Shown here: positions 1-64,000 of the stretch, piece after piece
Position numbering within the stretch: the stretch's first letter is position 1
How the letters are laid out: every line of letters begins with the position of its first letter
Source: a virus
DNA length: 64,000 nucleotides
IMG/VR virus record: IMGVR_UViG_3300042691_050360
Span: 62,001-126,000 of that record
Strand: one strand, 5' to 3'
Position numbers and translations under genes: made by a program
Notes under the pieces: generated by a model
Told to the model about the DNA's origin: nothing
What the model saw: the letters and a program-made list of their open reading frames with translations, nothing else
Databases searched by the model: none

Positions 1-174
1 ATAGAATCTGACAAAAACAGAGATGTGTCTATTTCAAGACAGGGTTGGACAATCCTTAGGTTCACTGACAAAGAAATTACCAAGCAACCTAAGGATGTAG
101 CAATGGTTATTAAGCAAGCCATCCAGAAGTTACTTGGTAATTATAACACACCAAGCGGGCAACAGACTGTTTAG
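1..174 (+). CDS. C-terminal end of a DUF559/Vsr-like endonuclease (5' part outside window)
   Basis: The frame is open from base 1 and stops at TAG 172-174, giving 57 residues. The piece contains a segment of the form SRQGW-x-ILRFTDKEI followed by a helix ending in IQKLLG. This is the usual end of DUF559/MTES_1575-type PD-(D/E)XK nucleases, whose last strand carries an R-G-W-x-(I/V)-L-R-F pattern and then a helix. The catalytic part lies upstream of the window, so activity cannot be judged. In large phages such proteins are often free-standing homing-type nucleases. Its stop overlaps the stop of the convergent gene 171-470 by 4 nt. Family assignment rests on the tail only and is moderately sure. 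Confidence 0.6.
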   Translation: MESDKNRDVSISRQGWTILRFTDKEITKQPKDVAMVIKQAIQKLLGNYNTPSGQQTV

Positions 175-470
175 GATTTCTTGAAAAAATTCAAGATCCT
201 AGATAGGAGAGATGGCTTCTTGCATTTGCAATTATCAGGGCAACCAAATGCTTGTTGTTCTGATAAAACAATACGGTCACTTTCGGTGCAAACCACGCCA
301 TCTACGGTGGCAGCTTCGCGGCGGATTGGTTTAGCTTCGCCCGTGTCCGCCTTCAGAGAGATATATTCCAAAGCTTCTTCCTCGCTTTGGAATAATTTAA
401 CAGCTCTCTTTCCGCCCTCCTTCATCATGGCGTACTTGCCGTTTTTCTTGACCACATAATAATTACTCAT
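171..470 (-). CDS. Small hypothetical protein with Cys-rich tail
   Basis: This gene encodes a 99-residue protein starting MSNYYVVKKNGKYAMMKEGG. A longer frame reaches 611, but ATG 470 is chosen because a -10-like box (TATATT, 477-482) lies exactly 6 nt upstream, as at many other genes here. The N-terminal part reads like a small beta-rich domain in the style of short phage proteins that copy a residue-mask or query-type input, followed by a helix rich in Glu. The C-terminus holds three Cys (GCPDNCKCKK) and a short basic helix. I recognise no family. It points towards the nuclease fragment and is divergent from the head operon. Confidence 0.6.
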   Translation of the reverse strand: MSNYYVVKKNGKYAMMKEGGKRAVKLFQSEEEALEYISLKADTGEAKPIRREAATVDGVVCTESDRIVLSEQQAFGCPDNCKCKKPSLLSRILNFFKKS

Positions 471-476
471 AATATA

Positions 477-482
477 AATATA
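477..482 (-). promoter_or_regulatory. -10-like box, leaderless type
   Basis: TATATT read on the minus strand ends 6 nt before the ATG at 470. No Shine-Dalgarno sequence fits in between, so the mRNA would start at or near the start codon. Confidence 0.45.
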
Positions 483-525
483 CATACAGGGGCAAGGAAA
501 AGTTTCCAAGAAATATAATTTAAGC

Positions 526-3500
526 ATGATTAAAAGAGGCATAAGCGGTGGAATGTTGTCTGTTAGTTCTTTAATTGACAAGAGCGAAAGATCAGCATTA
601 GTTAAAAACACTATGGTAAAAACATCTTCTTCTATACGGGAAGCTGCTAAAATTGGTCTTCAGTCGTTGTATGCTAATGCCGATGAAGTTCTCGAAAGAT
701 ATAAAGATTTTGATATTATCAAGGAAATGAAGGCCAGAAACGGTGCCAACCTTCTCTGGGTAAGAGCAAGAGCTATTGATGCAGATGTTTGTAATGCAAA
801 CGGTGACTATTTTGAAGAGTCCGAGCTAACTAAAGAAGTGGATTGCCAGGGCAAGAAAATGCCGGCATACAAAACATTCGAAGGTGTGCCTATTTACACC
901 AACCATAAAAATGACAACATCGAAGAAGCAAAGGGGATGGTTGTTTATGCTGAATGGGATGATGAAGAAAAGTGCGTCTATTGTGTGTTCTTCATAGACG
1001 AAGATGCTTATCCAGATATCGCCAGAGGAGTGCGACAGGGCTATATCCATGATGTATCAATGGGTTGTTCTGTTAATGAAGGTAAGTGCTCCATCTGCGG
1101 CAACAAAGCAACCACTGAAAAAGATTATTGCGATTGTCTTAAAAAATACAAAGGTAAGATGCACCCATCCGGGAAGAAAGCATTTGAATATAACTATGGA
1201 ATTAAATTCATAGAACTTTCCTGCGTAGGAGATGGTGCCTTTGATGCATGTGAAATTCTTGAGCTTTATGATCAAGATGATCTTCTCCAGAAAGCCGCTG
1301 GAACAATTAAATCAGCACAAGCTTTAAACTCATCAATTTCGCTCGCTGTTTCCATGAATGATGAAATTTCTGACAAAAGAGAAGTGGAATCTGCCTTAAG
1401 ACAGCTACAAAATCTGAACAAAGATATTATTAAAATTGCTCAGACAGCTGGAACCCTAGTTGGTGGACAATTAATAGGAAATGCTGGAGCCCAAAATGCT
1501 ACAGTAGTTAAGGTTTTGCAAGGACTCGGTATTGACCCAAGCGGAAGCTTGAATATTCTTGATCTTGTAAATCTTGCACTCAACTTCCTTGAAGTGGCTG
1601 TTTTAAATCTATTCTCAAGAAAAGATAATATCGACCTTACGCATGTGGCTAAGCTCACAAAAGCAATGGGTGAATTACAGAATACGCTCCAAGACATGAT
1701 CGATGACGGAATTGAAACAGCTGGGCAAAAAGGCGGACAACCAATGATTCCAGCACAGCCTCAGCCTCAAGGCCAGCCAGCTGGAGCTGCTCCGGCAGCA
1801 CCCGCTCAAGAGCCTGCACCAGCTCAGGCTGCAGCACCGCCGGCACAGCAAATGAGTTTCACTCCTGCTGTTGGACAAATGATTTCCCCGTTTTCTCAAC
1901 AACCAATGGCTATGCCATTGGGCGGAGGAGTTTCAGCAAGCAACAACAATGTGAGAATGGTCTGGGCTTCATCAAACAATGAAGTGGAATCAACTCCTAT
2001 GACAAAAAATAATCTTAGTAAATTTGGCAAATTTGCTATTGCATTAAACAATTTGAGGGAAGCCTGTGGCGTTCCTGAAAAAATAAATGATGAGGTGATT
2101 TTTAGCACACCTCAGAACAATAAAATACCAGCTTCGAGCGGAGATAAAAAAATTATGGATCATTTCAAGAAAATTGCATCAGACCTTAAAAAGCAAAATA
2201 CAGTTGCTTTAGCAATCGACATTAAGCTCGATGACCAAAGTGGTAATCGAGTTGTGCTCTCTACAGATAAGGGTATTAAAGGCTTCCATAATGGTCGGCT
2301 GACAAATTGGTCACCCAATCTTACAGATGCTCAACTCAATCAAATGGAAAATGGCGATGGCTACCGTGTCGCCGCCGATCTGCTTAAAGATTTCTCTGAC
2401 GTGGTTAAAACAGCTACCAGTATTGATGCACTTATCTCTCTCGATAAGCATGTGGAAGATCACCACGAAAATACTGAAGTTGTTATTTGCGATGTTATCA
2501 CAGACCAGCATTCGGGTAGCAAAGACGAAACTATGCAGCAAAGAATTGATGGTCGAAGAAAGAATAAAGAGCACGAGACAGTTATGGAAGAGATGCTTGG
2601 AGAAAAGAGAACGAAAGATGAAGTTCGAATTGTGACCGAGCTGGCTAAAGATGCCAAAAAGAATCTTGGTGATACACAGCTCGAAGACATGCTTCACCCT
2701 AATTTTGGTCAATCAGCTGTTCCTGGAAAGGAAATCATGAGCGGTGTTATGAATGCCGTGGTTAAGACATGTGTTGCTACAAAAGCTAAACCAGCTGATG
2801 TTTTGGAATTTTTAACCAAATCTGCATCCAATAAGAACTTTGCAAAGATTCTTAAACTGGCAAGACTCGGAACCACCGCTAGAGAGTTTGATTCAATTAT
2901 GAACAAATTTGCTCAAATGGAACTTCCAGATGATGTTGCAGCTCTTCCTGAAACAACTTCGCCCGATATGGATATGCCTATGGAGCAAGCTGCTATTGAA
3001 GATGTTGCCGATGTCACTTCCCCAGAAGCCACTGAAGGAGAAATCATTTCCGCACTTAATGTCATCAAGGATAACTTTTCCACTGCAGTTGAGAAACTAA
3101 CAGAGCTTCTTGATAAAATGAACCCAGAAGAAGCTACTAAAGAAGATGACATGAAAGATGCTCTGGAAGCTGATGAAGCTGACATGGACGGAGAAACCAT
3201 GAAGGGTGCAGTTACAGGATTGTCACTTGCTGGTGAAGAGCTTGGTGAAAGCCCTGAGTCAATGATTGACGCTGTAAACGATATGCCAGTAGATAAGCTT
3301 GCGTCCAAGATTAACGAAGCTAGAAAAGCATCCAAGACTGGCCGAAGAGCCGCTTCAGTTAAGAGCTTGGATAACAGTATCGCTTGCTGGCTTGCAGATG
3401 TATCAAATGAAAGAAATCTTTCTACAGATAAGATTACACTAGCAGCTAAGCTTTTCTGCTCTTATAAAGAGGCCGCTACGAAAGTATTGGAGAAATCAAT

Positions 3501-4710
3501 TAGAACATCTGAAGTTGAAGTGGTTGATGAAACAATTCATACCACCACAATCATGGCCACCCTTGAAGATATCGGAGCCGATGTAGAAGATGCCGCATTT
3601 AATCAAAAATTCAGAGATTTCGCGGTTGACCTCCTTTCCAACTCTGGTTACGAAGTAGACCCAGGCACATTTGCACTTACTGAAATCAATGTTTCGGCAG
3701 ATGGAATGGTTTGCGGTAAAGTTAGTACACGAGCAACAAAAACATTTAGGCCAGAGATTGCAAAGGACATGAAGCCTGATACATATGTCGATAAAGACCG
3801 AGCTATGATGGAAATCAATTCTCCAGCTTTGATGCCAGATGGCATGCCGGAGAATATGCCAGGAATGGAAGTGGTTCCGTCTTCACCTGGAATGGGTGTA
3901 GAGGCACCAGTTGAAATAGTTATGTCAGAATCTGCAAAGACCACAAGAAAACTCGCAAGATTGAAGAATATAGTAAAGGTTGCACAAGGCCTTGGTCTTC
4001 CAGGTGCACCAGCTCCAGCTGGTGGTGCAGGTGCAGGAGCACCAGGAGTAGGTGCTATGGATCCAAATCTTGGTGGAATGGCAGGCGGCCCTGCAGATCT
4101 CGGTGTGGGATCCCTTACTGGATCTACTCCAGAGCTTGGTGAGCCAACAATCGATGAGACTCCAGAGCCAGGTAATAAATCACCATGGGGTTCAATCTGT
4201 CCTCAATGCGGTTCTAAGGATGTTGATATCGCTAACGGAGAAGGCAACTGTAATGCCTGCGGAGCTAAACTAAAATACAAGTTTATTGTTGAGGTGGCAC
4301 CTCCAGAAGAAGGTGGAACAGGAGAGGCTCCAGCACCCGGACTTGATCTAGAAGCTCCAGCCGCACCGGTTGGAGGACTTGGTGCTCCAGAAGCTGGGCT
4401 TGGTGCCGCAGCACCTGCCGCTCCAGCGGCTCCAGGAATGGCTCCAATGGCGTCTTCGCTCAGAGTAATGAAGAGAATTGCATATACCACTTCTGCTGAA
4501 GTTTACGCAAAATCATTATCTGACGGATTTAATCCACATACAGCTGACAAACTCCCCGTAGGGATGTGCTGTCCAGCTTGTGGATCAAGAACAGCTTCTA
4601 AGAAGCAAAAACACACATACTGCTATGATTGCGGAACAATGTCCGTATCAGAAGTGAAAAAAGTGGCTGGGCAACCAGGTACTTTGGAAGCAAGCATTGT
4701 ATGGATATAA
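526..4710 (+). CDS. Head maturation protease fused to a long scaffold-like region with two zinc ribbons
   Basis: This 1394-residue protein opens the capsid module. Residues about 75-245 look like a prohead protease of the herpes-protease fold (S78/U35-type): His127 in a YTNH segment followed by a G-x-V strand, and Ser178 in a DVSMGCS segment, are the likely catalytic pair. Cys188, Cys191, Cys202 and Cys204 just after could bind zinc. Then follow Pro/Ala-rich linkers (about 410-450 and 1260-1320), long acidic helical stretches suited to an internal scaffold, and two CxxC...CxxC ribbons (Cys1225/1228/1242/1245 and Cys1349/1352/1366/1369). Normal phage prohead proteases are about 200-300 residues, so the fusion is unusually long. 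By family logic it would cleave scaffold and capsid precursors inside the prohead. No clear ribosome site precedes ATG 526; ATG 553 is an alternative start. Confidence 0.8.
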   Translation: MIKRGISGGMLSVSSLIDKSERSALVKNTMVKTSSSIREAAKIGLQSLYANADEVLERYKDFDIIKEMKARNGANLLWVRARAIDADVCNANGDYFEESELTKEVDCQGKKMPAYKTFEGVPIYTNHKNDNIEEAKGMVVYAEWDDEEKCVYCVFFIDEDAYPDIARGVRQGYIHDVSMGCSVNEGKCSICGNKATTEKDYCDCLKKYKGKMHPSGKKAFEYNYGIKFIELSCVGDGAFDACEILELYDQDDLLQKAAGTIKSAQALNSSISLAVSMNDEISDKREVESALRQLQNLNKDIIKIAQTAGTLVGGQLIGNAGAQNATVVKVLQGLGIDPSGSLNILDLVNLALNFLEVAVLNLFSRKDNIDLTHVAKLTKAMGELQNTLQDMIDDGIETAGQKGGQPMIPAQPQPQGQPAGAAPAAPAQEPAPAQAAAPPAQQMSFTPAVGQMISPFSQQPMAMPLGGGVSASNNNVRMVWASSNNEVESTPMTKNNLSKFGKFAIALNNLREACGVPEKINDEVIFSTPQNNKIPASSGDKKIMDHFKKIASDLKKQNTVALAIDIKLDDQSGNRVVLSTDKGIKGFHNGRLTNWSPNLTDAQLNQMENGDGYRVAADLLKDFSDVVKTATSIDALISLDKHVEDHHENTEVVICDVITDQHSGSKDETMQQRIDGRRKNKEHETVMEEMLGEKRTKDEVRIVTELAKDAKKNLGDTQLEDMLHPNFGQSAVPGKEIMSGVMNAVVKTCVATKAKPADVLEFLTKSASNKNFAKILKLARLGTTAREFDSIMNKFAQMELPDDVAALPETTSPDMDMPMEQAAIEDVADVTSPEATEGEIISALNVIKDNFSTAVEKLTELLDKMNPEEATKEDDMKDALEADEADMDGETMKGAVTGLSLAGEELGESPESMIDAVNDMPVDKLASKINEARKASKTGRRAASVKSLDNSIACWLADVSNERNLSTDKITLAAKLFCSYKEAATKVLEKSIRTSEVEVVDETIHTTTIMATLEDIGADVEDAAFNQKFRDFAVDLLSNSGYEVDPGTFALTEINVSADGMVCGKVSTRATKTFRPEIAKDMKPDTYVDKDRAMMEINSPALMPDGMPENMPGMEVVPSSPGMGVEAPVEIVMSESAKTTRKLARLKNIVKVAQGLGLPGAPAPAGGAGAGAPGVGAMDPNLGGMAGGPADLGVGSLTGSTPELGEPTIDETPEPGNKSPWGSICPQCGSKDVDIANGEGNCNACGAKLKYKFIVEVAPPEEGGTGEAPAPGLDLEAPAAPVGGLGAPEAGLGAAAPAAPAAPGMAPMASSLRVMKRIAYTTSAEVYAKSLSDGFNPHTADKLPVGMCCPACGSRTASKKQKHTYCYDCGTMSVSEVKKVAGQPGTLEASIVWI

Positions 4711-4775
4711 TATAGGAGATTTGTATTAGCTTATAGAAAGGTACTATATCGAACTATAAACAATAGGAAACAAAA

Positions 4776-6533
4776 ATGATAGACGGTCAAAGCGAACAAT
4801 CAAAAACTAGAAAGGCAATGAAGAGACACGAAATTGTATCTTCAGACAAAGAGTCTTTCAGAGAATGTAAAAGTGATCTTATTAAGAAAATTGCTATGGA
4901 TGAAAGCGAAGCTGAAGATGTAGCCAGTTCAATAAGAGAGCTTTTTCTCCCAAAGCTTATGAAAGCAGAGGGTCTGGAAGAGGAAGATATGCCTAAAGAT
5001 TTTATTGGTAAAATGACCGATAACGACGATAACTTCGAAACTGAAACACTAAAAATTGAAGATCATGATGAAGACGAGGAAGAAAGCGATGAATTCGGTT
5101 TTTCTTCCGAAGATGAAGATCATGAAAATGATGCCGATGCCGACGATAACGAAGTAGATGCAAATGAAATCGCCACGATCCACATCACAGTTCCTGCGGA
5201 CAAAATAAGAGAAGTTGAAAAGGCTCTCGAAACTGTTCTGGGTGATACTGATGCTATGTCCGAGGATCCAGCAATAGATCACAAAGAAAACACAATAGGA
5301 GATGAAAATATGAACAAAGAAATTGAAGCTAGAAAAGCTTTACGAAAAACAATTCTCGCAGCTATGGCTGATGACGAAGAAGTTCAACAAGTCTCTCGAA
5401 AGGATGGTTTTGAGCATGCCCCAGGCCAACAATATTTCGAGGAAGAAGAACATTCTACGTTCAAAGGCAATTTGACCGATCCCGATTTCGGGACTCTCGA
5501 TTACGCAGACAATAAGATTCCAAGCTTCCTGAAACTTGAAAAAGACAAGGGACTCAAGGAAATCGATTATACAAACTTCGATGGAACCCCAGAGGATTCA
5601 GAAGAATTCACACTTGCATTCGATGCACTTGCTGAACTCGAAATCCCCTCACAAGGTGATGAAGGACTTTATCACGAACTTGAAATTCCATCCGAAGGTA
5701 AGTTGTCACTCAAAAGAACAGTCCAATCTTCAGCACTTGGAGAATTTGACGCGAACGTCGCCGAAGAGGCACTTGCGTTTGCTCTTAAAACCGCTGGTGT
5801 AGAAGAAGAAGACCTTGGCAAATTGACATACGCTGAAGCACTTGACTTGTTCAAGGCTATTAAGACGGCAGAAAAGAGCGACTGCGATGCAGATCGTGTT
5901 ATGGAAGAAACACCTAACAATCCTAAAGAAGCCGTTACAGAAAAGGAAAATCGAAAACACACTGGCACCGAAGAAATTGATCCAGAAAAAGAGCATGAGC
6001 GAAAAGGCAAAGAGCTTTATTCCTCTGCCGATGATCAATATGCTTCTATGCTCCGCAAACTTATGAAGGGTGCGTCTGAGCAAGATGAAGATAAAGAAGC
6101 TGGAGTCATGATCGAAGATCCAAATGCAGATGTCGTTGTTTCTGGTAAAGAAGATGCTGACGAAAAGACCAAAATGGCAAAAGAAGCAGAACTCTTCAGA
6201 GCACGACTCAAAACAGCCTATGCAATGTCAACAAAGCTTGCTACAGCAGGCCTATTGCCAACAGAAGAGCTTGACACTTACGCAGACGGCATGATCAGCG
6301 ATGGTCTTACCGTTACTGCTATGATTCGACAAACAAAACTTATGCTTAATTCAGCTGCTGCTAATTCAGAGAGGCTTGCCTCCAATTCAGCACCACGAGT
6401 TGCTACTGCCGGGATTTCCTTTAATCCTACGGTCAGAGGAGCTAGTGCAGATTTAAGCGGTGTATCAGAAATCCAAAACGCTTTGAAGAATATTGGATGG
6501 ACTGCACCACAAGTTACTGAGATGGAGGATTGA
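4776..6533 (+). CDS. Acidic scaffold-like head protein with a likely internal start
   Basis: This 585-residue protein lies between the protease and the capsid genes, the usual place of an assembly scaffold. It is very acidic: residues about 95-130 are runs of Glu/Asp, and long helices follow. The C-terminal quarter is Ala-rich and helical. No enzymatic motif is visible. AGGA lies about 9 nt upstream of ATG 4776. Inside the gene, AGGAG (5297-5301) stands 8 nt before an in-frame ATG at 5310 (Met179), a better ribosome site than the gene's own, so a shorter product of about 407 residues is likely. The assignment as scaffold is from position and composition. Confidence 0.65.
   Translation: MIDGQSEQSKTRKAMKRHEIVSSDKESFRECKSDLIKKIAMDESEAEDVASSIRELFLPKLMKAEGLEEEDMPKDFIGKMTDNDDNFETETLKIEDHDEDEEESDEFGFSSEDEDHENDADADDNEVDANEIATIHITVPADKIREVEKALETVLGDTDAMSEDPAIDHKENTIGDENMNKEIEARKALRKTILAAMADDEEVQQVSRKDGFEHAPGQQYFEEEEHSTFKGNLTDPDFGTLDYADNKIPSFLKLEKDKGLKEIDYTNFDGTPEDSEEFTLAFDALAELEIPSQGDEGLYHELEIPSEGKLSLKRTVQSSALGEFDANVAEEALAFALKTAGVEEEDLGKLTYAEALDLFKAIKTAEKSDCDADRVMEETPNNPKEAVTEKENRKHTGTEEIDPEKEHERKGKELYSSADDQYASMLRKLMKGASEQDEDKEAGVMIEDPNADVVVSGKEDADEKTKMAKEAELFRARLKTAYAMSTKLATAGLLPTEELDTYADGMISDGLTVTAMIRQTKLMLNSAAANSERLASNSAPRVATAGISFNPTVRGASADLSGVSEIQNALKNIGWTAPQVTEMED
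5297..5312 (+). promoter_or_regulatory. Strong internal ribosome binding site and in-frame ATG
   Basis: AGGAG at 5297-5301 is 8 nt upstream of ATG 5310, in frame with the gene at 4776. It would produce the C-terminal 407 residues alone, like the nested scaffold products known in other phages. Confidence 0.6.
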
Positions 6534-6593
6534 TTACGAAAGCAATTGATCTACAAAAAAGGAATAAATTAAAACTAAGGAGAAAATAATAAA

Positions 6594-7382
6594 ATGGCAT
6601 TACGAGCATTAAATTCAGTCGTGGCAGCTAACTACAGCAAGCTGTCTATCGATTCTGTTCTTGCTGGCGACATTGTAGCATTCTCGAACTCGGGGAACGG
6701 CACGGCAGTTAATCCTGCTTGTGTTTTCCGAGCTGACAGACATAATAGCAGTGCGGCAGGCTTCACAGGACCGGTTCAAACTATCACTAACCTTTTGCGA
6801 GGTTTAATCGTTGGCGTGTGTGCGGACGACGCAGTAGGTAACAACCCTGCGGGCGAAACCCCAACAATGATCAACAACGACCCAGCGGGTTCCAACTTCG
6901 TCAATGGTAGTGCTTTCCAAAGCTACACCAATGGATTCTATGTTGGAGTTAAGCGAGCAATTGCTGACTTCAAGGACGAGTCTGTTGACGTTGTTACCAA
7001 CCTCACGGCAGGTATTCCTACCTATTCTTCGAGAGGCGTTACCGTTTACACCACACCTTCGTCGCAATTCGTTACTGACCGATTCGCACTTCTTACCGCA
7101 CAAAATGCTGGTAATGACCTAGCAAACTGGACAGGCACCACTGGCAGCACTGCTCCAGCACCTGGCGACCTTCTGACTGTTGGAGCGAGTAACGGCCAGG
7201 CTACGTCTGTGGCTGCAGCTTATGCTAACACAGCTCAAGCACCAACTGTTACCGGAGCTACCTCTGGTACAAACAACCGAGGACTTCTTGTCTCAGCAGC
7301 AACAGCAACCGCTGTTCCTGTTATTGGACGAGTAGACTTCTACGACTCAGGAGCAGGATTGCTTTACTGGACGTTGATCTAA
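6594..7382 (+). CDS. Putative capsid decoration or head-surface protein
   Basis: This 262-residue protein is encoded just upstream of the major capsid protein, where decoration proteins (lambda gpD-like position) commonly lie. It is Ala/Gly/Thr/Val-rich with few charges, has no signal peptide or membrane helix, and contains beta-type segments such as GDIVAFSNSG and GDLLTVGASNG. AAGGAG about 10 nt upstream of ATG 6594 shows strong translation. Codon choice resembles the capsid gene (many CGA arginines). I do not recognise a named family; the role is inferred from place and composition. Alternatives are a head fibre or another minor capsid protein. Confidence 0.55.
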   Translation: MALRALNSVVAANYSKLSIDSVLAGDIVAFSNSGNGTAVNPACVFRADRHNSSAAGFTGPVQTITNLLRGLIVGVCADDAVGNNPAGETPTMINNDPAGSNFVNGSAFQSYTNGFYVGVKRAIADFKDESVDVVTNLTAGIPTYSSRGVTVYTTPSSQFVTDRFALLTAQNAGNDLANWTGTTGSTAPAPGDLLTVGASNGQATSVAAAYANTAQAPTVTGATSGTNNRGLLVSAATATAVPVIGRVDFYDSGAGLLYWTLI

Positions 7383-7400
7383 TAAGGAGGATATAAAGAA

Positions 7401-8255
7401 ATGGCATTTACCAAGAATAGTGTTGAAGAAACAAGAAATCAAATCGTCGCCATGGCTCTTGAGACAAACGAAGGCAAAACTGCACTCGCTCAGGCAATGG
7501 TCGAACCAATCAAGAACAGCTTGATGTATCAAGCAATCGGTCGAAAGCTTCTGCTCGTCGATGAACTCCCGCAGGGTGTTCTTCCACGATATGAAAGAGA
7601 TGTTACCGCTAAGTCTTTTGTCGTTGGCAAAAGAGGTGCAGTTCCTACCTCCGAAATCGAAGCCGAAGAGCTGTTGGTTCCTACATTCGAAATTGCTGCT
7701 AACCCAGTAATTCGATACTCGGAAGTTAAGGCTCGACGATTCTACATCGTTGACCGAGCTCAGATTCGTGCAAAGGACTCCCTGCAACGACAAGAAGACA
7801 CCGAAGTGTTCAAGGTCATCAACGCAGGTACTCCGCAGGATCAGACCATCAACGTCAACGGTACAGTTCAAATTGAGCAGATTAACCTCGCTCTAACGCT
7901 CATCGAAGAGCACGAACTGATCGGTGCAAAGATCGTCGTTCCTCCGGCACGATACAAGGACTTCAGAGGCTGGGGCCCGGACGTTTACGACCAGGCAACA
8001 CAAAGAGACATCCTGCAGACTGGTCTGTACGGTCACCTCTACACCGCTGACATCCACCTCTCGACAATGGTTCCAAAGAACTGCGTGTTCATCATGGCTC
8101 CTGCCCAATTCGTTGGTGCAATGCCAATCCGACAGGACATCACCGTTCTGCCTGCAGACGATACACGAAGACTCAGATTGGGTTGGGTTGTTTACGAAGA
8201 GCTGGGCTTTGCCGTGATCAATGACTACGCTTTGAGTAAGATTTTAGTAAGCTAG
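7401..8255 (+). CDS. Major capsid protein, HK97-type fold
   Basis: This 284-residue protein follows protease, scaffold and decoration-like genes and has the best ribosome site in the window (AAGGAGG about 12 nt upstream of ATG 7401). The order of a helical N-terminus, a central region with repeated strands, the segment VVPPARYKDFRGW and a C-terminal strand with FAVINDYALSKILV fits short HK97-fold coat proteins of tailed phages. The length is near the lower end for the family, consistent with the leader or scaffold being supplied separately. Ten of seventeen Arg codons are CGA. A strong terminator follows. The coding sequence is uninterrupted although a homing endonuclease gene lies immediately downstream. 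Confidence 0.8.
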   Translation: MAFTKNSVEETRNQIVAMALETNEGKTALAQAMVEPIKNSLMYQAIGRKLLLVDELPQGVLPRYERDVTAKSFVVGKRGAVPTSEIEAEELLVPTFEIAANPVIRYSEVKARRFYIVDRAQIRAKDSLQRQEDTEVFKVINAGTPQDQTINVNGTVQIEQINLALTLIEEHELIGAKIVVPPARYKDFRGWGPDVYDQATQRDILQTGLYGHLYTADIHLSTMVPKNCVFIMAPAQFVGAMPIRQDITVLPADDTRRLRLGWVVYEELGFAVINDYALSKILVS

Positions 8256-8281
8256 AAGCTTTAAAGTTATACTTATCAAGC

Positions 8282-8312
8282 AAAACCCTGGAGAAATCCA
8301 GGGTTTTTTATT
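8282..8312 (+). terminator. Rho-independent terminator of the capsid operon
   Basis: An 11-bp stem (AAAACCCTGGA / TCCAGGGTTTT) with a GAAA loop is followed by a T-rich run. It closes the head operon before the endonuclease gene. Confidence 0.9.
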
Positions 8313-8352
8313 TTATTTTTATAATAAATGTATAAAAGTATTTTAAAAAACG

Positions 8353-8358
8353 TATAAT
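8353..8358 (+). promoter_or_regulatory. -10-like box TATAAT, leaderless type
   Basis: TATAAT preceded by CG ends 5 nt before ATG 8364 of the endonuclease gene, which has no Shine-Dalgarno sequence. Transcription would start on or next to the ATG. Confidence 0.6.
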
Positions 8359-8363
8359 AAAAT

Positions 8364-9668
8364 ATGCAACAAATTACTTTAACACAATCTCAAATCGAAA
8401 CAATTACATCAAACAACTACACAAAATCTCAAATCAAAGAATATCTAGGTATTTCTTTGCCAACGGTTGATGTCGTTTGTAGTAAATATGGAATAAATCC
8501 AAGTAGAGACCAAAGAAAATACAAGCCAAATGATAATTATTTCAAAACATGGTCAATCGAGATGGCTTATTTTCTCGGCCTTATTGCGGCGGATGGTCAT
8601 GTAAGTCACAAGAAAAATTTATTGATGATTAATCTCAAACAAACAGACCACCAGATAATAGAAAATCTTAAAAATGCCCTGGAGTATGACGGCCCTATTT
8701 ACACCATTAATAAGAAGGACGGACAGCCACAATCTTGCTTGACAGTAAGCTCAAAAGAAATTGCTAAAGATTTAAATGATTTAGGATTATCAGGAAACAA
8801 AACTTATGATTTTGATTGGGTAGTGGGAATGCCCGAGGAATATGTATCTCACTTTATTCGCGGCATTTTTGATGGAGATGGATGCATTCATTTAAACACG
8901 GAAAAGCATAATTATTCTGTTAATATTGTCGGTACATACAAACTCACTGAAAATATTAAAGTTTTTTATGATAAATTATGTAATACAAAATCTGGACATC
9001 TTCAGCCCAATAAAAATGTGCAAGTTTTGTATTACAACGGCAGATATAATGCTTTGGCTTTTCTGAATTGGATCTACACAGACTCCACACAATCTACGAG
9101 GCTCAGCAGAAAGTACGAGTTATATCTTCAGCTCAAAGACACAATCTGTGCGGAAGAACAAGTTCCAAATAACTCTCACATTAATCAGGAAATTGCAAAT
9201 GAGATTAGAAGTGATAAGCACAGAGAATCTACTTCAAAAGAAATTGCTAATAAATTGGAAATTAGCGAGCATATTGTTAATGACGTGAAATTGAATAGGA
9301 CATGGATTGATGAATCTTACGCTCCCACTCCCCCTTCAAACACAATCTTGATCACGCATGACAATCAGATTAAGACGATACAGGAATGGTCCGACGAGCT
9401 TGGGATTCCATATTCAACTATTGACAGAAGATATAGGATGGGTTTGCCTTCCGACCAAATCTTAGATAATTCTGGGAAGCGATTAAGCCTAGGCAAGACA
9501 CAATCTGAAAAGGAGAAGCAGGCATATGAATTAGCTTTTAATCTCCGCACAGATTATAAAAACGGTTTAAAGGGCAAAGCTTTGTACGAGGAAAAATACG
9601 GAATTAAAAAATCGCGGTATATTGACATTATTGGAAATCGCACTTGCAAAGAGGGTGAAATTTGGTAA
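8364..9668 (+). CDS. LAGLIDADG homing endonuclease, free-standing
   Basis: This 434-residue protein carries two LAGLIDADG motifs: YFLGLIAADG at 69-78 and FIRGIFDGDG at 164-173, with the acidic residues (Asp77, Asp172) that bind the catalytic metal. An N-terminal helix-turn-helix (about 18-45) and further helix-turn-helix-like segments in the C-terminal 170 residues (for example KEIANKLEISEHIV) probably help to recognise DNA. The gene sits directly behind the capsid terminator under its own leaderless-type promoter; neither neighbour is split, so it is not inside an intron. It holds five copies of the window's over-represented ACACAATCT 9-mer, the densest cluster. Its target is not visible. 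Confidence 0.9.
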   Translation: MQQITLTQSQIETITSNNYTKSQIKEYLGISLPTVDVVCSKYGINPSRDQRKYKPNDNYFKTWSIEMAYFLGLIAADGHVSHKKNLLMINLKQTDHQIIENLKNALEYDGPIYTINKKDGQPQSCLTVSSKEIAKDLNDLGLSGNKTYDFDWVVGMPEEYVSHFIRGIFDGDGCIHLNTEKHNYSVNIVGTYKLTENIKVFYDKLCNTKSGHLQPNKNVQVLYYNGRYNALAFLNWIYTDSTQSTRLSRKYELYLQLKDTICAEEQVPNNSHINQEIANEIRSDKHRESTSKEIANKLEISEHIVNDVKLNRTWIDESYAPTPPSNTILITHDNQIKTIQEWSDELGIPYSTIDRRYRMGLPSDQILDNSGKRLSLGKTQSEKEKQAYELAFNLRTDYKNGLKGKALYEEKYGIKKSRYIDIIGNRTCKEGEIW

Positions 9669-9686
9669 CAGAACTAAAAAAGGCTG

Positions 9687-9692
9687 TAAAAT
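9687..9692 (+). promoter_or_regulatory. -10-like box TAAAAT, leaderless type
   Basis: TAAAAT preceded by TG ends 6 nt before ATG 9699, with no ribosome site between. Confidence 0.5.
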
Positions 9693-9698
9693 GAAATT

Positions 9699-9947
9699 AT
9701 GAATGAATATGAAAAGTTTTTTCAGAGAGAGCACGAGCGAAAATCTAACATCGACACAATCGCAAATGCATTGAAATCCAATTTTGAAACTAAAAATGCT
9801 GAGACCATTTCGCCAGATGGAAGTAAGCAAATGGTAACTAAGTCGTTTAATTCATCTGGTAAAGAAGTGTATACATCCAGCAAAGATGGAAAAAATGTAA
9901 TGACTTTTTCCACTAAAAAGCAATTGCTAGATTATTTAGGGGGATAA
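9699..9947 (+). CDS. Small hypothetical protein
   Basis: This 82-residue protein is polar, with a charged helix at the N-terminus (FFQREHERK) and a beta-type centre (KEVYTSSKDGKNVMTF) followed by a short helix ending in DYLGG. No family is recognised. It is downstream of the endonuclease gene with its own -10-like box and is closed by a terminator that also serves the convergent pilin-like gene. Confidence 0.6.
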   Translation: MNEYEKFFQREHERKSNIDTIANALKSNFETKNAETISPDGSKQMVTKSFNSSGKEVYTSSKDGKNVMTFSTKKQLLDYLGG

Positions 9948-9951
9948 GATT

Positions 9952-9976
9952 AGCCCCCTTTTGGGGGGCTTTTTTA
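9952..9976. terminator. Hairpin terminator between convergent genes
   Basis: AGCCCCC / GGGGGCT with a TTTT-G loop is followed by TTTTTT on the plus strand. It ends the gene at 9699-9947 and lies just beyond the stop of the convergent gene 9978-10955. Confidence 0.85.
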
Positions 9977-9977
9977 A

Positions 9978-10955
9978 TTACTGCCCCAATCCCCAAAGAG
10001 GATATTGAACGAAGAGATTTGGATTAGCCCCTAGACCAACCGTTCCGCCTGTAAATCCGCGAAGAGCACCATTGGTTAGATTCATTCCAAATGCCGGGGT
10101 GGCACTTACACCATACTCCACTGCAGTTGGTGTGAAGGCGAGAAACTTACCCAATTGGTAATATTTTGCCGAGCCGTCTGCGTGTCCAACAATAACTCCG
10201 CCGAATGCAGCTCTTACTTCATCCGCTGGTACAGTTTGAAGTGCAGAGTAATTGGCTGTTTGCTTGCCGAGCTCCCATGCCCAGAACTCTCTTACAGCAG
10301 GAGGGAAAACGGTGACTGAATTTGATGAAGCATCTGTGCCGTATGCAATTGGCACAACACCGATCTGGAGGTTGCCAGATTCCATGAGAATACCTGCCGC
10401 AGAAGTATTTGGTAGAGCTGTCATACTTCCACCAAGCCAGCTATTCCGGAACATGGTTGATGATCCTGGTGCTCGATTCCAGGTGTTAAGCTGACCAGTG
10501 AGAGAGGTGTTGAGGAGATAGCTTCCGGTTACCTGTCCGCATTGTGCCCAGCTTCCAGCAGGACAGCTAGGGGTAGATGCATTGGTATTTCCGCGAGATG
10601 TGTTGAAGTAGAGTTGGACATTCTTAACATAAGGCTGTGTCCACTTCTGCCAAGAGAAGTGATTAACTCTGTGTGCAAATCCTGCTGATACTCCGCAGTT
10701 TACTGTACCAACTACGTTGTTGAGGGCACCGTTAAGACTAGAGTTTGCGATGCAATCATCATTGCGTGGATACATATCGTCATTATCGGCACCATACATG
10801 ATGACGCCAAGAGAGATCTGTTTTTGATTACTGATGCCGGTGGCTTTCTTTGCTGCTGCCTTGGCTTGAGCGAAGACGGGGAAGAGGATTGCCGCGAGGA
10901 TTGCGATAATCGCAATCACGACAAGAAGTTCGATTAATGTAAAAGCTTTTTTCAT
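9978..10955 (-). CDS. Prepilin-type N-terminal domain protein (DUF1559 / H-x-DG type pseudopilin)
   Basis: This 325-residue protein begins MKKAFTLIELLVVIAI, the class III signal of type IV pilins and type II secretion pseudopilins: a short basic leader, cleavage before Phe, Glu at mature position 5 and a long hydrophobic helix continuing through ILFPVFAQAK. The QAKAAAKKA-x10-ISLG-x-MYGADNDD layout and a late GHADGSAKYY (H-x-DG) segment are typical of the DUF1559 family, which is greatly expanded in Planctomycetota and Armatimonadota. In a cell it would be processed by prepilin peptidase and placed in the membrane or a pseudopilus. The gene is visibly more GC-rich than its neighbours in places, stands alone, and has no recognisable ribosome site. 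It looks acquired from a host. Whether it acts in the cell or on the particle is unknown. Confidence 0.88.
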   Translation of the reverse strand: MKKAFTLIELLVVIAIIAILAAILFPVFAQAKAAAKKATGISNQKQISLGVIMYGADNDDMYPRNDDCIANSSLNGALNNVVGTVNCGVSAGFAHRVNHFSWQKWTQPYVKNVQLYFNTSRGNTNASTPSCPAGSWAQCGQVTGSYLLNTSLTGQLNTWNRAPGSSTMFRNSWLGGSMTALPNTSAAGILMESGNLQIGVVPIAYGTDASSNSVTVFPPAVREFWAWELGKQTANYSALQTVPADEVRAAFGGVIVGHADGSAKYYQLGKFLAFTPTAVEYGVSATPAFGMNLTNGALRGFTGGTVGLGANPNLFVQYPLWGLGQ

Positions 10956-11022
10956 AATTTTGTTGTCATTTGATATAAATTTAATTCAACCTAAGACATG
11001 TATATTGTACAAAATTATCCTG

Positions 11023-11028
11023 TAAAAT
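11023..11028 (+). promoter_or_regulatory. -10-like box TAAAAT, leaderless type
   Basis: TAAAAT preceded by TG ends 6 nt before ATG 11035 of the FeoA-like gene. Confidence 0.5.
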
Positions 11029-11034
11029 TTAAAT

Positions 11035-11259
11035 ATGGAAGTTTCTTTTAGAAACTTAAAAAAGAATGTTCCCGCTATAATTTCAGAATGCAGGTGTAGC
11101 CAGAGATTTCTTGAGCTAGGTTTTTTACCTGGGGCGGAGATTAAAATTATAGGTGAATGTTTGCTGGGCGGGACAGTAATAGTTGAAACAAAATATGGCA
11201 CCTTTTGTGCTCGAAGGGATGAACTAGATATTGATTTGAATGTAATTGAAGAAGGGTGA
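11035..11259 (+). CDS. FeoA-domain protein
   Basis: This 74-residue protein fits a whole FeoA (SH3-like) domain: a start with a conserved Cys-rich turn, RFLELGFLPGAEI in the centre (family pattern R-L-x-E-L-G-x-x-P-G), then GGTVIV and a final FCARRDEL strand (family: A-L-R-R-E-E-A). FeoA is the small cytosolic partner of the FeoB ferrous iron transporter, and the same fold occurs at the end of iron-responsive repressors. No feoB is near it. In a phage it might bind a host FeoB or a repressor, or be a re-used SH3 domain; that is a guess. The family call is firm. Confidence 0.8.
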   Translation: MEVSFRNLKKNVPAIISECRCSQRFLELGFLPGAEIKIIGECLLGGTVIVETKYGTFCARRDELDIDLNVIEEG

Positions 11260-11285
11260 AAGTTTTTTTTATATAAAAATATAAT

Positions 11286-12614
11286 ATGAGCTTTTCTGAT
11301 ATTCTAAATAGATTCGCCGAGAAAAAAGCACTCCAGGGTGATTCTGATTTCGCCTTTAGACTAATTTCCGCTTCTGAAAAAGAAGAAGAGAAAGAAGAGA
11401 AAGAGGCTGAAATGATTAAGCGGGGCAAGGATCGCAAAAAGGTGGCCAGTAAGGAAGTTTGGATTGAGGCTTATGAGGAGCTACTTATGCGGTTGATTCC
11501 AAAATTTATGGAGCGTGGGCTGGGAGAAGACGAGGCTGAGTTTGCTGCTGAACAATATCTTGAAAAGCATTCTCATTTAGTTGACGCAAGGGCCGGGGAT
11601 TTAGAGGGGATGGCTATTGACCGTGCCATGATGATGCATGGTGACACTTATGCCTCTACTTTATCTAATATGATTAAGAAATATGCAGGTAAGGATCGCA
11701 AAAAGGTGGCCTTCAGCGACGAATCTTGGCTGGATTCCTGGCTTGAGGCTCGTGAAAATCTTTACATGGTTCTGATTCCGAAATTTATGGAGTCAGGTCT
11801 GGGAAAAGATGAGGCCGGGATTGCCGCCGAACAATATCTTGAAGAGCATCCTAATTTAGTTAATGAAAAAGCTGCAATTTTAGAGGAGCGGGATAGTGAC
11901 CGTGCTGTGATGATGGGTGGGGACGCTTACGCCTCTACTTTATCTAATATGATTAAGAAATATGCAGGCGAATCTGAAAAAGGGAGCTACGAAGACGCGA
12001 TCAAGAATCTTCCTGGTTTCACTGGTATGTTTGGCAATGGATTTTGCTTTATGAATAAAGCTCAAGCTCAAAAAGCTTTGGCTATTGGAGAGCAAGCTGC
12101 TAATTTCTTAGATTGGGCAGTTGAGAAACATGATGATGGGTTCATGGCTATTTCTAGAGGTAGAGACAAAAAATCTTCCACGCTTGATTCAATGATTAAG
12201 AAATATGCTGGCGAAGACAAGGAAGATAAAAAAAAAACATCCCAAGAGCTTGAAATAGAAAGATACAATAGAGAGAGGGACAAATGGGACAGGATGAAGA
12301 AAAGATGGGATAAGTTTAAATCAGAAAATCCCCTTCACAAAAAATCTTCCACTCTTGTTTCAATGATTAAGAAATACGCTAAGGAAGATTGGGAAATTAC
12401 TGGTGAAGAATTTTATGGCGGTGAAACTCCTGATTTGGATTTCGAGGACGATAATCAATTCTATGACGCTATGGGTCGTGGATTTGAAGATGCAAAATAC
12501 ACTCCAGAATCGCAGTCAAATCCTTATAGCGGTAATGAAGAATTATCCGCCGCATACGAAGCTGGTGTAAGACACGCCCTTGAAATGCTCCAACAGAGAG
12601 GAACTAAACTTTAA
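11286..12614 (+). CDS. Repeat-containing phage protein with four MIKKYA segments
   Basis: This 442-residue, highly charged protein is built from duplicated modules. Two modules of about 90 residues (starting KDRKKVA, containing LIPKFME-x-GLG and AAEQYLE, ending ASTLSNMIKKYAG) stand in tandem, and the final segment STL-x-x-MIKKYA recurs twice more further down. A centre with NLPGFTGMFGNGFCFMNKAQAQKAL and a Glu-rich linker separate them. No signal peptide or enzymatic motif is seen. The stop is 2 nt before the next ATG, so it is co-transcribed with 12617-13573. No family is recognised; a role in the virion or as a processed internal protein is possible. Confidence 0.65.
   Translation: MSFSDILNRFAEKKALQGDSDFAFRLISASEKEEEKEEKEAEMIKRGKDRKKVASKEVWIEAYEELLMRLIPKFMERGLGEDEAEFAAEQYLEKHSHLVDARAGDLEGMAIDRAMMMHGDTYASTLSNMIKKYAGKDRKKVAFSDESWLDSWLEARENLYMVLIPKFMESGLGKDEAGIAAEQYLEEHPNLVNEKAAILEERDSDRAVMMGGDAYASTLSNMIKKYAGESEKGSYEDAIKNLPGFTGMFGNGFCFMNKAQAQKALAIGEQAANFLDWAVEKHDDGFMAISRGRDKKSSTLDSMIKKYAGEDKEDKKKTSQELEIERYNRERDKWDRMKKRWDKFKSENPLHKKSSTLVSMIKKYAKEDWEITGEEFYGGETPDLDFEDDNQFYDAMGRGFEDAKYTPESQSNPYSGNEELSAAYEAGVRHALEMLQQRGTKL
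11427..11968 (+). repeat. Tandem in-frame duplication inside the gene at 11286
   Basis: Two copies of a roughly 265-280 bp module lie head to tail (from 11427 and from 11691). The ends are nearly identical: the 38-bp block at 11652-11689 recurs exactly at 11931-11968, and AAGGATCGCAAAAAGGTGGCC recurs at the two module starts. Confidence 0.85.
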
Positions 12615-12616
12615 TC

Positions 12617-13573
12617 ATGAATAAACTAGCACACAATCTGGCTTCTTTAGGGAAAGAGCTTTATTTAAATGGCTTTGAAAAAGAAGCAAAAACTATGCTT
12701 TTTACATCTTTGAGAATTGCACATATGGATCATCCTCTTCTTGAAGTAATTGAAGAAATGGGTTTTGAGCATGCAGATGATGAAAATGTGGGAGGGGGAC
12801 TGGAGATTTTCATTAATGTTCACCCTGATGGCAAAACGGAATATGAGCTGATGAAAGATGGGGATTCTCATGAGTTTGATTCTTTCGAGGAATTAGTGTC
12901 TCATCTTGCTGAAGATGATGAATCAGATTGTGGCTGTGGGTGTGGTGGAGCTTGTAAGGAGGCATCCTCTAGCATCTTTAGAAAAGCGGATTCATTAATG
13001 GATTCGCTAAAGAAAGATAAACTATCTGACCAATACATGGATTATGTTCGTGATTTTGGATACATACCTTATGAAGATTGGCTTGCGGAAAAAGATTATG
13101 CCAATATGGATCTGAGTGAAAAAAATCAAGAAGAGTGTGAGCATGAATCTACTTATGAAGATTGGAGCACTGCGGGCAGGAGTTTTGGGCCGATGATCGT
13201 TTGCTCAGACTGTGGAAAGGTGCTCAGAGCAAAAGACATAGATGACTATGAACGAGAAGAGAGTGAAAGAGAATTTTATCGAACAAGTGCAACAAAGAAA
13301 AAGAACAAACCTCTAAATAAGCCATTTCGAACTCCAGGTGGGCCAAAGAAGTTTTCAGTTTATGTCAAGAATGAAAGCGGTAATGTTGTAAAGGTTAACT
13401 TCGGTGACCCCAATATGTCTATCCGAAGGGATGAACCAGGTCGAAGAAAGAATTTTAGAGCTAGACATAATTGTGATAATCCGGGGCCGAAGACTAAAGC
13501 TCGCTACTGGTCATGTAAAATGTGGCAAAAAGGAAAATCTGTTTCTGAGATGACAAGGAGAAAGAAAAAGTAA
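12617..13573 (+). CDS. Multidomain phage protein with basic C-terminal DUF5872-like domain
   Basis: This 318-residue protein has an N-terminal acidic part (about 1-100), a Cys cluster CGCGCGGAC near 108-116, a CxxC near 200 (CSDCGK) and a basic C-terminal domain of about 85 residues. The last begins KPLNKPFRTPGGPKKF and runs through FGDPNMSIRRDEPGRRKNFRARH to YWSCKMW, a set of conserved blocks I know from the C-termini of many proteins of large phages and some giant viruses. Its function is unknown; it is often found in structural or capsid-associated proteins. The gene overlaps neither neighbour but is spaced 2 nt and 1 nt from them, so the three genes 11286-13919 form one unit. Confidence 0.65.
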   Translation: MNKLAHNLASLGKELYLNGFEKEAKTMLFTSLRIAHMDHPLLEVIEEMGFEHADDENVGGGLEIFINVHPDGKTEYELMKDGDSHEFDSFEELVSHLAEDDESDCGCGCGGACKEASSSIFRKADSLMDSLKKDKLSDQYMDYVRDFGYIPYEDWLAEKDYANMDLSEKNQEECEHESTYEDWSTAGRSFGPMIVCSDCGKVLRAKDIDDYEREESEREFYRTSATKKKNKPLNKPFRTPGGPKKFSVYVKNESGNVVKVNFGDPNMSIRRDEPGRRKNFRARHNCDNPGPKTKARYWSCKMWQKGKSVSEMTRRKKK

Positions 13574-13574
13574 A

Positions 13575-13919
13575 ATGGGTATCTTTAAATCACCTAAATC
13601 GCGGTTTGTTTTTAGTCAGAACGCTGACGTAATTCAGGAAGAAGATGATTTTCTTGATAGGTACAAATTGATTAAGGTTGAAGAGGATTTTCTTAATAAA
13701 TACAAATTCGAAAAAGAGAGATTTTACAGACTTTTAGAAGAAGACTTAATAGCCCCTTACGAAAAAGATATTACTGAAAAAATTTTTCATGAGCTAGAAA
13801 ACCCAGGTTCGTTTCCAGAAATTGTACCCAGGATAGGCGACCCAAAAAAGAAAATGCTGGAAAAAATACATTTTACGAATCTTGTAGCCCTAAGCAAAAG
13901 ACAACATATTAAAGATTAA
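13575..13919 (+). CDS. Small hypothetical protein
   Basis: This 114-residue charged protein starts with MGIFKSPKSRFVFSQNA and then forms a long helix containing two near repeats (EEDDFLDRYKLIKV and EEDFLNKYKFEKE). No family is recognised. Its ATG is 1 nt after the stop of the upstream gene, so it is probably translated by coupling. Confidence 0.6.
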   Translation: MGIFKSPKSRFVFSQNADVIQEEDDFLDRYKLIKVEEDFLNKYKFEKERFYRLLEEDLIAPYEKDITEKIFHELENPGSFPEIVPRIGDPKKKMLEKIHFTNLVALSKRQHIKD

Positions 13920-13974
13920 AAACAAGGATAAAATCGTAAACAGCAATTTTAATTGCCATGCCCCCAGGAAACAT

Positions 13975-15105
13975 ATGATTAAATTAAATGCAAACATCGG
14001 CGGTTTACGCCCCAATTTTACTGATAAAGAATACGCTGAATTTATCTCGAAGCTGGAAAACCTAGTACCCGGAAGCTCTGTTCGATTTGGCTCGATCTTT
14101 CACGAGATTTTCTGGAACCCAGAAGATCTGGGTAATTTTAAAGGGCTTGACAAGGTTCTAGAAATCTGCAGAGATAGACAGCTTCAACCTTTGATTTTAG
14201 TGATGCCTACGCCTCATCCAACATCTGGCTGGTACAAAACTGCTAAAAACAGAGACGGCTGGTGGTTGCCTAATGAAGAGTTGATTCCTAAACTAGCTGA
14301 GAAGACTGATGTTTTGGTTAAGCGAGTTCTCGCTAAGTGTAAAGAATTTAAGCTTGAGCCAACTTGGCAGCTGTGGAATGAGCCAGCGGGCAAAGCTTTT
14401 AGCACAGTTACAGGTCACAATCTTGGTAATAAACCAGGGGGGAGTTCTACATCGAAATATGGTGAATGGACGTTAACCCTGCATAAGCTTCTTTGGGAAA
14501 CAAGCCAAGTGTTAAGAAATAATAAGATACCCACCAGTAAAATAATGTCACCGGCTTTCTCTTGTATAGGGGATGGTAACATCCAAGAAGTAAGTGAGGT
14601 TCTCACCTGGATACCACCTAGCGAATATAATTGGCAAAAGAATTGTGGCGTGATAGCCTGCCATCTTTTTTTCAGAGCAGGTTGGGCACAGGATCCAAAA
14701 ACAAGAACAACGGAAGTAACAAATGGGTTTAACGCATCAATGAATTACTTTAAATATTTTGTTGCTAATTTAAGACTTCCTAAGTCTAAGAAAATTGTTA
14801 TTACAGAGTTTTATGTGACACCAGGGATGTGCGGCGTGTTAACTACAGCTAACCCTGAACAGCTTGATCCTTTTAGAACAATTGCATTCGATTTGCTGGC
14901 TAAAGAAAAAATCACCAGTTTTGTTTATGGAATTGGCGACGAAAATGATTCTCCTGGCACTTATTGGCTTGCATACGGCGGATGGAGTCAATGGTTGAAG
15001 AAGAAGAATGCGGCTATTTCGGGCGGATTTAATTCATCTCCTGCTACTGGTGGATTTAATTCATCTCCCGCCACTGGTGGTATCAGCACTTCGCCTGTTA
15101 AGTGA
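13975..15105 (+). CDS. Glycoside hydrolase of clan A (TIM barrel), likely surface-polymer or wall glycosidase
   Basis: This 376-residue protein has the two landmarks of a clan-A retaining glycosidase: WQLWNEPAG with the acid/base Glu136 and IVITEFYVTPG with the nucleophile Glu278. The order of strands (RFGSIFHEIFW, QPLILVMPTPHP, HLFFRAGW, YGIGDEND) suits a beta/alpha barrel of GH39/GH5-like type. There is no signal peptide. The tail carries two copies of GGFNSSPATGG and a final low-complexity piece, as in secreted or particle-attached hydrolases. AGGAAAC stands just before ATG 13975. It may cut a capsular or cell-wall glycan during adsorption or release; the substrate cannot be read from sequence. 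Confidence 0.75.
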   Translation: MIKLNANIGGLRPNFTDKEYAEFISKLENLVPGSSVRFGSIFHEIFWNPEDLGNFKGLDKVLEICRDRQLQPLILVMPTPHPTSGWYKTAKNRDGWWLPNEELIPKLAEKTDVLVKRVLAKCKEFKLEPTWQLWNEPAGKAFSTVTGHNLGNKPGGSSTSKYGEWTLTLHKLLWETSQVLRNNKIPTSKIMSPAFSCIGDGNIQEVSEVLTWIPPSEYNWQKNCGVIACHLFFRAGWAQDPKTRTTEVTNGFNASMNYFKYFVANLRLPKSKKIVITEFYVTPGMCGVLTTANPEQLDPFRTIAFDLLAKEKITSFVYGIGDENDSPGTYWLAYGGWSQWLKKKNAAISGGFNSSPATGGFNSSPATGGISTSPVK

Positions 15106-15110
15106 ACTTT

Positions 15111-15147
15111 CCAATCATGAATTAATGTACAATTAATTCATGATTGG
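15111..15147 (+). promoter_or_regulatory. Perfect 16-bp inverted repeat covering the rmlA start codon
   Basis: CCAATCATGAATTAAT at 15111-15126 is repeated inverted at 15132-15147 with a 5-nt spacer. The rmlA ATG (15140-15142) lies in the right arm, and the -10-like box TACAAT (15128-15133) overlaps spacer and arm. The palindrome could be an operator for a dimeric regulator, or an RNA hairpin hiding the start when transcription comes from upstream. Confidence 0.75.
15128..15133 (+). promoter_or_regulatory. -10-like box TACAAT, leaderless type
   Basis: TACAAT preceded by TG ends 6 nt before ATG 15140 and lies within the palindrome. Confidence 0.5.
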
Positions 15148-16006
15148 AAAAGGAATTATACTTGCTGGCGGAACTGGTTCTAGATTATATCCAGCCACAC
15201 AATCTGTCAGCAAGCAACTTCTCCCCGTATACGACAAGCCGATGGTTTATTATCCTTTGTCTATTTTGATGAGGGCGGGAATTCGTGATGTTTTAATAAT
15301 CACCACACCGCATGAGCAGAGCTTGTTTCGCAATCTTCTAAAGGATGGTTCTCAATGGGGAATGAGCATTTCATATGAAGTTCAGGCTTCTCCAAATGGT
15401 TTAGCTCAGGCCTTTCTGATTGGAGAGAGATTTATCAATTCCGAGCCTGTGGCTTTGATTCTAGGCGACAATATCTTCTACGGTGGCAATCTGATGAGCG
15501 AGTGTGAGAAGGCTGTAGAAAGAGATTGTGCTACTGTGTTTGCATATCGTGTGAATGAGCCCGAGCATTATGGAGTGGTTGAGCTCGATAAAAAGAATAT
15601 TCCTTTGAGTATCGTAGAGAAGCCGAGCGATCCTAAATCAAATTATGCTGTTACGGGCTTGTACTTCTACGATTCAGATGTTGTTGAAATTGCTAAGAGC
15701 GTGAAACCATCTGAAAGAGGGGAGCTAGAGATTACATCTGTCAATAATGAATATTTAAATCGAGGGAGGTTGGCTGTAGCAAAATTGTCACGGGGATGCA
15801 CTTGGTTTGATGCGGGTACTTTCGACAATTTGCTTGAAGTAAGTAATTATATTGCATCAATTCAAAACAGGCAAGGATTAATTATTGCAAGCCCAGATGA
15901 AATTGCTTTTAGAAACAATTGGATTACACAATCTGAGCTAGATGATTTGATAAATTCTTATGGTAAAAGCTTATATTCTAAGCAATTAAGATTGAGTTTA
16001 GATTGA
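15140..16006 (+). CDS. rmlA: Glucose-1-phosphate thymidylyltransferase
   Basis: This 288-residue protein is a full-length RmlA/RfbA (family about 290). It transfers dTMP from dTTP to glucose-1-phosphate, the first step to dTDP-rhamnose and other dTDP-sugars, in the cytosol. The nucleotide motif GIILAGGTGSRLYP is at 5-18, followed by KQLLPVYDKPMVYYPL, LGDNIFYGG with the metal-binding Asp, the EKP motif and the late CTWFDAGTFDNLLE. No rmlB, C or D gene is in the window, so the product probably feeds a host pathway or phage genes elsewhere. The start lies in a perfect palindrome and 6 nt behind TACAAT. The gene contains two copies of ACACAATCTG. Confidence 0.95.
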   Translation: MIGKGIILAGGTGSRLYPATQSVSKQLLPVYDKPMVYYPLSILMRAGIRDVLIITTPHEQSLFRNLLKDGSQWGMSISYEVQASPNGLAQAFLIGERFINSEPVALILGDNIFYGGNLMSECEKAVERDCATVFAYRVNEPEHYGVVELDKKNIPLSIVEKPSDPKSNYAVTGLYFYDSDVVEIAKSVKPSERGELEITSVNNEYLNRGRLAVAKLSRGCTWFDAGTFDNLLEVSNYIASIQNRQGLIIASPDEIAFRNNWITQSELDDLINSYGKSLYSKQLRLSLD

Positions 16007-16008
16007 GT

Positions 16009-16326
16009 TTAGAGAATTTTATCAGCAAGAGCGGCAGCTTTTGCAAAAGCCGCGAGCATACCCGAGCGATAATCATCTGAGTCTGAGTCGCTTAATTCAA
16101 CACTATTGCTATATTCATTCAATGCTTCGATGAATTTCTGCTTTTGAGTAATTGGTTTAAAGCTTTCACGACCTCGTTTATCAACATTAGTTTCCCACGA
16201 TCTATTTATGTCATCTCTCAATGCTGCATCTTCCATGCCTGGATCGGGGTTGTTATAATCATCAAGCCCCTGGCTGATCACCGAGCGGACGATTGGCGTA
16301 ACAGACGCTTTCTTAAAGATTGACAT
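16009..16326 (-). CDS. Small hypothetical protein, paralogue of the next gene
   Basis: This 105-residue protein begins MSIFKKASVTPIVRSVISQGLDDY; its first 24 residues nearly match those of 16363-16638, while the rest differs. The remainder is acidic and helical, ending in an Ala-rich helix. No family is recognised. The two genes arose by a local duplication that also copied the upstream sequence (see the repeat entry). It converges with rmlA with 2 nt between stops. Confidence 0.6.
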   Translation of the reverse strand: MSIFKKASVTPIVRSVISQGLDDYNNPDPGMEDAALRDDINRSWETNVDKRGRESFKPITQKQKFIEALNEYSNSVELSDSDSDDYRSGMLAAFAKAAALADKIL

Positions 16327-16364
16327 AGTATTTATTTCTTTTTAGATTGTGCTGGTTCCTTGTT
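16299..16364. repeat. 66-bp direct repeat, copy 1
   Basis: This block is identical to 16611-16676 (offset 312 bp). It holds the first codons of the small gene, the intergenic spacer and a remnant of the 3' end of the gene upstream. Confidence 0.9.
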
Positions 16365-16638
16365 AAAGCCAATTTAATGCTCTGAGTTGATCTCTGATTT
16401 GTTCGTAGTCAAATCCGTCAAAATAAAACTTGGCGACTAATAGTGCCTGGCGATCATTACCCGATTTGTAAAGATTTTTAAACATCTGTGATACTTTATC
16501 TTCTCCACTATTAAATAAACCATCTCGATCTTCAATATCATCGTTTAATTGATCTTCTTCCGGCGAATAATCCTCCAAACCTTGACTAATAACAGTCTTA
16601 ACGATAGGCATAACAGACGCTTTCTTAAAGATTGACAT
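16363..16638 (-). CDS. Small hypothetical protein, paralogue of the gene at 16009
   Basis: This 91-residue protein begins MSIFKKASVMPIVKTVISQG, then an acidic stretch, then a basic helix with FKNLYKSGNDRQALLVAKFYFDG. The C-terminal part differs from its paralogue and looks like a small helical domain. No family is recognised. It lies 5 nt from the stop of the upstream gene 16644-17090 and is probably in the same transcript. Confidence 0.6.
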   Translation of the reverse strand: MSIFKKASVMPIVKTVISQGLEDYSPEEDQLNDDIEDRDGLFNSGEDKVSQMFKNLYKSGNDRQALLVAKFYFDGFDYEQIRDQLRALNWL

Positions 16639-16676
16639 AGTATTTATTTCTTTTTAGATTGTGCTGGTTCCTTGTT
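16611..16676. repeat. 66-bp direct repeat, copy 2
   Basis: Copy 2 covers the start of 16363-16638, the 5-nt spacer and the real 3' end of 16644-17090. In copy 1 the same coding sequence is only a relic, so copy 2 is the source. Confidence 0.9.
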
Positions 16677-17090
16677 CATGCTCACAGAGATCCCAACAAC
16701 TTGGTGGTAGTTTTTTCGCCCGATCTTTACCAGTGTAAAAACACAATCTGGATAAACAATGTCAAAGCCATTATCATTGAAGAAATATTTTTGTGGATTC
16801 CCAAAGTTTTTAATTACTGATTTAAAATCAGACATAAGTCCCACATTTCTGTACTTCACAGATTTGTTTAAACCATAGGCTTGCAGTGTTACAACTTTGC
16901 TATTTTTATCACTGATTGCTGTGAGTAGATATGATTCTCTGGAATAAGTAAAGGACTGAATTCTTTTGTCATCAGATTGATCTAATGTGATTGGGTTTCC
17001 AAATCTATTAGTGACATCGAGAATGGAGATATTCGGGCCGAATCCAAGGAAGCCGGGGAATGCAGATAGTGTTAGGAGAATTGATAGCAT
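16644..17090 (-). CDS. Hypothetical exported protein
   Basis: This 148-residue protein starts with a hydrophobic segment (MLSILLTLSAFPGFLGFG) that resembles a short signal peptide or membrane anchor without a strong basic region. The rest is a beta-rich domain with segments like VTNRFGNPITLD and VVTLQAYGLN, and ends in a Lys-rich tail. No family is recognised. TATATA (17096-17101) lies 5 nt before the ATG on the minus strand. Export is likely but not certain. Confidence 0.6.
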   Translation of the reverse strand: MLSILLTLSAFPGFLGFGPNISILDVTNRFGNPITLDQSDDKRIQSFTYSRESYLLTAISDKNSKVVTLQAYGLNKSVKYRNVGLMSDFKSVIKNFGNPQKYFFNDNGFDIVYPDCVFTLVKIGRKNYHQVVGISVSMNKEPAQSKKK

Positions 17091-17095
17091 AAATA

Positions 17096-17101
17096 TATAT
17101 A
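17096..17101 (-). promoter_or_regulatory. -10-like box TATATA, leaderless type
   Basis: TATATA preceded by CG on the minus strand ends 5 nt before ATG 17090. Confidence 0.5.
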
Positions 17102-17124
17102 CGAAAGATGTATAAACTAATTGT

Positions 17125-17364
17125 ATGGCACTTGATAGATGGAGTATGGCGAATATAGCTCAAGAAGAAGCGGCCAAGGCTCTTCAGCAATATAAAATTG
17201 ATGACAGAATCAAAGCGGCTATTGAAGCAGAGCTTCAAACAAAAATAAAACAGGAAATAGATTCTCAATTCGCGGACATGAAAACCGCAGTGAAGATCAT
17301 GAACGAGCAAATTATTATTTTAAAAGATGCAGTGGAAATACTCAGTAAAAAATACAATAAGTAA
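17125..17364 (+). CDS. Small coiled-coil protein
   Basis: This 79-residue protein is almost entirely helical, with heptad-like spacing (EEAAKALQQYKIDDRIKAAI, then TAVKIMNEQIIILKDAVEIL). There is no family match. TATAAA (17111-17116) lies 8 nt before ATG 17125. Its end overlaps the start of the membrane-protein gene by 38 bp, so the two are translated from one message. Confidence 0.6.
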   Translation: MALDRWSMANIAQEEAAKALQQYKIDDRIKAAIEAELQTKIKQEIDSQFADMKTAVKIMNEQIIILKDAVEILSKKYNK

Positions 17365-17812
17365 AATCATTTTTTCAAGCCCGATTGCATTCTTTCTTGG
17401 CGTGGGTGTGTTTGTTGCCACTGACGTTTTGCAGCCGAGCTATTTCAAGAATATCCCCGCTTATTTTCCTTATTTTATAGCCGCGATGGTAGTGGGCTAC
17501 CTGGCTGTATTCCTCGCATCTTCTTATATATCCACAACAAAATCTAAACCAAGAGCTATATTTTTTATGCTTTTATTCATGGCTATGGAAGGGTTGTTCT
17601 CTGTTTTAGCGGTTTCCACTTATTATGGAAGTCAGGAAATACCAATTTTGAGAATAGTTTCAGGGCTGTGTTTACCCTTGGTGTTTAGCTTGTTCTATTT
17701 TTTGAAAATCATAGAAGCCGAGCCGGTTGTAAAAAATGTAAAAGAATTAATAGATGAAGCAGATCTTTTTAAAAACTTTGATGAGCTTGAGCTTAGCAAG
17801 CCTGATTTCTAG
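17327..17812 (+). CDS. Small integral membrane protein, about four helices
   Basis: This 161-residue protein has hydrophobic segments at about 15-32, 46-66, 78-98 and 107-125, separated by short polar loops, and a charged C-terminal tail. No holin or transporter motif is recognised. Its start overlaps the coiled-coil gene and its end overlaps the lipoprotein gene by 59 bp, so the three form a tight membrane-associated cassette. A holin-like or immunity-type role is conceivable but not shown. Confidence 0.65.
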   Translation: MQWKYSVKNTISKIIFSSPIAFFLGVGVFVATDVLQPSYFKNIPAYFPYFIAAMVVGYLAVFLASSYISTTKSKPRAIFFMLLFMAMEGLFSVLAVSTYYGSQEIPILRIVSGLCLPLVFSLFYFLKIIEAEPVVKNVKELIDEADLFKNFDELELSKPDF

Positions 17813-18293
17813 TTGTGCGAATAAACCGATTGAAAGTAAATTAATTTTAATTGATATATCTGGCTCTAATGCGGTTAATATCACAAAAACCTTAAGTAAA
17901 GTAAATGATATTTACATGGAGAGTGGGCCAGGTGATATCTTTGAAATTTATTTCTTTTCGAGTGTGAAATACCTAGCGTACAATGGTGCTAAGTTCAATA
18001 AAGACCGCGATTTTTTACCATTCATTCAGAAGGGCTATGAAAAGACAAAAGAGATTAAAGTAAAAGAAGGCACTTCTTTTGATATTTGTAAATCAATTCT
18101 GGAAAAAACAAATGGCTATACATCAGCTTACATTCTGACAGATGGGTTTTTCGAAGATTCAAAAATCACAAAAATCAACACACCACAAAATCTGAAAATA
18201 AATATTGTTGGACTCAATATACAAAACAATGAGATTGTGTTAAATGCTTTTAAAGATCCTGGACAAGTGACGATAGATTTTCAAGGTGATTAA
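17754..18293 (+). CDS. Putative lipoprotein with vWA-like domain
   Basis: This 179-residue protein has a lipoprotein signal: basic start, hydrophobic core and the lipobox LISSC with Cys21 as the modified residue. It continues with LILIDISGSN at 30-39, the DxSxS metal-ion site of von Willebrand factor A domains, and a later strand ending in LTDG, the usual position of the second metal loop. The domain is short for vWA but complete in outline. It would sit on the outer face of a membrane. The gene overlaps the membrane-protein gene, so the two products may act together at the cell surface. Confidence 0.65.
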   Translation: MKQIFLKTLMSLSLASLISSCANKPIESKLILIDISGSNAVNITKTLSKVNDIYMESGPGDIFEIYFFSSVKYLAYNGAKFNKDRDFLPFIQKGYEKTKEIKVKEGTSFDICKSILEKTNGYTSAYILTDGFFEDSKITKINTPQNLKINIVGLNIQNNEIVLNAFKDPGQVTIDFQGD

Positions 18294-18317
18294 TTATAAT
18301 CTTAAGAAAATAAAGAT

Positions 18318-18851
18318 ATGATTGATCTTTATTTGTTCGAAATTAAATGTGCTGAAGAAATTGGGGATTATAGGCTGGCAGATTCTTTAGATAGCAAATT
18401 AATGCGAATCGCTTCTTCTAATCACAGAGAGATACAGAAGAAGATTACAAGAAAAGTTGAATCAGATTCAGCAATTAAAGATGTTTCATTTTCAAATTCG
18501 AGGCAGAAATTCATCGTATCAGCGGATCAATCTTTGAGTAATTTCACAAAGAGAGAAATTCAATCTTTGGCGGGGCCATATCCTGTGTCCTTCCGATACA
18601 GCAATAAAACAATCGACGAGCTTATGTCGGGTGAATCGGAAGACCCCATGCAAAGGCATTTAAATGAGCTTGAACAGCTGGGTCCAGATTATGTAGGTTT
18701 GGACTCACTTGATGACATGGAGCCGTCAGATGAGGATCTGAGGTTCACTGCGGAGCATCCTGAAAATGAGTTTAACGAAGACCCGGAAGACATAGACGCA
18801 TTCTTGCTGGAATTCGCCCGAGATAATATGCGAACACAGCCTGGATATTAG
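18318..18851 (+). CDS. Hypothetical acidic protein
   Basis: This 177-residue protein starts with a helical segment (IKCAEEIGDYRLADSLDSKLM) that looks like a small helical hairpin. It ends in a very acidic half with motifs such as DDMEPSDEDLRF. No domain is recognised. The stop overlaps the convergent gene 18848-19126 by 4 nt. Confidence 0.55.
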   Translation: MIDLYLFEIKCAEEIGDYRLADSLDSKLMRIASSNHREIQKKITRKVESDSAIKDVSFSNSRQKFIVSADQSLSNFTKREIQSLAGPYPVSFRYSNKTIDELMSGESEDPMQRHLNELEQLGPDYVGLDSLDDMEPSDEDLRFTAEHPENEFNEDPEDIDAFLLEFARDNMRTQPGY

Positions 18852-19126
18852 ATTTCTCTATTGAAGAAATCTGCTTCAAACGGTGGGGCATCAAGATTTA
18901 ATTTTGATTCCAGTTCATGTATTTTGTAGAATTTCACTTTGTGTGTTGCGAGTAATGGAGTGTATGTTGCTAAGTTGATCAGTAACTCGTGATATTTTTC
19001 GCCTATAATTTTAACTATAAGAAGAAGCTCTTCGTTTGTGTATTTTCTATCTGTTAGCTTAGAAAGAAATTTGTCAAGAGCTGCCGCTTGAGATAAATAA
19101 AGTTTGGCTACTTCGTTTGGCTCCAT
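18848..19126 (-). CDS. Small hypothetical helical protein
   Basis: This 92-residue protein is predicted all-helical from its pattern of Leu, Lys and Glu. No family is recognised. It is the last gene of the long minus-strand virion operon, separated by 13 nt from 19140-19646. Confidence 0.55.
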   Translation of the reverse strand: MEPNEVAKLYLSQAAALDKFLSKLTDRKYTNEELLLIVKIIGEKYHELLINLATYTPLLATHKVKFYKIHELESKLNLDAPPFEADFFNREI

Positions 19127-19139
19127 ATTATATTGTTAT

Positions 19140-19646
19140 TCATTCATTATTGTTGACCTTTTTCCTTAAAAGACCTAAAGCAAGTTGAATTTTTTCATAT
19201 TTCTTGATTTCCATGTTTTCAAAATCTGATAAACTTAATTGAACTTCGCCATTAAAAATATGTTTTGCTAGTAGTAATTCATAAGGTAGTTTTTGATCCC
19301 CGTTTTCACTATCAAGAAAGACTTCACATTCTAGATTGAAGTTTTCTATTTCTGTTTCGCTCATGCAGAATGAACTTTTTAAAGCATCATAAACACCCTT
19401 GATTAAATTAAATGAAATTGGGTCGTTTTTTGACTTTGAGCTATAAACCACTTTATTGTTTTTCATCAATGTAAAGTTTACACAATCAATCATTTTCCGC
19501 ATCTCGACAAAAGATGAGTAACCTTCTTCATTGAATGAGCCATAGTCTAACTCTGCCGCTTTCGCCACAGATATAGGTTCATGAATTAGTTCATGATATT
19601 CGCACTGAATCTCTAGGGTCAACCGGTTTTTCTTGGGGTTTGACAT
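19140..19646 (-). CDS. Hypothetical protein of the tail operon
   Basis: This protein is 168 residues if it starts at ATG 19646 (MSNPKKNRLTLEIQ). That start is chosen because AGGAG stands 8 nt upstream inside the end of the previous gene. The sequence alternates strands and helices, with a final acidic helix and LLRKKVNNNE. No family is recognised. The gene overlaps 19591-20892 by 56 bp in another frame. A tail-chaperone-like role is possible from place but unsupported. Confidence 0.6.
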   Translation of the reverse strand: MSNPKKNRLTLEIQCEYHELIHEPISVAKAAELDYGSFNEEGYSSFVEMRKMIDCVNFTLMKNNKVVYSSKSKNDPISFNLIKGVYDALKSSFCMSETEIENFNLECEVFLDSENGDQKLPYELLLAKHIFNGEVQLSLSDFENMEIKKYEKIQLALGLLRKKVNNNE

Positions 19647-20892
19647 ATATTTCTCCTGTGGGTTCGCCAAATAGACCGTCTAGATGAACATTGAATTCAT
19701 TCTGTTTATAATACTCCTGGTATGCCGATTCTTGGAGAAGTGCTGTGAAATTAACTTTGTGAATATACGATGATTTTTCTGCTGAAACTTCAAGACTAAA
19801 AACTTGGAAACTCACATTCTCCATAGGGAAATAAAAAGGGCCGCCGAAGTACATCACCAAAGTTTTATTCACGCCTGTGTCAAAATATTTTTGAAGATTC
19901 TGCGAAGCAATGAATTCGATACTTCCCGATACAGATCTGCTTTTTAGGGAGATGTATCTCATCCCATCTATGATATTTTTATTAACGCCGTCGTTTGCTG
20001 TGTATTTTTCTTCAAGTTTATTATCCACGCTGAGAGACATGCTGTATATATTATTTCCTTGTACTGCTATAGATCTTGCAAGAGGGCTGTATGCGGCATA
20101 AAAAGAACTAATACCCAAACTTTCCACTGAGTTATTAGATTCACTGTTTTCCTTGAATTGAGTTTGTCCGAGGAGGAGAAGACAATCATATGTTTTCGCC
20201 ACTCTGTAAACAGATCTAAAGCTTGAAAAGCTTGAGTTAATTCCCACACTTGTGGCCGCTACGTCGCTTGTGTCGTAGTATTTTTTGAAATCTATCCAGT
20301 TTTTATTTTCGTAGAGATTTTTTGGAAAAGCATATGCTGATCCGCCTACAAAATCCAAATCTATAGAAACAGAATCCGAAGCACTAATGCTGAATTTCTT
20401 AACAAAAAGCGGAGCTCCAATATTCTGAGGGTAAACATCGGTGCTTAAAAAAAATGGAACGAACCAATATACAGCAAGCCTCCAAATTTGTTGTAAGAAT
20501 TTTGAATTTGGTTGATCGGTGCTATACGGCAAAATAACAGGCAGAGTAATTTTGCCTTCCGTTTTTAAGGCATTGTTTTGAGGGCTAGAAATAAACTTAG
20601 ACCAGGTGTATGTATCAACAGCTTCAAAAAACTTGATATCATTTATATTTAATGAATTTACTAATCCAAAATTATAACTAGACTCATCTTTGGCGATTTC
20701 TGATAAGGTGCCCTGAAGCGATTCATTAAAAAAATCAAATGAAGGTGTGAATTTTTTAACTGTATTTGCCGGAATGGTTGCTCTATAAACATTAATGAAC
20801 GGCATATACTCGAAATTTTCGTTATAAAATGTTTGATTATTGTACAGAGCGATTGCTACTCTTTTAAGAGATGATGGGTTGAACAGAATCAA
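19591..20892 (-). CDS. Tail-associated structural protein
   Basis: This 433-residue protein is rich in Ser, Asn, Phe and Tyr with many alternating strands, like the other proteins of this operon. It contains FVGGSAYAFPKN, SGSIEFIASQNLQKYF and MYFGGPFYFPMENVSFQVFSLEVSAEKS. The last resembles the end of a tail-tube or baseplate beta domain, and a similar final pattern occurs in 21244-22494. There is no signal peptide. The stop overlaps the start of the next gene. The assignment rests on operon position and composition. Confidence 0.5.
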   Translation of the reverse strand: MILFNPSSLKRVAIALYNNQTFYNENFEYMPFINVYRATIPANTVKKFTPSFDFFNESLQGTLSEIAKDESSYNFGLVNSLNINDIKFFEAVDTYTWSKFISSPQNNALKTEGKITLPVILPYSTDQPNSKFLQQIWRLAVYWFVPFFLSTDVYPQNIGAPLFVKKFSISASDSVSIDLDFVGGSAYAFPKNLYENKNWIDFKKYYDTSDVAATSVGINSSFSSFRSVYRVAKTYDCLLLLGQTQFKENSESNNSVESLGISSFYAAYSPLARSIAVQGNNIYSMSLSVDNKLEEKYTANDGVNKNIIDGMRYISLKSRSVSGSIEFIASQNLQKYFDTGVNKTLVMYFGGPFYFPMENVSFQVFSLEVSAEKSSYIHKVNFTALLQESAYQEYYKQNEFNVHLDGLFGEPTGEIYVKPQEKPVDPRDSVRIS

Positions 20893-21251
20893 AGTACACC
20901 TCTTAGCCAGTTCTTGCAGACCATTTTAGCAAGACTGTAGTTCATAGAATTTATTGAATTGCTGTCTACTACTATTGTGCTTAACCTTTCATTATCTGGG
21001 AATTCAATTTGAATAATTGCATTCAGTAAAATCTGCCTGTATAAAACTGAAGTTCTTATAAAAGGTTTCCCAGTAATGTGATTTATAAATGTGGCTTCCT
21101 CTAATGCGTTTGACACCGTGCTAAAATCTGGCCCTTTAGCTAAATATTTCAGAGTAAGTGAACTGTTGTCATTGGGCGATCTGAATTTAGTCAGACCATT
21201 GGGTAGTTCCTCAAAACTATATTTAAATTCAAAACCGTACATGTTATCCAT
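20889..21251 (-). CDS. Small protein of the tail operon
   Basis: This protein is 120 residues from ATG 21251 (MDNMYGFEFKYSFEEL). That start is preferred over the longer frame to 21272 because AGGA lies 5 nt upstream. It has strands plus a late helix (SINSMNYSLAKMVCKNWL). The place between two tail-type proteins and the size suit a tail completion or tube-end protein, but no family is recognised. It overlaps both neighbours by 4-8 nt. Confidence 0.55.
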   Translation of the reverse strand: MDNMYGFEFKYSFEELPNGLTKFRSPNDNSSLTLKYLAKGPDFSTVSNALEEATFINHITGKPFIRTSVLYRQILLNAIIQIEFPDNERLSTIVVDSNSINSMNYSLAKMVCKNWLRGVL

Positions 21252-22494
21252 TATTTCCTGTTTCCATTTCAAATAAGGGCTGACCCTGTCTGTCTCTTGT
21301 TACAGCAGTCCAGTTGAATTGAAGATTGACGTAATCGCCTTGGTTAATTTCCACCCTGCCGGGATTCCAAACCGTGTAAGGAATGTTATAGATTTGGTTA
21401 TTGAAATTTAAGCTTAAACTTTTTCTAGTTGAATTATTTAACACGGGGTATCTATCGAATGTTGGTTGGGATGATCGCAAAGCCAATACAGACATTGTAC
21501 CATTTATTTTTCTTTGCTTTGAATAGTAGCCAACGGCATATGTTCTTTGCATTTTTTGAGACATGTTTGTGTGTATTACCTCAAGCCCATTATCTATATT
21601 AAGGGTAAACTCTTTAATAGGTGTGGCAGAAAAACTTTGTGTTATCAATCCGTCCATGTAATCTAGACTGTTTAAATCTGTAATATCAAACGTAGATGTT
21701 ATATCATTCACAAAATCTGATATCAAAACCCTGGATTTGTGCAGGGGGATAATTGACATTTTTGATAAATTAACTGAGCTTGCATTTATAAATTCGTAAC
21801 GAATGGAGCGGGAGTAGTTGAGCGAGACTATTTCGCATTTTAGTTTAATATAATCCTGCTCCATACTGAGCGAAATCTTATCTATCATACAAGGATAAAA
21901 ACTCCCTTCGGCACAATTTATCCTAAACATTGGTTCATATTGCACCGGGAATTCTTCTAGTGTAGTCCCATATTTAAAAACATCCACCCAGCCAGTGACT
22001 GGCATTGGGTCTGGTAATTCATTAACTTCTACGGCTAAGCCACTGTCGCTAACTTGGAAGTATTTATATGCCGACAATAAGCCTTCCGTTGTTGTAAATA
22101 AATTTTGATACATTAAATATTCATTAACTGGTGTATTGTTATTTGGGTTAGTTCCGTCGTTTTTCGTAAACTTAAATGGGGCGGATGTTCCTTGGTAAGA
22201 CCATGCTGATAAATTAAATAGCATGTCTATCGCGGGATCTAATGTTCCTGTCACACTATTTGAAAAAAGAAAATCAGCCGAAATATTTAACTTTCTGTGA
22301 TCAAGCATTGTGTAGTTAACTTGATCGAAACCTCCAAATAATAATCTGTCCTCGACCACTCCTTGATTTACGTTGACAGATATTCTATCAATAAGTGCAT
22401 TTCTCGCGGATGAAAGAGAATTTCCGAAATAATCACACTTAAAAATCTCGATGTAGCCATAATTACTTGGATAAGAAAATAAATTTAACATCAT
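21244..22494 (-). CDS. Tail-tube-like structural protein
   Basis: This 416-residue protein seems to be two related beta domains. Each half has a long opening strand, a WSYQGTSAPFKF or similar turn, and a closing strand. The end, YVNLQFNWTAVTRDRQGQPLFEMETG, resembles the final strand and C-arm of tail-tube subunits of long-tailed phages, and the N-terminal half has a similar ending in MEQDYIKLKCEIVSLNYS. No tube family can be named with certainty. It overlaps both neighbours by a few nt. Confidence 0.5.
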   Translation of the reverse strand: MMLNLFSYPSNYGYIEIFKCDYFGNSLSSARNALIDRISVNVNQGVVEDRLLFGGFDQVNYTMLDHRKLNISADFLFSNSVTGTLDPAIDMLFNLSAWSYQGTSAPFKFTKNDGTNPNNNTPVNEYLMYQNLFTTTEGLLSAYKYFQVSDSGLAVEVNELPDPMPVTGWVDVFKYGTTLEEFPVQYEPMFRINCAEGSFYPCMIDKISLSMEQDYIKLKCEIVSLNYSRSIRYEFINASSVNLSKMSIIPLHKSRVLISDFVNDITSTFDITDLNSLDYMDGLITQSFSATPIKEFTLNIDNGLEVIHTNMSQKMQRTYAVGYYSKQRKINGTMSVLALRSSQPTFDRYPVLNNSTRKSLSLNFNNQIYNIPYTVWNPGRVEINQGDYVNLQFNWTAVTRDRQGQPLFEMETGNNG

Positions 22495-25097
22495 GGCAAG
22501 GAATCTACTGTGAAAGTATCATAAATCGTCCAGTTTATAACACTGGTTCCAGTAACGAAATTAACACCAGTTTCCAAATCTGGTGCAACAAAAACATCTA
22601 TCACTGAGTCGAACAGATCAGTTTCCTCGCCAAGTAAAATGGACGTACCTCTGTTTGTGCCTCTCGGCAGGCTTCCAGATAGTGTGGTCTGGAAGCCAGT
22701 GACGGAATTAGCGGCGAGCACTGAAATCAACATCGAATTCTGGATAGGTGCAGTTGAAATGATTGCTCCGCCTACTACAGATACGCTTGCACCAACATCG
22801 TCATAACTCAATGTGTCTAGGTTTAAATTTGGAACATAAATTTGAATTCTAGCTGGATAAGCTGATTTATCATTTGTCAAATTAACGCCTCTGGAAGAAG
22901 TTACATTACCCGTGGAGCCTTGATCTACAAAACCCAGCTTAATAATCTGAGACGGGGAACTAACAGTTGAATTCCATGTAGGTAAAGAGTTTGATGTTGC
23001 GAAGTTAGTTGAAAAGCCACTTGACACCCTGAATTTAATCTGCTGGTTGGCGTTTATAGCATAAGGAACATTCATTGAGAATACAGCCCAATAATTAGTG
23101 TTGCTGTTTAGCCCGATAAAGTTTTCTTTTTCTGTTGGCATATTCATCAAATAAGACGACGATATTGATGCTATGGGTATGGACTGAAGCAACTCAATAG
23201 TGGTACCAGTTGGGGCTGAGGATGTCCCTGTGTATATTCCGCAATTTAATTGAGATAGTATTGGTAGTAGCTGTGCCCCCGAACCGCCAGAATTTGTTTC
23301 ATTATCAAATATTGTCAGAGTAGGCGTGTAAGTATAGCCGCTGCCAAAAGATGTGACAACCACCGACCCAATGCCTCCACCGGCTGTCGTTGATATAGAT
23401 ATTGATGCACCTGTTCCTCCGCCGGTTATAAGAACATATGGAGATATATAATTAGAACCAGAAGAAACTATTAAGCAACTTTGTATTCCCGTGAGAGGGC
23501 CGGGGTCGGTAATGAAAGCGTTGAATCCCAATCCCCCAATTATACCCCGCCTGCCGTCAGAATCTTTTATCTTAAAGGCAAAATACGACGAGCTAATACC
23601 AAGCGGGGGCGATGATGTATTTGCAAGAACTGCATCGTTCAGTGATGAATATTCAACTTCAAATGGACTGGTCAATCTTTGCTGTTGGAATCCGTTTAAC
23701 TGTCTTACATTTTTATAAACGTGAAAGAAGAGAGGGCTTGAAACCGTTGGTGCTGTCCAGCTCAGATAGTTATTAATTTTTTTATCAAAGAAGAAATTAG
23801 AATCAGCATTAAATGTTGGTGCGTACTCTCCAGATGGTGTTACTGCTGAAATTCCATAAGAATATGTTCCGTTATTGATCGTAGAATTCCCTGTGAAATC
23901 AACATAACTGTTAAGTGTTGACGATCCTGGGAAAAGCCCTAAAGATTGTCCTATATATACATTACCGCCGTAGATGTCGCCCCTGAATATTGCATATGTT
24001 CTGATTAAATCTACGCCTTTATAAAAAAACCAAAAGTCTTTAAAGCGAGGGTCAAAATCAACTTTTTGTAGTCCATCAAATCCCAAGCCATATTGAAAAA
24101 TTCCAGTTGGAGTTAGCGGTTGAGAATGCCAATACTGATCAAATCCTACGGCATTTGATGATATACCATTTGTGTACGAAATAAAACTATTTACCAGCTT
24201 AGATTCTATGTCATAATTTTGAACGGTTGCGTATGCTTTTATTGAGTTATTAACAGAAATTACAAAAGCGTTATATGATGCCTGATTTGGAAAGAAATCA
24301 GAAGGCGAACTATATACTGGGTATGATTCAAAAAGCTTTTCAACACCCAGTGGGCAGGTGTATGACAAGGATCCTACACTTCCTGTGATATTTACTATTG
24401 CTGATGCGAGTATAATACCAGACCTCGGGATGCTCACGTCAGGCGGGGAACCAGTGACAGCAAATGTAGTAATGTATTTCACTACCGGCTGAAAAATTAA
24501 AGTAAGAGTTGATCCAGCAAAAGCATAATTTGATGGATCTTGCGTAAGATAAATTGCATTTACGCTGGAATCTATAGATGCCACACCGAATAAATAATTG
24601 TTAACATTAACTGATTTAAAATTGTTTAGATAATTAACATTAGGCAGTTGATTGACATAGATTATGGATCCAGATACAGAGGTGATCGTGCAATTAAAAA
24701 CAGTTGATGATAAGTTGAAGTCATTATAGTCCAGGTAGAATTTGAATAATTTTGTGCCCGCAGTATCCTGGTCGGATTTCACTGGAATTGACTGAGACGG
24801 CATATTGATCAAGTTTGTTCTGAAAAAAACAATTCCAGGGCTAAATTGGAAAGTGACATCGGTGCCTGTGTCTGAAAAAGAAATGGTTGCAAATGATGAA
24901 GCGTTGTCGTAAACTCCAAAAATTGGCCTTCCCGTTGTTATGATTGATCCGATTTGGGATATGTTAAATAATGCGGAATTCGGAGTAGATGTTGAGCCCA
25001 GAACATTACTTTTTAAATCATATGAAATCCCGATAGACTGTGATAAATCAACCAAAAAAGAATTATTTACATTTGCCACTAATTCAATTTTCCGCAA
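22491..25097 (-). CDS. Large tail or baseplate protein with Fn3-like domain
   Basis: This 868-residue protein is rich in Ser, Gly, Asn and Thr and is beta-rich throughout. Around residues 410-470 a stretch of the form GTYSYGISAVTPSGEY...YLSWTAP...FFHVYKNV matches the pattern of fibronectin-type III domains, common on phage surfaces. Near residue 545 a Gly-rich repeat region (YISPYVLITGGGTGASISI) looks like a short beta-helix or repeat unit. No membrane helix or enzyme motif is seen. ATG overlap with the following gene indicates coupled translation. Confidence 0.55.
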   Translation of the reverse strand: MRKIELVANVNNSFLVDLSQSIGISYDLKSNVLGSTSTPNSALFNISQIGSIITTGRPIFGVYDNASSFATISFSDTGTDVTFQFSPGIVFFRTNLINMPSQSIPVKSDQDTAGTKLFKFYLDYNDFNLSSTVFNCTITSVSGSIIYVNQLPNVNYLNNFKSVNVNNYLFGVASIDSSVNAIYLTQDPSNYAFAGSTLTLIFQPVVKYITTFAVTGSPPDVSIPRSGIILASAIVNITGSVGSLSYTCPLGVEKLFESYPVYSSPSDFFPNQASYNAFVISVNNSIKAYATVQNYDIESKLVNSFISYTNGISSNAVGFDQYWHSQPLTPTGIFQYGLGFDGLQKVDFDPRFKDFWFFYKGVDLIRTYAIFRGDIYGGNVYIGQSLGLFPGSSTLNSYVDFTGNSTINNGTYSYGISAVTPSGEYAPTFNADSNFFFDKKINNYLSWTAPTVSSPLFFHVYKNVRQLNGFQQQRLTSPFEVEYSSLNDAVLANTSSPPLGISSSYFAFKIKDSDGRRGIIGGLGFNAFITDPGPLTGIQSCLIVSSGSNYISPYVLITGGGTGASISISTTAGGGIGSVVVTSFGSGYTYTPTLTIFDNETNSGGSGAQLLPILSQLNCGIYTGTSSAPTGTTIELLQSIPIASISSSYLMNMPTEKENFIGLNSNTNYWAVFSMNVPYAINANQQIKFRVSSGFSTNFATSNSLPTWNSTVSSPSQIIKLGFVDQGSTGNVTSSRGVNLTNDKSAYPARIQIYVPNLNLDTLSYDDVGASVSVVGGAIISTAPIQNSMLISVLAANSVTGFQTTLSGSLPRGTNRGTSILLGEETDLFDSVIDVFVAPDLETGVNFVTGTSVINWTIYDTFTVDSLP

Positions 25098-25116
25098 AAA
25101 AATATGTTTCGCCTGT

Positions 25117-26415
25117 TTAACTTAATCCAAAATAATCCACGAGAAATTTATGGAGAAAGTACGGCAACGTGTCGGAATAATTGTTGTACCATGTTTCGAA
25201 ATCTGGCTCCCAAGATAATGTATTAGCCCAATTATAAACATTCATGTATGTAGAATTATAGAGACTTGTGGAAATTGCAGTGCTTAAATACTGTGTTGGG
25301 CGGATAAAAGAGTTGTTTGCATTAAAGGAATAAAATTGCCCAAAGCCATTGTCAAATCTGTAACTTTGAATATTTGCTCTATAAAGAGCTGAAGGAGCTA
25401 CACTCCAATTGTATTGATTTCCCGTAAAAGTGGCATCTTCCAGATTAAGCAAAATAAGTATTGCTAATTCTGGATCTGTCACTAAACTTGATTCAAAGTT
25501 TCGAATTATTGGCTCGTTTAAATCAAACGTGTTTCCGTAAGGAATTCCATCTGTTTCATAAGCAGATGCGATACCAATAATACTGTTAGAATTTTGTTTT
25601 ATTGAAATCTTGATAGGCAAAGTTTGATCGACATAATTAACTGTGCCCACTCCAGAAGTGGGAAGATCTTGTAGCTTGATTATATTCTGAACATCTATTG
25701 TTGTTTCTATTGCTAGATTTGGGGCCGTGTAATATGAATTATTGTATGTGAAAACCCCTGGCTGTAATTTTATATTATTTAGATCAAACGGCTCAAAAAG
25801 TTCAAAGCCTGAATTAAGTGCAAAGGATGTGGAGAATCCATAATTCCTTACTGTGTTTATATTTGCACTTTGAACACTCAGGGCTTTTTGATACTTATAA
25901 TAAATCTCACAGATCGGCTCTAGCATATTAGTTAGAATAGGATTGGCGGACGGTAGATCGGTGTAGTCCACCGATACATAAAGCGTAGTAAGCCATATCT
26001 GGCCGGGGTCGTTTGCCTGAATTTGAATCTGGAGTGAATCTAACGAATCAACGGTCCACGCACCGCCTGACGGCTTCGTGGTAGAACTGTAGTTGTTTTC
26101 TGTTACGAAATTAATCCCACTTGGATATGTCGCGTAAGCTTGATTCAAAAAATTATCATCAGAAACGGAGAGGTTGACGGGGTCACCACTAATCTTCGTT
26201 CTTGCAAATACTGTTACTGAATTAATAACCACAAACGACAGTCCTGAATTAGTTACATTATAGATAATCAGGTCACCTACAGGGGCACTTAAAACATAAC
26301 TAGCCAGATCATCATCAGGTAAAGCCACCGATGCCGTGGCATTTGCCCCGCCAACATTAGTCCAGTTCATTTCAGTTGAAGGATCAACTACGCAAGGAAG
26401 GATTAATGTTGGCAT
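25117..26415 (-). CDS. Tail or baseplate structural protein
   Basis: This 432-residue protein has a beta-rich first third starting MPTLILPCVVDPSTEMNWTN, with FVVINSVTVFARTKISGDP in the style of carbohydrate- or particle-binding jelly-roll domains. A middle contains YKYQKALSVQSANINTVRNYG, and a Tyr/Asn-rich end reads like baseplate proteins. GAGGTGA about 9 nt upstream of the ATG, inside the small gene 26415-26510, is a good ribosome site. No family is recognised. Confidence 0.5.
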   Translation of the reverse strand: MPTLILPCVVDPSTEMNWTNVGGANATASVALPDDDLASYVLSAPVGDLIIYNVTNSGLSFVVINSVTVFARTKISGDPVNLSVSDDNFLNQAYATYPSGINFVTENNYSSTTKPSGGAWTVDSLDSLQIQIQANDPGQIWLTTLYVSVDYTDLPSANPILTNMLEPICEIYYKYQKALSVQSANINTVRNYGFSTSFALNSGFELFEPFDLNNIKLQPGVFTYNNSYYTAPNLAIETTIDVQNIIKLQDLPTSGVGTVNYVDQTLPIKISIKQNSNSIIGIASAYETDGIPYGNTFDLNEPIIRNFESSLVTDPELAILILLNLEDATFTGNQYNWSVAPSALYRANIQSYRFDNGFGQFYSFNANNSFIRPTQYLSTAISTSLYNSTYMNVYNWANTLSWEPDFETWYNNYSDTLPYFLHKFLVDYFGLS

Positions 26416-26510
26416 TATTGTGTCACCTCGGGTGAAATCATCATTTTTTTAATATCAATGTCCTCTGTATTATGTAATATTTCTATGTATTCAATTAATG
26501 CCCTCATCAT
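26415..26510 (-). CDS. Tiny coupled ORF between two tail genes
   Basis: This 31-residue frame starts MMRALIEYIEILHN. It begins in an ATGA overlap with the stop of 26507-31264 and ends in a TAATG overlap with the start of 25117-26415, so it fills the gap exactly. It is helical and acidic and contains the ribosome site for the next gene. It may be a true small protein, or a translated spacer that couples the two big genes. Confidence 0.5.
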   Translation of the reverse strand: MMRALIEYIEILHNTEDIDIKKMMISPEVTQ

Positions 26511-29500
26511 GATGATCTTATTACAAATGAATCTCCTGGAGGGTATCCGAAATTAACCGAGGTGGCTGAATCTAAAGTTTGACTTACATTCAGGAACGTG
26601 ATATTATCGATTGGTGCTCCTGAATTCAAACTGTAAGGAGCAGGAGACACAATCTGAGTGCCAGTGCCAATCCCTATGAGAGTATTGCCGAATCCAACAT
26701 TCCAATTAATGTCTATTACTGCGGTTGATAGAGTGAACATAAATACCTTGAGGAACACGGGGCTATTTCTTTGAGATGTTGTAAGCGTCCCAGTAGCCAC
26801 TGTGTAGTTAGAAGAAAGTACACTAAACGTGTCTATCAGGGGCTGGCTATTGTTATTGATATACACTTGTATGCCAGATGAAGTTCCGAATCCGACAGAG
26901 AACGGAACATTAAGAGAGAGGTTACCAGAGGGCTGGAATGTGCCTTCGAAAATTGCACTCTTAGGATTTGTTCCTGTTCCAATAAATGTATTGGCTAAGC
27001 CTATTCTGTAGTAAATAGAGTTAGAATATGTTTGCTGGGCTATATTGAAAATATTGAAATTCTTGAAGTTAGATAAGGTTCTGTTCATCCATGTGATTTT
27101 CCATTTGGGGTCAGCAAACAGCGAAATCGGGCCTTCTTCTACAGCTACCCCGTTTGAGTTATATCCAATATTAACGAAAATATCGTGCGTATATCCCACA
27201 TATTCGTATTCAGGAATAGATGTGCCGATGAATGAGTTGTTGTTTAAAAAGGCTCGCGGATAAATTGAAACTGGTTTATTTATCAATTCTGATTTATATG
27301 ACCAATATCCATCAATTTGACGAATGGGGGCAGATTCTCTCAATCTATTTGGCTTTGCTAGTCCAAATTGTGATGGGTCTGTGTAGTTAAAAGCCCCGTA
27401 TATTTCATTGCTCACTTGGTTAAATATCTTATTAAACAAGAAATTAAAATTAACGATGGTATTCCCAAACCCAATCTGGCTTGAAGTGGCCATCCCAATC
27501 TGAACGCCATCATACTGACTGAGAGATCTGCATAAATAAACTTGATCGGTATCTAGCTTTCTTGAAAAAGTAAGATATGCTGAATTTATAAATGTTGAAA
27601 CTTGCAAACTCGTGGAGAACGTGAATGCGGCTCCGACAAAAGTAGAAGATAGAGAAGTGGCCCTTATAGGGTTGCTGATAATAATATCCGTGGTCGAATT
27701 ATAAGTGGTGCTGATATTTAAGAATACGTCATTAATAGACGTGGTGAAATTCGGATTTCTTCTAAGATTGATGATAACCGTGTTGGTGTCAGCCGAAACC
27801 ACATTTGACGCAAAGATACTTGAAATACCTATTGTGGACTTTCCTAAATCTAAATCATAGCCCGTGGTTGAAAGTCCACCAGCAACAGTTATGACGTTGT
27901 TATCATTATAAATCAAAGATGATGAGATACTGAAGTTAGATGTTGTTACGCCCGTGAATGCACCCTTAAGCCCCAAGAAGCACCCTGTTAGATTCTGCTT
28001 GATTGAAACCCAATAATCTGCATTGTCCACGCCTCCTAGGGCTTGAGCCGTGTCTGTAAATCTGAAACTCAATGGTATGTTCAAGTCTGAATATGAAACT
28101 CTATTTATTTGAGTTGTAAAAATCTTATCAGAGCTTGCCACCTCTGTTTTATCAGTTCCATTTTCAGCATAAACATGTGCAGTGATATAGCCACTTGGAT
28201 TTGCATTAGCTAACTCAATCAATTTACAATTCACTGTTAAGTAGCTTATGTCTTGATTTCCATAAGATGACGGTACTGTGATTTTGTTAAACACCTCATC
28301 TTCATACATTATGTAGTTTTGAGTACCTGATGAAAAATTCAAAACAACAAGTGCTGTTGATGGGTTTTGAAAATTATTGTAATTCTCTAATGCACCAGGA
28401 TTTAAATTATCGCTGGCGATGAAGAATGAATCAACTGTTGGATAGTTATTTATTAAAATGTCAACGTCTGCGGTAGACGAGTATCCTAGCCCGACAAAAG
28501 CTTTGTTATTAAATTTAAATCCAGCATTGTAACCCTCAGATGGAGGGGAGGTTTGTGTGAAGCTTACCAGATTGTAACTGGAGTCTGTGACGGCGGTGAA
28601 ATTGCTGACATTATTCATAATGAGCGAAATATTTGCATTTGTTTCGCCCATTCCTACGTCAGTAAAGGGGACATCGGTCAAGAATGTGTTGAAGTTAAAA
28701 TAGAAATTACTCCCGGAATTTAATATTTGAATTGTAGCTGGATTAATAATCCCGCTTGAAAGTATTTCATACCTAACCTGAGCTGGCTGTTCATCTGTTC
28801 TCATATTAGTTGGTGGGAGAATCCAAGATGTGTATGTGCCTGGAGATTGAAGTGAGCCGAGAGAATTTACATAAATAGAATTTACATAACAATTACTGCC
28901 CACTTGAACATTTTGTATTGAATATGGCGGAGTCAATGCCGCACTCGTGACAATACCCGAGTTGATCCTTGAGGATAACTGCGTAAATCCACCTTCATTA
29001 TCCACTTTCGAAGTTGACACATAGAATGGGTTAGACAACTCGTCGTTCCAGTATTTTTCAGAATTTATAATATAATTTGCCGCACAGAGAGACATTCCCT
29101 GGAAATAAACGTACTCACTTGGATGTGTATCTACGTTAACCACATAAAATGAGTTTCCGGCATCTAGATATTCCTGAATGGCATCATTGATGTCGTCGGG
29201 ATCTGTTATACCCTGGCTACGCAATAATGCAACATACTCTTCGTAAGTGTATCTTTTAGTGTCAACTGGGGAGAATGCACGATTAACTATCGGGCGAACG
29301 ACACCATCTTTCAGGTCTGGTATAATACCAGCATATCCATACAATCTGAACTCATCTATGCTAGATGCACTGTAATCATTATAGTCAGTAGTTTTTTCAT
29401 CAACTAAATAGTAATACCCCGTAACATCTTGATTGAGGTCCACCCTTGTTTGATAATCGCTTTTTGACAATACATATTTTGAAGCCATTAAATATAATAT

Positions 29501-31264
29501 TTTGTTTAGGTAATTCTGATTATTGTATTGGAATGTTAAATTTAAAGTATAATCAAAAGCAAGACCGGTTCCTTGATTATAAGGATCTACTCCGTTACAA
29601 ACTAAACTAATTGGCTTATATATTTCAAATCCTGTATTTGCTGGTAATTTGTATTCATTAGATAATCCCAGTACACCTTGATTAAACACCATATACTCTT
29701 TAGATGAAATTATATTGACAGCTTGGAATATTGATTTTTCTTCAAATTCAGAAAAGTTTAATGGAGGCGTGTTTTCAGATCCGTATGGTTGAGTGAAAGA
29801 CTTAAGGGTGTTTCTTGATACAATTAGGCTTTCACCTGAAAAATAATCCCTTACATTATTAAAATTAGAACCAAAGAAAAAGTCTGCAACAAAATTATCA
29901 AGAGTGTTTAGATATGATTCAACAATATCATTTAGGGCTAGAAAATAAACTTTCGAGCTAATTAAGCTTTCAGCAAAATATCTCCAGATATACGGATCGT
30001 TTATTACTTTAGTAAAAGCTGATGGTAGAATTTGATTATCGTAAATTACAGAGTAAACTAATGGGTTGCCATTGAGGTAAGATTTTTTTGGGTTACTTTG
30101 TAAAGTAATTAAATTCTGCGGCACGTTATTTTCATAAAGTCGTTTAATATAATTTAGATTAATAATCTCCGGAGTATTGGCCTCAAAAAGAGCTTGCACT
30201 GATAAGAAAGCGTTCAAGCCTTGATTATTTCCTGTTCCAGATGTGGTTAATTGCCCGTATAAATATCTATACTCAGCTTCGCCAGATATGAGGCTAGTCA
30301 AGGAAACATCATTTAAAATGGGATACCGCAGGGGTTGGGTTTGTTGAGACGGGGCTCCGTCAAAAATAACGGCATTTATTCTGTCAGGCGTCCAGAGATA
30401 AGCATTCCCATCAACAAATGCGTTAGATGTGTAGCCCAGACTGTAAGGAATGGTATTCGACCAAAAATTCTTTCTACCAGATGTGTTTGTTATGTTTTTT
30501 GCTGCTACGGATGTGGTCAGGGCGGCAACATTATCAATAAAGGCTGGTGTTCCAACATATTTTGTTGAACCACTAACACTATAATTTGTCGATATAAAAT
30601 TGGAATCATTTGTGCCCCAGTATATCCCGAAGGTGTATCCGCTATTGGGTTCAGTAGAATAACCAAAGTTAATCAGCAAATTCGTTACGTTTCCAGCGTA
30701 AGACCAGCAATAGTTAAACTTTGTTAAATTCACTCCTGACTGACTACCGTAAGTATTCAAGCCGTTGAAGCCAAACACAGCCATGTCTATCGGGGCGTCA
30801 ATGATATGAGAGTTAAATTGATTTCCTGTGATGCCGAGGCTGGTCAATGGCACTGATATCACAGAGTTAGTTCCTATTCCTGTTTTTGAAACAGTAAAGA
30901 GTTGACCCGATAAAAATGTGCTACTCATGCCAAAATTATAATTATTTAAAGCTGTTGATATATGAGTACAAACTTCAAAACTAGGAATGGAATTAGTATT
31001 ATAGATCCCAGGATTAACATTCTGGAGGCTTTGTTTTAAAAAATCTGTATCATCCGATGCTACTTGATCTCTGTAAAAACCGAATATACTAGCTAGGTCA
31101 TAGTTCTCTGTTATCGTTGAACCAATTACCTGGCTAGACGCCTCGAAGAAATCTGCTGCAAGGCCGGAGTTTTTGTCCATGTCTCCTATGATCTCCTCTA
31201 GTGCTTGATAAGTTGTAGCATTAGAGTGTAGGATATTTTGGAAAAATTTTTGTTCTGTTGTCAT
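26507..31264 (-). CDS. Giant tail/baseplate structural protein
   Basis: This 1585-residue protein is the largest complete gene of the minus-strand virion operon. It is Asn-, Ser-, Tyr- and Phe-rich, low in Cys, and shows long beta-rich stretches. It also has a helical region near residues 650-720 (RYTYEEYVALLRSQGITDPDDINDAIQ). No tape-measure-like long helix is present, so a baseplate wedge, tail sheath-end or fibre-support role is more likely than a ruler. Its start overlaps the stop of the upstream gene by one base (TAATG type). No family is recognised. Confidence 0.55.
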   Translation of the reverse strand: MTTEQKFFQNILHSNATTYQALEEIIGDMDKNSGLAADFFEASSQVIGSTITENYDLASIFGFYRDQVASDDTDFLKQSLQNVNPGIYNTNSIPSFEVCTHISTALNNYNFGMSSTFLSGQLFTVSKTGIGTNSVISVPLTSLGITGNQFNSHIIDAPIDMAVFGFNGLNTYGSQSGVNLTKFNYCWSYAGNVTNLLINFGYSTEPNSGYTFGIYWGTNDSNFISTNYSVSGSTKYVGTPAFIDNVAALTTSVAAKNITNTSGRKNFWSNTIPYSLGYTSNAFVDGNAYLWTPDRINAVIFDGAPSQQTQPLRYPILNDVSLTSLISGEAEYRYLYGQLTTSGTGNNQGLNAFLSVQALFEANTPEIINLNYIKRLYENNVPQNLITLQSNPKKSYLNGNPLVYSVIYDNQILPSAFTKVINDPYIWRYFAESLISSKVYFLALNDIVESYLNTLDNFVADFFFGSNFNNVRDYFSGESLIVSRNTLKSFTQPYGSENTPPLNFSEFEEKSIFQAVNIISSKEYMVFNQGVLGLSNEYKLPANTGFEIYKPISLVCNGVDPYNQGTGLAFDYTLNLTFQYNNQNYLNKILYLMASKYVLSKSDYQTRVDLNQDVTGYYYLVDEKTTDYNDYSASSIDEFRLYGYAGIIPDLKDGVVRPIVNRAFSPVDTKRYTYEEYVALLRSQGITDPDDINDAIQEYLDAGNSFYVVNVDTHPSEYVYFQGMSLCAANYIINSEKYWNDELSNPFYVSTSKVDNEGGFTQLSSRINSGIVTSAALTPPYSIQNVQVGSNCYVNSIYVNSLGSLQSPGTYTSWILPPTNMRTDEQPAQVRYEILSSGIINPATIQILNSGSNFYFNFNTFLTDVPFTDVGMGETNANISLIMNNVSNFTAVTDSSYNLVSFTQTSPPSEGYNAGFKFNNKAFVGLGYSSTADVDILINNYPTVDSFFIASDNLNPGALENYNNFQNPSTALVVLNFSSGTQNYIMYEDEVFNKITVPSSYGNQDISYLTVNCKLIELANANPSGYITAHVYAENGTDKTEVASSDKIFTTQINRVSYSDLNIPLSFRFTDTAQALGGVDNADYWVSIKQNLTGCFLGLKGAFTGVTTSNFSISSSLIYNDNNVITVAGGLSTTGYDLDLGKSTIGISSIFASNVVSADTNTVIINLRRNPNFTTSINDVFLNISTTYNSTTDIIISNPIRATSLSSTFVGAAFTFSTSLQVSTFINSAYLTFSRKLDTDQVYLCRSLSQYDGVQIGMATSSQIGFGNTIVNFNFLFNKIFNQVSNEIYGAFNYTDPSQFGLAKPNRLRESAPIRQIDGYWSYKSELINKPVSIYPRAFLNNNSFIGTSIPEYEYVGYTHDIFVNIGYNSNGVAVEEGPISLFADPKWKITWMNRTLSNFKNFNIFNIAQQTYSNSIYYRIGLANTFIGTGTNPKSAIFEGTFQPSGNLSLNVPFSVGFGTSSGIQVYINNNSQPLIDTFSVLSSNYTVATGTLTTSQRNSPVFLKVFMFTLSTAVIDINWNVGFGNTLIGIGTGTQIVSPAPYSLNSGAPIDNITFLNVSQTLDSATSVNFGYPPGDSFVIRSS

Positions 31265-32295
31265 TACACCGCATTAACATCCACATTGTTCGGGCCAAAC
31301 TGGTCTACACTTACAATTTCTTTAGCTTTCATGGTAAATTCAGCTGTATGGAGGAGGGCCTTATCCATTCCATCATCAGAGGGCTTTATTGACCCTACCT
31401 GAATATCTTGCAAAAGCCTAACAAGTTGAACATCGTTGTTCACAACATTGTTTAGGTTTGTGTTCCAGCTTGTGTTTGAGGAGATTTGAATGGGCTGAAT
31501 TCCAGCCTCCCAATCTGAAACAAGCATCTGAACAGCTTGATAACTCACCCCCGCCCAATCATAATAAGGAGGGGTTGGGGATGCGTGAGTTTCTTGCCAG
31601 AAACTATTCACATTGCTTAAAACAATTCCAGCATAATTATACATCAGGGTTGTTGAGTAGCCAACATGTCCAGAACCTTCAGATCGTGTAAATGATAGAT
31701 TTGCATTGCCGTTAACAAAAGATGTAGCGAGAATACCAATCCCTGAAGATAAAATTGAGTAATTTGTTATTTGCCCTGAAATACTAGGTGAGAGTTTTAT
31801 TAAAGCGGTGCCAGCGAGCCCTATATTAGATCCTGGAATGGCTACGTTATAGCTTGAGGTGTTAGCCGGTAAAGTTGCAGTGTTAATGCCAACCGCTGTG
31901 ATGGTGCCATTATCAATATAGTGTATCGGACTTAAAGGAAGCTTGCCGCAAAATGGGCATAGGTCACAAACCCACATCGTTCTGTGGTTCTTAAGTATCT
32001 GATGAGCAAGACGAGCAGCTTCCTGGATAACTCTTTCAGATGTCTCAACATCATCGCTGCTGGAGTAAAACATTATGTTTATTGAATATTCAAGCTCTCT
32101 TAGTCCGAAACCAATATCCTTTACATCAATGTTTGTGTTTCTGAGCACTACGCCAAGAGGGGCTGGCAGAACTTGTCGATCACCGAAAAACCACTCTTGG
32201 ATAATTCTATCATAAATCTCAGGATAGCCTTGTTGGTTTCTCGGGAATTGTGACCACAAAATAGCCCGAAGGGTGTCGTAGATCTTTTCTACCAT
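31264..32295 (-). CDS. Connector or baseplate-type structural protein with one CxxCxxC cluster
   Basis: This 343-residue protein starts with a helical domain (MVEKIYDTLRAILWSQFPRN) and strands with LPAPLGVVLRNTNIDVKDIGFGLREL...YSINIMFYSS. This layout resembles small tail-completion (terminator-type) proteins, whose N-terminal helix is followed by a beta sheet and an ERVIQEA-type helix. CDLCPFCGK (near 111-119) may bind zinc. The C-terminal half is an additional beta-rich domain. It follows the DUF1320-like gene by 18 nt. Role from context, moderately sure. Confidence 0.5.
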   Translation of the reverse strand: MVEKIYDTLRAILWSQFPRNQQGYPEIYDRIIQEWFFGDRQVLPAPLGVVLRNTNIDVKDIGFGLRELEYSINIMFYSSSDDVETSERVIQEAARLAHQILKNHRTMWVCDLCPFCGKLPLSPIHYIDNGTITAVGINTATLPANTSSYNVAIPGSNIGLAGTALIKLSPSISGQITNYSILSSGIGILATSFVNGNANLSFTRSEGSGHVGYSTTLMYNYAGIVLSNVNSFWQETHASPTPPYYDWAGVSYQAVQMLVSDWEAGIQPIQISSNTSWNTNLNNVVNNDVQLVRLLQDIQVGSIKPSDDGMDKALLHTAEFTMKAKEIVSVDQFGPNNVDVNAV

Positions 32296-32313
32296 TTATC
32301 TAGCACCCCTGTA

Positions 32314-32802
32314 TTATTGTCCCCCACTCTTACCCCCTTGTGTGGGGTTTTTCGGAACACCCTGGAGCGGCGACCTTACAAACCTACTCCCCCTTGTGTT
32401 GCGATTGCCGTATATTCTCAATTCACCATTCTGTAGCTTAAACAACTGATCATAAGCCCACTTATTTCTCTCCTTTATGGCATCAGACATCTGCCTGTCT
32501 GCACCCTGTAATTTTTGCTCGTATATTCTCGCTGCCGCAAAAATAGCAACGATCTCTGGAACAGGCTTCGGGTAATTCACTTCCCCATCAAAATTCACTT
32601 TCTTTAATGGCACGTCATATTGAGTGGCTAAGGCTCCATCCACTTCATCAGAGGCTGCCTCTACAAAATAGTCCAGGTCAATATTGAAAACAGATTGTGG
32701 CGTAGGATTCCTATAGTCCGGCGAAGGATTGTCACCTTCAACAACAATATTCGGCGGCAAATATTTTTTAACGTCTTCTTTTGAGCAGTATAATCTAGCC
32801 AT
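32314..32802 (-). CDS. DUF1320 (Mu gp36)-like head-tail connector protein
   Basis: This 162-residue protein shows the family's outline: an N-terminal YCSKEDVKKYLPPNIV (typical: YCs-x-x-D-L-x-x-(L/R)-x-P), a centre with DYFVEAASDEVDGALATQYDVPL (typical: A-S-x-E-I-D-x-x-L-x-x-R-Y-x-x-P) and then helices with PEIVAIFAAARIYE. DUF1320 proteins belong to the head-completion/connector group of tailed phages. The tail after residue 130 is Gly/Arg-rich and disordered. It overlaps the PHP-like gene by 8 nt. The assignment is from pattern memory and context. Confidence 0.65.
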   Translation of the reverse strand: MARLYCSKEDVKKYLPPNIVVEGDNPSPDYRNPTPQSVFNIDLDYFVEAASDEVDGALATQYDVPLKKVNFDGEVNYPKPVPEIVAIFAAARIYEQKLQGADRQMSDAIKERNKWAYDQLFKLQNGELRIYGNRNTRGSRFVRSPLQGVPKNPTQGGKSGGQ

Positions 32803-33469
32803 TCATTTCCCCTTCTACATTCTGTAAATATCCAGGGGTGTAATTTTCACCCTCTTCTTCTTCTAATAATCCATAGCTTGACAACTTATTCCTTGGGATT
32901 TCTGTGTAAACAGGAATATCTTCAAGCTCAGATCCGCTTCTTGCCGCTGAAGATAAAACCCTTGGATAGTCTATGTCCAAGTCCTTATAAGCCTTTGAGT
33001 GTGCATTATAAATCTCCACAAAATCTGGCTCATATGGTGTACTTTGCCAATTCGAAATAGCTCTTGCAGTAGATCTCGAAAGATCATAAAGCATGACTTT
33101 GCCACCCTGAGTTTTAGCTTGTTTGATTGCATCTTGTATGCCCAGCCCTTGAGGTATGTTCTTTTGGATGTTATAAAAAACAGCTTTGATTTTCTCACTA
33201 CTAACATAATCTTGACCAGGAATAACCTTTAAGTCAATTTTATTATTGATAGCCTGCTGTCGAGCAACCATTCCTGGTTCAATGCCGAACCTGGAAACCA
33301 ACCCAATAACATCAAGCCCTTTAATTATCGCGGAAGACAAAATGGATTTAATCTTAGCTTCAATATCTTGCTGCGTGGAGGGCTCTAATTCATCACCAAT
33401 GTAAACACGCATATCTACTCTTAGATTGTGTTTCCTTAGTGCTGTTTTTAGAAATCCTGAATACCACAC
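32795..33469 (-). CDS. Degenerate PHP-fold protein without catalytic residues
   Basis: This 224-residue protein follows the PHP phosphoesterase pattern along most of its length: a first strand with a following helix (IEAKIKSILSSAIIKGLDVIGLVSR), IPGQDYVSS where PHP has I-P-G-x-E-x-S, AVFYNIQKNIPQGL where PHP has A-(L/Y)-F-(L/I)-x-x-x-I-P-x-G-L, then AKTQGGKVMLYD and FVEIYNAHSK. The metal-binding residues are missing: H-x-H of strand one reads RVY, D-H after the first helix reads SR, and the H-P of the G-G-x-x-x-x-x-H-P block is lost. It begins at GTG 33469 (MWY), as does 40822. In a connector operon it is probably a structural re-use of the fold. Moderate confidence. Confidence 0.55.
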   Translation of the reverse strand: MWYSGFLKTALRKHNLRVDMRVYIGDELEPSTQQDIEAKIKSILSSAIIKGLDVIGLVSRFGIEPGMVARQQAINNKIDLKVIPGQDYVSSEKIKAVFYNIQKNIPQGLGIQDAIKQAKTQGGKVMLYDLSRSTARAISNWQSTPYEPDFVEIYNAHSKAYKDLDIDYPRVLSSAARSGSELEDIPVYTEIPRNKLSSYGLLEEEEGENYTPGYLQNVEGEMNG

Positions 33470-33503
33470 ACAGATTATTTAGTTAAAAAACAGGCTAATT
33501 CCT

Positions 33504-34058
33504 TTAAGCTCTTTTATATCCACATCCGCCGCAGAAATTGTCTGTAGCCAAATATTTCCCGCCGCATGAGCGACAAAATACATCTTTCCCAGATTGCTGT
33601 GGAGTTGGTATGGGTGCAAGCTTTCCTGGTGGTGCCTGGAATCCCTGTGCCCTTCCATTAACTGGCACGGGAGTTGTCGGACGGCCCCAGGAAGCCTCTG
33701 GGGAACCATTATAGCCGAGATGCTGATCAAGGTTGGCGATAACATCCTCCTCTGAAAGATTTTCAAGCATATCAGCCCCCCATTTTTCTGAACATTCTTC
33801 GTCAATCGGTTCTTCGACAATCTCTGTTTTTTCTTCAGGGTTCAGATTGAGTTTTGAGCCCAGTGCATCAAGATTCTTAAACAATAGCTCTGAAGCATTA
33901 TAGTTTATACTTCCAGACTCACATATGTCAGCATCTATTTCGCTCGTTGGCTCCACCATTCTCTTTGATGTTCCCGTGATGCCGCTCGCACCCTTGAGGT
34001 GATTTTCAACCCTGTCTTTTGAAAATGAAATACGCGGTGGATCTTTTGATTCAGACAT
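33504..34058 (-). CDS. Acidic protein with C-terminal zinc ribbon
   Basis: This 184-residue protein is mostly disordered: an acidic middle, then a Pro-rich linker. The end CRSCGGKYLATDNFCGGCG is a clear four-Cys zinc ribbon. The same architecture, long low-complexity part plus ribbon, is seen in the protease fusion at 526-4710, so it may touch the same head parts. TATAAA (34065-34070) lies 6 nt before the ATG. No family is recognised. Confidence 0.6.
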   Translation of the reverse strand: MSESKDPPRISFSKDRVENHLKGASGITGTSKRMVEPTSEIDADICESGSINYNASELLFKNLDALGSKLNLNPEEKTEIVEEPIDEECSEKWGADMLENLSEEDVIANLDQHLGYNGSPEASWGRPTTPVPVNGRAQGFQAPPGKLAPIPTPQQSGKDVFCRSCGGKYLATDNFCGGCGYKRA

Positions 34059-34064
34059 ATAATG

Positions 34065-34070
34065 TTTATA
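34065..34070 (-). promoter_or_regulatory. -10-like box TATAAA, leaderless type
   Basis: TATAAA preceded by CG on the minus strand ends 6 nt before ATG 34058. Confidence 0.55.
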
Positions 34071-34072
34071 CG

Positions 34073-34414
34073 TTAAGATTGCGAGAATTGATATCCCTTT
34101 AACTCAATTCCTTTTTGCCCCTTGATCTGATTAATAACAGGAAGCACTTCATTCATAACCTCAAGCTCACCAAGGCTGCGTGGGGCAGAAAGAGTGAGAG
34201 TGATCTTGTGTGTGACTTTCTCCTCACCGGCAGTGGGGGTGGCAAAATTCTTAATATCTGGATTAAGGTCTGACTGGCTGGGCTCCACCGATGGAACCGC
34301 AAGATCAGGGTTAAATCCAGAAATATCTTGTGCAATTCTATTGAGCTCATCTGAAAGCTGTGGCTTAGAGCCTGCGATAATTTTTGCCGCATTAAATAAT
34401 TTTTGAGCGTCCAT
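34073..34414 (-). CDS. Small hypothetical protein heading the virion operon
   Basis: This 113-residue protein has a helical start (MDAQKLFNAAKIIAGS), a Pro/Ser-rich linker and a beta-type end with THKITLTLSAPRSLGELEV. ATG 34414 is chosen over a longer frame because TAAAAT (34421-34426) ends 6 nt upstream. No family is recognised. Confidence 0.6.
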   Translation of the reverse strand: MDAQKLFNAAKIIAGSKPQLSDELNRIAQDISGFNPDLAVPSVEPSQSDLNPDIKNFATPTAGEEKVTHKITLTLSAPRSLGELEVMNEVLPVINQIKGQKGIELKGYQFSQS

Positions 34415-34420
34415 ATTTTC

Positions 34421-34426
34421 ATTTTA
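34421..34426 (-). promoter_or_regulatory. -10-like box TAAAAT, leaderless type
   Basis: TAAAAT preceded by TG on the minus strand ends 6 nt before ATG 34414. It may drive the start of the 19-34 kb virion operon. Confidence 0.5.
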
Positions 34427-34555
34427 CATTTTTTTAGAAAAAAACCTTGAAAAATATGACCTTTACTAAGTTAGGGAAAATATACATTATAATTTCAGAT
34501 TGAATTAGATGAAAGCTTTTACTTCAAAGTTGAAACTATCTTAATTCATTTTATG

Positions 34556-34561
34556 TATAAT
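34556..34561 (+). promoter_or_regulatory. -10-like box TATAAT
   Basis: TATAAT preceded by TG lies 4 nt before the small ATG at 34566 and 65 nt before ATG 34627. It is the probable promoter of the rightward genes that follow. Confidence 0.5.
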
Positions 34562-34565
34562 AACA

Positions 34566-34646
34566 ATGAAGCAGAGTTCCGTCATGTTATGGGAAAAAGG
34601 CGTACTTACTCAGCTTCAAACACAAAATGAATCAGATTGTAGCTAA
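34566..34646 (+). CDS. Possible 26-residue leader ORF
   Basis: ATG 34566 follows TATAAT by 4 nt and opens a 26-residue frame (MKQSSVMLWEKGVLTQLQ...) that overlaps the start of the DUF6065 gene in another frame. Its position is that of a leaderless ORF whose translation would bring ribosomes to ATG 34627, which lacks its own ribosome site. It may equally be chance. Confidence 0.3.
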   Translation: MKQSSVMLWEKGVLTQLQTQNESDCS

Positions 34647-35343
34647 TTATCTTTTTGAGCAAGAGAGTTGCTTAATCGTTCCTTCAAAACCTAAAAGGAA
34701 ATGGATGGACGATACAGTTGACAAGTTTGCTTATAGATGCTTACCTATGAGTATAGTTAATCAAGCTTCATGGGATGTTCTATGCCCAGCCACTGTTAAA
34801 GCTAAATGGAATGGAGGTAATAGCCTGCCTGATATGACAATCGAATACCCCAACGGAACAAATTTTCAATTTGCTAAAAGCGAATTTGGTTATGGAGTTC
34901 TGACTTTTCATACTGATTTTGTAATCACCACTGAAAACTCAGATTGTGTATATTGCAAAGGCCCTGCAAACTTTCATAAGAAGAATATCCAGCCACTAGA
35001 AGGAATCATAGAAACATTCTGGCTACCCTTCACATTCACAATGAACTGGAAATTTGAAGAACCTGGAGAGGTGATTTTTGAAAAAGATGAGATTATGTTC
35101 TCGTTCTTCCCTGTAGATCTAAACTATATAGAATCTTTTGATATCATAAAAAGACCGATGCGGCTAGACCCAACACTCAGCACGAAATACGAGACATACT
35201 CAAGTTCAAGAACTGAGCACATTCAAACAGGATCTACAGACGGTGAAAATTGGCAGAAATACTACATGAAGGGTGTATGCCCTCACTCGAATAAAAAGAA
35301 CAAGCTTCACAAATCTAAAGTCAATGTGAGCAAGATTGAGTAG
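34627..35343 (+). CDS. DUF6065 family protein
   Basis: This 238-residue protein fits DUF6065: near the start CLIVPSKPKRKWMDDTVDKF leads to AYRCLPMSIVNQASWDVL (family: W-M-D-x-T-x-x-x-F-A-Y-R-C-L-P-L-x-I-A-N-x-x-G-W), then KAKWNGG, later FWLPFTFTMNWKF and FPVDL. The family is common in phages and bacteria near oxygenase or sugar genes and has no settled function. A CVYC pair lies in the middle. Start ATG 34627 has no clear ribosome site; an upstream mini-ORF may help. Confidence 0.65.
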   Translation: MNQIVANYLFEQESCLIVPSKPKRKWMDDTVDKFAYRCLPMSIVNQASWDVLCPATVKAKWNGGNSLPDMTIEYPNGTNFQFAKSEFGYGVLTFHTDFVITTENSDCVYCKGPANFHKKNIQPLEGIIETFWLPFTFTMNWKFEEPGEVIFEKDEIMFSFFPVDLNYIESFDIIKRPMRLDPTLSTKYETYSSSRTEHIQTGSTDGENWQKYYMKGVCPHSNKKNKLHKSKVNVSKIE

Positions 35344-35377
35344 GATAAACTACCAAAAAACGCCAATGTAATATAAG

Positions 35378-35551
35378 ATGAATCAAGCTTATATTGAAAT
35401 AGTAAAGGTTATCAATGAAGATTGTGTCCATCAAGATAGCAAATACACTAGATCTAACCACGAGTCTAAATTGCATCAAATATTGAGAATTCTCACAGAG
35501 TATGGATATGTTGACGAAAGCCACATAATATTTCCTGAATTCACATCCTAA
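35378..35551 (+). CDS. Small hypothetical protein (57 residues)
   Basis: The frame starts MNQAYIEIVKVINEDC and ends with IIFPEFTS. It lies in line between the DUF6065 and RusA genes, with 34 nt and 76 nt spacing. It is helical with a short strand end. The initiation signals are weak (TAATAT 3 nt before the ATG). It contains one AGATTGTGT copy. Coding is plausible from context. Confidence 0.45.
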   Translation: MNQAYIEIVKVINEDCVHQDSKYTRSNHESKLHQILRILTEYGYVDESHIIFPEFTS

Positions 35552-35627
35552 TTTCGCCCGTTTATTGTAAAAATAAATTATCAAGCGAACTCAGATAACA
35601 ATCGGACCGCCAATCTCGAAAAATAAA

Positions 35628-35981
35628 ATGTATACGCCATCTAAAAAATATGGCATGGTAAAGTCAAAGCACTACCGAGCATGGCTTGAATTGAATATTC
35701 CGCTTATCCGTAATGGCTTAGATAAAGCAGAAAGATTTCCAATAGAAGTGGAAATCAAAGTGGTTCAAGGAAGAGGATTCACCAGAAAGTCCGACATTGA
35801 TAATGTAAATAAGGCAATTATAGATTGTCTCGTCAAAGCAGAAATAATACCAGATGATAATGCAAATTACATTATAAGAACGGAAGAAAGATTCTTTCCT
35901 ATGTTCACTAACAAATCAGAAGCTATTACTGTAATAGCTTATTTTGAGCCGGAACAAGAAATTATTCATCAAACTGATTAG
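35628..35981 (+). CDS. RusA-like Holliday junction resolvase
   Basis: This 117-residue protein has the RusA core: a first strand region, then KSDIDNVNKAIIDCLVKAEIIPDDN, matching the family pattern D-x-D-N-x-x-K-x-x-x-D-x-L...G-x-x-x-D-D. The acidic residues bind the metal that cuts four-way DNA junctions. In phages RusA trims branched replication or packaging intermediates. Length is typical (about 120). The last 20 bases overlap the convergent DnaJ-like gene. Confidence 0.85.
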   Translation: MYTPSKKYGMVKSKHYRAWLELNIPLIRNGLDKAERFPIEVEIKVVQGRGFTRKSDIDNVNKAIIDCLVKAEIIPDDNANYIIRTEERFFPMFTNKSEAITVIAYFEPEQEIIHQTD

Positions 35982-36669
35982 TCATCAATTCTTGAATTGC
36001 CTCATTTATTGTTTTTCCAGCAACTTTGGCTCGCACAAGATTCTCCATAAAATTAACGGGGGCGAAGGATGCTGATGGGTATTCTTCATAAAACTTATTG
36101 TCAAAAAATTTATCAAAAGAACTATACACCGCCCTGTAAAGTTTGAAATCCATATTAGGGTTTTTTTGCTTAAAATATCTACTTGTTTTATATTTATAGA
36201 AATTGATAAGCTCCTTCGAATTCCACAAGGCCTGAAACAAATCTGTCTTTATCACTTCGTTAAACAATCTTTTCTGGATCTTAGGCTTATCTTCTTCAAA
36301 CTTTCTACGCCATTCTTTTAATCTATTATGAATTGGCTCTTCAACATATTCTCTGGCACTATCTGAATATTGTCTTGGTTGCTCCGCAACGCTCGGGCGA
36401 TCCTTCAAAAAACTATAAGCCATATTTAAGAGCTTGAATTTCTCCTCAGCTCCATCTTCCTTGTTTACATCGGGGTGCATCTTGAGTGCCTTTGATCTAA
36501 ATGCTGATTTGATCTCATCAGTAGAGGCTGTTGGACTCACTCCAAGCAAATCAAATGCTTGTGCCGCTGTCATAGCGAATCTTTTTAAAACTTCAGCATA
36601 TCTCGTATCCGCTTCGCGGTACTCACCAAGTTTGTCTAAGCAGTCTAAATAAGCAATATCATCAAGCAC
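35962..36669 (-). CDS. J-domain (DnaJ-like) protein
   Basis: This 235-residue protein carries a complete J domain at about 35-95: AFDLLGVSPTASTDEIKSAF, then the HPD tripeptide at 65-67 (KMHPDVNK) and KFKLLNMAYSFL. The HPD motif stimulates the ATPase of Hsp70 (DnaK). There is no Gly/Phe region or zinc domain; the rest is a charged helical domain that may bind a phage client. The start is GTG 36669. It probably recruits host DnaK to phage assembly or replication proteins. Confidence 0.85.
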   Translation of the reverse strand: MLDDIAYLDCLDKLGEYREADTRYAEVLKRFAMTAAQAFDLLGVSPTASTDEIKSAFRSKALKMHPDVNKEDGAEEKFKLLNMAYSFLKDRPSVAEQPRQYSDSAREYVEEPIHNRLKEWRRKFEEDKPKIQKRLFNEVIKTDLFQALWNSKELINFYKYKTSRYFKQKNPNMDFKLYRAVYSSFDKFFDNKFYEEYPSASFAPVNFMENLVRAKVAGKTINEAIQELMTNQFDE

Positions 36670-36714
36670 ACTTTATAATTCTTAAAGATTTTTGCTTCAG
36701 CCTTCTCAAAACAG

Positions 36715-37593
36715 GTGAGTCAGATTGTGTATGTGGAATTAAACAATATGGGTAAAATTCCTTACGTCGGCCAAAGAATGTCAATAAGTGAATTAAAGAA
36801 ATATCTGGAGGCTTTAACATTTAGCAGCTTCCAGCCGAAGTTTGTTGTCGTGCATCATACTGCCGCCCCCAATCTTAAACAAAGACCTAATGGTTTTACC
36901 GATCAACATCTAATTAATCTTAAACATTATTACGAAAATGTAATGAACTGGAACGGAGCCCCGCACTTTTTCGTAGATGATAAAGGCATTATTGTATTCC
37001 AGGCACTCAATAAAGCCGGTGTTCATGCGAAAAGCTACAACTCTAGTTCATGGGGAATTGAAATGCTTGGTAATTACGACACCGTATCTGATTTTAATAA
37101 TCCAAGGGCAAAAGAAATTTTCGACACCACACAAGAGCTTGTTGGATTTCTTTGTGACTTCCTTAAAGTTCAACCGAATACATTGAAGTTTCATAGAGAC
37201 GATCCGCTTACTAATAAAACTTGCCCAGGCAAACTCGTTGATAAATCTAAGTTTATTGAAGCTGTAAACAAACACTATCTTGTTTTTAGCGGCGAAGGAG
37301 CCGAGCCATGGACTAATCCGGTATTTGAAGTGACATTGGGAGCCAATGTTTTCATTTATAGCAAGACGAGAGTGGTAAATAGCAGAACAATCGTGCCAGC
37401 AAGAGAATTCATAAATAAACTTCAGCCGAAGAATTATGCACTAACTAAAATAGGCAATAATATCGTTTGGATGAATGGAATTAAAAAATACTCCACTGCT
37501 GTGGCTGAAATTGACGAGAATGGAAGCTCATGGATATTTTTGAGAGATGTTTGCGACAAAACCGGGGCCATTTTTTTGCTCTTGAAAAGCTAA
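36715..37593 (+). CDS. N-acetylmuramoyl-L-alanine amidase (Amidase_2) with C-terminal stalk-like domain; endolysin
   Basis: This 292-residue protein holds an Amidase_2/PGRP domain at about 40-180: VVVHHTA (His47/48), HFFVDDKGIIV, GIEMLGNY, and KFHRDDPLTNKTCPGK with His160 and Cys170 completing the zinc site. It cuts the bond between muramic acid and the peptide of peptidoglycan. The C-terminal 80 residues (RTIVPAREFINKL, then WMNGIKKYSTAVAEI) resemble copper-amine-oxidase-N-type stalk domains that bind the wall. There is no signal peptide, so release needs a holin or particle delivery. Start is GTG 36715, or ATG 36748. The motif CAGATTGTGT sits at 36721, inside the first codons. Confidence 0.88.
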   Translation: MSQIVYVELNNMGKIPYVGQRMSISELKKYLEALTFSSFQPKFVVVHHTAAPNLKQRPNGFTDQHLINLKHYYENVMNWNGAPHFFVDDKGIIVFQALNKAGVHAKSYNSSSWGIEMLGNYDTVSDFNNPRAKEIFDTTQELVGFLCDFLKVQPNTLKFHRDDPLTNKTCPGKLVDKSKFIEAVNKHYLVFSGEGAEPWTNPVFEVTLGANVFIYSKTRVVNSRTIVPAREFINKLQPKNYALTKIGNNIVWMNGIKKYSTAVAEIDENGSSWIFLRDVCDKTGAIFLLLKS

Positions 37594-37604
37594 TTAAGAT
37601 TGTG

Positions 37605-37610
37605 TAAAAT
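37605..37610 (+). promoter_or_regulatory. -10-like box TAAAAT, leaderless type
   Basis: TAAAAT preceded by TG ends 6 nt before the GTG start at 37617. The upstream bases 37597-37605 are a copy of AGATTGTGT, directly touching the box. Confidence 0.55.
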
Positions 37611-37616
37611 ATATAT

Positions 37617-38267
37617 GTGAACATCTGGCAAGACTTCAAAAATAACAACCAGAAAGAAATAGATAAATGGCTGCATTATTTTCCTGTTTACGAAAGGCAT
37701 TTTTCTGATTGGAGAAATAAAACTTTAGTTTTCTGGGAAATCGGAGTTCAATCTGGAGGATCCTTGCAGATGTGGCAAAGATTTTTCGGACCATCTGCAA
37801 TTATAATTGGTATTGATATTGATCCCGAATGTGCAAAGCACTCAGAGGATAATATAGTTGTCAGAATCGGTAATCAAACTGATAAAGCCTTTCTGCAATC
37901 AATTGTTGACGATTTTGGCCCGCCTGATATCATTCTGGATGATGGAAGTCATGTAATGTCTGATATCCTCGAAACTTTCATGTATATGTATCCTTTACTA
38001 TCAAAGAACGGTGTGTATATGGTTGAAGACCTTCACACAGCCTATGACGAAAGATTTGGAGGAAACATGAATGACCCTAATACATTCATAAATGTAAGCA
38101 AAAGCATAATTGATGATTTGAATGCAGAACACACATATGGCAAGATTGAGCCCAATTTTATGACTAGATTTACGCTAGGAATTCATTTCTACGATAGTGT
38201 AGTAGTTTATCAAAGAGGAATCATACCTATAAGAAAAGCCCTCCGTACAGGCAATGCGGATATGTGA
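37617..38267 (+). CDS. Class I SAM-dependent methyltransferase (cephalosporin hydroxylase/TylF-like group)
   Basis: This 216-residue protein shows a Rossmann methyltransferase: motif I VFWEIGVQSGGSLQMW (39-54), IIIGIDIDPECAKH with the acidic end of strand two, PDIILDDGSHVMSD and LLSKNGVYMVEDLHTAYD. These blocks are typical of the macrocin-O-methyltransferase/cephalosporin-hydroxylase family, which act mainly on sugars of natural products or cell envelopes. With rmlA in the same phage it might modify a surface sugar. Start is GTG with a -10-like box 6 nt upstream. The substrate is unknown. Confidence 0.8.
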   Translation: MNIWQDFKNNNQKEIDKWLHYFPVYERHFSDWRNKTLVFWEIGVQSGGSLQMWQRFFGPSAIIIGIDIDPECAKHSEDNIVVRIGNQTDKAFLQSIVDDFGPPDIILDDGSHVMSDILETFMYMYPLLSKNGVYMVEDLHTAYDERFGGNMNDPNTFINVSKSIIDDLNAEHTYGKIEPNFMTRFTLGIHFYDSVVVYQRGIIPIRKALRTGNADM

Positions 38268-38281
38268 TCTATACGAAAATC

Positions 38282-38357
38282 TGGCACCGGAGTTGGGGTT
38301 CAAACCCAAGCGATAAGGTTTTGGAGACCTTTCGGAAGCAATCTACTCTCTCCGGTG
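38282..38357 (-). tRNA. tRNA-Trp (CCA)
   Basis: Acceptor CACCGGA/TCCGGTG, anticodon arm AAGGT-CTCCAAA-ACCTT and encoded CCA end are clear. The D arm is poor and the T loop is TTTGAAC, with U in place of the usual C56. Confidence 0.8.
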
Positions 38358-38359
38358 TA

Positions 38360-38435
38360 TGGAGCTCATGGCTAGAATCGAACTAGCTACATTCCTTTTG
38401 CAGAGGAAGCCGTTTGCCAATTGGGTACATGAGCT
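38360..38435 (-). tRNA. tRNA-Cys (GCA)
   Basis: Acceptor AGCTCAT/ATGAGCT, anticodon arm TTCCT-CTGCAAA-AGGAA, T arm GCTAG-TTCGATT-CTAGC and encoded CCA are complete. Confidence 0.92.
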
Positions 38436-38441
38436 TAAATC

Positions 38442-38515
38442 TGGGAGGAAATGAAAGAATCGAACTTTCATCAGAGGCGTATGATACCTCCGCTTTACCA
38501 TTAAGCTAATTTCCC
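38442..38515 (-). tRNA. tRNA-Met or tRNA-Ile2 (CAT)
   Basis: Acceptor GGGAAAT/ATTTCCT (one G-U), anticodon arm GAGGT-ATCATAC-GCCTC, T arm GAAAG-TTCGATT-CTTTC, encoded CCA. A tRNA-Ile2 with modified C34 cannot be excluded from the sequence. Confidence 0.88.
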
Positions 38516-38521
38516 GTAAAA

Positions 38522-38596
38522 TGGTATCCACGCTTGGATTTGAACCAAGAACCTCAATCTTGTAAGGATTTTGCTCTACCGTTGAGCTACGCGGAT
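38522..38596 (-). tRNA. tRNA-Val (TAC)
   Basis: Acceptor ATCCGCG/CGTGGAT, D arm GCTC...GAGC, anticodon loop CTTACAA, T arm CTTGG-TTCAAAT-CCAAG, discriminator A and encoded CCA. One A-G mismatch tops the anticodon stem. Confidence 0.88.
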
Positions 38597-38600
38597 GGAC

Positions 38601-38698
38601 TGGCACCCATTCATGGATTCGAACCACAATTAACTCTTCCTTACTGGGCACCTTGATGCACAGAAAAGAGAGTTGTCCTGCCTTTAGACGAAATGGGT
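38601..38698 (-). tRNA. tRNA-Gln-like (TTG) with a 24-nt insertion in the anticodon loop
   Basis: Acceptor ACCCATT/AATGGGT, discriminator G, encoded CCA, D arm GTC...GAC and T arm TGTGG-TTCGAAT-CCATG are all present, but 31 nt lie between the halves of the anticodon stem ACTCT/AGAGT. Removing 38641-38664 leaves the normal loop CTTTGGA with anticodon TTG. With the insertion, CTTT/AAGG and CTG/CAG can pair and continue the stem, so the anticodon would be hidden. The exact boundaries and identity are inferred. Confidence 0.7.
38641..38664 (-). other. 24-nt insertion in the tRNA-Gln anticodon loop
   Basis: This interval is the extra sequence between T35 and G36 if the mature loop is CTTTGGA. It contains a small GCAT-CAAG-GTGC hairpin. 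Confidence 0.55.
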
Positions 38699-38704
38699 GT
38701 GAAA

Positions 38705-38778
38705 TGGTGTTGCCCGAGGAATTGAACCCCGCCTTCTCCCGCGAAGAGACGCTCTACCAACTGAGCTAGAAGCAACAC
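38705..38778 (-). tRNA. tRNA-like gene with a shortened anticodon loop
   Basis: D arm TAGCTCAGTTGGTAGAGC, T arm CGGGG-TTCAATT-CCTCG and a CCA end are clear. The anticodon arm is 2 nt short: TCTCT/GGAGA leaves a 5-nt loop TCGCG, or a 4-bp stem gives the loop TTCGCGG with a possible CGC. The acceptor strands are also of unequal length. It may be decayed, or another loop variant; no amino acid is assigned. Confidence 0.5.
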
Positions 38779-38785
38779 AAGAAAT

Positions 38786-38808
38786 GGAGGAGGGAAGAGG
38801 TTTCGAAA
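38786..38808 (-). pseudogene. 3' remnant of a tRNA (T loop to CCA)
   Basis: On the minus strand TTCGAAACCTCTTCCCTCCTCCA reads as T loop, 3' T stem, 3' acceptor strand, discriminator and CCA, but no 5' partner strand is present. The endonuclease gene begins right at this point, in the T loop. Confidence 0.4.
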
Positions 38809-38824
38809 CTTGGTATATGTAAAT

Positions 38825-39508
38825 ATGCTGTCAAACAACATTACTAGAGAGTTCCTACAAAAGTTCAAGTCCCGTGAAAGAGTGCCTTTAGTGTGTTTCG
38901 TATGTGGCGGAGATTTTTTACGCCCTAAAAACGATCTACTAAATTCTTTATCCTTGGGACGTAATATAGTTTGTCAAAGATTATGTGGATATAACCACTG
39001 GTTGCTGGCAACCAACCGAGGTAAGGATCATTGTGTTTGCCAGGTATGTGGCACTGAATACGTCAGATCACGATCTCAAGTGGCGAGAACTCCAAATAAG
39101 TTTTGCTCTAAATCTTGCTCAGTAACGTGGCAAAACAAACACAAAACCACCGGTTACCGACGTTCCAAACTTGAGAAGTATCTTGAAGAAAAGATTCGCA
39201 AAGAGTTTCCAGCTTTACAGTTTGAAGCTAATTGCCGGTCTGTCATTGATTACGAACTTGATTTCTATTTTCCGACTTTGAAGTTCGCAATAGAAGTAAA
39301 CGGGATTACGCACTATCGTCCTGTTTACAGCGAAGCCCGGTTCAAGCGTACAAAGGAGATTGACGCTGAAAAGAAATTACGTTGCAGTGAACTAGGTATC
39401 ACCTTGTATGTGATACCTAATACCATTCATGCCTTTACAGCTGAATTCGGGGATATAACATGGAGTGAGATGCTGGATTCAGCTGTAAGCCCGCTACGGC
39501 CTACTTAG
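38825..39508 (+). CDS. Zinc-finger plus PD-(D/E)XK (Vsr-like) endonuclease inserted in the tRNA array
   Basis: This protein is 227 residues from ATG 38825 (a longer frame starts at 38810). Two Cys4 knuckles come first (Cys24/27/50/54 and Cys72/75/94/98), then a nuclease core with YELDFYFPTLKFAIEVNG (Asp146, Glu157), HYRPVYSEARFKRTKEIDAEKK and ITLYVIP. This layout is that of Vsr-like free-standing homing endonucleases. It is the only plus-strand gene within the minus-strand tRNA array. Tellingly, a tRNA 3' remnant touches its start, and its stop codon TAG lies in a broken tRNA-Ser copy. That suggests insertion into tRNA genes, a common homing target. Confidence 0.75.
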   Translation: MLSNNITREFLQKFKSRERVPLVCFVCGGDFLRPKNDLLNSLSLGRNIVCQRLCGYNHWLLATNRGKDHCVCQVCGTEYVRSRSQVARTPNKFCSKSCSVTWQNKHKTTGYRRSKLEKYLEEKIRKEFPALQFEANCRSVIDYELDFYFPTLKFAIEVNGITHYRPVYSEARFKRTKEIDAEKKLRCSELGITLYVIPNTIHAFTAEFGDITWSEMLDSAVSPLRPT

Positions 39509-39536
39509 ATTAGCAATATAGCTCAGCACACCCAAT
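39489..39536 (-). pseudogene. Broken tRNA-Ser (GCT) copy, 5' part
   Basis: The minus strand shows GGATATT, then a shortened D region and ATTGCTAATCTAAGTAGGCC, closely matching the intact tRNA-Ser(GCT) at 39640-39730. It lacks the T arm and acceptor 3' strand. The endonuclease stop codon is formed by the shared ACTTAGATTAGCAAT sequence. Confidence 0.5.
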
Positions 39537-39548
39537 ATCCTCAAAATA

Positions 39549-39636
39549 TGGTGGGGAATGTAGGATTTGAACCCACGGAACCTTTCAGTCCTGCTGTTTT
39601 CAAGACAGCTGCAATCGGCCTCTATGCGAATTCCCC
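39549..39636 (-). tRNA. tRNA-Ser (TGA)
   Basis: Acceptor GGGGAAT/ATTCCCC, anticodon arm GCTGT-CTTGAAA-ACAGC, long variable arm, T arm GTGGG-TTCAAAT-CCTAC, discriminator A and encoded CCA. Confidence 0.92.
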
Positions 39637-39639
39637 GTA

Positions 39640-39730
39640 TGGCGGATACACTGGAGTACGATTCCAAAGCCTTTTACAGCCCACTTAGATTAGCAATCTA
39701 GTCCGGCAAACCTGTCCGGTTGTAATATCC
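39640..39730 (-). tRNA. tRNA-Ser (GCT) with swapped T-loop pair
   Basis: Acceptor GGATATT/TGTATCC, discriminator G, CCA, D arm CCGG...CCGG, anticodon loop TTGCTAA and a long variable arm. The T loop is ATCGTAC rather than TTCRANN, so positions 54 and 58 are A and U instead of U and A. Confidence 0.75.
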
Positions 39731-39737
39731 TTAAATC

Positions 39738-39813
39738 TGGTGCTCCCCTCCGAGTACGATCCGGAAACCTTCCCATCTTCAGCGGGACGCTCTACCAATT
39801 GAGCTAGAGAAGC
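39738..39813 (-). tRNA. tRNA-Phe (GAA) with swapped T-loop pair
   Basis: Acceptor GCTTCTC/GGGGAGC, D arm GCTC...GAGC, anticodon arm TCCCG-CTGAAGA-TGGGA, discriminator A and encoded CCA. The T loop is again ATCGTAC, as in the neighbouring tRNA-Ser(GCT). Confidence 0.85.
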
Positions 39814-39821
39814 ACATAATC

Positions 39822-39913
39822 TGGAGCGAGATGAGAGATTCGAACTCTCAAAATCTGCTTCCTGTAATGAGATCACAGGAAGGCAGGCGTTTTACCATTA
39901 AAACTAATCCCGC
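39822..39913 (-). tRNA. tRNA-Gly (TCC) with a 17-nt insertion in the anticodon loop
   Basis: Acceptor GCGGGAT/ATCTCGC, D arm, T arm GAGAG-TTCGAAT-CTCTC and CCA are those of a typical tRNA-Gly(TCC). Between CTTCC and AA of the expected loop CTTCCAA lie 17 extra nt (39861-39877). With them TTCCTGT pairs perfectly with ACAGGAA, so the anticodon would be closed in an extended stem. Removing them restores a standard tRNA. Confidence 0.8.
39861..39877 (-). other. 17-nt insertion in the tRNA-Gly anticodon loop
   Basis: Extra sequence between C36 and A37 of tRNA-Gly(TCC). It pairs with the flanking loop bases (TTCCTGT/ACAGGAA with a 9-nt loop). Confidence 0.65.
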
Positions 39914-39918
39914 TCACT

Positions 39919-39938
39919 TATTTAATTGTCAAAGAACA
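39919..39938 (-). promoter_or_regulatory. boxA-like / TTGACA block before the first tRNA
   Basis: The minus strand reads TGTTCTTTGACAATTAAATA, 5 nt before tRNA-Gly. The first part matches rRNA-leader boxA (TGYTCTTTAACA), where NusB-S10 load for antitermination. TTGACA could instead be a -35 box. The last 14 bases recur before the second tRNA array. Confidence 0.6.
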
Positions 39939-39941
39939 TAA

Positions 39942-39976
39942 TAAAAAAACCCCGAAGATCTTGCCTTCGGGGTTTT
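39942..39976 (-). terminator. Intrinsic terminator upstream of tRNA array 1
   Basis: CCCCGAAG/CTTCGGGG extended by AAAA/TTTT, with a run of seven T on the minus-strand side. It would stop leftward transcription before the tRNA array, after the mini-ORF. Confidence 0.88.
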
Positions 39977-40002
39977 GGTGAAATTTTTGTTAAAGAAAAA
40001 TT

Positions 40003-40065
40003 CTAGCCATTACCCTGAAGGGTTGACCACATAAAGCATCCTTGACTAAATTGCGAATTTCTCAT
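40003..40065 (-). CDS. Possible 20-residue leader peptide of tRNA array 1
   Basis: ATG 40065 follows AGGA by 9 nt and opens a 20-codon frame containing GCFMW and ending NG before TAG. A TATAAC box preceded by CG (40088-40093) lies about 22 nt upstream of the ATG, giving a short 5' leader. The stop is about 27 nt before the terminator stem. A similar mini-ORF stands before the second array. Confidence 0.5.
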   Translation of the reverse strand: MRNSQFSQGCFMWSTLQGNG

Positions 40066-40142
40066 TGTTATATTTCCTATGTTAATGTTATACGCATTAA
40101 CTACCTTCTTTGTTCCGTGTTTTTTTAAAATTTATTTAAAAA

Positions 40143-40580
40143 TCACAATTCCAACAAATCCATTTTGACTCCAGCTTCTTCGAACATGATCTCGGTGAGC
40201 TTAAAAGCATCCTTCCATCTTTCATATCTTTCACCGGCGACAGGAACGGATACGCATCTGGAAATGCCACTTTGGATAATCATCCCTGCACATGCAGAAC
40301 AAGGCATGAACGGATATGTATAGATTGTGTGATTGGTGAGATCTTTATGTGCCATTAAAATAGCATTCACTTCCGCATGCACTATCATTTTCAGTTTAGT
40401 GTCACGGTCATTATATCTTTCTTCTGTGTCTTCCACCCCTCTAGGGAAGCCATTATAGCCCACAGACACAATCCTATTTCTATCATCGACAATTACGCCT
40501 CCAACTTGGGACGAGGGGTCTTTCGAGTATGTTGACACTTGTTTCGCTAATTCTAGAAATCTTCTATCCCACTTGTTCAT
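40143..40580 (-). CDS. dCMP deaminase
   Basis: This protein is 145 residues from ATG 40580. The zinc site is His68-Ala-Glu70 (HAEVNAI) and Cys94-x-x-Cys97 (PCSACA), with DPSSQVGGVIVD and VGYNGFPRG in front, as in dCMP deaminases. It turns dCMP into dUMP for dTTP synthesis in the infected cell. The ATG overlaps the stop of 40577-40765 as ATGA, which fixes the start; an upstream in-frame extension overlaps that gene and is not used. Confidence 0.92.
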   Translation of the reverse strand: MNKWDRRFLELAKQVSTYSKDPSSQVGGVIVDDRNRIVSVGYNGFPRGVEDTEERYNDRDTKLKMIVHAEVNAILMAHKDLTNHTIYTYPFMPCSACAGMIIQSGISRCVSVPVAGERYERWKDAFKLTEIMFEEAGVKMDLLEL

Positions 40581-40765
40581 AACTTTACTCCAATTTTCAC
40601 CCCAATTAAAGCAGGTGACCATGAATCATCAGGGTATTGTGTTTTTTCTTGGAAATCATACACTTCTGTGATTGAATATCTTTCATTATCAAATTCGACA
40701 AAAATTTCATCTTCATCAAGCCAATCTAAATCATTTAATTTTTCACGCATTTCCTTAACTGTCAT
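40577..40765 (-). CDS. Small acidic protein coupled to dCMP deaminase
   Basis: This 62-residue protein starts MTVKEMREKLNDLDWLDEDE and ends with ALIGVKIGVKL. The early helix followed by VEFDNERYSITEVYDF resembles short phage proteins seen near nucleotide genes; no family is named. TATAAA (40771-40776) ends 5 nt before the ATG. Its stop overlaps the deaminase ATG. Confidence 0.7.
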   Translation of the reverse strand: MTVKEMREKLNDLDWLDEDEIFVEFDNERYSITEVYDFQEKTQYPDDSWSPALIGVKIGVKL

Positions 40766-40770
40766 AACTT

Positions 40771-40776
40771 TTTATA
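40771..40776 (-). promoter_or_regulatory. -10-like box TATAAA, leaderless type
   Basis: TATAAA preceded by CG on the minus strand ends 5 nt before ATG 40765 and would drive the two-gene deaminase unit. Confidence 0.6.
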
Positions 40777-40821
40777 CGCTTTAGATGGAGGTTTTTCGGG
40801 CAAAAATAGGAAATTCAGATT

Positions 40822-41154
40822 GTGTGGTATAGGTATTCACAACAGCAAATTCTACCTCCAGTCCATGAAGGTTGCCATTGCTATATAGAAACCCTTCCCA
40901 GCGGAAACACAATCTGGCAATTTTCTGGAAATACTTGTGACACCTGCAAGGCACTAGCTAGAGAATATAACAGCAAGCAAAACTCAATAATTAATGAGCC
41001 AGCCCAAATAGATCCAGTTATTCCTGAGCCACCAGCTGTCATGGAAGATCCTGTGGAGCAACCTGAAGAAGAACCAGTAGCAGAAGATCCCACCACCCAG
41101 CCTATGCTATTTAGAAATCTCAGATATACACCTAAAAAGTTTTACAATCTATAG
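40822..41154 (+). CDS. Small protein with MuF-like C-terminal cysteine motif
   Basis: This 110-residue protein starts at GTG 40822 (MWYRYSQQQ). It contains PPVHEGCHCYIETLPSG followed by W and CDTCK, which resembles the end of MuF/SPP1-gp7-type head proteins (P-P-x-H-x-x-C-R-C). The second half is a Pro/Glu-rich disordered tail. It could be a detached MuF-type zinc module. The start codon lies inside a copy of CAGATTGTGT (40816-40825); another copy follows at 40907. The start shares GTGTGGTAT with the PHP-like gene at 33469. Confidence 0.55.
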   Translation: MWYRYSQQQILPPVHEGCHCYIETLPSGNTIWQFSGNTCDTCKALAREYNSKQNSIINEPAQIDPVIPEPPAVMEDPVEQPEEEPVAEDPTTQPMLFRNLRYTPKKFYNL

Positions 41155-41165
41155 TTTGTCAAATT

Positions 41166-41426
41166 TTAATTCTTTTCGCCGCCAAAAAGTTCTATATACT
41201 CCGGGTATTCGTCGAGCTTAGACCTTAAAATATGCAATCTCGCCCGCGACTCTTCAATTGTCTTCACATTCAGAACTTCTTGCAAGGCAGCCCTGAGCCT
41301 TTGATCATTCACGATTAGCCTCCAATTATCTTTGTATTGCGGAAATAAGAGTTGCTCAAGGATCTTAGTGACACTTTCATCCTCAGATAGTGTTCTTTTT
41401 CTGTCGTAAAATTCTTCTCTTGTCAT
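41166..41426 (-). CDS. Small hypothetical helical protein
   Basis: This protein is 86 residues from ATG 41426 (MTREEFYDRKRTLSEDESV). The frame continues upstream to 41516 but would run into the tRNA-Ala gene; TATATA (41432-41437) 5 nt before ATG 41426 supports the shorter form. It is all helical and ends with YIELFGGEKN. No family is recognised. Confidence 0.65.
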   Translation of the reverse strand: MTREEFYDRKRTLSEDESVTKILEQLLFPQYKDNWRLIVNDQRLRAALQEVLNVKTIEESRARLHILRSKLDEYPEYIELFGGEKN

Positions 41427-41431
41427 ATTTT

Positions 41432-41437
41432 TATATA
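41432..41437 (-). promoter_or_regulatory. -10-like box TATATA, leaderless type
   Basis: TATATA preceded by CG on the minus strand ends 5 nt before ATG 41426. A copy of the 10-mer (41444-41453) lies 6 nt further upstream. Confidence 0.55.
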
Positions 41438-41454
41438 CGAATCCAGATTGTGTT

Positions 41455-41531
41455 TGGTGGAGCCGACGGGGTTCGAACCCGCAAGACTTCTGATTGCAAA
41501 TCAGACGCTTTCCCAAATAAGCTTCGGCCCC
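41455..41531 (-). tRNA. tRNA-Ala (TGC)
   Basis: Acceptor GGGGCCG/CGGCTCC, anticodon arm TCTGA-TTTGCAA-TCAGA, T arm GCGGG-TTCGAAC-CCCGT, discriminator A and CCA. Confidence 0.92.
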
Positions 41532-41537
41532 GAAAAC

Positions 41538-41614
41538 TGGTCAGTTAGGTGAGATTTGAACTCACACACCTTTGAGTCACAATCAAAGGGCTCTACCATT
41601 TAAGCTACTAACTT
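41538..41614 (-). tRNA. tRNA-His (GTG)
   Basis: Anticodon arm TTTGA-TTGTGAC-TCAAA gives GTG. Acceptor AAGTTAG/CTAACTG pairs except for an A1-G72 mismatch. T arm GTGAG-TTCAAAT-CTCAC and CCA are present. Confidence 0.82.
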
Positions 41615-41617
41615 GTG

Positions 41618-41694
41618 TGGTGTCGTGTGAAAGACTCGAACTTTCAAATTTCAGGTTCTCAACCTGTTGCCTCTACCAATTTGGCTAACACGAC
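41618..41694 (-). tRNA. tRNA-Leu (GAG) with short variable loop
   Basis: Acceptor GTCGTGT/ACACGAC, discriminator A, CCA, Leu-like D loop AAATTGGTAGA and anticodon loop TTGAGAA. The variable region is only about five bases, whereas bacterial tRNA-Leu normally has a long arm. Confidence 0.8.
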
Positions 41695-41697
41695 GTT

Positions 41698-41777
41698 TGG
41701 TACCAGCGGCGAGATTCGAACTCGCAAAAGCTACGGTTCTAAACCGTATTGTTGTACCATTCACTTGCCACGCTGGT
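41698..41777 (-). tRNA. tRNA-Leu (TAG) with short variable loop
   Basis: Acceptor ACCAGCG/CGCTGGT, anticodon arm TACGG-TTTAGAA-CCGTA, T arm GCGAG-TTCGAAT-CTCGC, discriminator A, CCA. The variable loop is again short. Confidence 0.82.
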
Positions 41778-41785
41778 AGAAATCT

Positions 41786-41870
41786 TGGTGGAGACAGTAG
41801 GACTCGAACCTACGAACCGATTAAAGCACTGGGTTACAGCCAGTTGTAATTGCCGCTATACGATGTCTCC
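41786..41870 (-). tRNA. tRNA-Tyr (GTA)
   Basis: Acceptor GGAGACA/TGTCTCC, anticodon arm ACTGG-CTGTAAC-CCAGT, long variable arm, T arm GTAGG-TTCGAGT-CCTAC, CCA. Confidence 0.93.
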
Positions 41871-41879
41871 AGAAAAACT

Positions 41880-41958
41880 TGGTCTGCGTGACAAGATTCG
41901 AACTTGTGTGCTTGACCTCCCAAGGGCCACGAGGTAGACCAGACTCCTCAACACGCAG
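41880..41958 (-). tRNA. tRNA-Pro (TGG)
   Basis: Acceptor CTGCGTG/CACGCAG, anticodon arm TGGCC-CTTGGGA-GGTCA, T arm ACAAG-TTCGAAT-CTTGT, discriminator A, CCA. Confidence 0.93.
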
Positions 41959-41967
41959 ATAAATTTT

Positions 41968-42047
41968 TGGCTGGATGAAGGTCGTCCTTAGTCATCCACT
42001 TACGGGTCACCACTTTGGAGAGTTTGATTTCAACCCTGGCACCACCC
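41968..42047 (-). ncRNA. Unassigned structured RNA at the head of tRNA array 2
   Basis: This stretch stands where the first tRNA would be, between the TTGACAATTAAATA block and tRNA-Pro, but no cloverleaf is found. Its 3' part is a strong hairpin, TGGATGA/TCATCCA with an inner AGG/CCT, followed by G and CCA, so it ends like an acceptor minihelix. The 5' part has only weak stems. Confidence 0.4.
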
Positions 42048-42050
42048 CGA

Positions 42051-42064
42051 TATTTAATTGTCAA
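42051..42064 (-). promoter_or_regulatory. TTGACAATTAAATA block before tRNA array 2
   Basis: The minus strand reads TTGACAATTAAATA, identical to 39919-39932. The bases upstream (ACGAACA) match boxA less well than in array 1. Confidence 0.55.
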
Positions 42065-42077
42065 TGTTCGTAAAAGA

Positions 42078-42113
42078 AAAACCCCCGAAAGATTTTAGTC
42101 CTTCGGGGGTTTG
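42078..42113 (-). terminator. Intrinsic terminator upstream of tRNA array 2
   Basis: CCCCCGAA/TTCGGGGG, followed on the minus strand by TTTTTCTTTT. It ends leftward transcripts before the second array, as in array 1. Confidence 0.88.
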
Positions 42114-42138
42114 CAGCTTGTCGATACGCAACGAGCCA

Positions 42139-42192
42139 CTACCCCGAAGAGGGGGCGAGTGCTGGATATAGATGGCTGAGCGTATTGATCAT
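42139..42192 (-). CDS. Possible 17-residue leader peptide of tRNA array 2
   Basis: ATG 42192 follows AGGAAC by about 8 nt and opens a 17-codon frame (MINTLSHLYPALAPSSG) ending in TAG. The end overlaps a CCCC...GGGG hairpin and a GTGGCT block also found at the end of the array-1 mini-ORF (GGGTAATGGCT). The peptides themselves differ, so translation rather than the product may matter. Confidence 0.45.
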   Translation of the reverse strand: MINTLSHLYPALAPSSG

Positions 42193-42258
42193 TTTTGTGT
42201 TCCTAAATTGTTTTACAAGAGTTAAGACGATTATTCCTCTAAGAAAGTTTCATCTTTT

Positions 42259-43182
42259 TTATTTTTTTCTAATTTTTTTCACAAGTTCGATAGGTTTTTT
42301 TTTAATTAGTTTACTTACTCTCGCGTCATTGTCAGAAACCTGCGGGTTGTTAGCATTTAAAAATTGTGAAAATGGAAGTTTTTTAATTTGTGCAAGATTG
42401 TGAATTTTGATTTCTCTTTGTGCCTTTTTTTGAATTTTTTTCAAAAAATTAAAAACAGGTTTAGTGTGCGAAATTTTTTGAAAAATCACTTCTTTGTACT
42501 GGGTTGGAAAAATGATTGTTTCCCTGTATGAATAAATTCCCCCGACATTTATTTTAAAATTGCCTTTAATATCTTCAAAAATCCAATCTTTATCAATGAA
42601 TGATCGAGCATTTTTTTCTAATTTACTCCACTCTTTTTCACCTTTCATTATAAAAGGATACTTGAATCTGCCAAAAGTTAAAAAATTGAGTTCATCTTCA
42701 CTGATTTTATTATTTTTCATCAACTTTTTTCGACTGAATTTACTTAAATTCGATACTTTTTCTTGAAAATATTCATCAGTTATGAAATTTGCCTCCTCAC
42801 CCCCAATCCTCGTGAAAAAAGGTCCTTCAATGGCATATAGTTTACTAACCCAATTATTTACTTTGATCAAAGTTGCAATTTTTTTATCATATAAGTATTC
42901 TTGTAAAGTTTTTTTATTTTTGGTTTCAGGTATGCGTGAATCTAAAAATGAATTAAATTCGCCGCTGACTTCTATACTATGACTGAAATTTGCTAATGCA
43001 AGCATTTCTTCTTTATATAATTCACCACTGAAGCCATCTATTATTTCTGGTATTCCAGACAGTTCAGATTCTAAGTAAATAATTCTTTTTTCTGTTTCAG
43101 CAAGCACTTCAGATTTTGTTGAAATATTTTTTTTGCTTTGTCTTTTTTTTGCTGCTTTTTCCTCAAACACAATTTCGCTCAT
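42259..43182 (-). CDS. Hypothetical basic helical protein
   Basis: This 307-residue protein is Lys/Glu/Ile/Phe-rich and mostly helical, with a low-complexity basic start (KKRQSKKN) and end (KKPIELVKKIRKK). A middle with FTRIGGEEANFITDEYF and YSYRETIIFPTQYKEVIF may be a small globular domain. No family is recognised. The gene is more AT-rich than its neighbours, with many poly-T runs on the plus strand, and could be an insertion. TATAAA (43089+100 = 43189-43194) ends 6 nt before the ATG. Confidence 0.55.
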   Translation of the reverse strand: MSEIVFEEKAAKKRQSKKNISTKSEVLAETEKRIIYLESELSGIPEIIDGFSGELYKEEMLALANFSHSIEVSGEFNSFLDSRIPETKNKKTLQEYLYDKKIATLIKVNNWVSKLYAIEGPFFTRIGGEEANFITDEYFQEKVSNLSKFSRKKLMKNNKISEDELNFLTFGRFKYPFIMKGEKEWSKLEKNARSFIDKDWIFEDIKGNFKINVGGIYSYRETIIFPTQYKEVIFQKISHTKPVFNFLKKIQKKAQREIKIHNLAQIKKLPFSQFLNANNPQVSDNDARVSKLIKKKPIELVKKIRKK

Positions 43183-43188
43183 ATGTTA

Positions 43189-43194
43189 TTTATA
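43189..43194 (-). promoter_or_regulatory. -10-like box TATAAA, leaderless type
   Basis: TATAAA preceded by TG on the minus strand ends 6 nt before ATG 43182. Confidence 0.55.
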
Positions 43195-43232
43195 CACAAT
43201 TGCAAAAATGCATGGAAAAAAGTTTCATCTTT

Positions 43233-44738
43233 TTAAATATTTTTTAAAAACTTTTTCCAACCAGGCCATTCTGATTTATAGATTGAGTGAGGATTGGCTG
43301 GAATATAAGATGGTTTGCCTTTTCTTTTGACTAGCCAATCTTCGCCAGAAGCCACCCCATTTTCTATCATCCATTTCTTGCAATCTTCATAGCTGACAAA
43401 AACAGCCTTCTTAGATTGCACCTTATTCGTACCAAGAAAATCTCCCCAAGAAACCCATCCGTTGTTTTTGTAAGATATATTTGGCTCAAAAGGAACTCCT
43501 AGCGGCCTCTTATCCTTCAATCCTTTAAAATCTTTGACAGATTGTAAACCTAAATCTCTAATAATAGCTCTTGCCTCTTCGAAGCTTAGAAAGTTTCTGT
43601 TGACTGCCGCCTTTCTTTCAAGTAGTAAATCTACAGCGATTCCATAATATGCTAAAGCGTTCACGAGCTCTATTTCAAGATTGTGTTTGTAGGTGATTTC
43701 AACCAATGGAATATTGTTTTGCTCACAATAATCCTTTTTGATTTTGTCTCTTTTCTGTGTTTGTTTCATGGCCTCTTCTCCGCCATAAAACTCCACAGGC
43801 ACGAAATGCTGAATTCCATGAAACTCAATAAGCAATCTAACTTTTTGGTCTTCATCCATAATTGCAATATCAAACGGCAATGGCCTTAAATCAACACAAT
43901 CTGAAAATGTGTATTGATGCAGATGCTTGATATCGTTTGACGCCAGGATGCTACTGATCGTTTTCTCGCCCACACTAACATTTCTCTGATACCCAAGAAA
44001 CTCGGGCCATCCCTCAAATTCTGGGTAGATCTCCCAAGGGTGCGACGGTACAGGTGTTGTTTTTTTATTTTGCGTGATCCATTTTTGAAATTCCATAATG
44101 GAATTTAATTTCAAGGAGTGGACAAACTTTATGCATTCTTCAAAAGATAAGTATTCTTTAAAATGGTAATTTCCATTACCTAGGAAATCACCCATAGAAA
44201 CGAAATCCACACCGTAAGTCTTTCTAGGAGACGCAGGTATATTATCCGGCCTTTCACTGGTTTTCACCCAGTCGTAGAATTCCCCCTCGTTGGTAAAGTT
44301 AAATTGAGATAGATACTCCTTGGCTTCTGAGTAATTCAGGAAGTTTTGATGCTTAGTGATATCCGCCACCCTATCTGTCCTGAAGAAAGCTCCCCATGAT
44401 TTCCACTCTTCCATATAGGTCTTATCAGGCCTCGTTGGAACCAAGCTGTTTAGCTTAAGTTTCCGCCAAGATTCAAATTTTTCTTTTGAGTTTATTCCTT
44501 CCCTGAGTAAATAATCACTGCACTCCGCATATGTCAAGAATTGCTTATCTTTTGCCGCTATATTTCCATTTCCTAGAAAATCGGGCCAGTTCAGGAACTC
44601 AACATAATCCCTATTTGGATTCCTCGGGATGCCAGATGGGATCTTCCCGTCTTTGAACAAAGAATAATACTCTTTGACCGATTTTATTTTCAGATTGTGT
44701 ATGATGGATTTTGCTTTTTCAAATTCTAAATACTGCAT
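43233..44738 (-). CDS. PD-(D/E)XK endonuclease embedded in six INT-type (phage-integrase-repeat) units
   Basis: This 501-residue protein has four repeat units of about 55 residues, then a nuclease, then two more units. Each unit follows a pattern like FLSFEEA-x6-L-x-L-x-S-x-x-(E/D)-(F/W)...IP-x-x-P-x-x-x-Y...W-x-(S/D)-(W/F)-x-x-FLG, as in the INT_rpt units found in phages and large viruses. The nuclease (about residues 250-370) has KTISSILASNDI, LPFDIAIMDEDQKVRLLIEFHGIQHF and ITYKHNLE, with Asp and Glu placed as in PD-(D/E)XK enzymes. The repeats probably bind DNA and place the cut, as in a homing nuclease. TATATA (44744-44749) is 5 nt before the ATG. Three copies of the 9-mer lie inside. Confidence 0.75.
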   Translation of the reverse strand: MQYLEFEKAKSIIHNLKIKSVKEYYSLFKDGKIPSGIPRNPNRDYVEFLNWPDFLGNGNIAAKDKQFLTYAECSDYLLREGINSKEKFESWRKLKLNSLVPTRPDKTYMEEWKSWGAFFRTDRVADITKHQNFLNYSEAKEYLSQFNFTNEGEFYDWVKTSERPDNIPASPRKTYGVDFVSMGDFLGNGNYHFKEYLSFEECIKFVHSLKLNSIMEFQKWITQNKKTTPVPSHPWEIYPEFEGWPEFLGYQRNVSVGEKTISSILASNDIKHLHQYTFSDCVDLRPLPFDIAIMDEDQKVRLLIEFHGIQHFVPVEFYGGEEAMKQTQKRDKIKKDYCEQNNIPLVEITYKHNLEIELVNALAYYGIAVDLLLERKAAVNRNFLSFEEARAIIRDLGLQSVKDFKGLKDKRPLGVPFEPNISYKNNGWVSWGDFLGTNKVQSKKAVFVSYEDCKKWMIENGVASGEDWLVKRKGKPSYIPANPHSIYKSEWPGWKKFLKNI

Positions 44739-44743
44739 ATTTA

Positions 44744-44749
44744 TATATA
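44744..44749 (-). promoter_or_regulatory. -10-like box TATATA, leaderless type
   Basis: TATATA preceded by CG on the minus strand ends 5 nt before ATG 44738. Confidence 0.55.
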
Positions 44750-44836
44750 CGCTTTAAAATCTAAAAACACTTTTCCATGAATGTGTTTTTTAAAAAAAAA
44801 TATGAAAAAAGTTTTTTATTTCAAATTTGAACCTGA

Positions 44837-46900
44837 TTACGAGGCTCCTCCCTTCCACAGCATTCTGAACATCCTGCTACGTCCGCCCGGCATAGCATAC
44901 TCTGGAACTGTGATCGATCCCATAATCGGTCTGACCGCAATCGGAAGCTTCTTGAGAAGCTCGTTAAATTCTTCCTTATACATATCTGCCGTGGTCTTGA
45001 GATTAGCTACAGCATCATACGAACCACTATCTGGATCCATAACTAATAATCTTCGCTCTCTCTGGTTCAGTCCAACAATAAGCTGTCTTAAGAGGTAGTA
45101 TGTCGCTCCAGATACCAGTGCTTGATCATACCAGAATGGCACACCGGCCACGGAGCTCATTTTATTTGTGCCAGGTTGAGAATTGATTGCTTGAAGGGCT
45201 AGATACAGTGCATTATTGATTTGCGTGTTCGTGAACATCTTGACATAATATGTCACTAAGATTGTGTCATATTCTTGTAGGCTCACAGGTTCGCCTAGTG
45301 AGTTGAAGAACATTAGTACACCTTGGTTATTGAATCTGTAGAATAGGCCACTAGGGTAGTTATCTAGTAATGAGCTTGGTGCACTAAAAGGGTCGCTAAG
45401 CGATTGGTCTAGGCTATTATAGAACCCTGTGTATGGATTGAGGACAAACATTGGTGATCTTTGCCCGTTGTTTGTCGAGCATGTTATTCTAACTTGCGGT
45501 GCTGGGTCTGTAACAATATCGCCGTAGGCAAGTTGAGCACTTGTTCTGTTATATCCAAATAATGGTTCTTCGTCATAAATCGGAACTCTAAGTAGTGCAT
45601 TGAGTTCATATAGAACTGACGACTTAAGCAAAAGCTCATCTCCGATTGTTGGCGGAATGGGGATAACGCTTGAGTAGTCAAGATTGGTTTGGACTATATA
45701 ATAGACATCTGCTGGATTACCTTGACCATCTATGTATTCATTTAGCGGAGCTTGCACTGATGCAAGGAATGTCAATGCCGTAGGTATGTATGTTATTCGA
45801 TTATTTCGGTCAATGACCATGATATTGAATTCATTGTCTTCCGCCACACCAATCGGTGTATCAAATTGTTGATATCCCACTCCTTGAGAGCCTACGCGGT
45901 TTGTCACTTGTCCTGAGATGGAGCTAGATTGATCCGTAGACACAATCTGGTAACCCACGCCATTAAATCCGTATGTGTCTGTATTCACTGTTAGATTGGC
46001 ACTAGCGATCACGCTTACATTACTATTGTATGTATCCGTGGCTACAATGATACCGAAGTGATTATAGATAATATTAGACCAAACAGAATCTTGCGTAGGT
46101 GCCATCACATAATTGTTTGACCATTGCGATGAGTTATTTCCGAGCGAAATATCACCATCATAAGCCCATTCGTAGACATTGTTCAGATTATCATATGCGG
46201 CAATTTTGGAGCTATCGTAGCAAGCAATTCCAATTAGTGTGGCTCCGCCTTCCACTCCATTGGTTGTGTTGATAATTTGCCCTCTGTTGCTTGTATTGAG
46301 AATGAAATTGCCGGTATATCCGCATCCATAAACTCCACCACCATATGTCAGGTAGACATTGTTATCATCCACTTCGATATATGAATTTGTGTAAATCCCA
46401 ACGCTCAGTCCAGTGATATCGTTGTAATTTATTGTCTTGACATAATTTAGTGTAGACACTCCGTAGTTATATATTCTTGCTTGATTGGCTTGATCGTATC
46501 CGAGAAGTAGATACTCTGTAGACCCTATTCCATATACTTTCAGGGTGTTGGGGAGAAATGCGGGCAAAGTTCCACCGGTGCTATTTGTGCTAAATATGGT
46601 GTTGAAATTCTCTTGTTGCTTTCTATAAACTACAAACTGGCTTTGAGTCATTAGGTAGTTGTATGTAGATCCTGCACCGATAGCAACTGGTCTTGTTAGT
46701 CTTTGTGTGGTTCCGCTCGTGGAGAGTGATGATACAACCAGGGGAAATCTGTAACCCGAGTTATCTATGCCTTTGAATATTAAAGATTGTGTAGTTGCAT
46801 AGTTTATATTTGGATCCCACGATACATACACGCCGGGGTTCCCGTGCGAATTATTGTATAGCCCAATTAGACCCTGTTGATATGGAACTGCACTTGGCAT
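44837..46900 (-). CDS. Beta-propeller-like structural protein with helical C-terminal domain
   Basis: This 687-residue protein has a first half of repeated short beta blocks, including FDTPIGVAEDNEFNIMVIDRNNRITYI. This fits one NHL-type blade (P-x-G-(V/I)-A...(I/V)-x-D-x-x-N-x-R-I), and other blades are more diverged. The second half holds LLKSSVLYELNALLRVP and a helical end with QINNALYLALQAINSQPG and QLIVGLNQRERRLLVMDPDSG, which looks like a neck or connector-type domain. A particle role is likely; portal-like functions cannot be claimed. TAAAGT (46907-46912) lies 6 nt before the ATG. Confidence 0.55.
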   Translation of the reverse strand: MPSAVPYQQGLIGLYNNSHGNPGVYVSWDPNINYATTQSLIFKGIDNSGYRFPLVVSSLSTSGTTQRLTRPVAIGAGSTYNYLMTQSQFVVYRKQQENFNTIFSTNSTGGTLPAFLPNTLKVYGIGSTEYLLLGYDQANQARIYNYGVSTLNYVKTINYNDITGLSVGIYTNSYIEVDDNNVYLTYGGGVYGCGYTGNFILNTSNRGQIINTTNGVEGGATLIGIACYDSSKIAAYDNLNNVYEWAYDGDISLGNNSSQWSNNYVMAPTQDSVWSNIIYNHFGIIVATDTYNSNVSVIASANLTVNTDTYGFNGVGYQIVSTDQSSSISGQVTNRVGSQGVGYQQFDTPIGVAEDNEFNIMVIDRNNRITYIPTALTFLASVQAPLNEYIDGQGNPADVYYIVQTNLDYSSVIPIPPTIGDELLLKSSVLYELNALLRVPIYDEEPLFGYNRTSAQLAYGDIVTDPAPQVRITCSTNNGQRSPMFVLNPYTGFYNSLDQSLSDPFSAPSSLLDNYPSGLFYRFNNQGVLMFFNSLGEPVSLQEYDTILVTYYVKMFTNTQINNALYLALQAINSQPGTNKMSSVAGVPFWYDQALVSGATYYLLRQLIVGLNQRERRLLVMDPDSGSYDAVANLKTTADMYKEEFNELLKKLPIAVRPIMGSITVPEYAMPGGRSRMFRMLWKGGAS

Positions 46901-46906
46901 AATATA

Positions 46907-46912
46907 ACTTTA
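46907..46912 (-). promoter_or_regulatory. -10-like box TAAAGT, leaderless type
   Basis: TAAAGT (TANNNT type) on the minus strand ends 6 nt before ATG 46900. It lies just beyond the terminator of the upstream gene. Confidence 0.4.
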
Positions 46913-46926
46913 CGGGATCAACAAAG

Positions 46927-46956
46927 AAACCCCTGTCCTTATGGGAGCAGGGGTTT
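46927..46956 (-). terminator. Intrinsic terminator behind 46981-47799
   Basis: AAACCCCTG/CAGGGGTTT, a perfect 9-bp stem with a 12-nt loop, followed on the minus strand by TTTCTTTG. The U-tract is short. Confidence 0.75.
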
Positions 46957-46980
46957 ATGGATCTTCGGGATTAACTTTAA

Positions 46981-47799
46981 TTACTCTTCTTCGCTGATGA
47001 TGATTTCTTCAGCAAAATCAGAATCATCGTCAGAGATATCAAGGTCTAGATCAACTGAGTCTCTTTTGTAAACATGATCTGATTCGTCGTATCCAATAGA
47101 GTCCATGATATAGCTCGTCTTCATTTCGATTTCGCCCTCGTCGGGTAGCATCATGGCGTCTCTGTTGAGCGTCTTCATGCTTGTTCTTACAACACCAGAT
47201 GAAGTATTGTTGCCGTCTCCCGTAGGTGTGGCGTAGTATGCTGGCTTCGATTGTTTTTCAGCGGCGGCTTGTCTTGTGCTAGAAAGTAAAGCGGGCACAA
47301 TATTTGGGTTGGATTCAACCATCGTCGAGAACTCTTCAGCAGTGAGTAAATCGCCTCTTTCTGTGGCAATGTTTTGTGCAATTTCAAAAGCCGTAACATA
47401 TGACATCGGGTGACTGGCTGTTCCAGTGATATCGATTGGGTCTTGCTTTTTCCTTCCCGTGAGCAAGTCAAAAGTATCCGCCGCGAACTCCTTGTCATCA
47501 ACCTTCATGTTTTTGTATTCGCTCTTGGTTTTCTGTTCGCGTAGAAGTTGCTTTCTTTCCTTCTCGTATTGAAGCTTGACAGTCTTTTCGTACTCAGCTT
47601 CATTAAGTTGACGAAGTGTTCCCTCCCGAAGCGAGTTCTTTAAGTTAGACGATCTTTTTATAATTATTGGGTCTTCCCAAGTAAGATCCTTAACTTCTCT
47701 CGGCCCCCATGTCATATTGATGTCACTGCACACATGATAGAATGGTGTAATGTTTTGAACAATAAATGACGGCCTTTCATCCACGGCTGAATTATCCAT
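46981..47799 (-). CDS. Hypothetical charged protein
   Basis: This 272-residue protein starts with a small folded part (PSFIVQNITPFYHVCSDINMTWGPREVKDL), then a long charged helix (LNEAEYEKTVKLQYEKERKQLLREQ), and ends in a very acidic tail (DLDLDISDDDSDFAEEIII). No family is recognised. The head resembles small phage proteins that bind other virion parts. TATAAT (47806-47811) lies 6 nt before the ATG, and a terminator follows the gene. Confidence 0.6.
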   Translation of the reverse strand: MDNSAVDERPSFIVQNITPFYHVCSDINMTWGPREVKDLTWEDPIIIKRSSNLKNSLREGTLRQLNEAEYEKTVKLQYEKERKQLLREQKTKSEYKNMKVDDKEFAADTFDLLTGRKKQDPIDITGTASHPMSYVTAFEIAQNIATERGDLLTAEEFSTMVESNPNIVPALLSSTRQAAAEKQSKPAYYATPTGDGNNTSSGVVRTSMKTLNRDAMMLPDEGEIEMKTSYIMDSIGYDESDHVYKRDSVDLDLDISDDDSDFAEEIIISEEE

Positions 47800-47805
47800 A
47801 ATTCA

Positions 47806-47811
47806 ATTATA
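47806..47811 (-). promoter_or_regulatory. -10-like box TATAAT, leaderless type
   Basis: TATAAT preceded by TG on the minus strand ends 6 nt before ATG 47799. Confidence 0.55.
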
Positions 47812-47825
47812 CATTAAAAATATAA

Positions 47826-48143
47826 CTAGCTGTCTCCGAAGAATCTTCCACCTGAATCAATGTCGAAGCAATGATAGTCATAATCGTCCTCTATGTAGTC
47901 ATTAGGTATTATGTGAGCTATTTCACCAATATCTATTTCGTCTTTCATCTTTTGCACAAGTTCTTTTTTTGCTTTCACTTCGCTACGAATTGCGGAATCG
48001 AGAGAGAAATTTTTAACATTCTCATAAGCCCACAGTATGTAACTCGGATCAAATATGATTACTTCTGACCATGCTTTTCCCTTGTGTTTTCCGAAGGCTA
48101 CGATGCTTCTGTCTATAGCCCCCTTTCGATTAGCTGGCTGCAT
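47826..48143 (-). CDS. DUF3820/exodeoxyribonuclease-X-tail-like small protein
   Basis: This 105-residue protein contains IVAFGKHKGKAWSEVI-x-x-DPSYILWAYENV, the pattern F-G-K-(H/Y)-K-G-x-x-x-x-x-(V/I)...D-P-x-Y-(L/I)-x-W. It is known from DUF3820 proteins and from the C-terminal part of some exonucleases, where it is thought to bind DNA. No exonuclease core is present here. The acidic tail is DDYDYHCFDIDSGG. The ATG overlaps the end of 48130-48312. Confidence 0.6.
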   Translation of the reverse strand: MQPANRKGAIDRSIVAFGKHKGKAWSEVIIFDPSYILWAYENVKNFSLDSAIRSEVKAKKELVQKMKDEIDIGEIAHIIPNDYIEDDYDYHCFDIDSGGRFFGDS

Positions 48144-48312
48144 TTATTCTTCTCACTACATCTTTAAATCTTTCTTCGTGTGCTTCTCGCCTAGCTTTAG
48201 TTGATTCATCTGAAAGATATTGGGCGATGAAAGATTGTCTATTTTCCCGGCTTTCTTTAATTTCCTCGGGGGTTCTTTCTGGCTCATCTAAAAACTCAGT
48301 GAACATACACAT
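48130..48312 (-). CDS. Small charged helical protein
   Basis: This 60-residue protein (MCMFTEFLDEPERTPEEIK...) is a single charged helix-rich chain ending VRRINAAS. No family is recognised. TATAAT (48319-48324) stands 6 nt before the ATG, and the end overlaps the next ATG, which supports it as a real first gene of a two-gene unit. Confidence 0.6.
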   Translation of the reverse strand: MCMFTEFLDEPERTPEEIKESRENRQSFIAQYLSDESTKARREAHEERFKDVVRRINAAS

Positions 48313-48318
48313 AATCTT

Positions 48319-48324
48319 ATTATA
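48319..48324 (-). promoter_or_regulatory. -10-like box TATAAT, leaderless type
   Basis: TATAAT preceded by CG on the minus strand ends 6 nt before ATG 48312. Confidence 0.6.
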
Positions 48325-48327
48325 CGA

Positions 48328-48657
48328 TCAAAAATCTGAGAGTTTTCTGTCACCATTCTTAAATTCATTTCCTAGCCAGAATTCATTGGATTTAGCCTCT
48401 CTGGAGTCTGGCGGAGCATCTTTCTTTCTTTTATTTGTCTCGTCTTTCATCCATTTTCCGCTGTCCAGTCTTTTCTCTGTAGCACCTTGTGATTTCTGGT
48501 TTCTGCTTCTTCCCTCTTTGGTTGCGAACGAGTCGAAAATTCTTTTCATTGTTCCTTTTCCACAAGGGCAAACGATCTCAGGTTTATAATCATTAGTAGA
48601 TAGGTGAACTTCATGGATAGAATTATCGCAACTGCATCTGAATCTAAACAAGGGCAT
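48328..48657 (-). CDS. FmdB-like zinc ribbon protein
   Basis: This protein is 109 residues from ATG 48657 (MPLFRFRCSCDNSIHEV). The start MPL-x-x-x-x-C-x-C followed by IVCPCGKGTMKRIFDSF matches the FmdB-type ribbon (M-P-x-Y-x-(Y/F)-x-C...C-P-x-C-G). Here one Cys-pair spacing is C-x-C. The tail is basic and disordered. FmdB ribbons are seen in regulators and in phage proteins of unknown role. A longer frame to 48675 has no better signals. Confidence 0.65.
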   Translation of the reverse strand: MPLFRFRCSCDNSIHEVHLSTNDYKPEIVCPCGKGTMKRIFDSFATKEGRSRNQKSQGATEKRLDSGKWMKDETNKRKKDAPPDSREAKSNEFWLGNEFKNGDRKLSDF

Positions 48658-48813
48658 GACAAAAAATTTGTACACTTTTATTGTGTTAAGGCCCGAGATT
48701 TTTTTAAAACCAATATATACGAAGAAATTACTTTCAAGAATGGCAAGAAGGCTTTGAAGGCTGTCAATCCCACAAACAGTGTTGTTTCTTATCTAATCAT
48801 TAAGCAGAAATAA
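48613..48813 (+). CDS. Small hypothetical protein
   Basis: This protein is 66 residues from ATG 48613 (MDRIIATASESKQG...), chosen because AGGTGA lies 6 nt upstream. The basic centre VKARDFFKTNIYEEITFKNG and a final strand VVSYLIIKQK look like a small folded protein. Its first 45 nt run antisense to the start of the FmdB-like gene. It ends 2 nt before the next ATG and begins the second virion operon. Confidence 0.5.
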   Translation: MDRIIATASESKQGHDKKFVHFYCVKARDFFKTNIYEEITFKNGKKALKAVNPTNSVVSYLIIKQK

Positions 48814-48815
48814 AG

Positions 48816-49748
48816 ATGAAAAAAATAGTTGTATCACAGCCCTTGCCTGCAGCTGCCCCAGGTGGTATGGGAGAAGCTGTAGACGCCGTAGTGGATATCG
48901 CCGGGGGCTCTGTTAAGCCAATCGTTGATAAAGTGCGTAAGATAGATTTTAACAAAGATACACCTGGAAGCAATGCGTTAACAAACTACACGGAATTTAA
49001 TGAATTAGCTAATACTTTTAAGAATGTTTTTCATGTAACTGATCCTAAATTTACTGATGCCGAAAAGCTAAGGGAGTATTTTTTAGATGCTGGTTTATTT
49101 AACGATCTTAAAGGCCTTGTTCCTTTCGCCACCAATCTTAAAGATACGCTATTTGCTATCTCTGGGTATTCCAGGTTTGAGCCGAATATTGCCCAATTAC
49201 TGGCAAATTTCGCCCTTAACCTCTTAGATAGAACAAGAAGTTTTGACCAGGTTAACCGAAAACTCCAAGACATCAAAGACAAAGCATCTGACACCGAGCG
49301 ACCAAAAGACGCTTATATTATTGCTTTATTAAAAGGTGATTATCAAACCGCAAGCTTACTCCTATTACTATCTGATATTGGCAAGATGGTTTCTACAACA
49401 ACCCTAAAAGATATTCAAGAGACACAGCAGCTTGCAAATAAATTATTGGGACCAAAATCCCAGGAACTTCTCGACGCACAATATCTTGACAATCAGCAGG
49501 CTGCAGCAAATGCTGCAGTTCTAAAAAATTCTCTAGCAAAGTTCCGTGCCATGATACCCATGGGTGTTCAGCAAGCTCAATGGCGTAAACAAATTAATCA
49601 GTTCGGTGAATCTTTTTTCAAAAGTGATGCGGGTAAAGGTATCTTAGCCTCTCCCATCGTGACTCAACTTGGTGCGGCTGCCGCTGGCTTTGAGTCACTC
49701 AAAGATGTTTATAAGTTTCCTTTAAAGGAAACATTTGGGGGTAAATAA
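48816..49748 (+). CDS. Hypothetical helical protein of virion operon 2
   Basis: This 310-residue protein is almost all helical, with a Pro/Ala-rich start (SQPLPAAAPGGMGEAVDAV) and long Leu- and Gln-rich helices (LLANFALNLLDRTRSFDQV). No family is recognised. Its TAA overlaps the following ATG (TAATG). The start may be trimmed by the head protease; this is a guess. Confidence 0.6.
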   Translation: MKKIVVSQPLPAAAPGGMGEAVDAVVDIAGGSVKPIVDKVRKIDFNKDTPGSNALTNYTEFNELANTFKNVFHVTDPKFTDAEKLREYFLDAGLFNDLKGLVPFATNLKDTLFAISGYSRFEPNIAQLLANFALNLLDRTRSFDQVNRKLQDIKDKASDTERPKDAYIIALLKGDYQTASLLLLLSDIGKMVSTTTLKDIQETQQLANKLLGPKSQELLDAQYLDNQQAAANAAVLKNSLAKFRAMIPMGVQQAQWRKQINQFGESFFKSDAGKGILASPIVTQLGAAAAGFESLKDVYKFPLKETFGGK

Positions 49749-50728
49749 TGTTTAATTATAAGAAGTTTGTTTTCAAGAAGTTCTCCCAGGCCCAACCCGC
49801 TCAGACACAATCTGGAAAAATTTTAAATGAATTAGACCCAAATAAGTCCACTGGCAAGATCTTAGATGAATTAGATACAAATAAGTCCGTTGATAAAAAA
49901 GTTGAAGAGCAAGTTAGTGCTAGAGCACAAGAAAAAGCAAGGTCGGTTAATAATGCCAAGCGTCAGCTGGGTGTTTTTGAAGATACTTTTGAAAAGCTTG
50001 GTGAAGCCCTCCAAGAAGTCTCTAAGGACTCTCCTTTTGCATCGGTAGAGCCTGGCAACCTAGTTAAGGCATGCGATTCAGTCGCCAAGACTCTTAATAA
50101 AGAAAATGTCATTACTCCTGATGAAATTCAGGATATATATCAACAATATATAGAAGCTTTCCAAAATATGCTATCAGCTTCGCAATCGCTTTTTACTGAA
50201 TATGATGAAGTTAAAAACGACGATGAAGTATTAAAGCTCCTTAATCTTGGCGGCGAGATCAGAAGCGATTCAGGGGCCCCGGCATCTCCTCAGACAAAAG
50301 TGAATGAACCAGATCGGTTAGAAATGAAATCGTTTCTTGATGCCGAGATTCAAAAAATACAAAACAAGATTAAGTTGAATGAGCTTAAGATCACAAAGCA
50401 ACAACGCCAATTTATGCAGTTTGATATTCTGTATCAAGATATGTTTAACTATTATTCTTTACTTTCTAGAATTTGCGAGACAAAAACCCGATATGATGCA
50501 CAGGTTGAGCAGTTTAAATTTGGGAGTCCTGAAGATTATCAGGCTTTGCTGAGCTATTATGAATATGGTATGTCTTTGCTTCAAATTATGGCACCGAAGG
50601 CAGCTAGTATCTTTCCCACGAATGCAAAAAATATACAATCTTACTATTCGATGTTAATAGAACAGGCTCGGGCTGAAATTAGTAAGCTTTCCATTGATCC
50701 GCTTAAGGCACTGTACGGAAGGAAGTAA
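49748..50728 (+). CDS. Hypothetical coiled-coil protein of virion operon 2
   Basis: This 326-residue protein has a near repeat at the start (SGKILNELDPNKS and TGKILDELDTNKS), followed by long charged helices and a C-terminal helical bundle with YYSLLSRICETKTRYDAQVEQF. No family is recognised. It has the overlap TAATG with the gene before and 1 nt to the gene after. One ACACAATCTG copy lies at 49805. Confidence 0.6.
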   Translation: MFNYKKFVFKKFSQAQPAQTQSGKILNELDPNKSTGKILDELDTNKSVDKKVEEQVSARAQEKARSVNNAKRQLGVFEDTFEKLGEALQEVSKDSPFASVEPGNLVKACDSVAKTLNKENVITPDEIQDIYQQYIEAFQNMLSASQSLFTEYDEVKNDDEVLKLLNLGGEIRSDSGAPASPQTKVNEPDRLEMKSFLDAEIQKIQNKIKLNELKITKQQRQFMQFDILYQDMFNYYSLLSRICETKTRYDAQVEQFKFGSPEDYQALLSYYEYGMSLLQIMAPKAASIFPTNAKNIQSYYSMLIEQARAEISKLSIDPLKALYGRK

Positions 50729-50729
50729 T

Positions 50730-51368
50730 GTGGATTTCGAAGCTTTTGTTGAATTTTCAGATTTAGGGCTAGATGATTACATTATAGATCTTGATTGGGA
50801 TATTGAAGCCAAGCGTTTCTTGCCATCTCATCATACCGCCGGGGACTTAAGAGCTATAAATGTCGGCCAAAAACAATCAAAGAAGCAAAAAGTTTTTAAG
50901 ACTCTTGGGGCACTCAAGCGGGAAAACTCCGAGCCAGTAAATATTCACGACTCTGGCTATAACCTTGATGCCCCTGCTGTTGAGGGTAATCAAACACAAT
51001 CTGATTCAGAAAGAAATGTTATTCTGAACACCGCTGAAAAGATAACAGAAATCCTTGGCGACAAGATTGTAAATGAAGTGATTAACAACAGCTCTTTCAG
51101 TGAAAATGTAAATGTAAAAATAGAAGAGAGTGTAACAAACATATCTGATGTTCTTAATCAAAAAATAGAACAATCAAATTCATTTACCACTGAACAAATT
51201 ACTGAATTAGAATCAAATATGAATATGATCAATAATACTCATATTCATCCGCGTGAATTAAAAATAATAGAGGAGAGGGTCACCGAGCAAAATGAAAAAA
51301 TCAAACAAGAAATTGATCGAAAGATTGAAAAGCAAAAAGATTTTTTCACGAAGTTCTTAAACTCATAA
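50730..51368 (+). CDS. Hypothetical coiled-coil protein of virion operon 2
   Basis: This protein is 212 residues from GTG 50730 (MDFEAFVEFSDLGLDDYIID). The start is chosen because GGAAGG lies 8 nt upstream; the frame is open further back to 50694 but would overlap the previous gene. A disordered middle leads to a long C-terminal coiled coil (EERVTEQNEKIKQEIDRKIE). It ends 1 nt before the next ATG. No family is recognised. Confidence 0.6.
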   Translation: MDFEAFVEFSDLGLDDYIIDLDWDIEAKRFLPSHHTAGDLRAINVGQKQSKKQKVFKTLGALKRENSEPVNIHDSGYNLDAPAVEGNQTQSDSERNVILNTAEKITEILGDKIVNEVINNSSFSENVNVKIEESVTNISDVLNQKIEQSNSFTTEQITELESNMNMINNTHIHPRELKIIEERVTEQNEKIKQEIDRKIEKQKDFFTKFLNS

Positions 51369-51369
51369 C

Positions 51370-54300
51370 ATGCCAGATCCATATGAAAATCCAGATGTCA
51401 CACCGTGTTTAGGCACTTACACATGGGTTCCCACCACGCCACCAAATTTTGGTGGATTTAACTTCACCAGGGGGTTTTCAAGTCTTATAATAGACAGGGG
51501 GTCTTTCAGGAACTATTGGTATAAAAATCTTTTAGAGAAAAACATTCTAGTCAGAACCTTTTCAGATAATACCTCATCGGGATCTCCATATAATCCGATA
51601 AAAAACTCTACCAGGTCACTAGCATTAGGCTTTCCTGTAAAGATAGGAAATGGAGACAATGTTGCAATATCTGAAGTGAAAAGTGAAAGTTTAATAGAGT
51701 TTGATTTTCTCACTGACAGTCAGAAGAGGCTTTCTTGTATTCAAATTAATTATGATTTATCTGTTTTTGCTAATGATGAGAATTATAATTTTGATCTAAA
51801 TCCCCCGGTTCCAGCTGTTTTGGTTTATGGCAAAACCTCTTCTGGTGCTGAAGAATTAATAACAACAGATGTTTTTAAGGGCTTGAATTTAACCAGAACC
51901 AGGAGCACCTTAAATGAATCAAATTTAGTATCCGCAAATAATTCAGGCTCGCCAGATTCCGGCCCATATTTTGTTAATTTCAAAATAAAGATAAAAGAGG
52001 AGATCCTTGACAGATCTAAATTCCCTCAGTACAAAAGCGTAATTTTTAAGATAAATCCAGCTATTGTATCATTGCCCTCAAGCTTGGTTTTTGTTATAAA
52101 AAACATAATGTTCTTTACTGCAGATCGTGTTAATTTTAGGTTTGCGGCGGAGTCAGATCAATTGCCATGTAAGGCCCTTGGTTACTCGATGGCGATTGAC
52201 GGAACTTTTTTTCCAGCACTTGCACTAGGGGCTTCATTGGCTTCAGCCGCTGGAGGAGTTCTTTCAGGAGTTTCAGTGGGCACAATGGGTTTATTTATTT
52301 GGCCATCGATCTTACCTGATAATTGCAACATAGATGTGAAATTATTCAATCCCGATTTCATATCTAATTCACCAGGATTTGCTCATTCATTGAACCTTCA
52401 TTTGTATATTTTCACTATGCCCGTTTTTGGGCCACTAGGTGATTTTTTACTTCCGGGAGTTTTACAGCCTCATTTTGGCGTAATATTGGGTCCAAAAAGC
52501 TTTACCCAGCAATGGATTTTTTATGGAAATAGCAATAATAACAATCTTCAACTGGCGGTAATGAACTCCGCATTGTTCAAGAAAAATTCGGGCTTGGTGA
52601 CATTGCTACAAGGAGAACAAGCCGTTGGAGAGGTAAAACAAATTCGACCCTTGGTCAGTGGTTTTTCTTCAATTGTAAAAAATCAACCTTACTATGAACA
52701 GCTCGGGGTTTCAACTACCGGCGGATTTAAAAATGATTATGTAGATGAATTTGGTATTCAGAGTCAATCTGAAACATATAATGGATCAGTTCCCCGCCTC
52801 ACTCCATTCACGGCACTGGAACCAGTGGCAAATTTCCCGAGAACCTCAAAACAACAATTCGCTTATTCAACATTTTTGTTTGAAACTGAGCCCGATTTAT
52901 TTAATTTGTTTACAGAATCTGCACCCTGTCTTTTGTTTAAGTGCTCAAGTTCATCAGGGTTTTCTGATAGCATATTTATAGAGCCAGGATTTTTATATGC
53001 ATCTTTAAATTGTTTCTCAACAGATGCCTCAGGCATGTTTGACACTAAATTAGTTTACAGATTCTTTTTAGTATCTAAAGACGCCACTCCAACACCCACC
53101 GATCCATTAACTAAAACAATAAAGATACAAGAATCTGGAACTAATGATTCTTCTATAATAATTGAGCCAGTGGATCGCTCGTGGGATTTTTCAAACACAC
53201 TGGTTACAGGAAATATAGTTGGTGATCTTAATACGGTAGAGACAGCTGAGATTATAAACCAGTCTCTAAGAACATTCAGTCCATTTGATGGCAAGCCTTA
53301 TGATCTTTATTGCGGCGTTTATGCTATGTCAAGCTTGAATGACAGCTTTTCTGGCTATGATTTAACAAAATATTCAACATTAGACTTGCCAACTGTTACT
53401 TTTTCAATCAATAATGATTTTATCATCCAACTTCCAATTTATTACAGAAAATCTTATGCCAATGGCGGAACGCTGCAAGCACAAAGAGATTTTGGATTAA
53501 AAGGGCGATATACTTCGGATAAATTAAGCTACACAATTATAACAGAAAAATACAACGGAAGTCCTTTTTCCGGGGGTACTTACAGCGGTAGCATAGACTC
53601 ATTCGACGGTGTAAGCGGTTTGCTCACTTTTGTTGAAAGCTCCACTGCACCTTCTGATAAAACAAAATTTTCAATACAAGCCGGCGAGAATATTACCGAA
53701 ACAGATTATGTCTTATTGGTTGAATCCACCTCCAATGCAAGAATTAATTCAGGGGAGTGGGTTTTAAGTTTTAGTGCGGACGTTAGTGCGGGCGGTTCTA
53801 ACATTGAAGCTAAATTTGAAATTGATTTGGTTGACAGAAGGAGTTCCAATTTAATATTGAAGGTTTTAAGCAGTGAGTTTCAGCCAATTTTTGCGTCAGT
53901 TGGTGACTCGCCTGCTTCAAAGACTTGCACCGCCAATATCACAGTTCCCTTCTTTCTTCCGCAGAGCGAGGGTTTGTTGGTTGTAAGAATACTATTCAGA
54001 AATAAAACAGCTTCCTTAGCCACTGTTTCTGTTGATAAAATCACCTTAGAAGAGAATACTCTTGAACAATTTAGTTTTATACCTCAGCAAATAAGAAATT
54101 ATTTAATAGGATTTTATGAAGACTTGCCAATTCAGCCCGATTCTTTTGTTTCAGGTTGTCAATCATTCATACTAAAGCTTGATATGGGCTCTGGAACGAT
54201 CATATATGATCCGCAGAAGGGCCTCAGTATTACAGGCGTGATCTATAGCCCCACTTGGGCAGTGGATTTGCCGGAGAATATGGAGATTCAATACAATGCC

Positions 54301-55686
54301 ACTCAAATCAACAAGAGCAGAACTGGTAGTATTGTGAACGGAGTGGAACCATATAAAATATTCTTCAGAACTGGCCAATCTAATGATGTGAAAGTTATAG
54401 ATACAAAGCGGCACCAAAATGGCTTGATTGTAACAATGGCTAATACTAAAACTAATACATCTGATAATGCTATACAACAGATTGTGTCTGAGAGTTTCTT
54501 TAGATTAACCACCTACACTGATAAAGTCACCACGCCTTTAAGCAACTTAAATCTCGTTGAATTAGATTTAAAAAACCCAATCTTGTCAAAAAGTGATAAC
54601 AACAACATTCAACTCGCCCTTTCCGGCCAGAATCTAAACAATGCAAATATAACAACTTTGCTCTTTAACAATGAAGCACCTGGATATTACTCCACTCAGC
54701 CAAGCGACGGCGGTACATTTATGCCGATTAACGACCCCGGTTCTGTTGTAAGTAAGTCGGCTAATTGTGCTATAACCACTTTTGATTTCAAGGATGATAA
54801 ATCCAATAATATAGGCGTAACTGCAGGTGGTAATTTAATATACTCCCTGAATCAATCTTCCTCTACATCTCAAGCTACTAATTTTACTTTAGTTGAGGGG
54901 GATCCAGCAAACAATAGCACCAACGAAGAGCTTGGCAACTTTGATAACCTATATATTTCCTCAGGTGTTGATAACCAATATGTTTTTTGCGGCCCCGCTC
55001 AAGTCACTTTTCCTGGAATATTGCTTACGAGCCAGAATTGTGTTGTGTTTTATGTGTTTGCTAAAACCAACTCTTTATCCTCTCAGGCGAAATCAAACAG
55101 AGATTTTTTCAACATTAAACCCGGAACTGCCATTTATGGAAGATTTTTAAGTGGTGCCAGGATTTCCACTGTATTTTTAGTTTTTGATTTTGAGGGCTAT
55201 TGCGAGCAAAACGGTGGAGTAAATTTTGGCACAAACGAATTTCCAATTATTAATCAGATCACTGTTTGCAAGAATGATATTTATTCTTATGGTGAAAGCT
55301 TTAATTTAGTTTTTGATTGTGCTGGAAAAATATTTGTTGCAAGATCTGTGTTTACCCAAAACAACGCATTTACGTCCGGCCTTGGGATTGTTTATGGCAA
55401 TCTTGAAACATCATCTGATGCCGCTGGTTCAAAATTTTTAAATTGTTTAAATAATATGGTTTCCAATTCTTCGCTTTATAAATTCAGATATAAAGACCGA
55501 AGTGGTATTCCTAAAGCTTTTTATAATAAAGACTTAGATTTTTCACAAAAAATAGGATTTGTTGATTTTGACGGCGTTTACATGGGTGTACAATTTTACA
55601 TAGGCTCAGATATTTATGAGATTGTGATTGATAAATCTTATGTACTCGAAGGCGAGTACAGGAAAATCGGAGAAATTAATGAATAG
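51370..55686 (+). CDS. Very large virion protein, probably tail fibre or baseplate arm
   Basis: This 1438-residue protein is Ser/Asn/Phe-rich and beta-rich, with many short blocks such as FNFTRGFSSLIIDRG and DFKDDKSNNIGVTAGG. A hydrophobic Ala/Gly-rich stretch near 278-305 (ALALGASLASAAGGVLSGVS) is unlike the rest and might be a buried or membrane-touching helix. Around residues 680-880 are carbohydrate-module-like segments (ARINSGEWVLSFSADVS...VDKITLEENTLEQFSF). No enzyme motif is recognised. It stands 6 nt before the hub-like gene, so the two are co-translated. Confidence 0.55.
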   Translation: MPDPYENPDVTPCLGTYTWVPTTPPNFGGFNFTRGFSSLIIDRGSFRNYWYKNLLEKNILVRTFSDNTSSGSPYNPIKNSTRSLALGFPVKIGNGDNVAISEVKSESLIEFDFLTDSQKRLSCIQINYDLSVFANDENYNFDLNPPVPAVLVYGKTSSGAEELITTDVFKGLNLTRTRSTLNESNLVSANNSGSPDSGPYFVNFKIKIKEEILDRSKFPQYKSVIFKINPAIVSLPSSLVFVIKNIMFFTADRVNFRFAAESDQLPCKALGYSMAIDGTFFPALALGASLASAAGGVLSGVSVGTMGLFIWPSILPDNCNIDVKLFNPDFISNSPGFAHSLNLHLYIFTMPVFGPLGDFLLPGVLQPHFGVILGPKSFTQQWIFYGNSNNNNLQLAVMNSALFKKNSGLVTLLQGEQAVGEVKQIRPLVSGFSSIVKNQPYYEQLGVSTTGGFKNDYVDEFGIQSQSETYNGSVPRLTPFTALEPVANFPRTSKQQFAYSTFLFETEPDLFNLFTESAPCLLFKCSSSSGFSDSIFIEPGFLYASLNCFSTDASGMFDTKLVYRFFLVSKDATPTPTDPLTKTIKIQESGTNDSSIIIEPVDRSWDFSNTLVTGNIVGDLNTVETAEIINQSLRTFSPFDGKPYDLYCGVYAMSSLNDSFSGYDLTKYSTLDLPTVTFSINNDFIIQLPIYYRKSYANGGTLQAQRDFGLKGRYTSDKLSYTIITEKYNGSPFSGGTYSGSIDSFDGVSGLLTFVESSTAPSDKTKFSIQAGENITETDYVLLVESTSNARINSGEWVLSFSADVSAGGSNIEAKFEIDLVDRRSSNLILKVLSSEFQPIFASVGDSPASKTCTANITVPFFLPQSEGLLVVRILFRNKTASLATVSVDKITLEENTLEQFSFIPQQIRNYLIGFYEDLPIQPDSFVSGCQSFILKLDMGSGTIIYDPQKGLSITGVIYSPTWAVDLPENMEIQYNATQINKSRTGSIVNGVEPYKIFFRTGQSNDVKVIDTKRHQNGLIVTMANTKTNTSDNAIQQIVSESFFRLTTYTDKVTTPLSNLNLVELDLKNPILSKSDNNNIQLALSGQNLNNANITTLLFNNEAPGYYSTQPSDGGTFMPINDPGSVVSKSANCAITTFDFKDDKSNNIGVTAGGNLIYSLNQSSSTSQATNFTLVEGDPANNSTNEELGNFDNLYISSGVDNQYVFCGPAQVTFPGILLTSQNCVVFYVFAKTNSLSSQAKSNRDFFNIKPGTAIYGRFLSGARISTVFLVFDFEGYCEQNGGVNFGTNEFPIINQITVCKNDIYSYGESFNLVFDCAGKIFVARSVFTQNNAFTSGLGIVYGNLETSSDAAGSKFLNCLNNMVSNSSLYKFRYKDRSGIPKAFYNKDLDFSQKIGFVDFDGVYMGVQFYIGSDIYEIVIDKSYVLEGEYRKIGEINE

Positions 55687-55692
55687 GAAGAA

Positions 55693-58600
55693 ATGGCAGT
55701 AGGCACTCAAATTCAAGAATCAAATTATTCAAATTTTGACTTCTCAGATAGTATTAATCTCAAAAAATCTCAATTGAACATTAAGATTGAGTTAGGTGTG
55801 CTGAATATTAAATCAAGATCTGGATTTCAGCAGTCCTACGCTGAAAATATTTCTGAAAATCAATTTTTTCCCTTAGCAGGTGGCAAACAGGCACAATCTT
55901 TTGTTTCCACTCCTACCTTGAACCCAAATAAGTCTCAAACGCTGGTCTCCACAGTAAACGGGATTATGAATCAGCATTTTACTGTCACCGGTGCACCATA
56001 TTGTACGTTTGTCGAGGGTACTCTTGAGGCTGGTGCCGAACACCCATATTATAATTTAATTAAGGGGCCGCCAACTGCTCCATTTTATGAATCTTCATCC
56101 ACTCTGTCTTATGCCCCATCTAACCCTGCGATATTAACTCAATTTTTTCAACAAAGTTATAATTCAGAGTCCTTGGTTTTTAATAAGGTGGGTAGCCCAT
56201 TCATTCCTGGCACTACAAAAACATCTAACGCCGTGGACGAGAAAAAAAAAGCTGGGGCGATAAGCACAATAACTAGTTATAACATTTGGGAAGTAGAGAA
56301 CCTTGGTGGAATAGACCCCAGGGATCCTAAGCAAAGAGAAAACAAAACTCAATTTTTTAATTTTCAAAGATATCTTGGCTTTCTTCCTAAGCCAGGTGCC
56401 ACACTAGACAAGATTCAGCCATACGCACAAACGGTTTCCTTTAGTGACACCGCAGAGATACAAGTTTTTGCTTCTAACTCACAGGTTTCTCTTCGCAGAT
56501 ATTATCCCATGTCAAAAGATTACGCTCATGAAAGTGGTTGTAAATATTTGATATATGACAGTGCTACTGGTTCCGCCCCTGAGCTAAAAGCTGAACCTCT
56601 CAAATTAGACAAGGTTTATTATACCCCAGACCCAAAAAAGCCAAATATAACCAAGAAGGTTCCAGCCGTGGGTTTTGTTTTGAAACTTTCCTCTGTTGTT
56701 CTGAATAATATACCGCCAACAGCAGCTCAGAATAACCCAACGATCCTCGCTGCACCTCAAATACTGGTTTCGTGGGGGAGAATTAATGCAAGTGAAGAAG
56801 AGCTTAAACAGGCTACTAAATTAGGCGAAATTTGCAAATACACGCTGAAGCTTTCTGCAAATGAAACCCCCACAGTGTATTTTAATATCACGGACAGGGA
56901 GCTGACTAACGATGTTGTCAGTGCTAATAATAAGTCTGTTAGCCTAACAGCACTTAAGGGTCTTGCATCTCAAGATGGTAATACCGGGGCGAAATCCCCT
57001 AATGATTTACAGATATTCGTTTATTACACGGGGCCCTATATGCAAATCGGAAACACGCCAAACCCAGGCGAATGGCAGACTGTTGCCGCACCAGACGAAA
57101 TTCCGCTCGATAACTATCCTGGTGAACCAGCTTCTCAACCTACAAAGAAATTGAGACACATGCTAGATGACACATCTGAAATAAGAATTTCAGCCCAATT
57201 TGTTAATTTTACGTTCTCTTATGGCCCGCCATTATTTTCACCTTATGACCCGAACAATATTAATAAATTTTCAGCCAATCTTGCCAATACTTTGAATTTT
57301 ATTTCAGGCGATGAGCCAGAATCTGCAGAGGAAGCTCAATCTGAGCCGTCCGTTTTTAACGGTTTTTCCGTGTCGGCAACAGCTCGGACATCAATTGCAG
57401 AGAACATACTCAATAACTCTATTCTAACCTTCGGCTCAGCAGAAGATTTAGATGTTAATGTGAAGCCAGATGACATTAATAATGAAATTACAGAGATAAA
57501 CTCCGCCGCATTTATTGATGCAAGGGCTGATATTTCAGCCGCAGATTTTAGCTATGATACCGTGGCGTCAGGAACAAAATTTAAACTCACTTTTCCGAAA
57601 AACGCGGGAGGTTTTACCTTTAACAATTTTAAGCCCGTTTTCGCCCCTGAGCCTGATATAAAAGAATCATACACCAACTATGAATTTAAGATTAGAAACT
57701 CAAAAGATACTATTTCTGAGATATTGTCAAATTCAGTTAAAAGTCTATCTTTAACAAAGAGGCTGGATGAGGACAAAAATGCTAGAATTTCTTCTGAGCT
57801 AGATATTCAATTTCTTAATCTTAACAAATCAGAGAGTGGCTTGAAAATCCTCCAATTTATGAGGCAAAATATCACTACCATTAGAGTTTCGGCTGGCTAT
57901 GAGACTTTATATCCGTTCTTCGAGGGAATGGTTGAGGACATTAAAGTCACTGAGGGATTAAGTGAAACCATAGTCAAAGTTCAATCGAAAGATTTATTGC
58001 AAAAAATATTTGTTGATGATGAAACCATAATTGTTTCAACAGTTTACATGAACTTCCAGGGAATGAGATACAATAAGGTCATCAACCAAATGGTTTATTA
58101 CTCGGAGCTCCACAATCACTTTAAATATGCTCTTGGTGATCCTACCGCAGCCGGGAAAGATGGACAAACGCTGGGGTATGCCTTCAATTTTAATGAATTT
58201 TATAGACTTCCACCTATTGATGTTTCTAGTTTAAGCCCGAAAGCCGCCTCTCTTAAAATTGTTCCGTATGATGACAAAGTTAATACATATTATAATTTAC
58301 TCGCATATATAAAGAATCTATCTATCCAAATAAGTGACGGCAGATCTCAAAACAGTGTGAGGTTTGATGTGCCCATTTATTATTGGTACACTAGCGGTTC
58401 CGGTGAAGATAAAGATTTCCAAGGAACAAAAGAGGTGATCAGAGGAAATGGCATAGTAATGTCGTCCAGAACCATGAGTAAAGATACTGACACATTTTAT
58501 CTTTCCAAGAAAAATATATCCAAAGAGATGACTACAGATATTTCTTCACTCCATGGCATGCTTTCTGGGAGCGAAGCTTTTACCTCCACCTCTAAATCTA

Positions 58601-59160
58601 CTAATTTGTTTAGACAAGGGAAGTACAGATATATAGACAGCCAGCAAAAAGTCCACACCATTGATGTTTACAATGAAAAAGATATCGCCTTTTATGAAAA
58701 ACTAATACAAAATCCAGAAGAGGCTTATATTGATAATATTGAGTCTTACATAGGCTATCAAAAGTTAATTATGTTTGATAACGCACCGCAAGAATTCGGG
58801 GAAAGCCAAATCCCCAATACTTTGATACCATCAAATAAATATGCCAAATCTTGGGTTGAGAGAATTTTTAAATCTGCATACACTGATGTTTATGAAACCA
58901 TCAGTCTTAAAGCCTTCGTAACAAAGCCCCTGAAGGAATGGGGTAGTTTTTATGTTGCTTTTGAAGAAGATGGGAGGCTATTTACTTTTGAGCAGGGCTC
59001 CGGGAGAATAATCGAATTACAAGATGATAAGAAATCCGGAGATGTCAGAATGCCCGATAGATACTTGTATCAATCGGTAACATACAATTTTGACATAGAT
59101 AAAAATCTGATAACTGCTGAAATTCAAGCTTCCAAGAAGGCTATTCAAGCACTTGATTAA
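55693..59160 (+). CDS. Baseplate hub-like protein
   Basis: This 1155-residue protein has a long beta-rich N-terminal half. From about residue 660, SNSVKSLSLTKRLDEDKNARISSELDIQFLN...FEGMVEDIKVTEGLSETIVKVQSKDLLQKI resembles the first beta-barrel domain of phage baseplate hubs (gp27/late-control-D type), which describes small-angle references and reaches G-x-V-x-x-(I/V). The end (WGSFYVAFEEDGRLFTFEQGSG...YLYQSVTYNFDID) suits the last hub domain. There is no lysozyme domain. It would join tail tube and central spike. Confidence 0.5.
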   Translation: MAVGTQIQESNYSNFDFSDSINLKKSQLNIKIELGVLNIKSRSGFQQSYAENISENQFFPLAGGKQAQSFVSTPTLNPNKSQTLVSTVNGIMNQHFTVTGAPYCTFVEGTLEAGAEHPYYNLIKGPPTAPFYESSSTLSYAPSNPAILTQFFQQSYNSESLVFNKVGSPFIPGTTKTSNAVDEKKKAGAISTITSYNIWEVENLGGIDPRDPKQRENKTQFFNFQRYLGFLPKPGATLDKIQPYAQTVSFSDTAEIQVFASNSQVSLRRYYPMSKDYAHESGCKYLIYDSATGSAPELKAEPLKLDKVYYTPDPKKPNITKKVPAVGFVLKLSSVVLNNIPPTAAQNNPTILAAPQILVSWGRINASEEELKQATKLGEICKYTLKLSANETPTVYFNITDRELTNDVVSANNKSVSLTALKGLASQDGNTGAKSPNDLQIFVYYTGPYMQIGNTPNPGEWQTVAAPDEIPLDNYPGEPASQPTKKLRHMLDDTSEIRISAQFVNFTFSYGPPLFSPYDPNNINKFSANLANTLNFISGDEPESAEEAQSEPSVFNGFSVSATARTSIAENILNNSILTFGSAEDLDVNVKPDDINNEITEINSAAFIDARADISAADFSYDTVASGTKFKLTFPKNAGGFTFNNFKPVFAPEPDIKESYTNYEFKIRNSKDTISEILSNSVKSLSLTKRLDEDKNARISSELDIQFLNLNKSESGLKILQFMRQNITTIRVSAGYETLYPFFEGMVEDIKVTEGLSETIVKVQSKDLLQKIFVDDETIIVSTVYMNFQGMRYNKVINQMVYYSELHNHFKYALGDPTAAGKDGQTLGYAFNFNEFYRLPPIDVSSLSPKAASLKIVPYDDKVNTYYNLLAYIKNLSIQISDGRSQNSVRFDVPIYYWYTSGSGEDKDFQGTKEVIRGNGIVMSSRTMSKDTDTFYLSKKNISKEMTTDISSLHGMLSGSEAFTSTSKSTNLFRQGKYRYIDSQQKVHTIDVYNEKDIAFYEKLIQNPEEAYIDNIESYIGYQKLIMFDNAPQEFGESQIPNTLIPSNKYAKSWVERIFKSAYTDVYETISLKAFVTKPLKEWGSFYVAFEEDGRLFTFEQGSGRIIELQDDKKSGDVRMPDRYLYQSVTYNFDIDKNLITAEIQASKKAIQALD

Positions 59161-59275
59161 TCTAGCTAAGCTACTCAGTATATTCTGTAATTCACCCCGC
59201 TCGCACAGGTATTTTGGTAGAAAAGATTAAATATTAACTTAGGGTGCTTGTGATTAGTCATGGGCTGAAAACTAT

Positions 59276-59488
59276 ATGAGATTCACAAGTTTGTCAGAAG
59301 CTATTAGATTTTACTCAAGAGAGGAGAATATTATGAATAATTTACCGCCATATTCATCCCTCGCGGCGGAGTTAAAAATAATTCCTCAAAACACTCATTC
59401 CGTGCCCCCTCCCCCAAATGTGCTTACCTACGGTCAATCCATTTGGGGGATTGGAAAGATTATAGAAATTTCTGAGCCTCAAGTATGA
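59276..59488 (+). CDS. Small protein coupled to the giant fibre gene
   Basis: This 70-residue protein starts MRFTSLSEAIRFYSREEN, with a Pro-rich centre (SVPPPPNVLTYG) and an end with GKIIEISEPQV. Its stop overlaps the next ATG (ATGA), so it is co-translated with the fibre gene. No family is recognised; place and size suit a baseplate adaptor. Confidence 0.6.
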   Translation: MRFTSLSEAIRFYSREENIMNNLPPYSSLAAELKIIPQNTHSVPPPPNVLTYGQSIWGIGKIIEISEPQV

Positions 59489-62400
59489 ACGAAACTCCAA
59501 TTTATCAATTAGGTTATTTTGTCCCCAATATGACAATGGGTAATAATCTCGATATGGACAAAAATCGCTTCACCACGATTGAAAATCAACTCTACAATGT
59601 TTATAATATTTTTGGAAACGGAATTCTGTCTGTTTACGATTCTTCCGGTCAGCAAGTTTCATCTTGGGTTTTGTCGTCCGTTCCAAATGAAAGAAGTGTT
59701 CAGATTTCTTCAGGCAAGGGACATATAGCCTACAAGTACACTGAAACTACATCTGCTGAGAATATTGACTTAATTCTCCCAGGTGGCACCACTTCGGGAA
59801 GTTTTTGGTATTATTTATACGCCACACCCAATCTGCTCACTCCCACGGAAAAATCTGTAACATTTCTAGCCTCTTTAACGCAGATATCAGATCCTGTGAA
59901 TTATATTGGCCTTGGAGCCGCGTTTTTATATATCAACCCATCCGATGGATCTTTCACAGTAACAGTTTACAATACATCAGATTACGGCCGACAGGAAATT
60001 TCATTATTTGCCTCCTTAACAAGTTTGGTTAAAAACCACGTTCATATAGGTGGGCCAAATAATCCATCCCCTATTGACCTTGGCAAACATGTCACTGGAT
60101 TTCTTTCTTCAGAAAATATAAGCAACATTGATTTAAATAAGGTTACATCTGGAACATTAGATCCTAACCGACTCCCCTTAATAAATCATAATTCTTTAAC
60201 GGACATTGGAACTCTTACGCACGATCAGATTGATTCGTTGCTCGCGGCTTTGCAATATCCAGGGGCTAATTACAATCTTTCTGATTATGGAATTGTTAAT
60301 CGCCTTCAAATAATCTTGGCATTAAAAAAGCAATCTGGTTTTTTCAACATTGACGGTGAGCAGCTGAATTCTATTTTTTACCTACCATACCCTCAGTTGG
60401 AAAATTTTGTAGATAGAGCTAATACCACTGCAGTTGTCAATAATGAAATTCACAGAGTTTACGGCGTTACGGGGCTTGCTAGACAATCAAACATTATTAA
60501 GATCAACACCACTCAGGATTTCAATACCGCATTATTTTACGCGGAAGACTCTGTTATAAATCCTCCTGTTTCTAACATCCAAGTTACAGGTGTTACTACC
60601 ACATCATTGGCGGGGACGATCAATATGCCTTACGGCTTAACTGGTTCAGCAAGCACAATTTATGTCTCAAGCTCTCAAGATTCCTATGTTTCCTCTTTCA
60701 GCACTTCTGGCACATTTATAAACAGGAGAATAGATTTTGATCCCAATTTGAATCTTAACTCACCGCTTGGACTTTGGTACGACAAAGTTTCTGGTTATCT
60801 TTATATTGCAGACACATTTAATCACCGAATTATCGTCACCGATTCAACCTTAACCAATCTGATAGCGAAGATAGGTGCCAATGACGCTTCTGGCATGCCA
60901 GGGCCTGGTTCAGGCAATGGCTTCAATTTTCCAAAGGGGGTTTATGGAATGGGAAATACTTTTTATGTTTCTGATTCCGGCAATAATCAAATTCAAAAAT
61001 ACATATGGCAATCTGGTAATGCAAATTGGCAACGAACATATCAATACTCTGATGGTACAATTTTCGGTCTTAACCAATCATTGAGTGATCCTCGTGGATT
61101 GTTTGCCACATCTGTGGGAACTCAGAATTTTCTTTTTGTTGCAGACTATAATAATCACAGAGTTTTATGCGGAATTGAGACTAACAATAGCTATAGCGTT
61201 TATCAGGTATTGGGGCAAAATTCAGCTGGCTTTGGGATCTTCAACACTAACCTCATCACATATGATGAGTCTCTTAATGTTGTTGGAACGGGCGTGGCGT
61301 TCACATTTAATAACACCATTGTTGGAACCATATCTACCATTGGGGTGGCAAATTCGGGCGTTAACTATTCAGATTTTGATACTTTTATTGTTTATTATAA
61401 CGGAAACAACAATGGACTAATTAATGTTCTTACTGACGGTGCTGGGCATATCACCACAGCTTTTGTTTCATATGGATTTTCAACAACAAACAATCTTGGC
61501 TTTGATCACCCACAGGGTATAGCTTTCACCCAAATGGGCACAAATCTTAATCTTCTAATCACAGACACTGACAACAATCGAGTGGTTAGCTATAATGCAT
61601 CTTCTGTGGGCGTAGGCACCACTAATAATCAATTTAATTTTGGCTATACGTTCGGCACCGCAGGAAGTTTAAACGACACACCATCTCTTATTTACTTTAA
61701 CAGACCAACTGGTATATATGCACAACAGGGCTTCGGCACGGTTTTTGTTGCTGATAGCTTGAACAACAGGGTTCATGGACTAACTACAACTTTTACTACA
61801 TTCTCAACATCGTCAATTTCTTCGCTATCTACATCTATTTTTGGAGTAGGAGATACTTCGCTCACTAGCGGAGGAATAACACTAACTCAACCTATTGGTT
61901 ATGTTGGCATAGCCACTCCATCTACTGGCTTTGTTACTCCTCCCAATTGGTTTGTCGGCGAGCAAATATCTCAGGGTACACAGGTTCAGGCTGATATAAT
62001 CGCCAGATATTCATATGTAACATTTAGCACGAAAACATTTGACATCCAAGACACAATCGCTGTGGCAATCGGCACAATAAATGAATCAGCTAACCAGAAC
62101 TTAGGTCAGATTGGGTGTTATTTAGTTTTTGATGACAATTTTAGCGATGGAACAAAAATAACATTTTCGCTAACTAATAATTCCGCAAAACCAAGCATCA
62201 GAATATCAAGCATATTTACTTTGCGACAGCAAGGCTTAACAAACAATCAGCTATTTAATTTCGTAGCTCTGTCTAATTTCACAACTCAGCCAAATCCATC
62301 CGTGATTGGATTCGGGTTTAAGTGGAGTACAGAAACTGGATGGGCAAATAGTGACATCCTTCAATTAGGTTGGTATCTGCCGGAATTTGATTCAAATCTT

Positions 62401-64000
62401 CTTAGGGTATCATATCCCAAAGTTCTGAACTACAGACAAAAATATGGATTTAAAAATAGCATCTTTGCATTCAATGCAAATCGTTACTCACCAACTGGAG
62501 TATTTGTTTTCAGGTTTGATTCCGGACTAAGCGGGGGAACTACATTTGATTATGGAAGTTTTATCTTTGCAAATCCTGTTTCCGCTGGTGGTGCATCTTC
62601 GATTCAATTTTATTACAGAACCGCTAATACACTCCAGGAGCTGAACACTTCTGGACAAAAAAATCAGATATTTCCAGTTTCGGGCGGAAGTGCTTCCATA
62701 AATGCCTCTGGTAGATTCATAGATTTACTCTTCTATTTTAACGCATCTAATATTGATTCATTAGCAGCACCTGTATTGAGTAGCATTTCGCTTTACTATA
62801 CGGTTTTTGGATCGGCAACAGGCATTATTTATGACACAAATGTTAACAATGCACCAGCTGGATCTTACCCTAGATTTAAATGGTCTCAGGGATCTCTTTC
62901 AAATATAGATATACTTCCCGTTCCAGGTGGCAATACACAATCTTATCAAATTGAGATATCTAATACTGAAAATCTCAATAAATACACATTCTTGTCTGCA
63001 AATAATTTGCAATTTGCTTCAGGTGATAATTCAAGTGGATTCGTTGATATCAATAATAATTTCTATCTTTCACCATACCAGGCTTTTGCCGGCCTTGAAA
63101 GTGGTCTTCTTAGCCCCCAGCATTACGTTGCAAACAGCTCCAACGGATATTTCATAGCAGACACGGGCAATGATCGAGTGATAGAGGTGGATTCTGATGG
63201 TTCTATAGCAAGGGCGATCCAAGGCAATATTACTCTTCCAAGATGTGATCGGGCTTTTGCGGTTCTGGGGGCTTTCTATAACCAGAACACCAAGCAGCTC
63301 TATGTTCCATTTAGCCAGTACCTCTTTTTGCCCAATAGCTATCTTCAACAGCTGGCTATTTATATAAACGGCGTATCATATAATCTTTCAAATTCCGCGT
63401 TCTTTGTGCAGACTGACACCGGGCTTTTTGCTATCAATTCGAATAATCAATCTTCTACTTTTTACGCCACAGCAACCACCGCTATGGATGCGATAATCGG
63501 TGAGTATCCTGATGATATTAAATTCCAGATACAAAATCCCCAACAAAACCCTCCATTCCAGGTTCCAACCACGGGCAGAAGTGATGGAAATGAGCCAGAA
63601 AATGAATCAATAATTTATGACAACATTACATTCTCTGAGTTTGTTTCAAATAGAAATCAGGGAATTGGAACTGTATTGAATTTTGAAAATAACATTACAG
63701 AGGTTGTAATTGATCCAACCACATTTGGCACGGCTGATGCAACAACAACCGTTCTGTGGAGCTACTGGCAGGGTAATAATCAATTCCCTAACTATTCCAC
63801 ATTCTACTCAATTCCTGTAAATGTATTCCCAATTTATTTTGACAATATTTTCAAGCCCTTACATCTGGATTACACAGAAAGCGAGACACTTGTCGTCTCA
63901 ACTGTTGGCAACACTGCAGTCAGGGCGTATAATAACTTGTTCGAACTTGATTATAAAATTAGCATTGGTAATTTCAATTTTAATGAGAAGCTTGGCGGAT
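59485..64000 (+). CDS. Giant NHL-repeat tail fibre or adhesin (3' end outside window)
   Basis: The frame starts at ATG 59485 (MNETPIYQLGYFVPNMTMG) and remains open to the window end, at least 1505 residues. The start is fibre-like, with LVKNHVHIGGPNNPSPIDLGKHVTG, a segment seen at attachment ends of phage fibres. From about residue 430 NHL-propeller blades follow: PLGLWYDKVSGYLYIADTFNHRIIV, PKGVYGMGNTFYVSDSGNNQIQK, PRGLF...FVADYNNHRV, PQGIAF...LITDTDNNRVV and PTGIYAQQ...FVADSLNNRVHG; a further blade with YFIADTGNDRVIEV is near residue 1230. NHL propellers bind proteins, sugars or nucleic acids. Host recognition is the likely role. Confidence 0.7.
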   Translation, partial: MNETPIYQLGYFVPNMTMGNNLDMDKNRFTTIENQLYNVYNIFGNGILSVYDSSGQQVSSWVLSSVPNERSVQISSGKGHIAYKYTETTSAENIDLILPGGTTSGSFWYYLYATPNLLTPTEKSVTFLASLTQISDPVNYIGLGAAFLYINPSDGSFTVTVYNTSDYGRQEISLFASLTSLVKNHVHIGGPNNPSPIDLGKHVTGFLSSENISNIDLNKVTSGTLDPNRLPLINHNSLTDIGTLTHDQIDSLLAALQYPGANYNLSDYGIVNRLQIILALKKQSGFFNIDGEQLNSIFYLPYPQLENFVDRANTTAVVNNEIHRVYGVTGLARQSNIIKINTTQDFNTALFYAEDSVINPPVSNIQVTGVTTTSLAGTINMPYGLTGSASTIYVSSSQDSYVSSFSTSGTFINRRIDFDPNLNLNSPLGLWYDKVSGYLYIADTFNHRIIVTDSTLTNLIAKIGANDASGMPGPGSGNGFNFPKGVYGMGNTFYVSDSGNNQIQKYIWQSGNANWQRTYQYSDGTIFGLNQSLSDPRGLFATSVGTQNFLFVADYNNHRVLCGIETNNSYSVYQVLGQNSAGFGIFNTNLITYDESLNVVGTGVAFTFNNTIVGTISTIGVANSGVNYSDFDTFIVYYNGNNNGLINVLTDGAGHITTAFVSYGFSTTNNLGFDHPQGIAFTQMGTNLNLLITDTDNNRVVSYNASSVGVGTTNNQFNFGYTFGTAGSLNDTPSLIYFNRPTGIYAQQGFGTVFVADSLNNRVHGLTTTFTTFSTSSISSLSTSIFGVGDTSLTSGGITLTQPIGYVGIATPSTGFVTPPNWFVGEQISQGTQVQADIIARYSYVTFSTKTFDIQDTIAVAIGTINESANQNLGQIGCYLVFDDNFSDGTKITFSLTNNSAKPSIRISSIFTLRQQGLTNNQLFNFVALSNFTTQPNPSVIGFGFKWSTETGWANSDILQLGWYLPEFDSNLLRVSYPKVLNYRQKYGFKNSIFAFNANRYSPTGVFVFRFDSGLSGGTTFDYGSFIFANPVSAGGASSIQFYYRTANTLQELNTSGQKNQIFPVSGGSASINASGRFIDLLFYFNASNIDSLAAPVLSSISLYYTVFGSATGIIYDTNVNNAPAGSYPRFKWSQGSLSNIDILPVPGGNTQSYQIEISNTENLNKYTFLSANNLQFASGDNSSGFVDINNNFYLSPYQAFAGLESGLLSPQHYVANSSNGYFIADTGNDRVIEVDSDGSIARAIQGNITLPRCDRAFAVLGAFYNQNTKQLYVPFSQYLFLPNSYLQQLAIYINGVSYNLSNSAFFVQTDTGLFAINSNNQSSTFYATATTAMDAIIGEYPDDIKFQIQNPQQNPPFQVPTTGRSDGNEPENESIIYDNITFSEFVSNRNQGIGTVLNFENNITEVVIDPTTFGTADATTTVLWSYWQGNNQFPNYSTFYSIPVNVFPIYFDNIFKPLHLDYTESETLVVSTVGNTAVRAYNNLFELDYKISIGNFNFNEKLGG

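What the first reader, a model, noticed from the sequence alone, without database searches (positions are those of the whole stretch)
39822..39913. tRNA-Gly(TCC) interrupted by 17 nt in the anticodon loop
Without 39861-39877 the gene is a textbook tRNA-Gly(TCC). The insertion pairs with the loop (TTCCTGT/ACAGGAA), closing the anticodon inside a stem. Bacterial and phage tRNA introns known to me are group I introns of hundreds of bases; a 17-nt one would need a protein splicing system, as in archaea or eukaryotes, or the RNA is used unspliced. It might shield the tRNA from anticodon nucleases.
Basis: partly seen in the sequence, partly recalled or inferred. Interest (0 to 1): 0.85.

Follow-up and report, generated by a model that had tools for sequence, protein, structure and literature searches.

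The report
Phage tRNA-Gly with short hairpin intron
A phage tRNA gene is interrupted by a 17-base hairpin that buries its anticodon, and a related giant phage has the same kind of interruption in five other tRNAs and carries tRNA-repair and splicing enzymes, which suggests a so far undescribed kind of protein-dependent tRNA splicing in a bacterial virus, not yet shown by any RNA data.

Summary
At 39822-39913 (minus strand) lies a tRNA-Gly(UCC) with 17 extra nucleotides (39861-39877) between positions 36 and 37. The insert extends a perfect 10-bp helix (U33 to A38 register) that hides the anticodon. The closest large relative (G003, 347 kb) has the same tRNA at the syntenic place, uninterrupted, its anticodon arm identical to ours minus the 17 nt. 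A more distant relative (G038, 441 kb) has five tRNAs (Gly-GCC, Lys-UUU, Leu-UAG, Thr-UGU, Cys-GCA) with different 17-31-nt inserts of the same architecture; each insert's end is complementary to its own anticodon (12/12 Watson-Crick; 2 of 720 permutations do as well). Without the inserts all six are ordinary tRNAs of matching isotype. G038 also encodes five ATP-dependent RNA ligases and, beside a tRNA array with interrupted genes, a Tpt1/KptA 2'-phosphotransferase, the last enzyme of fungal tRNA splicing; of 33 phage records searched only G038 has it. Best reading: a short, non-ribozyme, non-BHB tRNA intron removed by proteins. Splicing is inferred, no nuclease was found, and the window's record is about half a genome. 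A decoy or degenerate gene remains possible. A second, less regular interrupted tRNA lies at 38601-38698.

The parts
39822..39913 (-). tRNA-Gly(UCC) gene with insert, 92 nt including encoded CCA
   Evidence: RF00005 47.8 bits; cloverleaf by hand; syntenic ortholog in G003
39878..39913 (-). 5' exon, nt 1-36 (anticodon TCC = 39880..39878)
   Evidence: sequence; uninterrupted ortholog L121:1900-1975 has CTGCCTTCCAAGCAG
39861..39877 (-). 17-nt putative intron TGTGATCTCATTACAGG at 36/37
39822..39860 (-). 3' exon, nt 37 to the CCA end
39872..39881 (-). 5' arm of the 10-bp helix TTCCTGTGAT (U33, anticodon, intron nt 1-6)
   Evidence: fold
39859..39868 (-). 3' arm of the helix ATTACAGGAA (intron nt 10-17, A37, A38)
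   Evidence: fold
38601..38698 (-). second interrupted tRNA, Glu-like body (or Lys by anticodon), about 24 extra nt in the anticodon loop (loop 38638-38668); boundaries irregular
   Evidence: ARAGORN with introns, own scan, fold z -2.5; not above the Rfam gathering score
38360..41958 (-). tRNA cluster (14 tRNAs with introns allowed) that holds both
39946..39976 (-). terminator-like hairpin 33 nt upstream of the tRNA-Gly 5' end

Best explanation
It is a tRNA-Gly(UCC) gene carrying a short hairpin intron between nt 36 and 37, one of a recurrent class in this lineage of giant phages. In the precursor the intron pairs with the anticodon and A37-A38, making one long anticodon arm (nt 32 bulged). 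A nuclease cuts both strands of this arm; with the inferred sites the exon ends form a 2-nt 3' stagger. The exons are then joined by an RNA ligase: phage ATP-dependent ligases plus Tpt1/KptA in G038; in the window's phage either a ligase in the missing half of its genome or host RtcB. Until it is processed the tRNA is translationally silent and its anticodon loop is not an open target for anticodon nucleases. Shown: gene, insert, architecture, recurrence, intron-less ortholog, enzymes in G038. Inferred: cutting, ligation, the enzymes used, any protective benefit.
For: Syntenic uninterrupted ortholog whose anticodon arm equals ours minus exactly 17 nt; tRNA body kept under selection, 3 compensatory base-pair changes against G003. 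Five further tRNAs in G038 with different inserts but the same plan; removal gives the anticodon that fits the body in 6/6; anticodon-intron pairing 12/12, permutation 2/720. A type-specific detector run over 2.74 Mb found only these (5 hits; control 1 weak). G038 encodes five RNA ligases and Tpt1/KptA matching solved 2'-phosphotransferases (E 2.5e-44, motifs LRH, RIRANQGHS, RHxVHLS kept), co-oriented with and about 0.3 kb from the tRNA array that holds the interrupted Thr; Tpt1 was above cut-off in 1 of 33 phage records, that same phage. Host-like bacteria: RtcB in 8 of 12 genomes.
Against: No RNA evidence at all. No candidate nuclease: no EndA-type and no RNase III in the phages. RNA ligases and KptA in jumbo phages are already explained as repair of host-cleaved tRNAs (PMC7824862, PMC9503650). 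The window's record has no ligase or Tpt1, and G003, without inserts, has none either. G038 keeps uninterrupted copies of the same anticodon for Lys, Thr and Cys, so those three interrupted copies need not be functional. Insert boundaries follow from fitting a 7-nt loop; for Cys the fitted site is 35/36 (or 34/35).
Confidence: 0.6

Rival explanations
1. The RNA is made and used unspliced, as a decoy or sponge for anticodon nucleases, synthetases or tRNA-sensing defences: it keeps a tRNA body but hides the anticodon.
For: Phage tRNAs are thought to be shaped by anticodon nucleases (PMC10264068); G038 keeps normal copies beside several interrupted ones; the window record and G003 show no splicing enzymes.
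Against: A decoy needs no restorable 7-nt loop with U33, A37, A38 and an anticodon that fits the body, yet all six have it. G038 has no other Gly tRNA and no other Leu(UAG).
Confidence: 0.17
2. Degenerate tRNA genes: a template-switch (snap-back) event copied the anticodon region into an inverted repeat, and the genes are dead or dying.
For: Inverted repeats that include exon sequence can arise by such events (general knowledge); three of five in G038 have intact copies with the same anticodon; C-A at 27-43 in the window's stem.
Against: Six cases with the same plan, no decay of acceptor and T arms, and compensatory changes against G003.
Confidence: 0.18
3. Ribozyme-type (self-splicing) or archaeal BHB intron.
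For: Group I introns in bacterial and phage tRNAs (PMC3984707, abstract) and BHB introns of 12-25 nt in archaea (PMC4090602) are known.
Against: 17 nt cannot hold a known self-splicing ribozyme; the splice sites lie in continuous helix, not in two 3-nt bulges around 4 bp; no EndA in any phage searched; the host is most likely bacterial (Armatimonadota).
Confidence: 0.03

Closest known systems
Eukaryotic nuclear tRNA introns (Sen endonuclease, Trl1 or RTCB, Tpt1)
   Same: Short intron (6-133 nt in eukaryotes, PMC4090602) next to the anticodon; intron pairs with the anticodon; G038 has parts of a Trl1/Tpt1-like chemistry (ATP-dependent ligases, Tpt1).
   Different: Site 36/37 rather than 37/38; splice sites lie inside one continuous helix; no Sen/EndA found; in a bacterial virus.
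Archaeal BHB tRNA introns
   Same: Similar length (12-25 nt in one described group, PMC4090602) and general place; extended anticodon arm.
   Different: No bulge-helix-bulge, no EndA, site 36/37, bacterial host.
Group I introns of bacterial and phage tRNA genes
   Same: Interrupt tRNA genes at or near the anticodon.
   Different: Those are ribozymes of hundreds of nt; nothing of their core is here and there is no Rfam hit except tRNA.
T4-type anticodon repair (PrrC cleavage, Pnkp, Rnl1)
   Same: Cut in the anticodon loop and resealing by a phage ligase; G038 has a T4 Rnl1 homolog (E 7.4e-19).
   Different: Here 17-31 nt would be removed; in T4 the tRNA is only cut and rejoined.

Membership tests
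tRNA-Gly(UCC) | Cloverleaf with all arms, U73, anticodon UCC after removal of the insert | tested here: met
tRNA intron (any kind) | Precise presence/absence against an intron-less ortholog | tested here: met
   G003 L121:1900-1975, syntenic, identical arm minus 17 nt
tRNA intron (any kind) | Removal at the RNA level | not testable with these tools
   no RNA data available
Archaeal/eukaryotic BHB-type intron | Bulge-helix-bulge at the splice sites | tested here: not met
   continuous 10-bp helix across both sites; likewise in Leu and Cys of G038
Archaeal/eukaryotic BHB-type intron | Canonical position 37/38 | tested here: not met
   36/37; 37/38 would give a pyrimidine at 37 in four of six cases (sequences)
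Archaeal/eukaryotic BHB-type intron | EndA/Sen endonuclease encoded | tested here: not met
   PF01974 absent in 14 phage records; the window's record is partial
Group I intron | Ribozyme core | tested here: not met
   17 nt; no Rfam hit other than tRNA
Fungal-type tRNA splicing pathway (for G038) | ATP-dependent RNA ligase plus Tpt1 encoded | tested here: met
Fungal-type tRNA splicing pathway (for the window's phage) | ATP-dependent RNA ligase plus Tpt1 encoded | tested here: inconclusive
   none in 166 kb, which covers about 47% of a G003-like genome

The most novel reading that the evidence does not exclude
A lineage of giant phages of bacteria carries short non-BHB hairpin introns in its own tRNAs and a virus-encoded, protein-catalysed splicing pathway (unknown nuclease, ATP-dependent ligases, Tpt1) that switches these tRNAs on only in infected cells and keeps the anticodon hidden from host nucleases until then.
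Probability: 0.35. Interest if true: 0.92.

Novelty: new variant of a known kind. Interest (0 to 1): 0.77.

Why it matters
Protein-spliced tRNA introns are regarded as a trait of archaea and eukaryotes; in bacteria and phages only self-splicing tRNA introns are described in the papers I could search. A working case in a bacterial virus would show a further route to tRNA splicing, give a physiological substrate to phage RNA ligases and to Tpt1/KptA, which is inessential in the bacteria studied, and supply a simple genetic system for how tRNA introns arise. It also warns that default tRNA finders miss such genes.

Tried and rejected
Alternative functional anticodon in the apical loop (ATCTCAT read as U33-CTC-A37): not kept in the other five. 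Pattern for interrupted Gly tRNAs in viral contigs: only G038 is a tRNA, the others are protein-coding-like chance hits. First pattern: chance hits. Exact exon pattern: no further virus. DNA similarity to cultured phages: none beyond generic tRNA matches. Host tRNA introns: none among the listed tRNAs of three candidate host genomes, all 71-88 nt. RtcB, EndA, RNase III in the phages. Literature searches found no report of short phage tRNA introns; only open-licence papers were searchable.

Full report
What is there. The window is bases 62001-126000 of a 166,522-base viral record. It is collinear with bases 70,600-233,000 of a 347-kb relative, G003, whose major capsid protein is 92% identical, so about half of the genome is missing. 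A phage-borne prepilin-like protein at 9978-10955 is 85% identical to one of an Armatimonadota MAG, with other close matches in Fimbriimonadales, so the host is most likely bacterial and of that phylum.

The tRNA. On the minus strand, 39913 to 39822 reads as tRNA-Gly(UCC) with U73 and encoded CCA, interrupted by TGTGATCTCATTACAGG after the anticodon. The precursor folds as a cloverleaf with a greatly lengthened anticodon arm: 4 bp of the anticodon stem, a bulged C32, then 10 bp from U33-A38 upward (z = -4.95). The relative G003 has the same tRNA among the same neighbours (Ala-TGC, then Gly, Phe, Ser, Ala-CGC) without the insert, and its arm CTGCCTTCCAAGCAG equals ours once the 17 nt are left out. 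The bodies differ by three compensatory base-pair changes and one half change in the acceptor and T stems, so the interrupted gene's lineage has been under selection as a tRNA.

It recurs. Among 46 records with related capsid genes plus 32 more, phage G038 (IMGVR_UViG_3300029922_000001, 441 kb, capsid 66% identical) has five tRNAs of the same plan: Lys-UUU 172713-172810, Gly-GCC 245888-245993(-), Cys-GCA 251433-251524(-), Thr-UGU 253296-253394(-), Leu-UAG 275381-275484(-). Inserts are 17, 17, 18, 18, 24 and 31 nt counting ours. The sequences differ, though the two Gly inserts share TGTGA...AGG. In every case nt 32 or 33 starts a helix that swallows the anticodon region; in Gly-GCC G34 is unpaired, and in Cys the register is shifted by two with A37-A38 unpaired. 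The two intron nucleotides next to the 3' exon are Watson-Crick complements of the last two nucleotides of the 5' exon (35 and 36; 34 and 35 in Cys) in 12 of 12 positions; only 2 of 720 reassignments of inserts do as well, the observed one and the swap of the two Gly inserts. Leaving the insert out yields a tRNA whose anticodon suits its body in six of six; left in, ARAGORN finds nothing in five and miscalls one. A structure-specific scan of all 2.74 Mb then held found five such genes, the window's and four of G038's, against one weaker control hit. Shuffled inserts reach the observed helix in 0, 6 and 10 of 20,000 for Gly-UCC, Leu and Cys; for Lys and Thr the contiguous helix alone is not significant, and for Gly-GCC the measure does not apply.

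Machinery. G038 has five ORFs of ATP-dependent RNA ligase families, four PF09414 and one PF09511 close to T4 Rnl1. At 253903-254463(-), about 0.3 kb upstream of and in line with the array that contains the interrupted Thr and, further on, Cys genes, it encodes a Tpt1/KptA RNA 2'-phosphotransferase (PF01885, E 1.6e-44; solved relatives at 2.5e-44; conserved motifs kept). In 33 phage records Tpt1 passes the cut-off only there. There is no RtcB in G038, and no RNase III and no EndA in any phage searched. The window's record and G003 show none of these, but the former is half a genome and the latter has no inserts. Eight of twelve Armatimonadota-like host genomes have RtcB; three whose tRNAs were listed show no interrupted tRNA. 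Published surveys explain ligases and KptA in jumbo phages by repair of cleaved tRNAs (PMC7824862, PMC9503650), so their presence shows capability, not use.

How it would work. If the cuts fall after nt 36 and before nt 37, the exon ends have a 2-nt 3' stagger in the helix, as double-strand-specific RNases leave; this is geometry, not evidence for RNase III, and the stem is short for it. End healing, ligation and, where the fungal chemistry is used, 2'-phosphate removal would follow. A benefit could be that the anticodon stays hidden from anticodon nucleases before processing, an extension of the idea in PMC10264068; nothing here tests it.

Second case in the window. 38601-38698(-) has a perfect acceptor and intact other arms, a Glu-like D arm, and a 31-nt anticodon loop that again folds on itself. 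Its insert begins with TGTG if the anticodon is UUC, but the exon loop then does not come out at 7 nt. I count it as probable, with open boundaries.

Verdict. The mechanism is a reasoned inference at about 0.6. It fails the tests for BHB and group I introns, so it is filed under neither.

Noticed in passing
L236-L238 (G052, 476-kb phage), L305, L310, L312, L323, L356: A different tRNA insert of about 40-60 nt: a hairpin followed by a nearly invariant CAGCAA, lying in the 5' strand of the anticodon stem (about 28/29-29/30), between D arm and anticodon arm, or in the loop, in ten tRNAs of several phages; no Rfam family beyond tRNA in those scanned. May be an unnamed intron family.
   Followed up: partly
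L227:8473-8608 and 8718-8860 (G050); L241, L242 (G052): tRNAs with roughly 60-100 nt inserted between D arm and anticodon loop, of other sequence families.
   Followed up: no
L116, L121:2337-2423, L128, L130, L133, L230, L236: Gln, Thr, Ile, Trp, Cys and Lys tRNAs with long variable arms like class II tRNAs in several of these phages; possibly an answer to nucleases that cut variable loops (compare PMC13096335).
   Followed up: no
L280, L284 (G038 tRNA arrays): tRNA genes are separated by a conserved CGAGATAAnATG-like spacer, perhaps a processing signal.
   Followed up: no
L236:11970-12183: Short RNase P RNA-like sequence in the 476-kb phage G052 (48.9 bits, below the gathering score, E 3.5e-12).
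   Followed up: no
L106, L112, L114, L115, L117, L129, L131, L135: Amber (CTA) and opal (TCA) suppressor tRNAs in several relatives, suggesting stop-codon recoding.
   Followed up: no
window 8364-9668: LAGLIDADG homing endonuclease ORF directly behind the capsid gene, without a counterpart in G003.
   Followed up: partly
window 38810-39508 and 43233-44738: ORFs within and next to the tRNA cluster with weak zinc-finger, INT_rpt and DUF2726 matches, possibly free-standing homing endonucleases (and reading of the sequence).
   Followed up: no
window 9978-10955: Phage-borne prepilin-like protein 85% identical to a protein of the likely host phylum.
   Followed up: yes
L524, L528, L565, L570: Another family of phage tRNAs, called Glu(ttc) with an 11-nt intron by ARAGORN in two, with GTTGCGCAACCAATTCAA-like loops.
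   Followed up: partly
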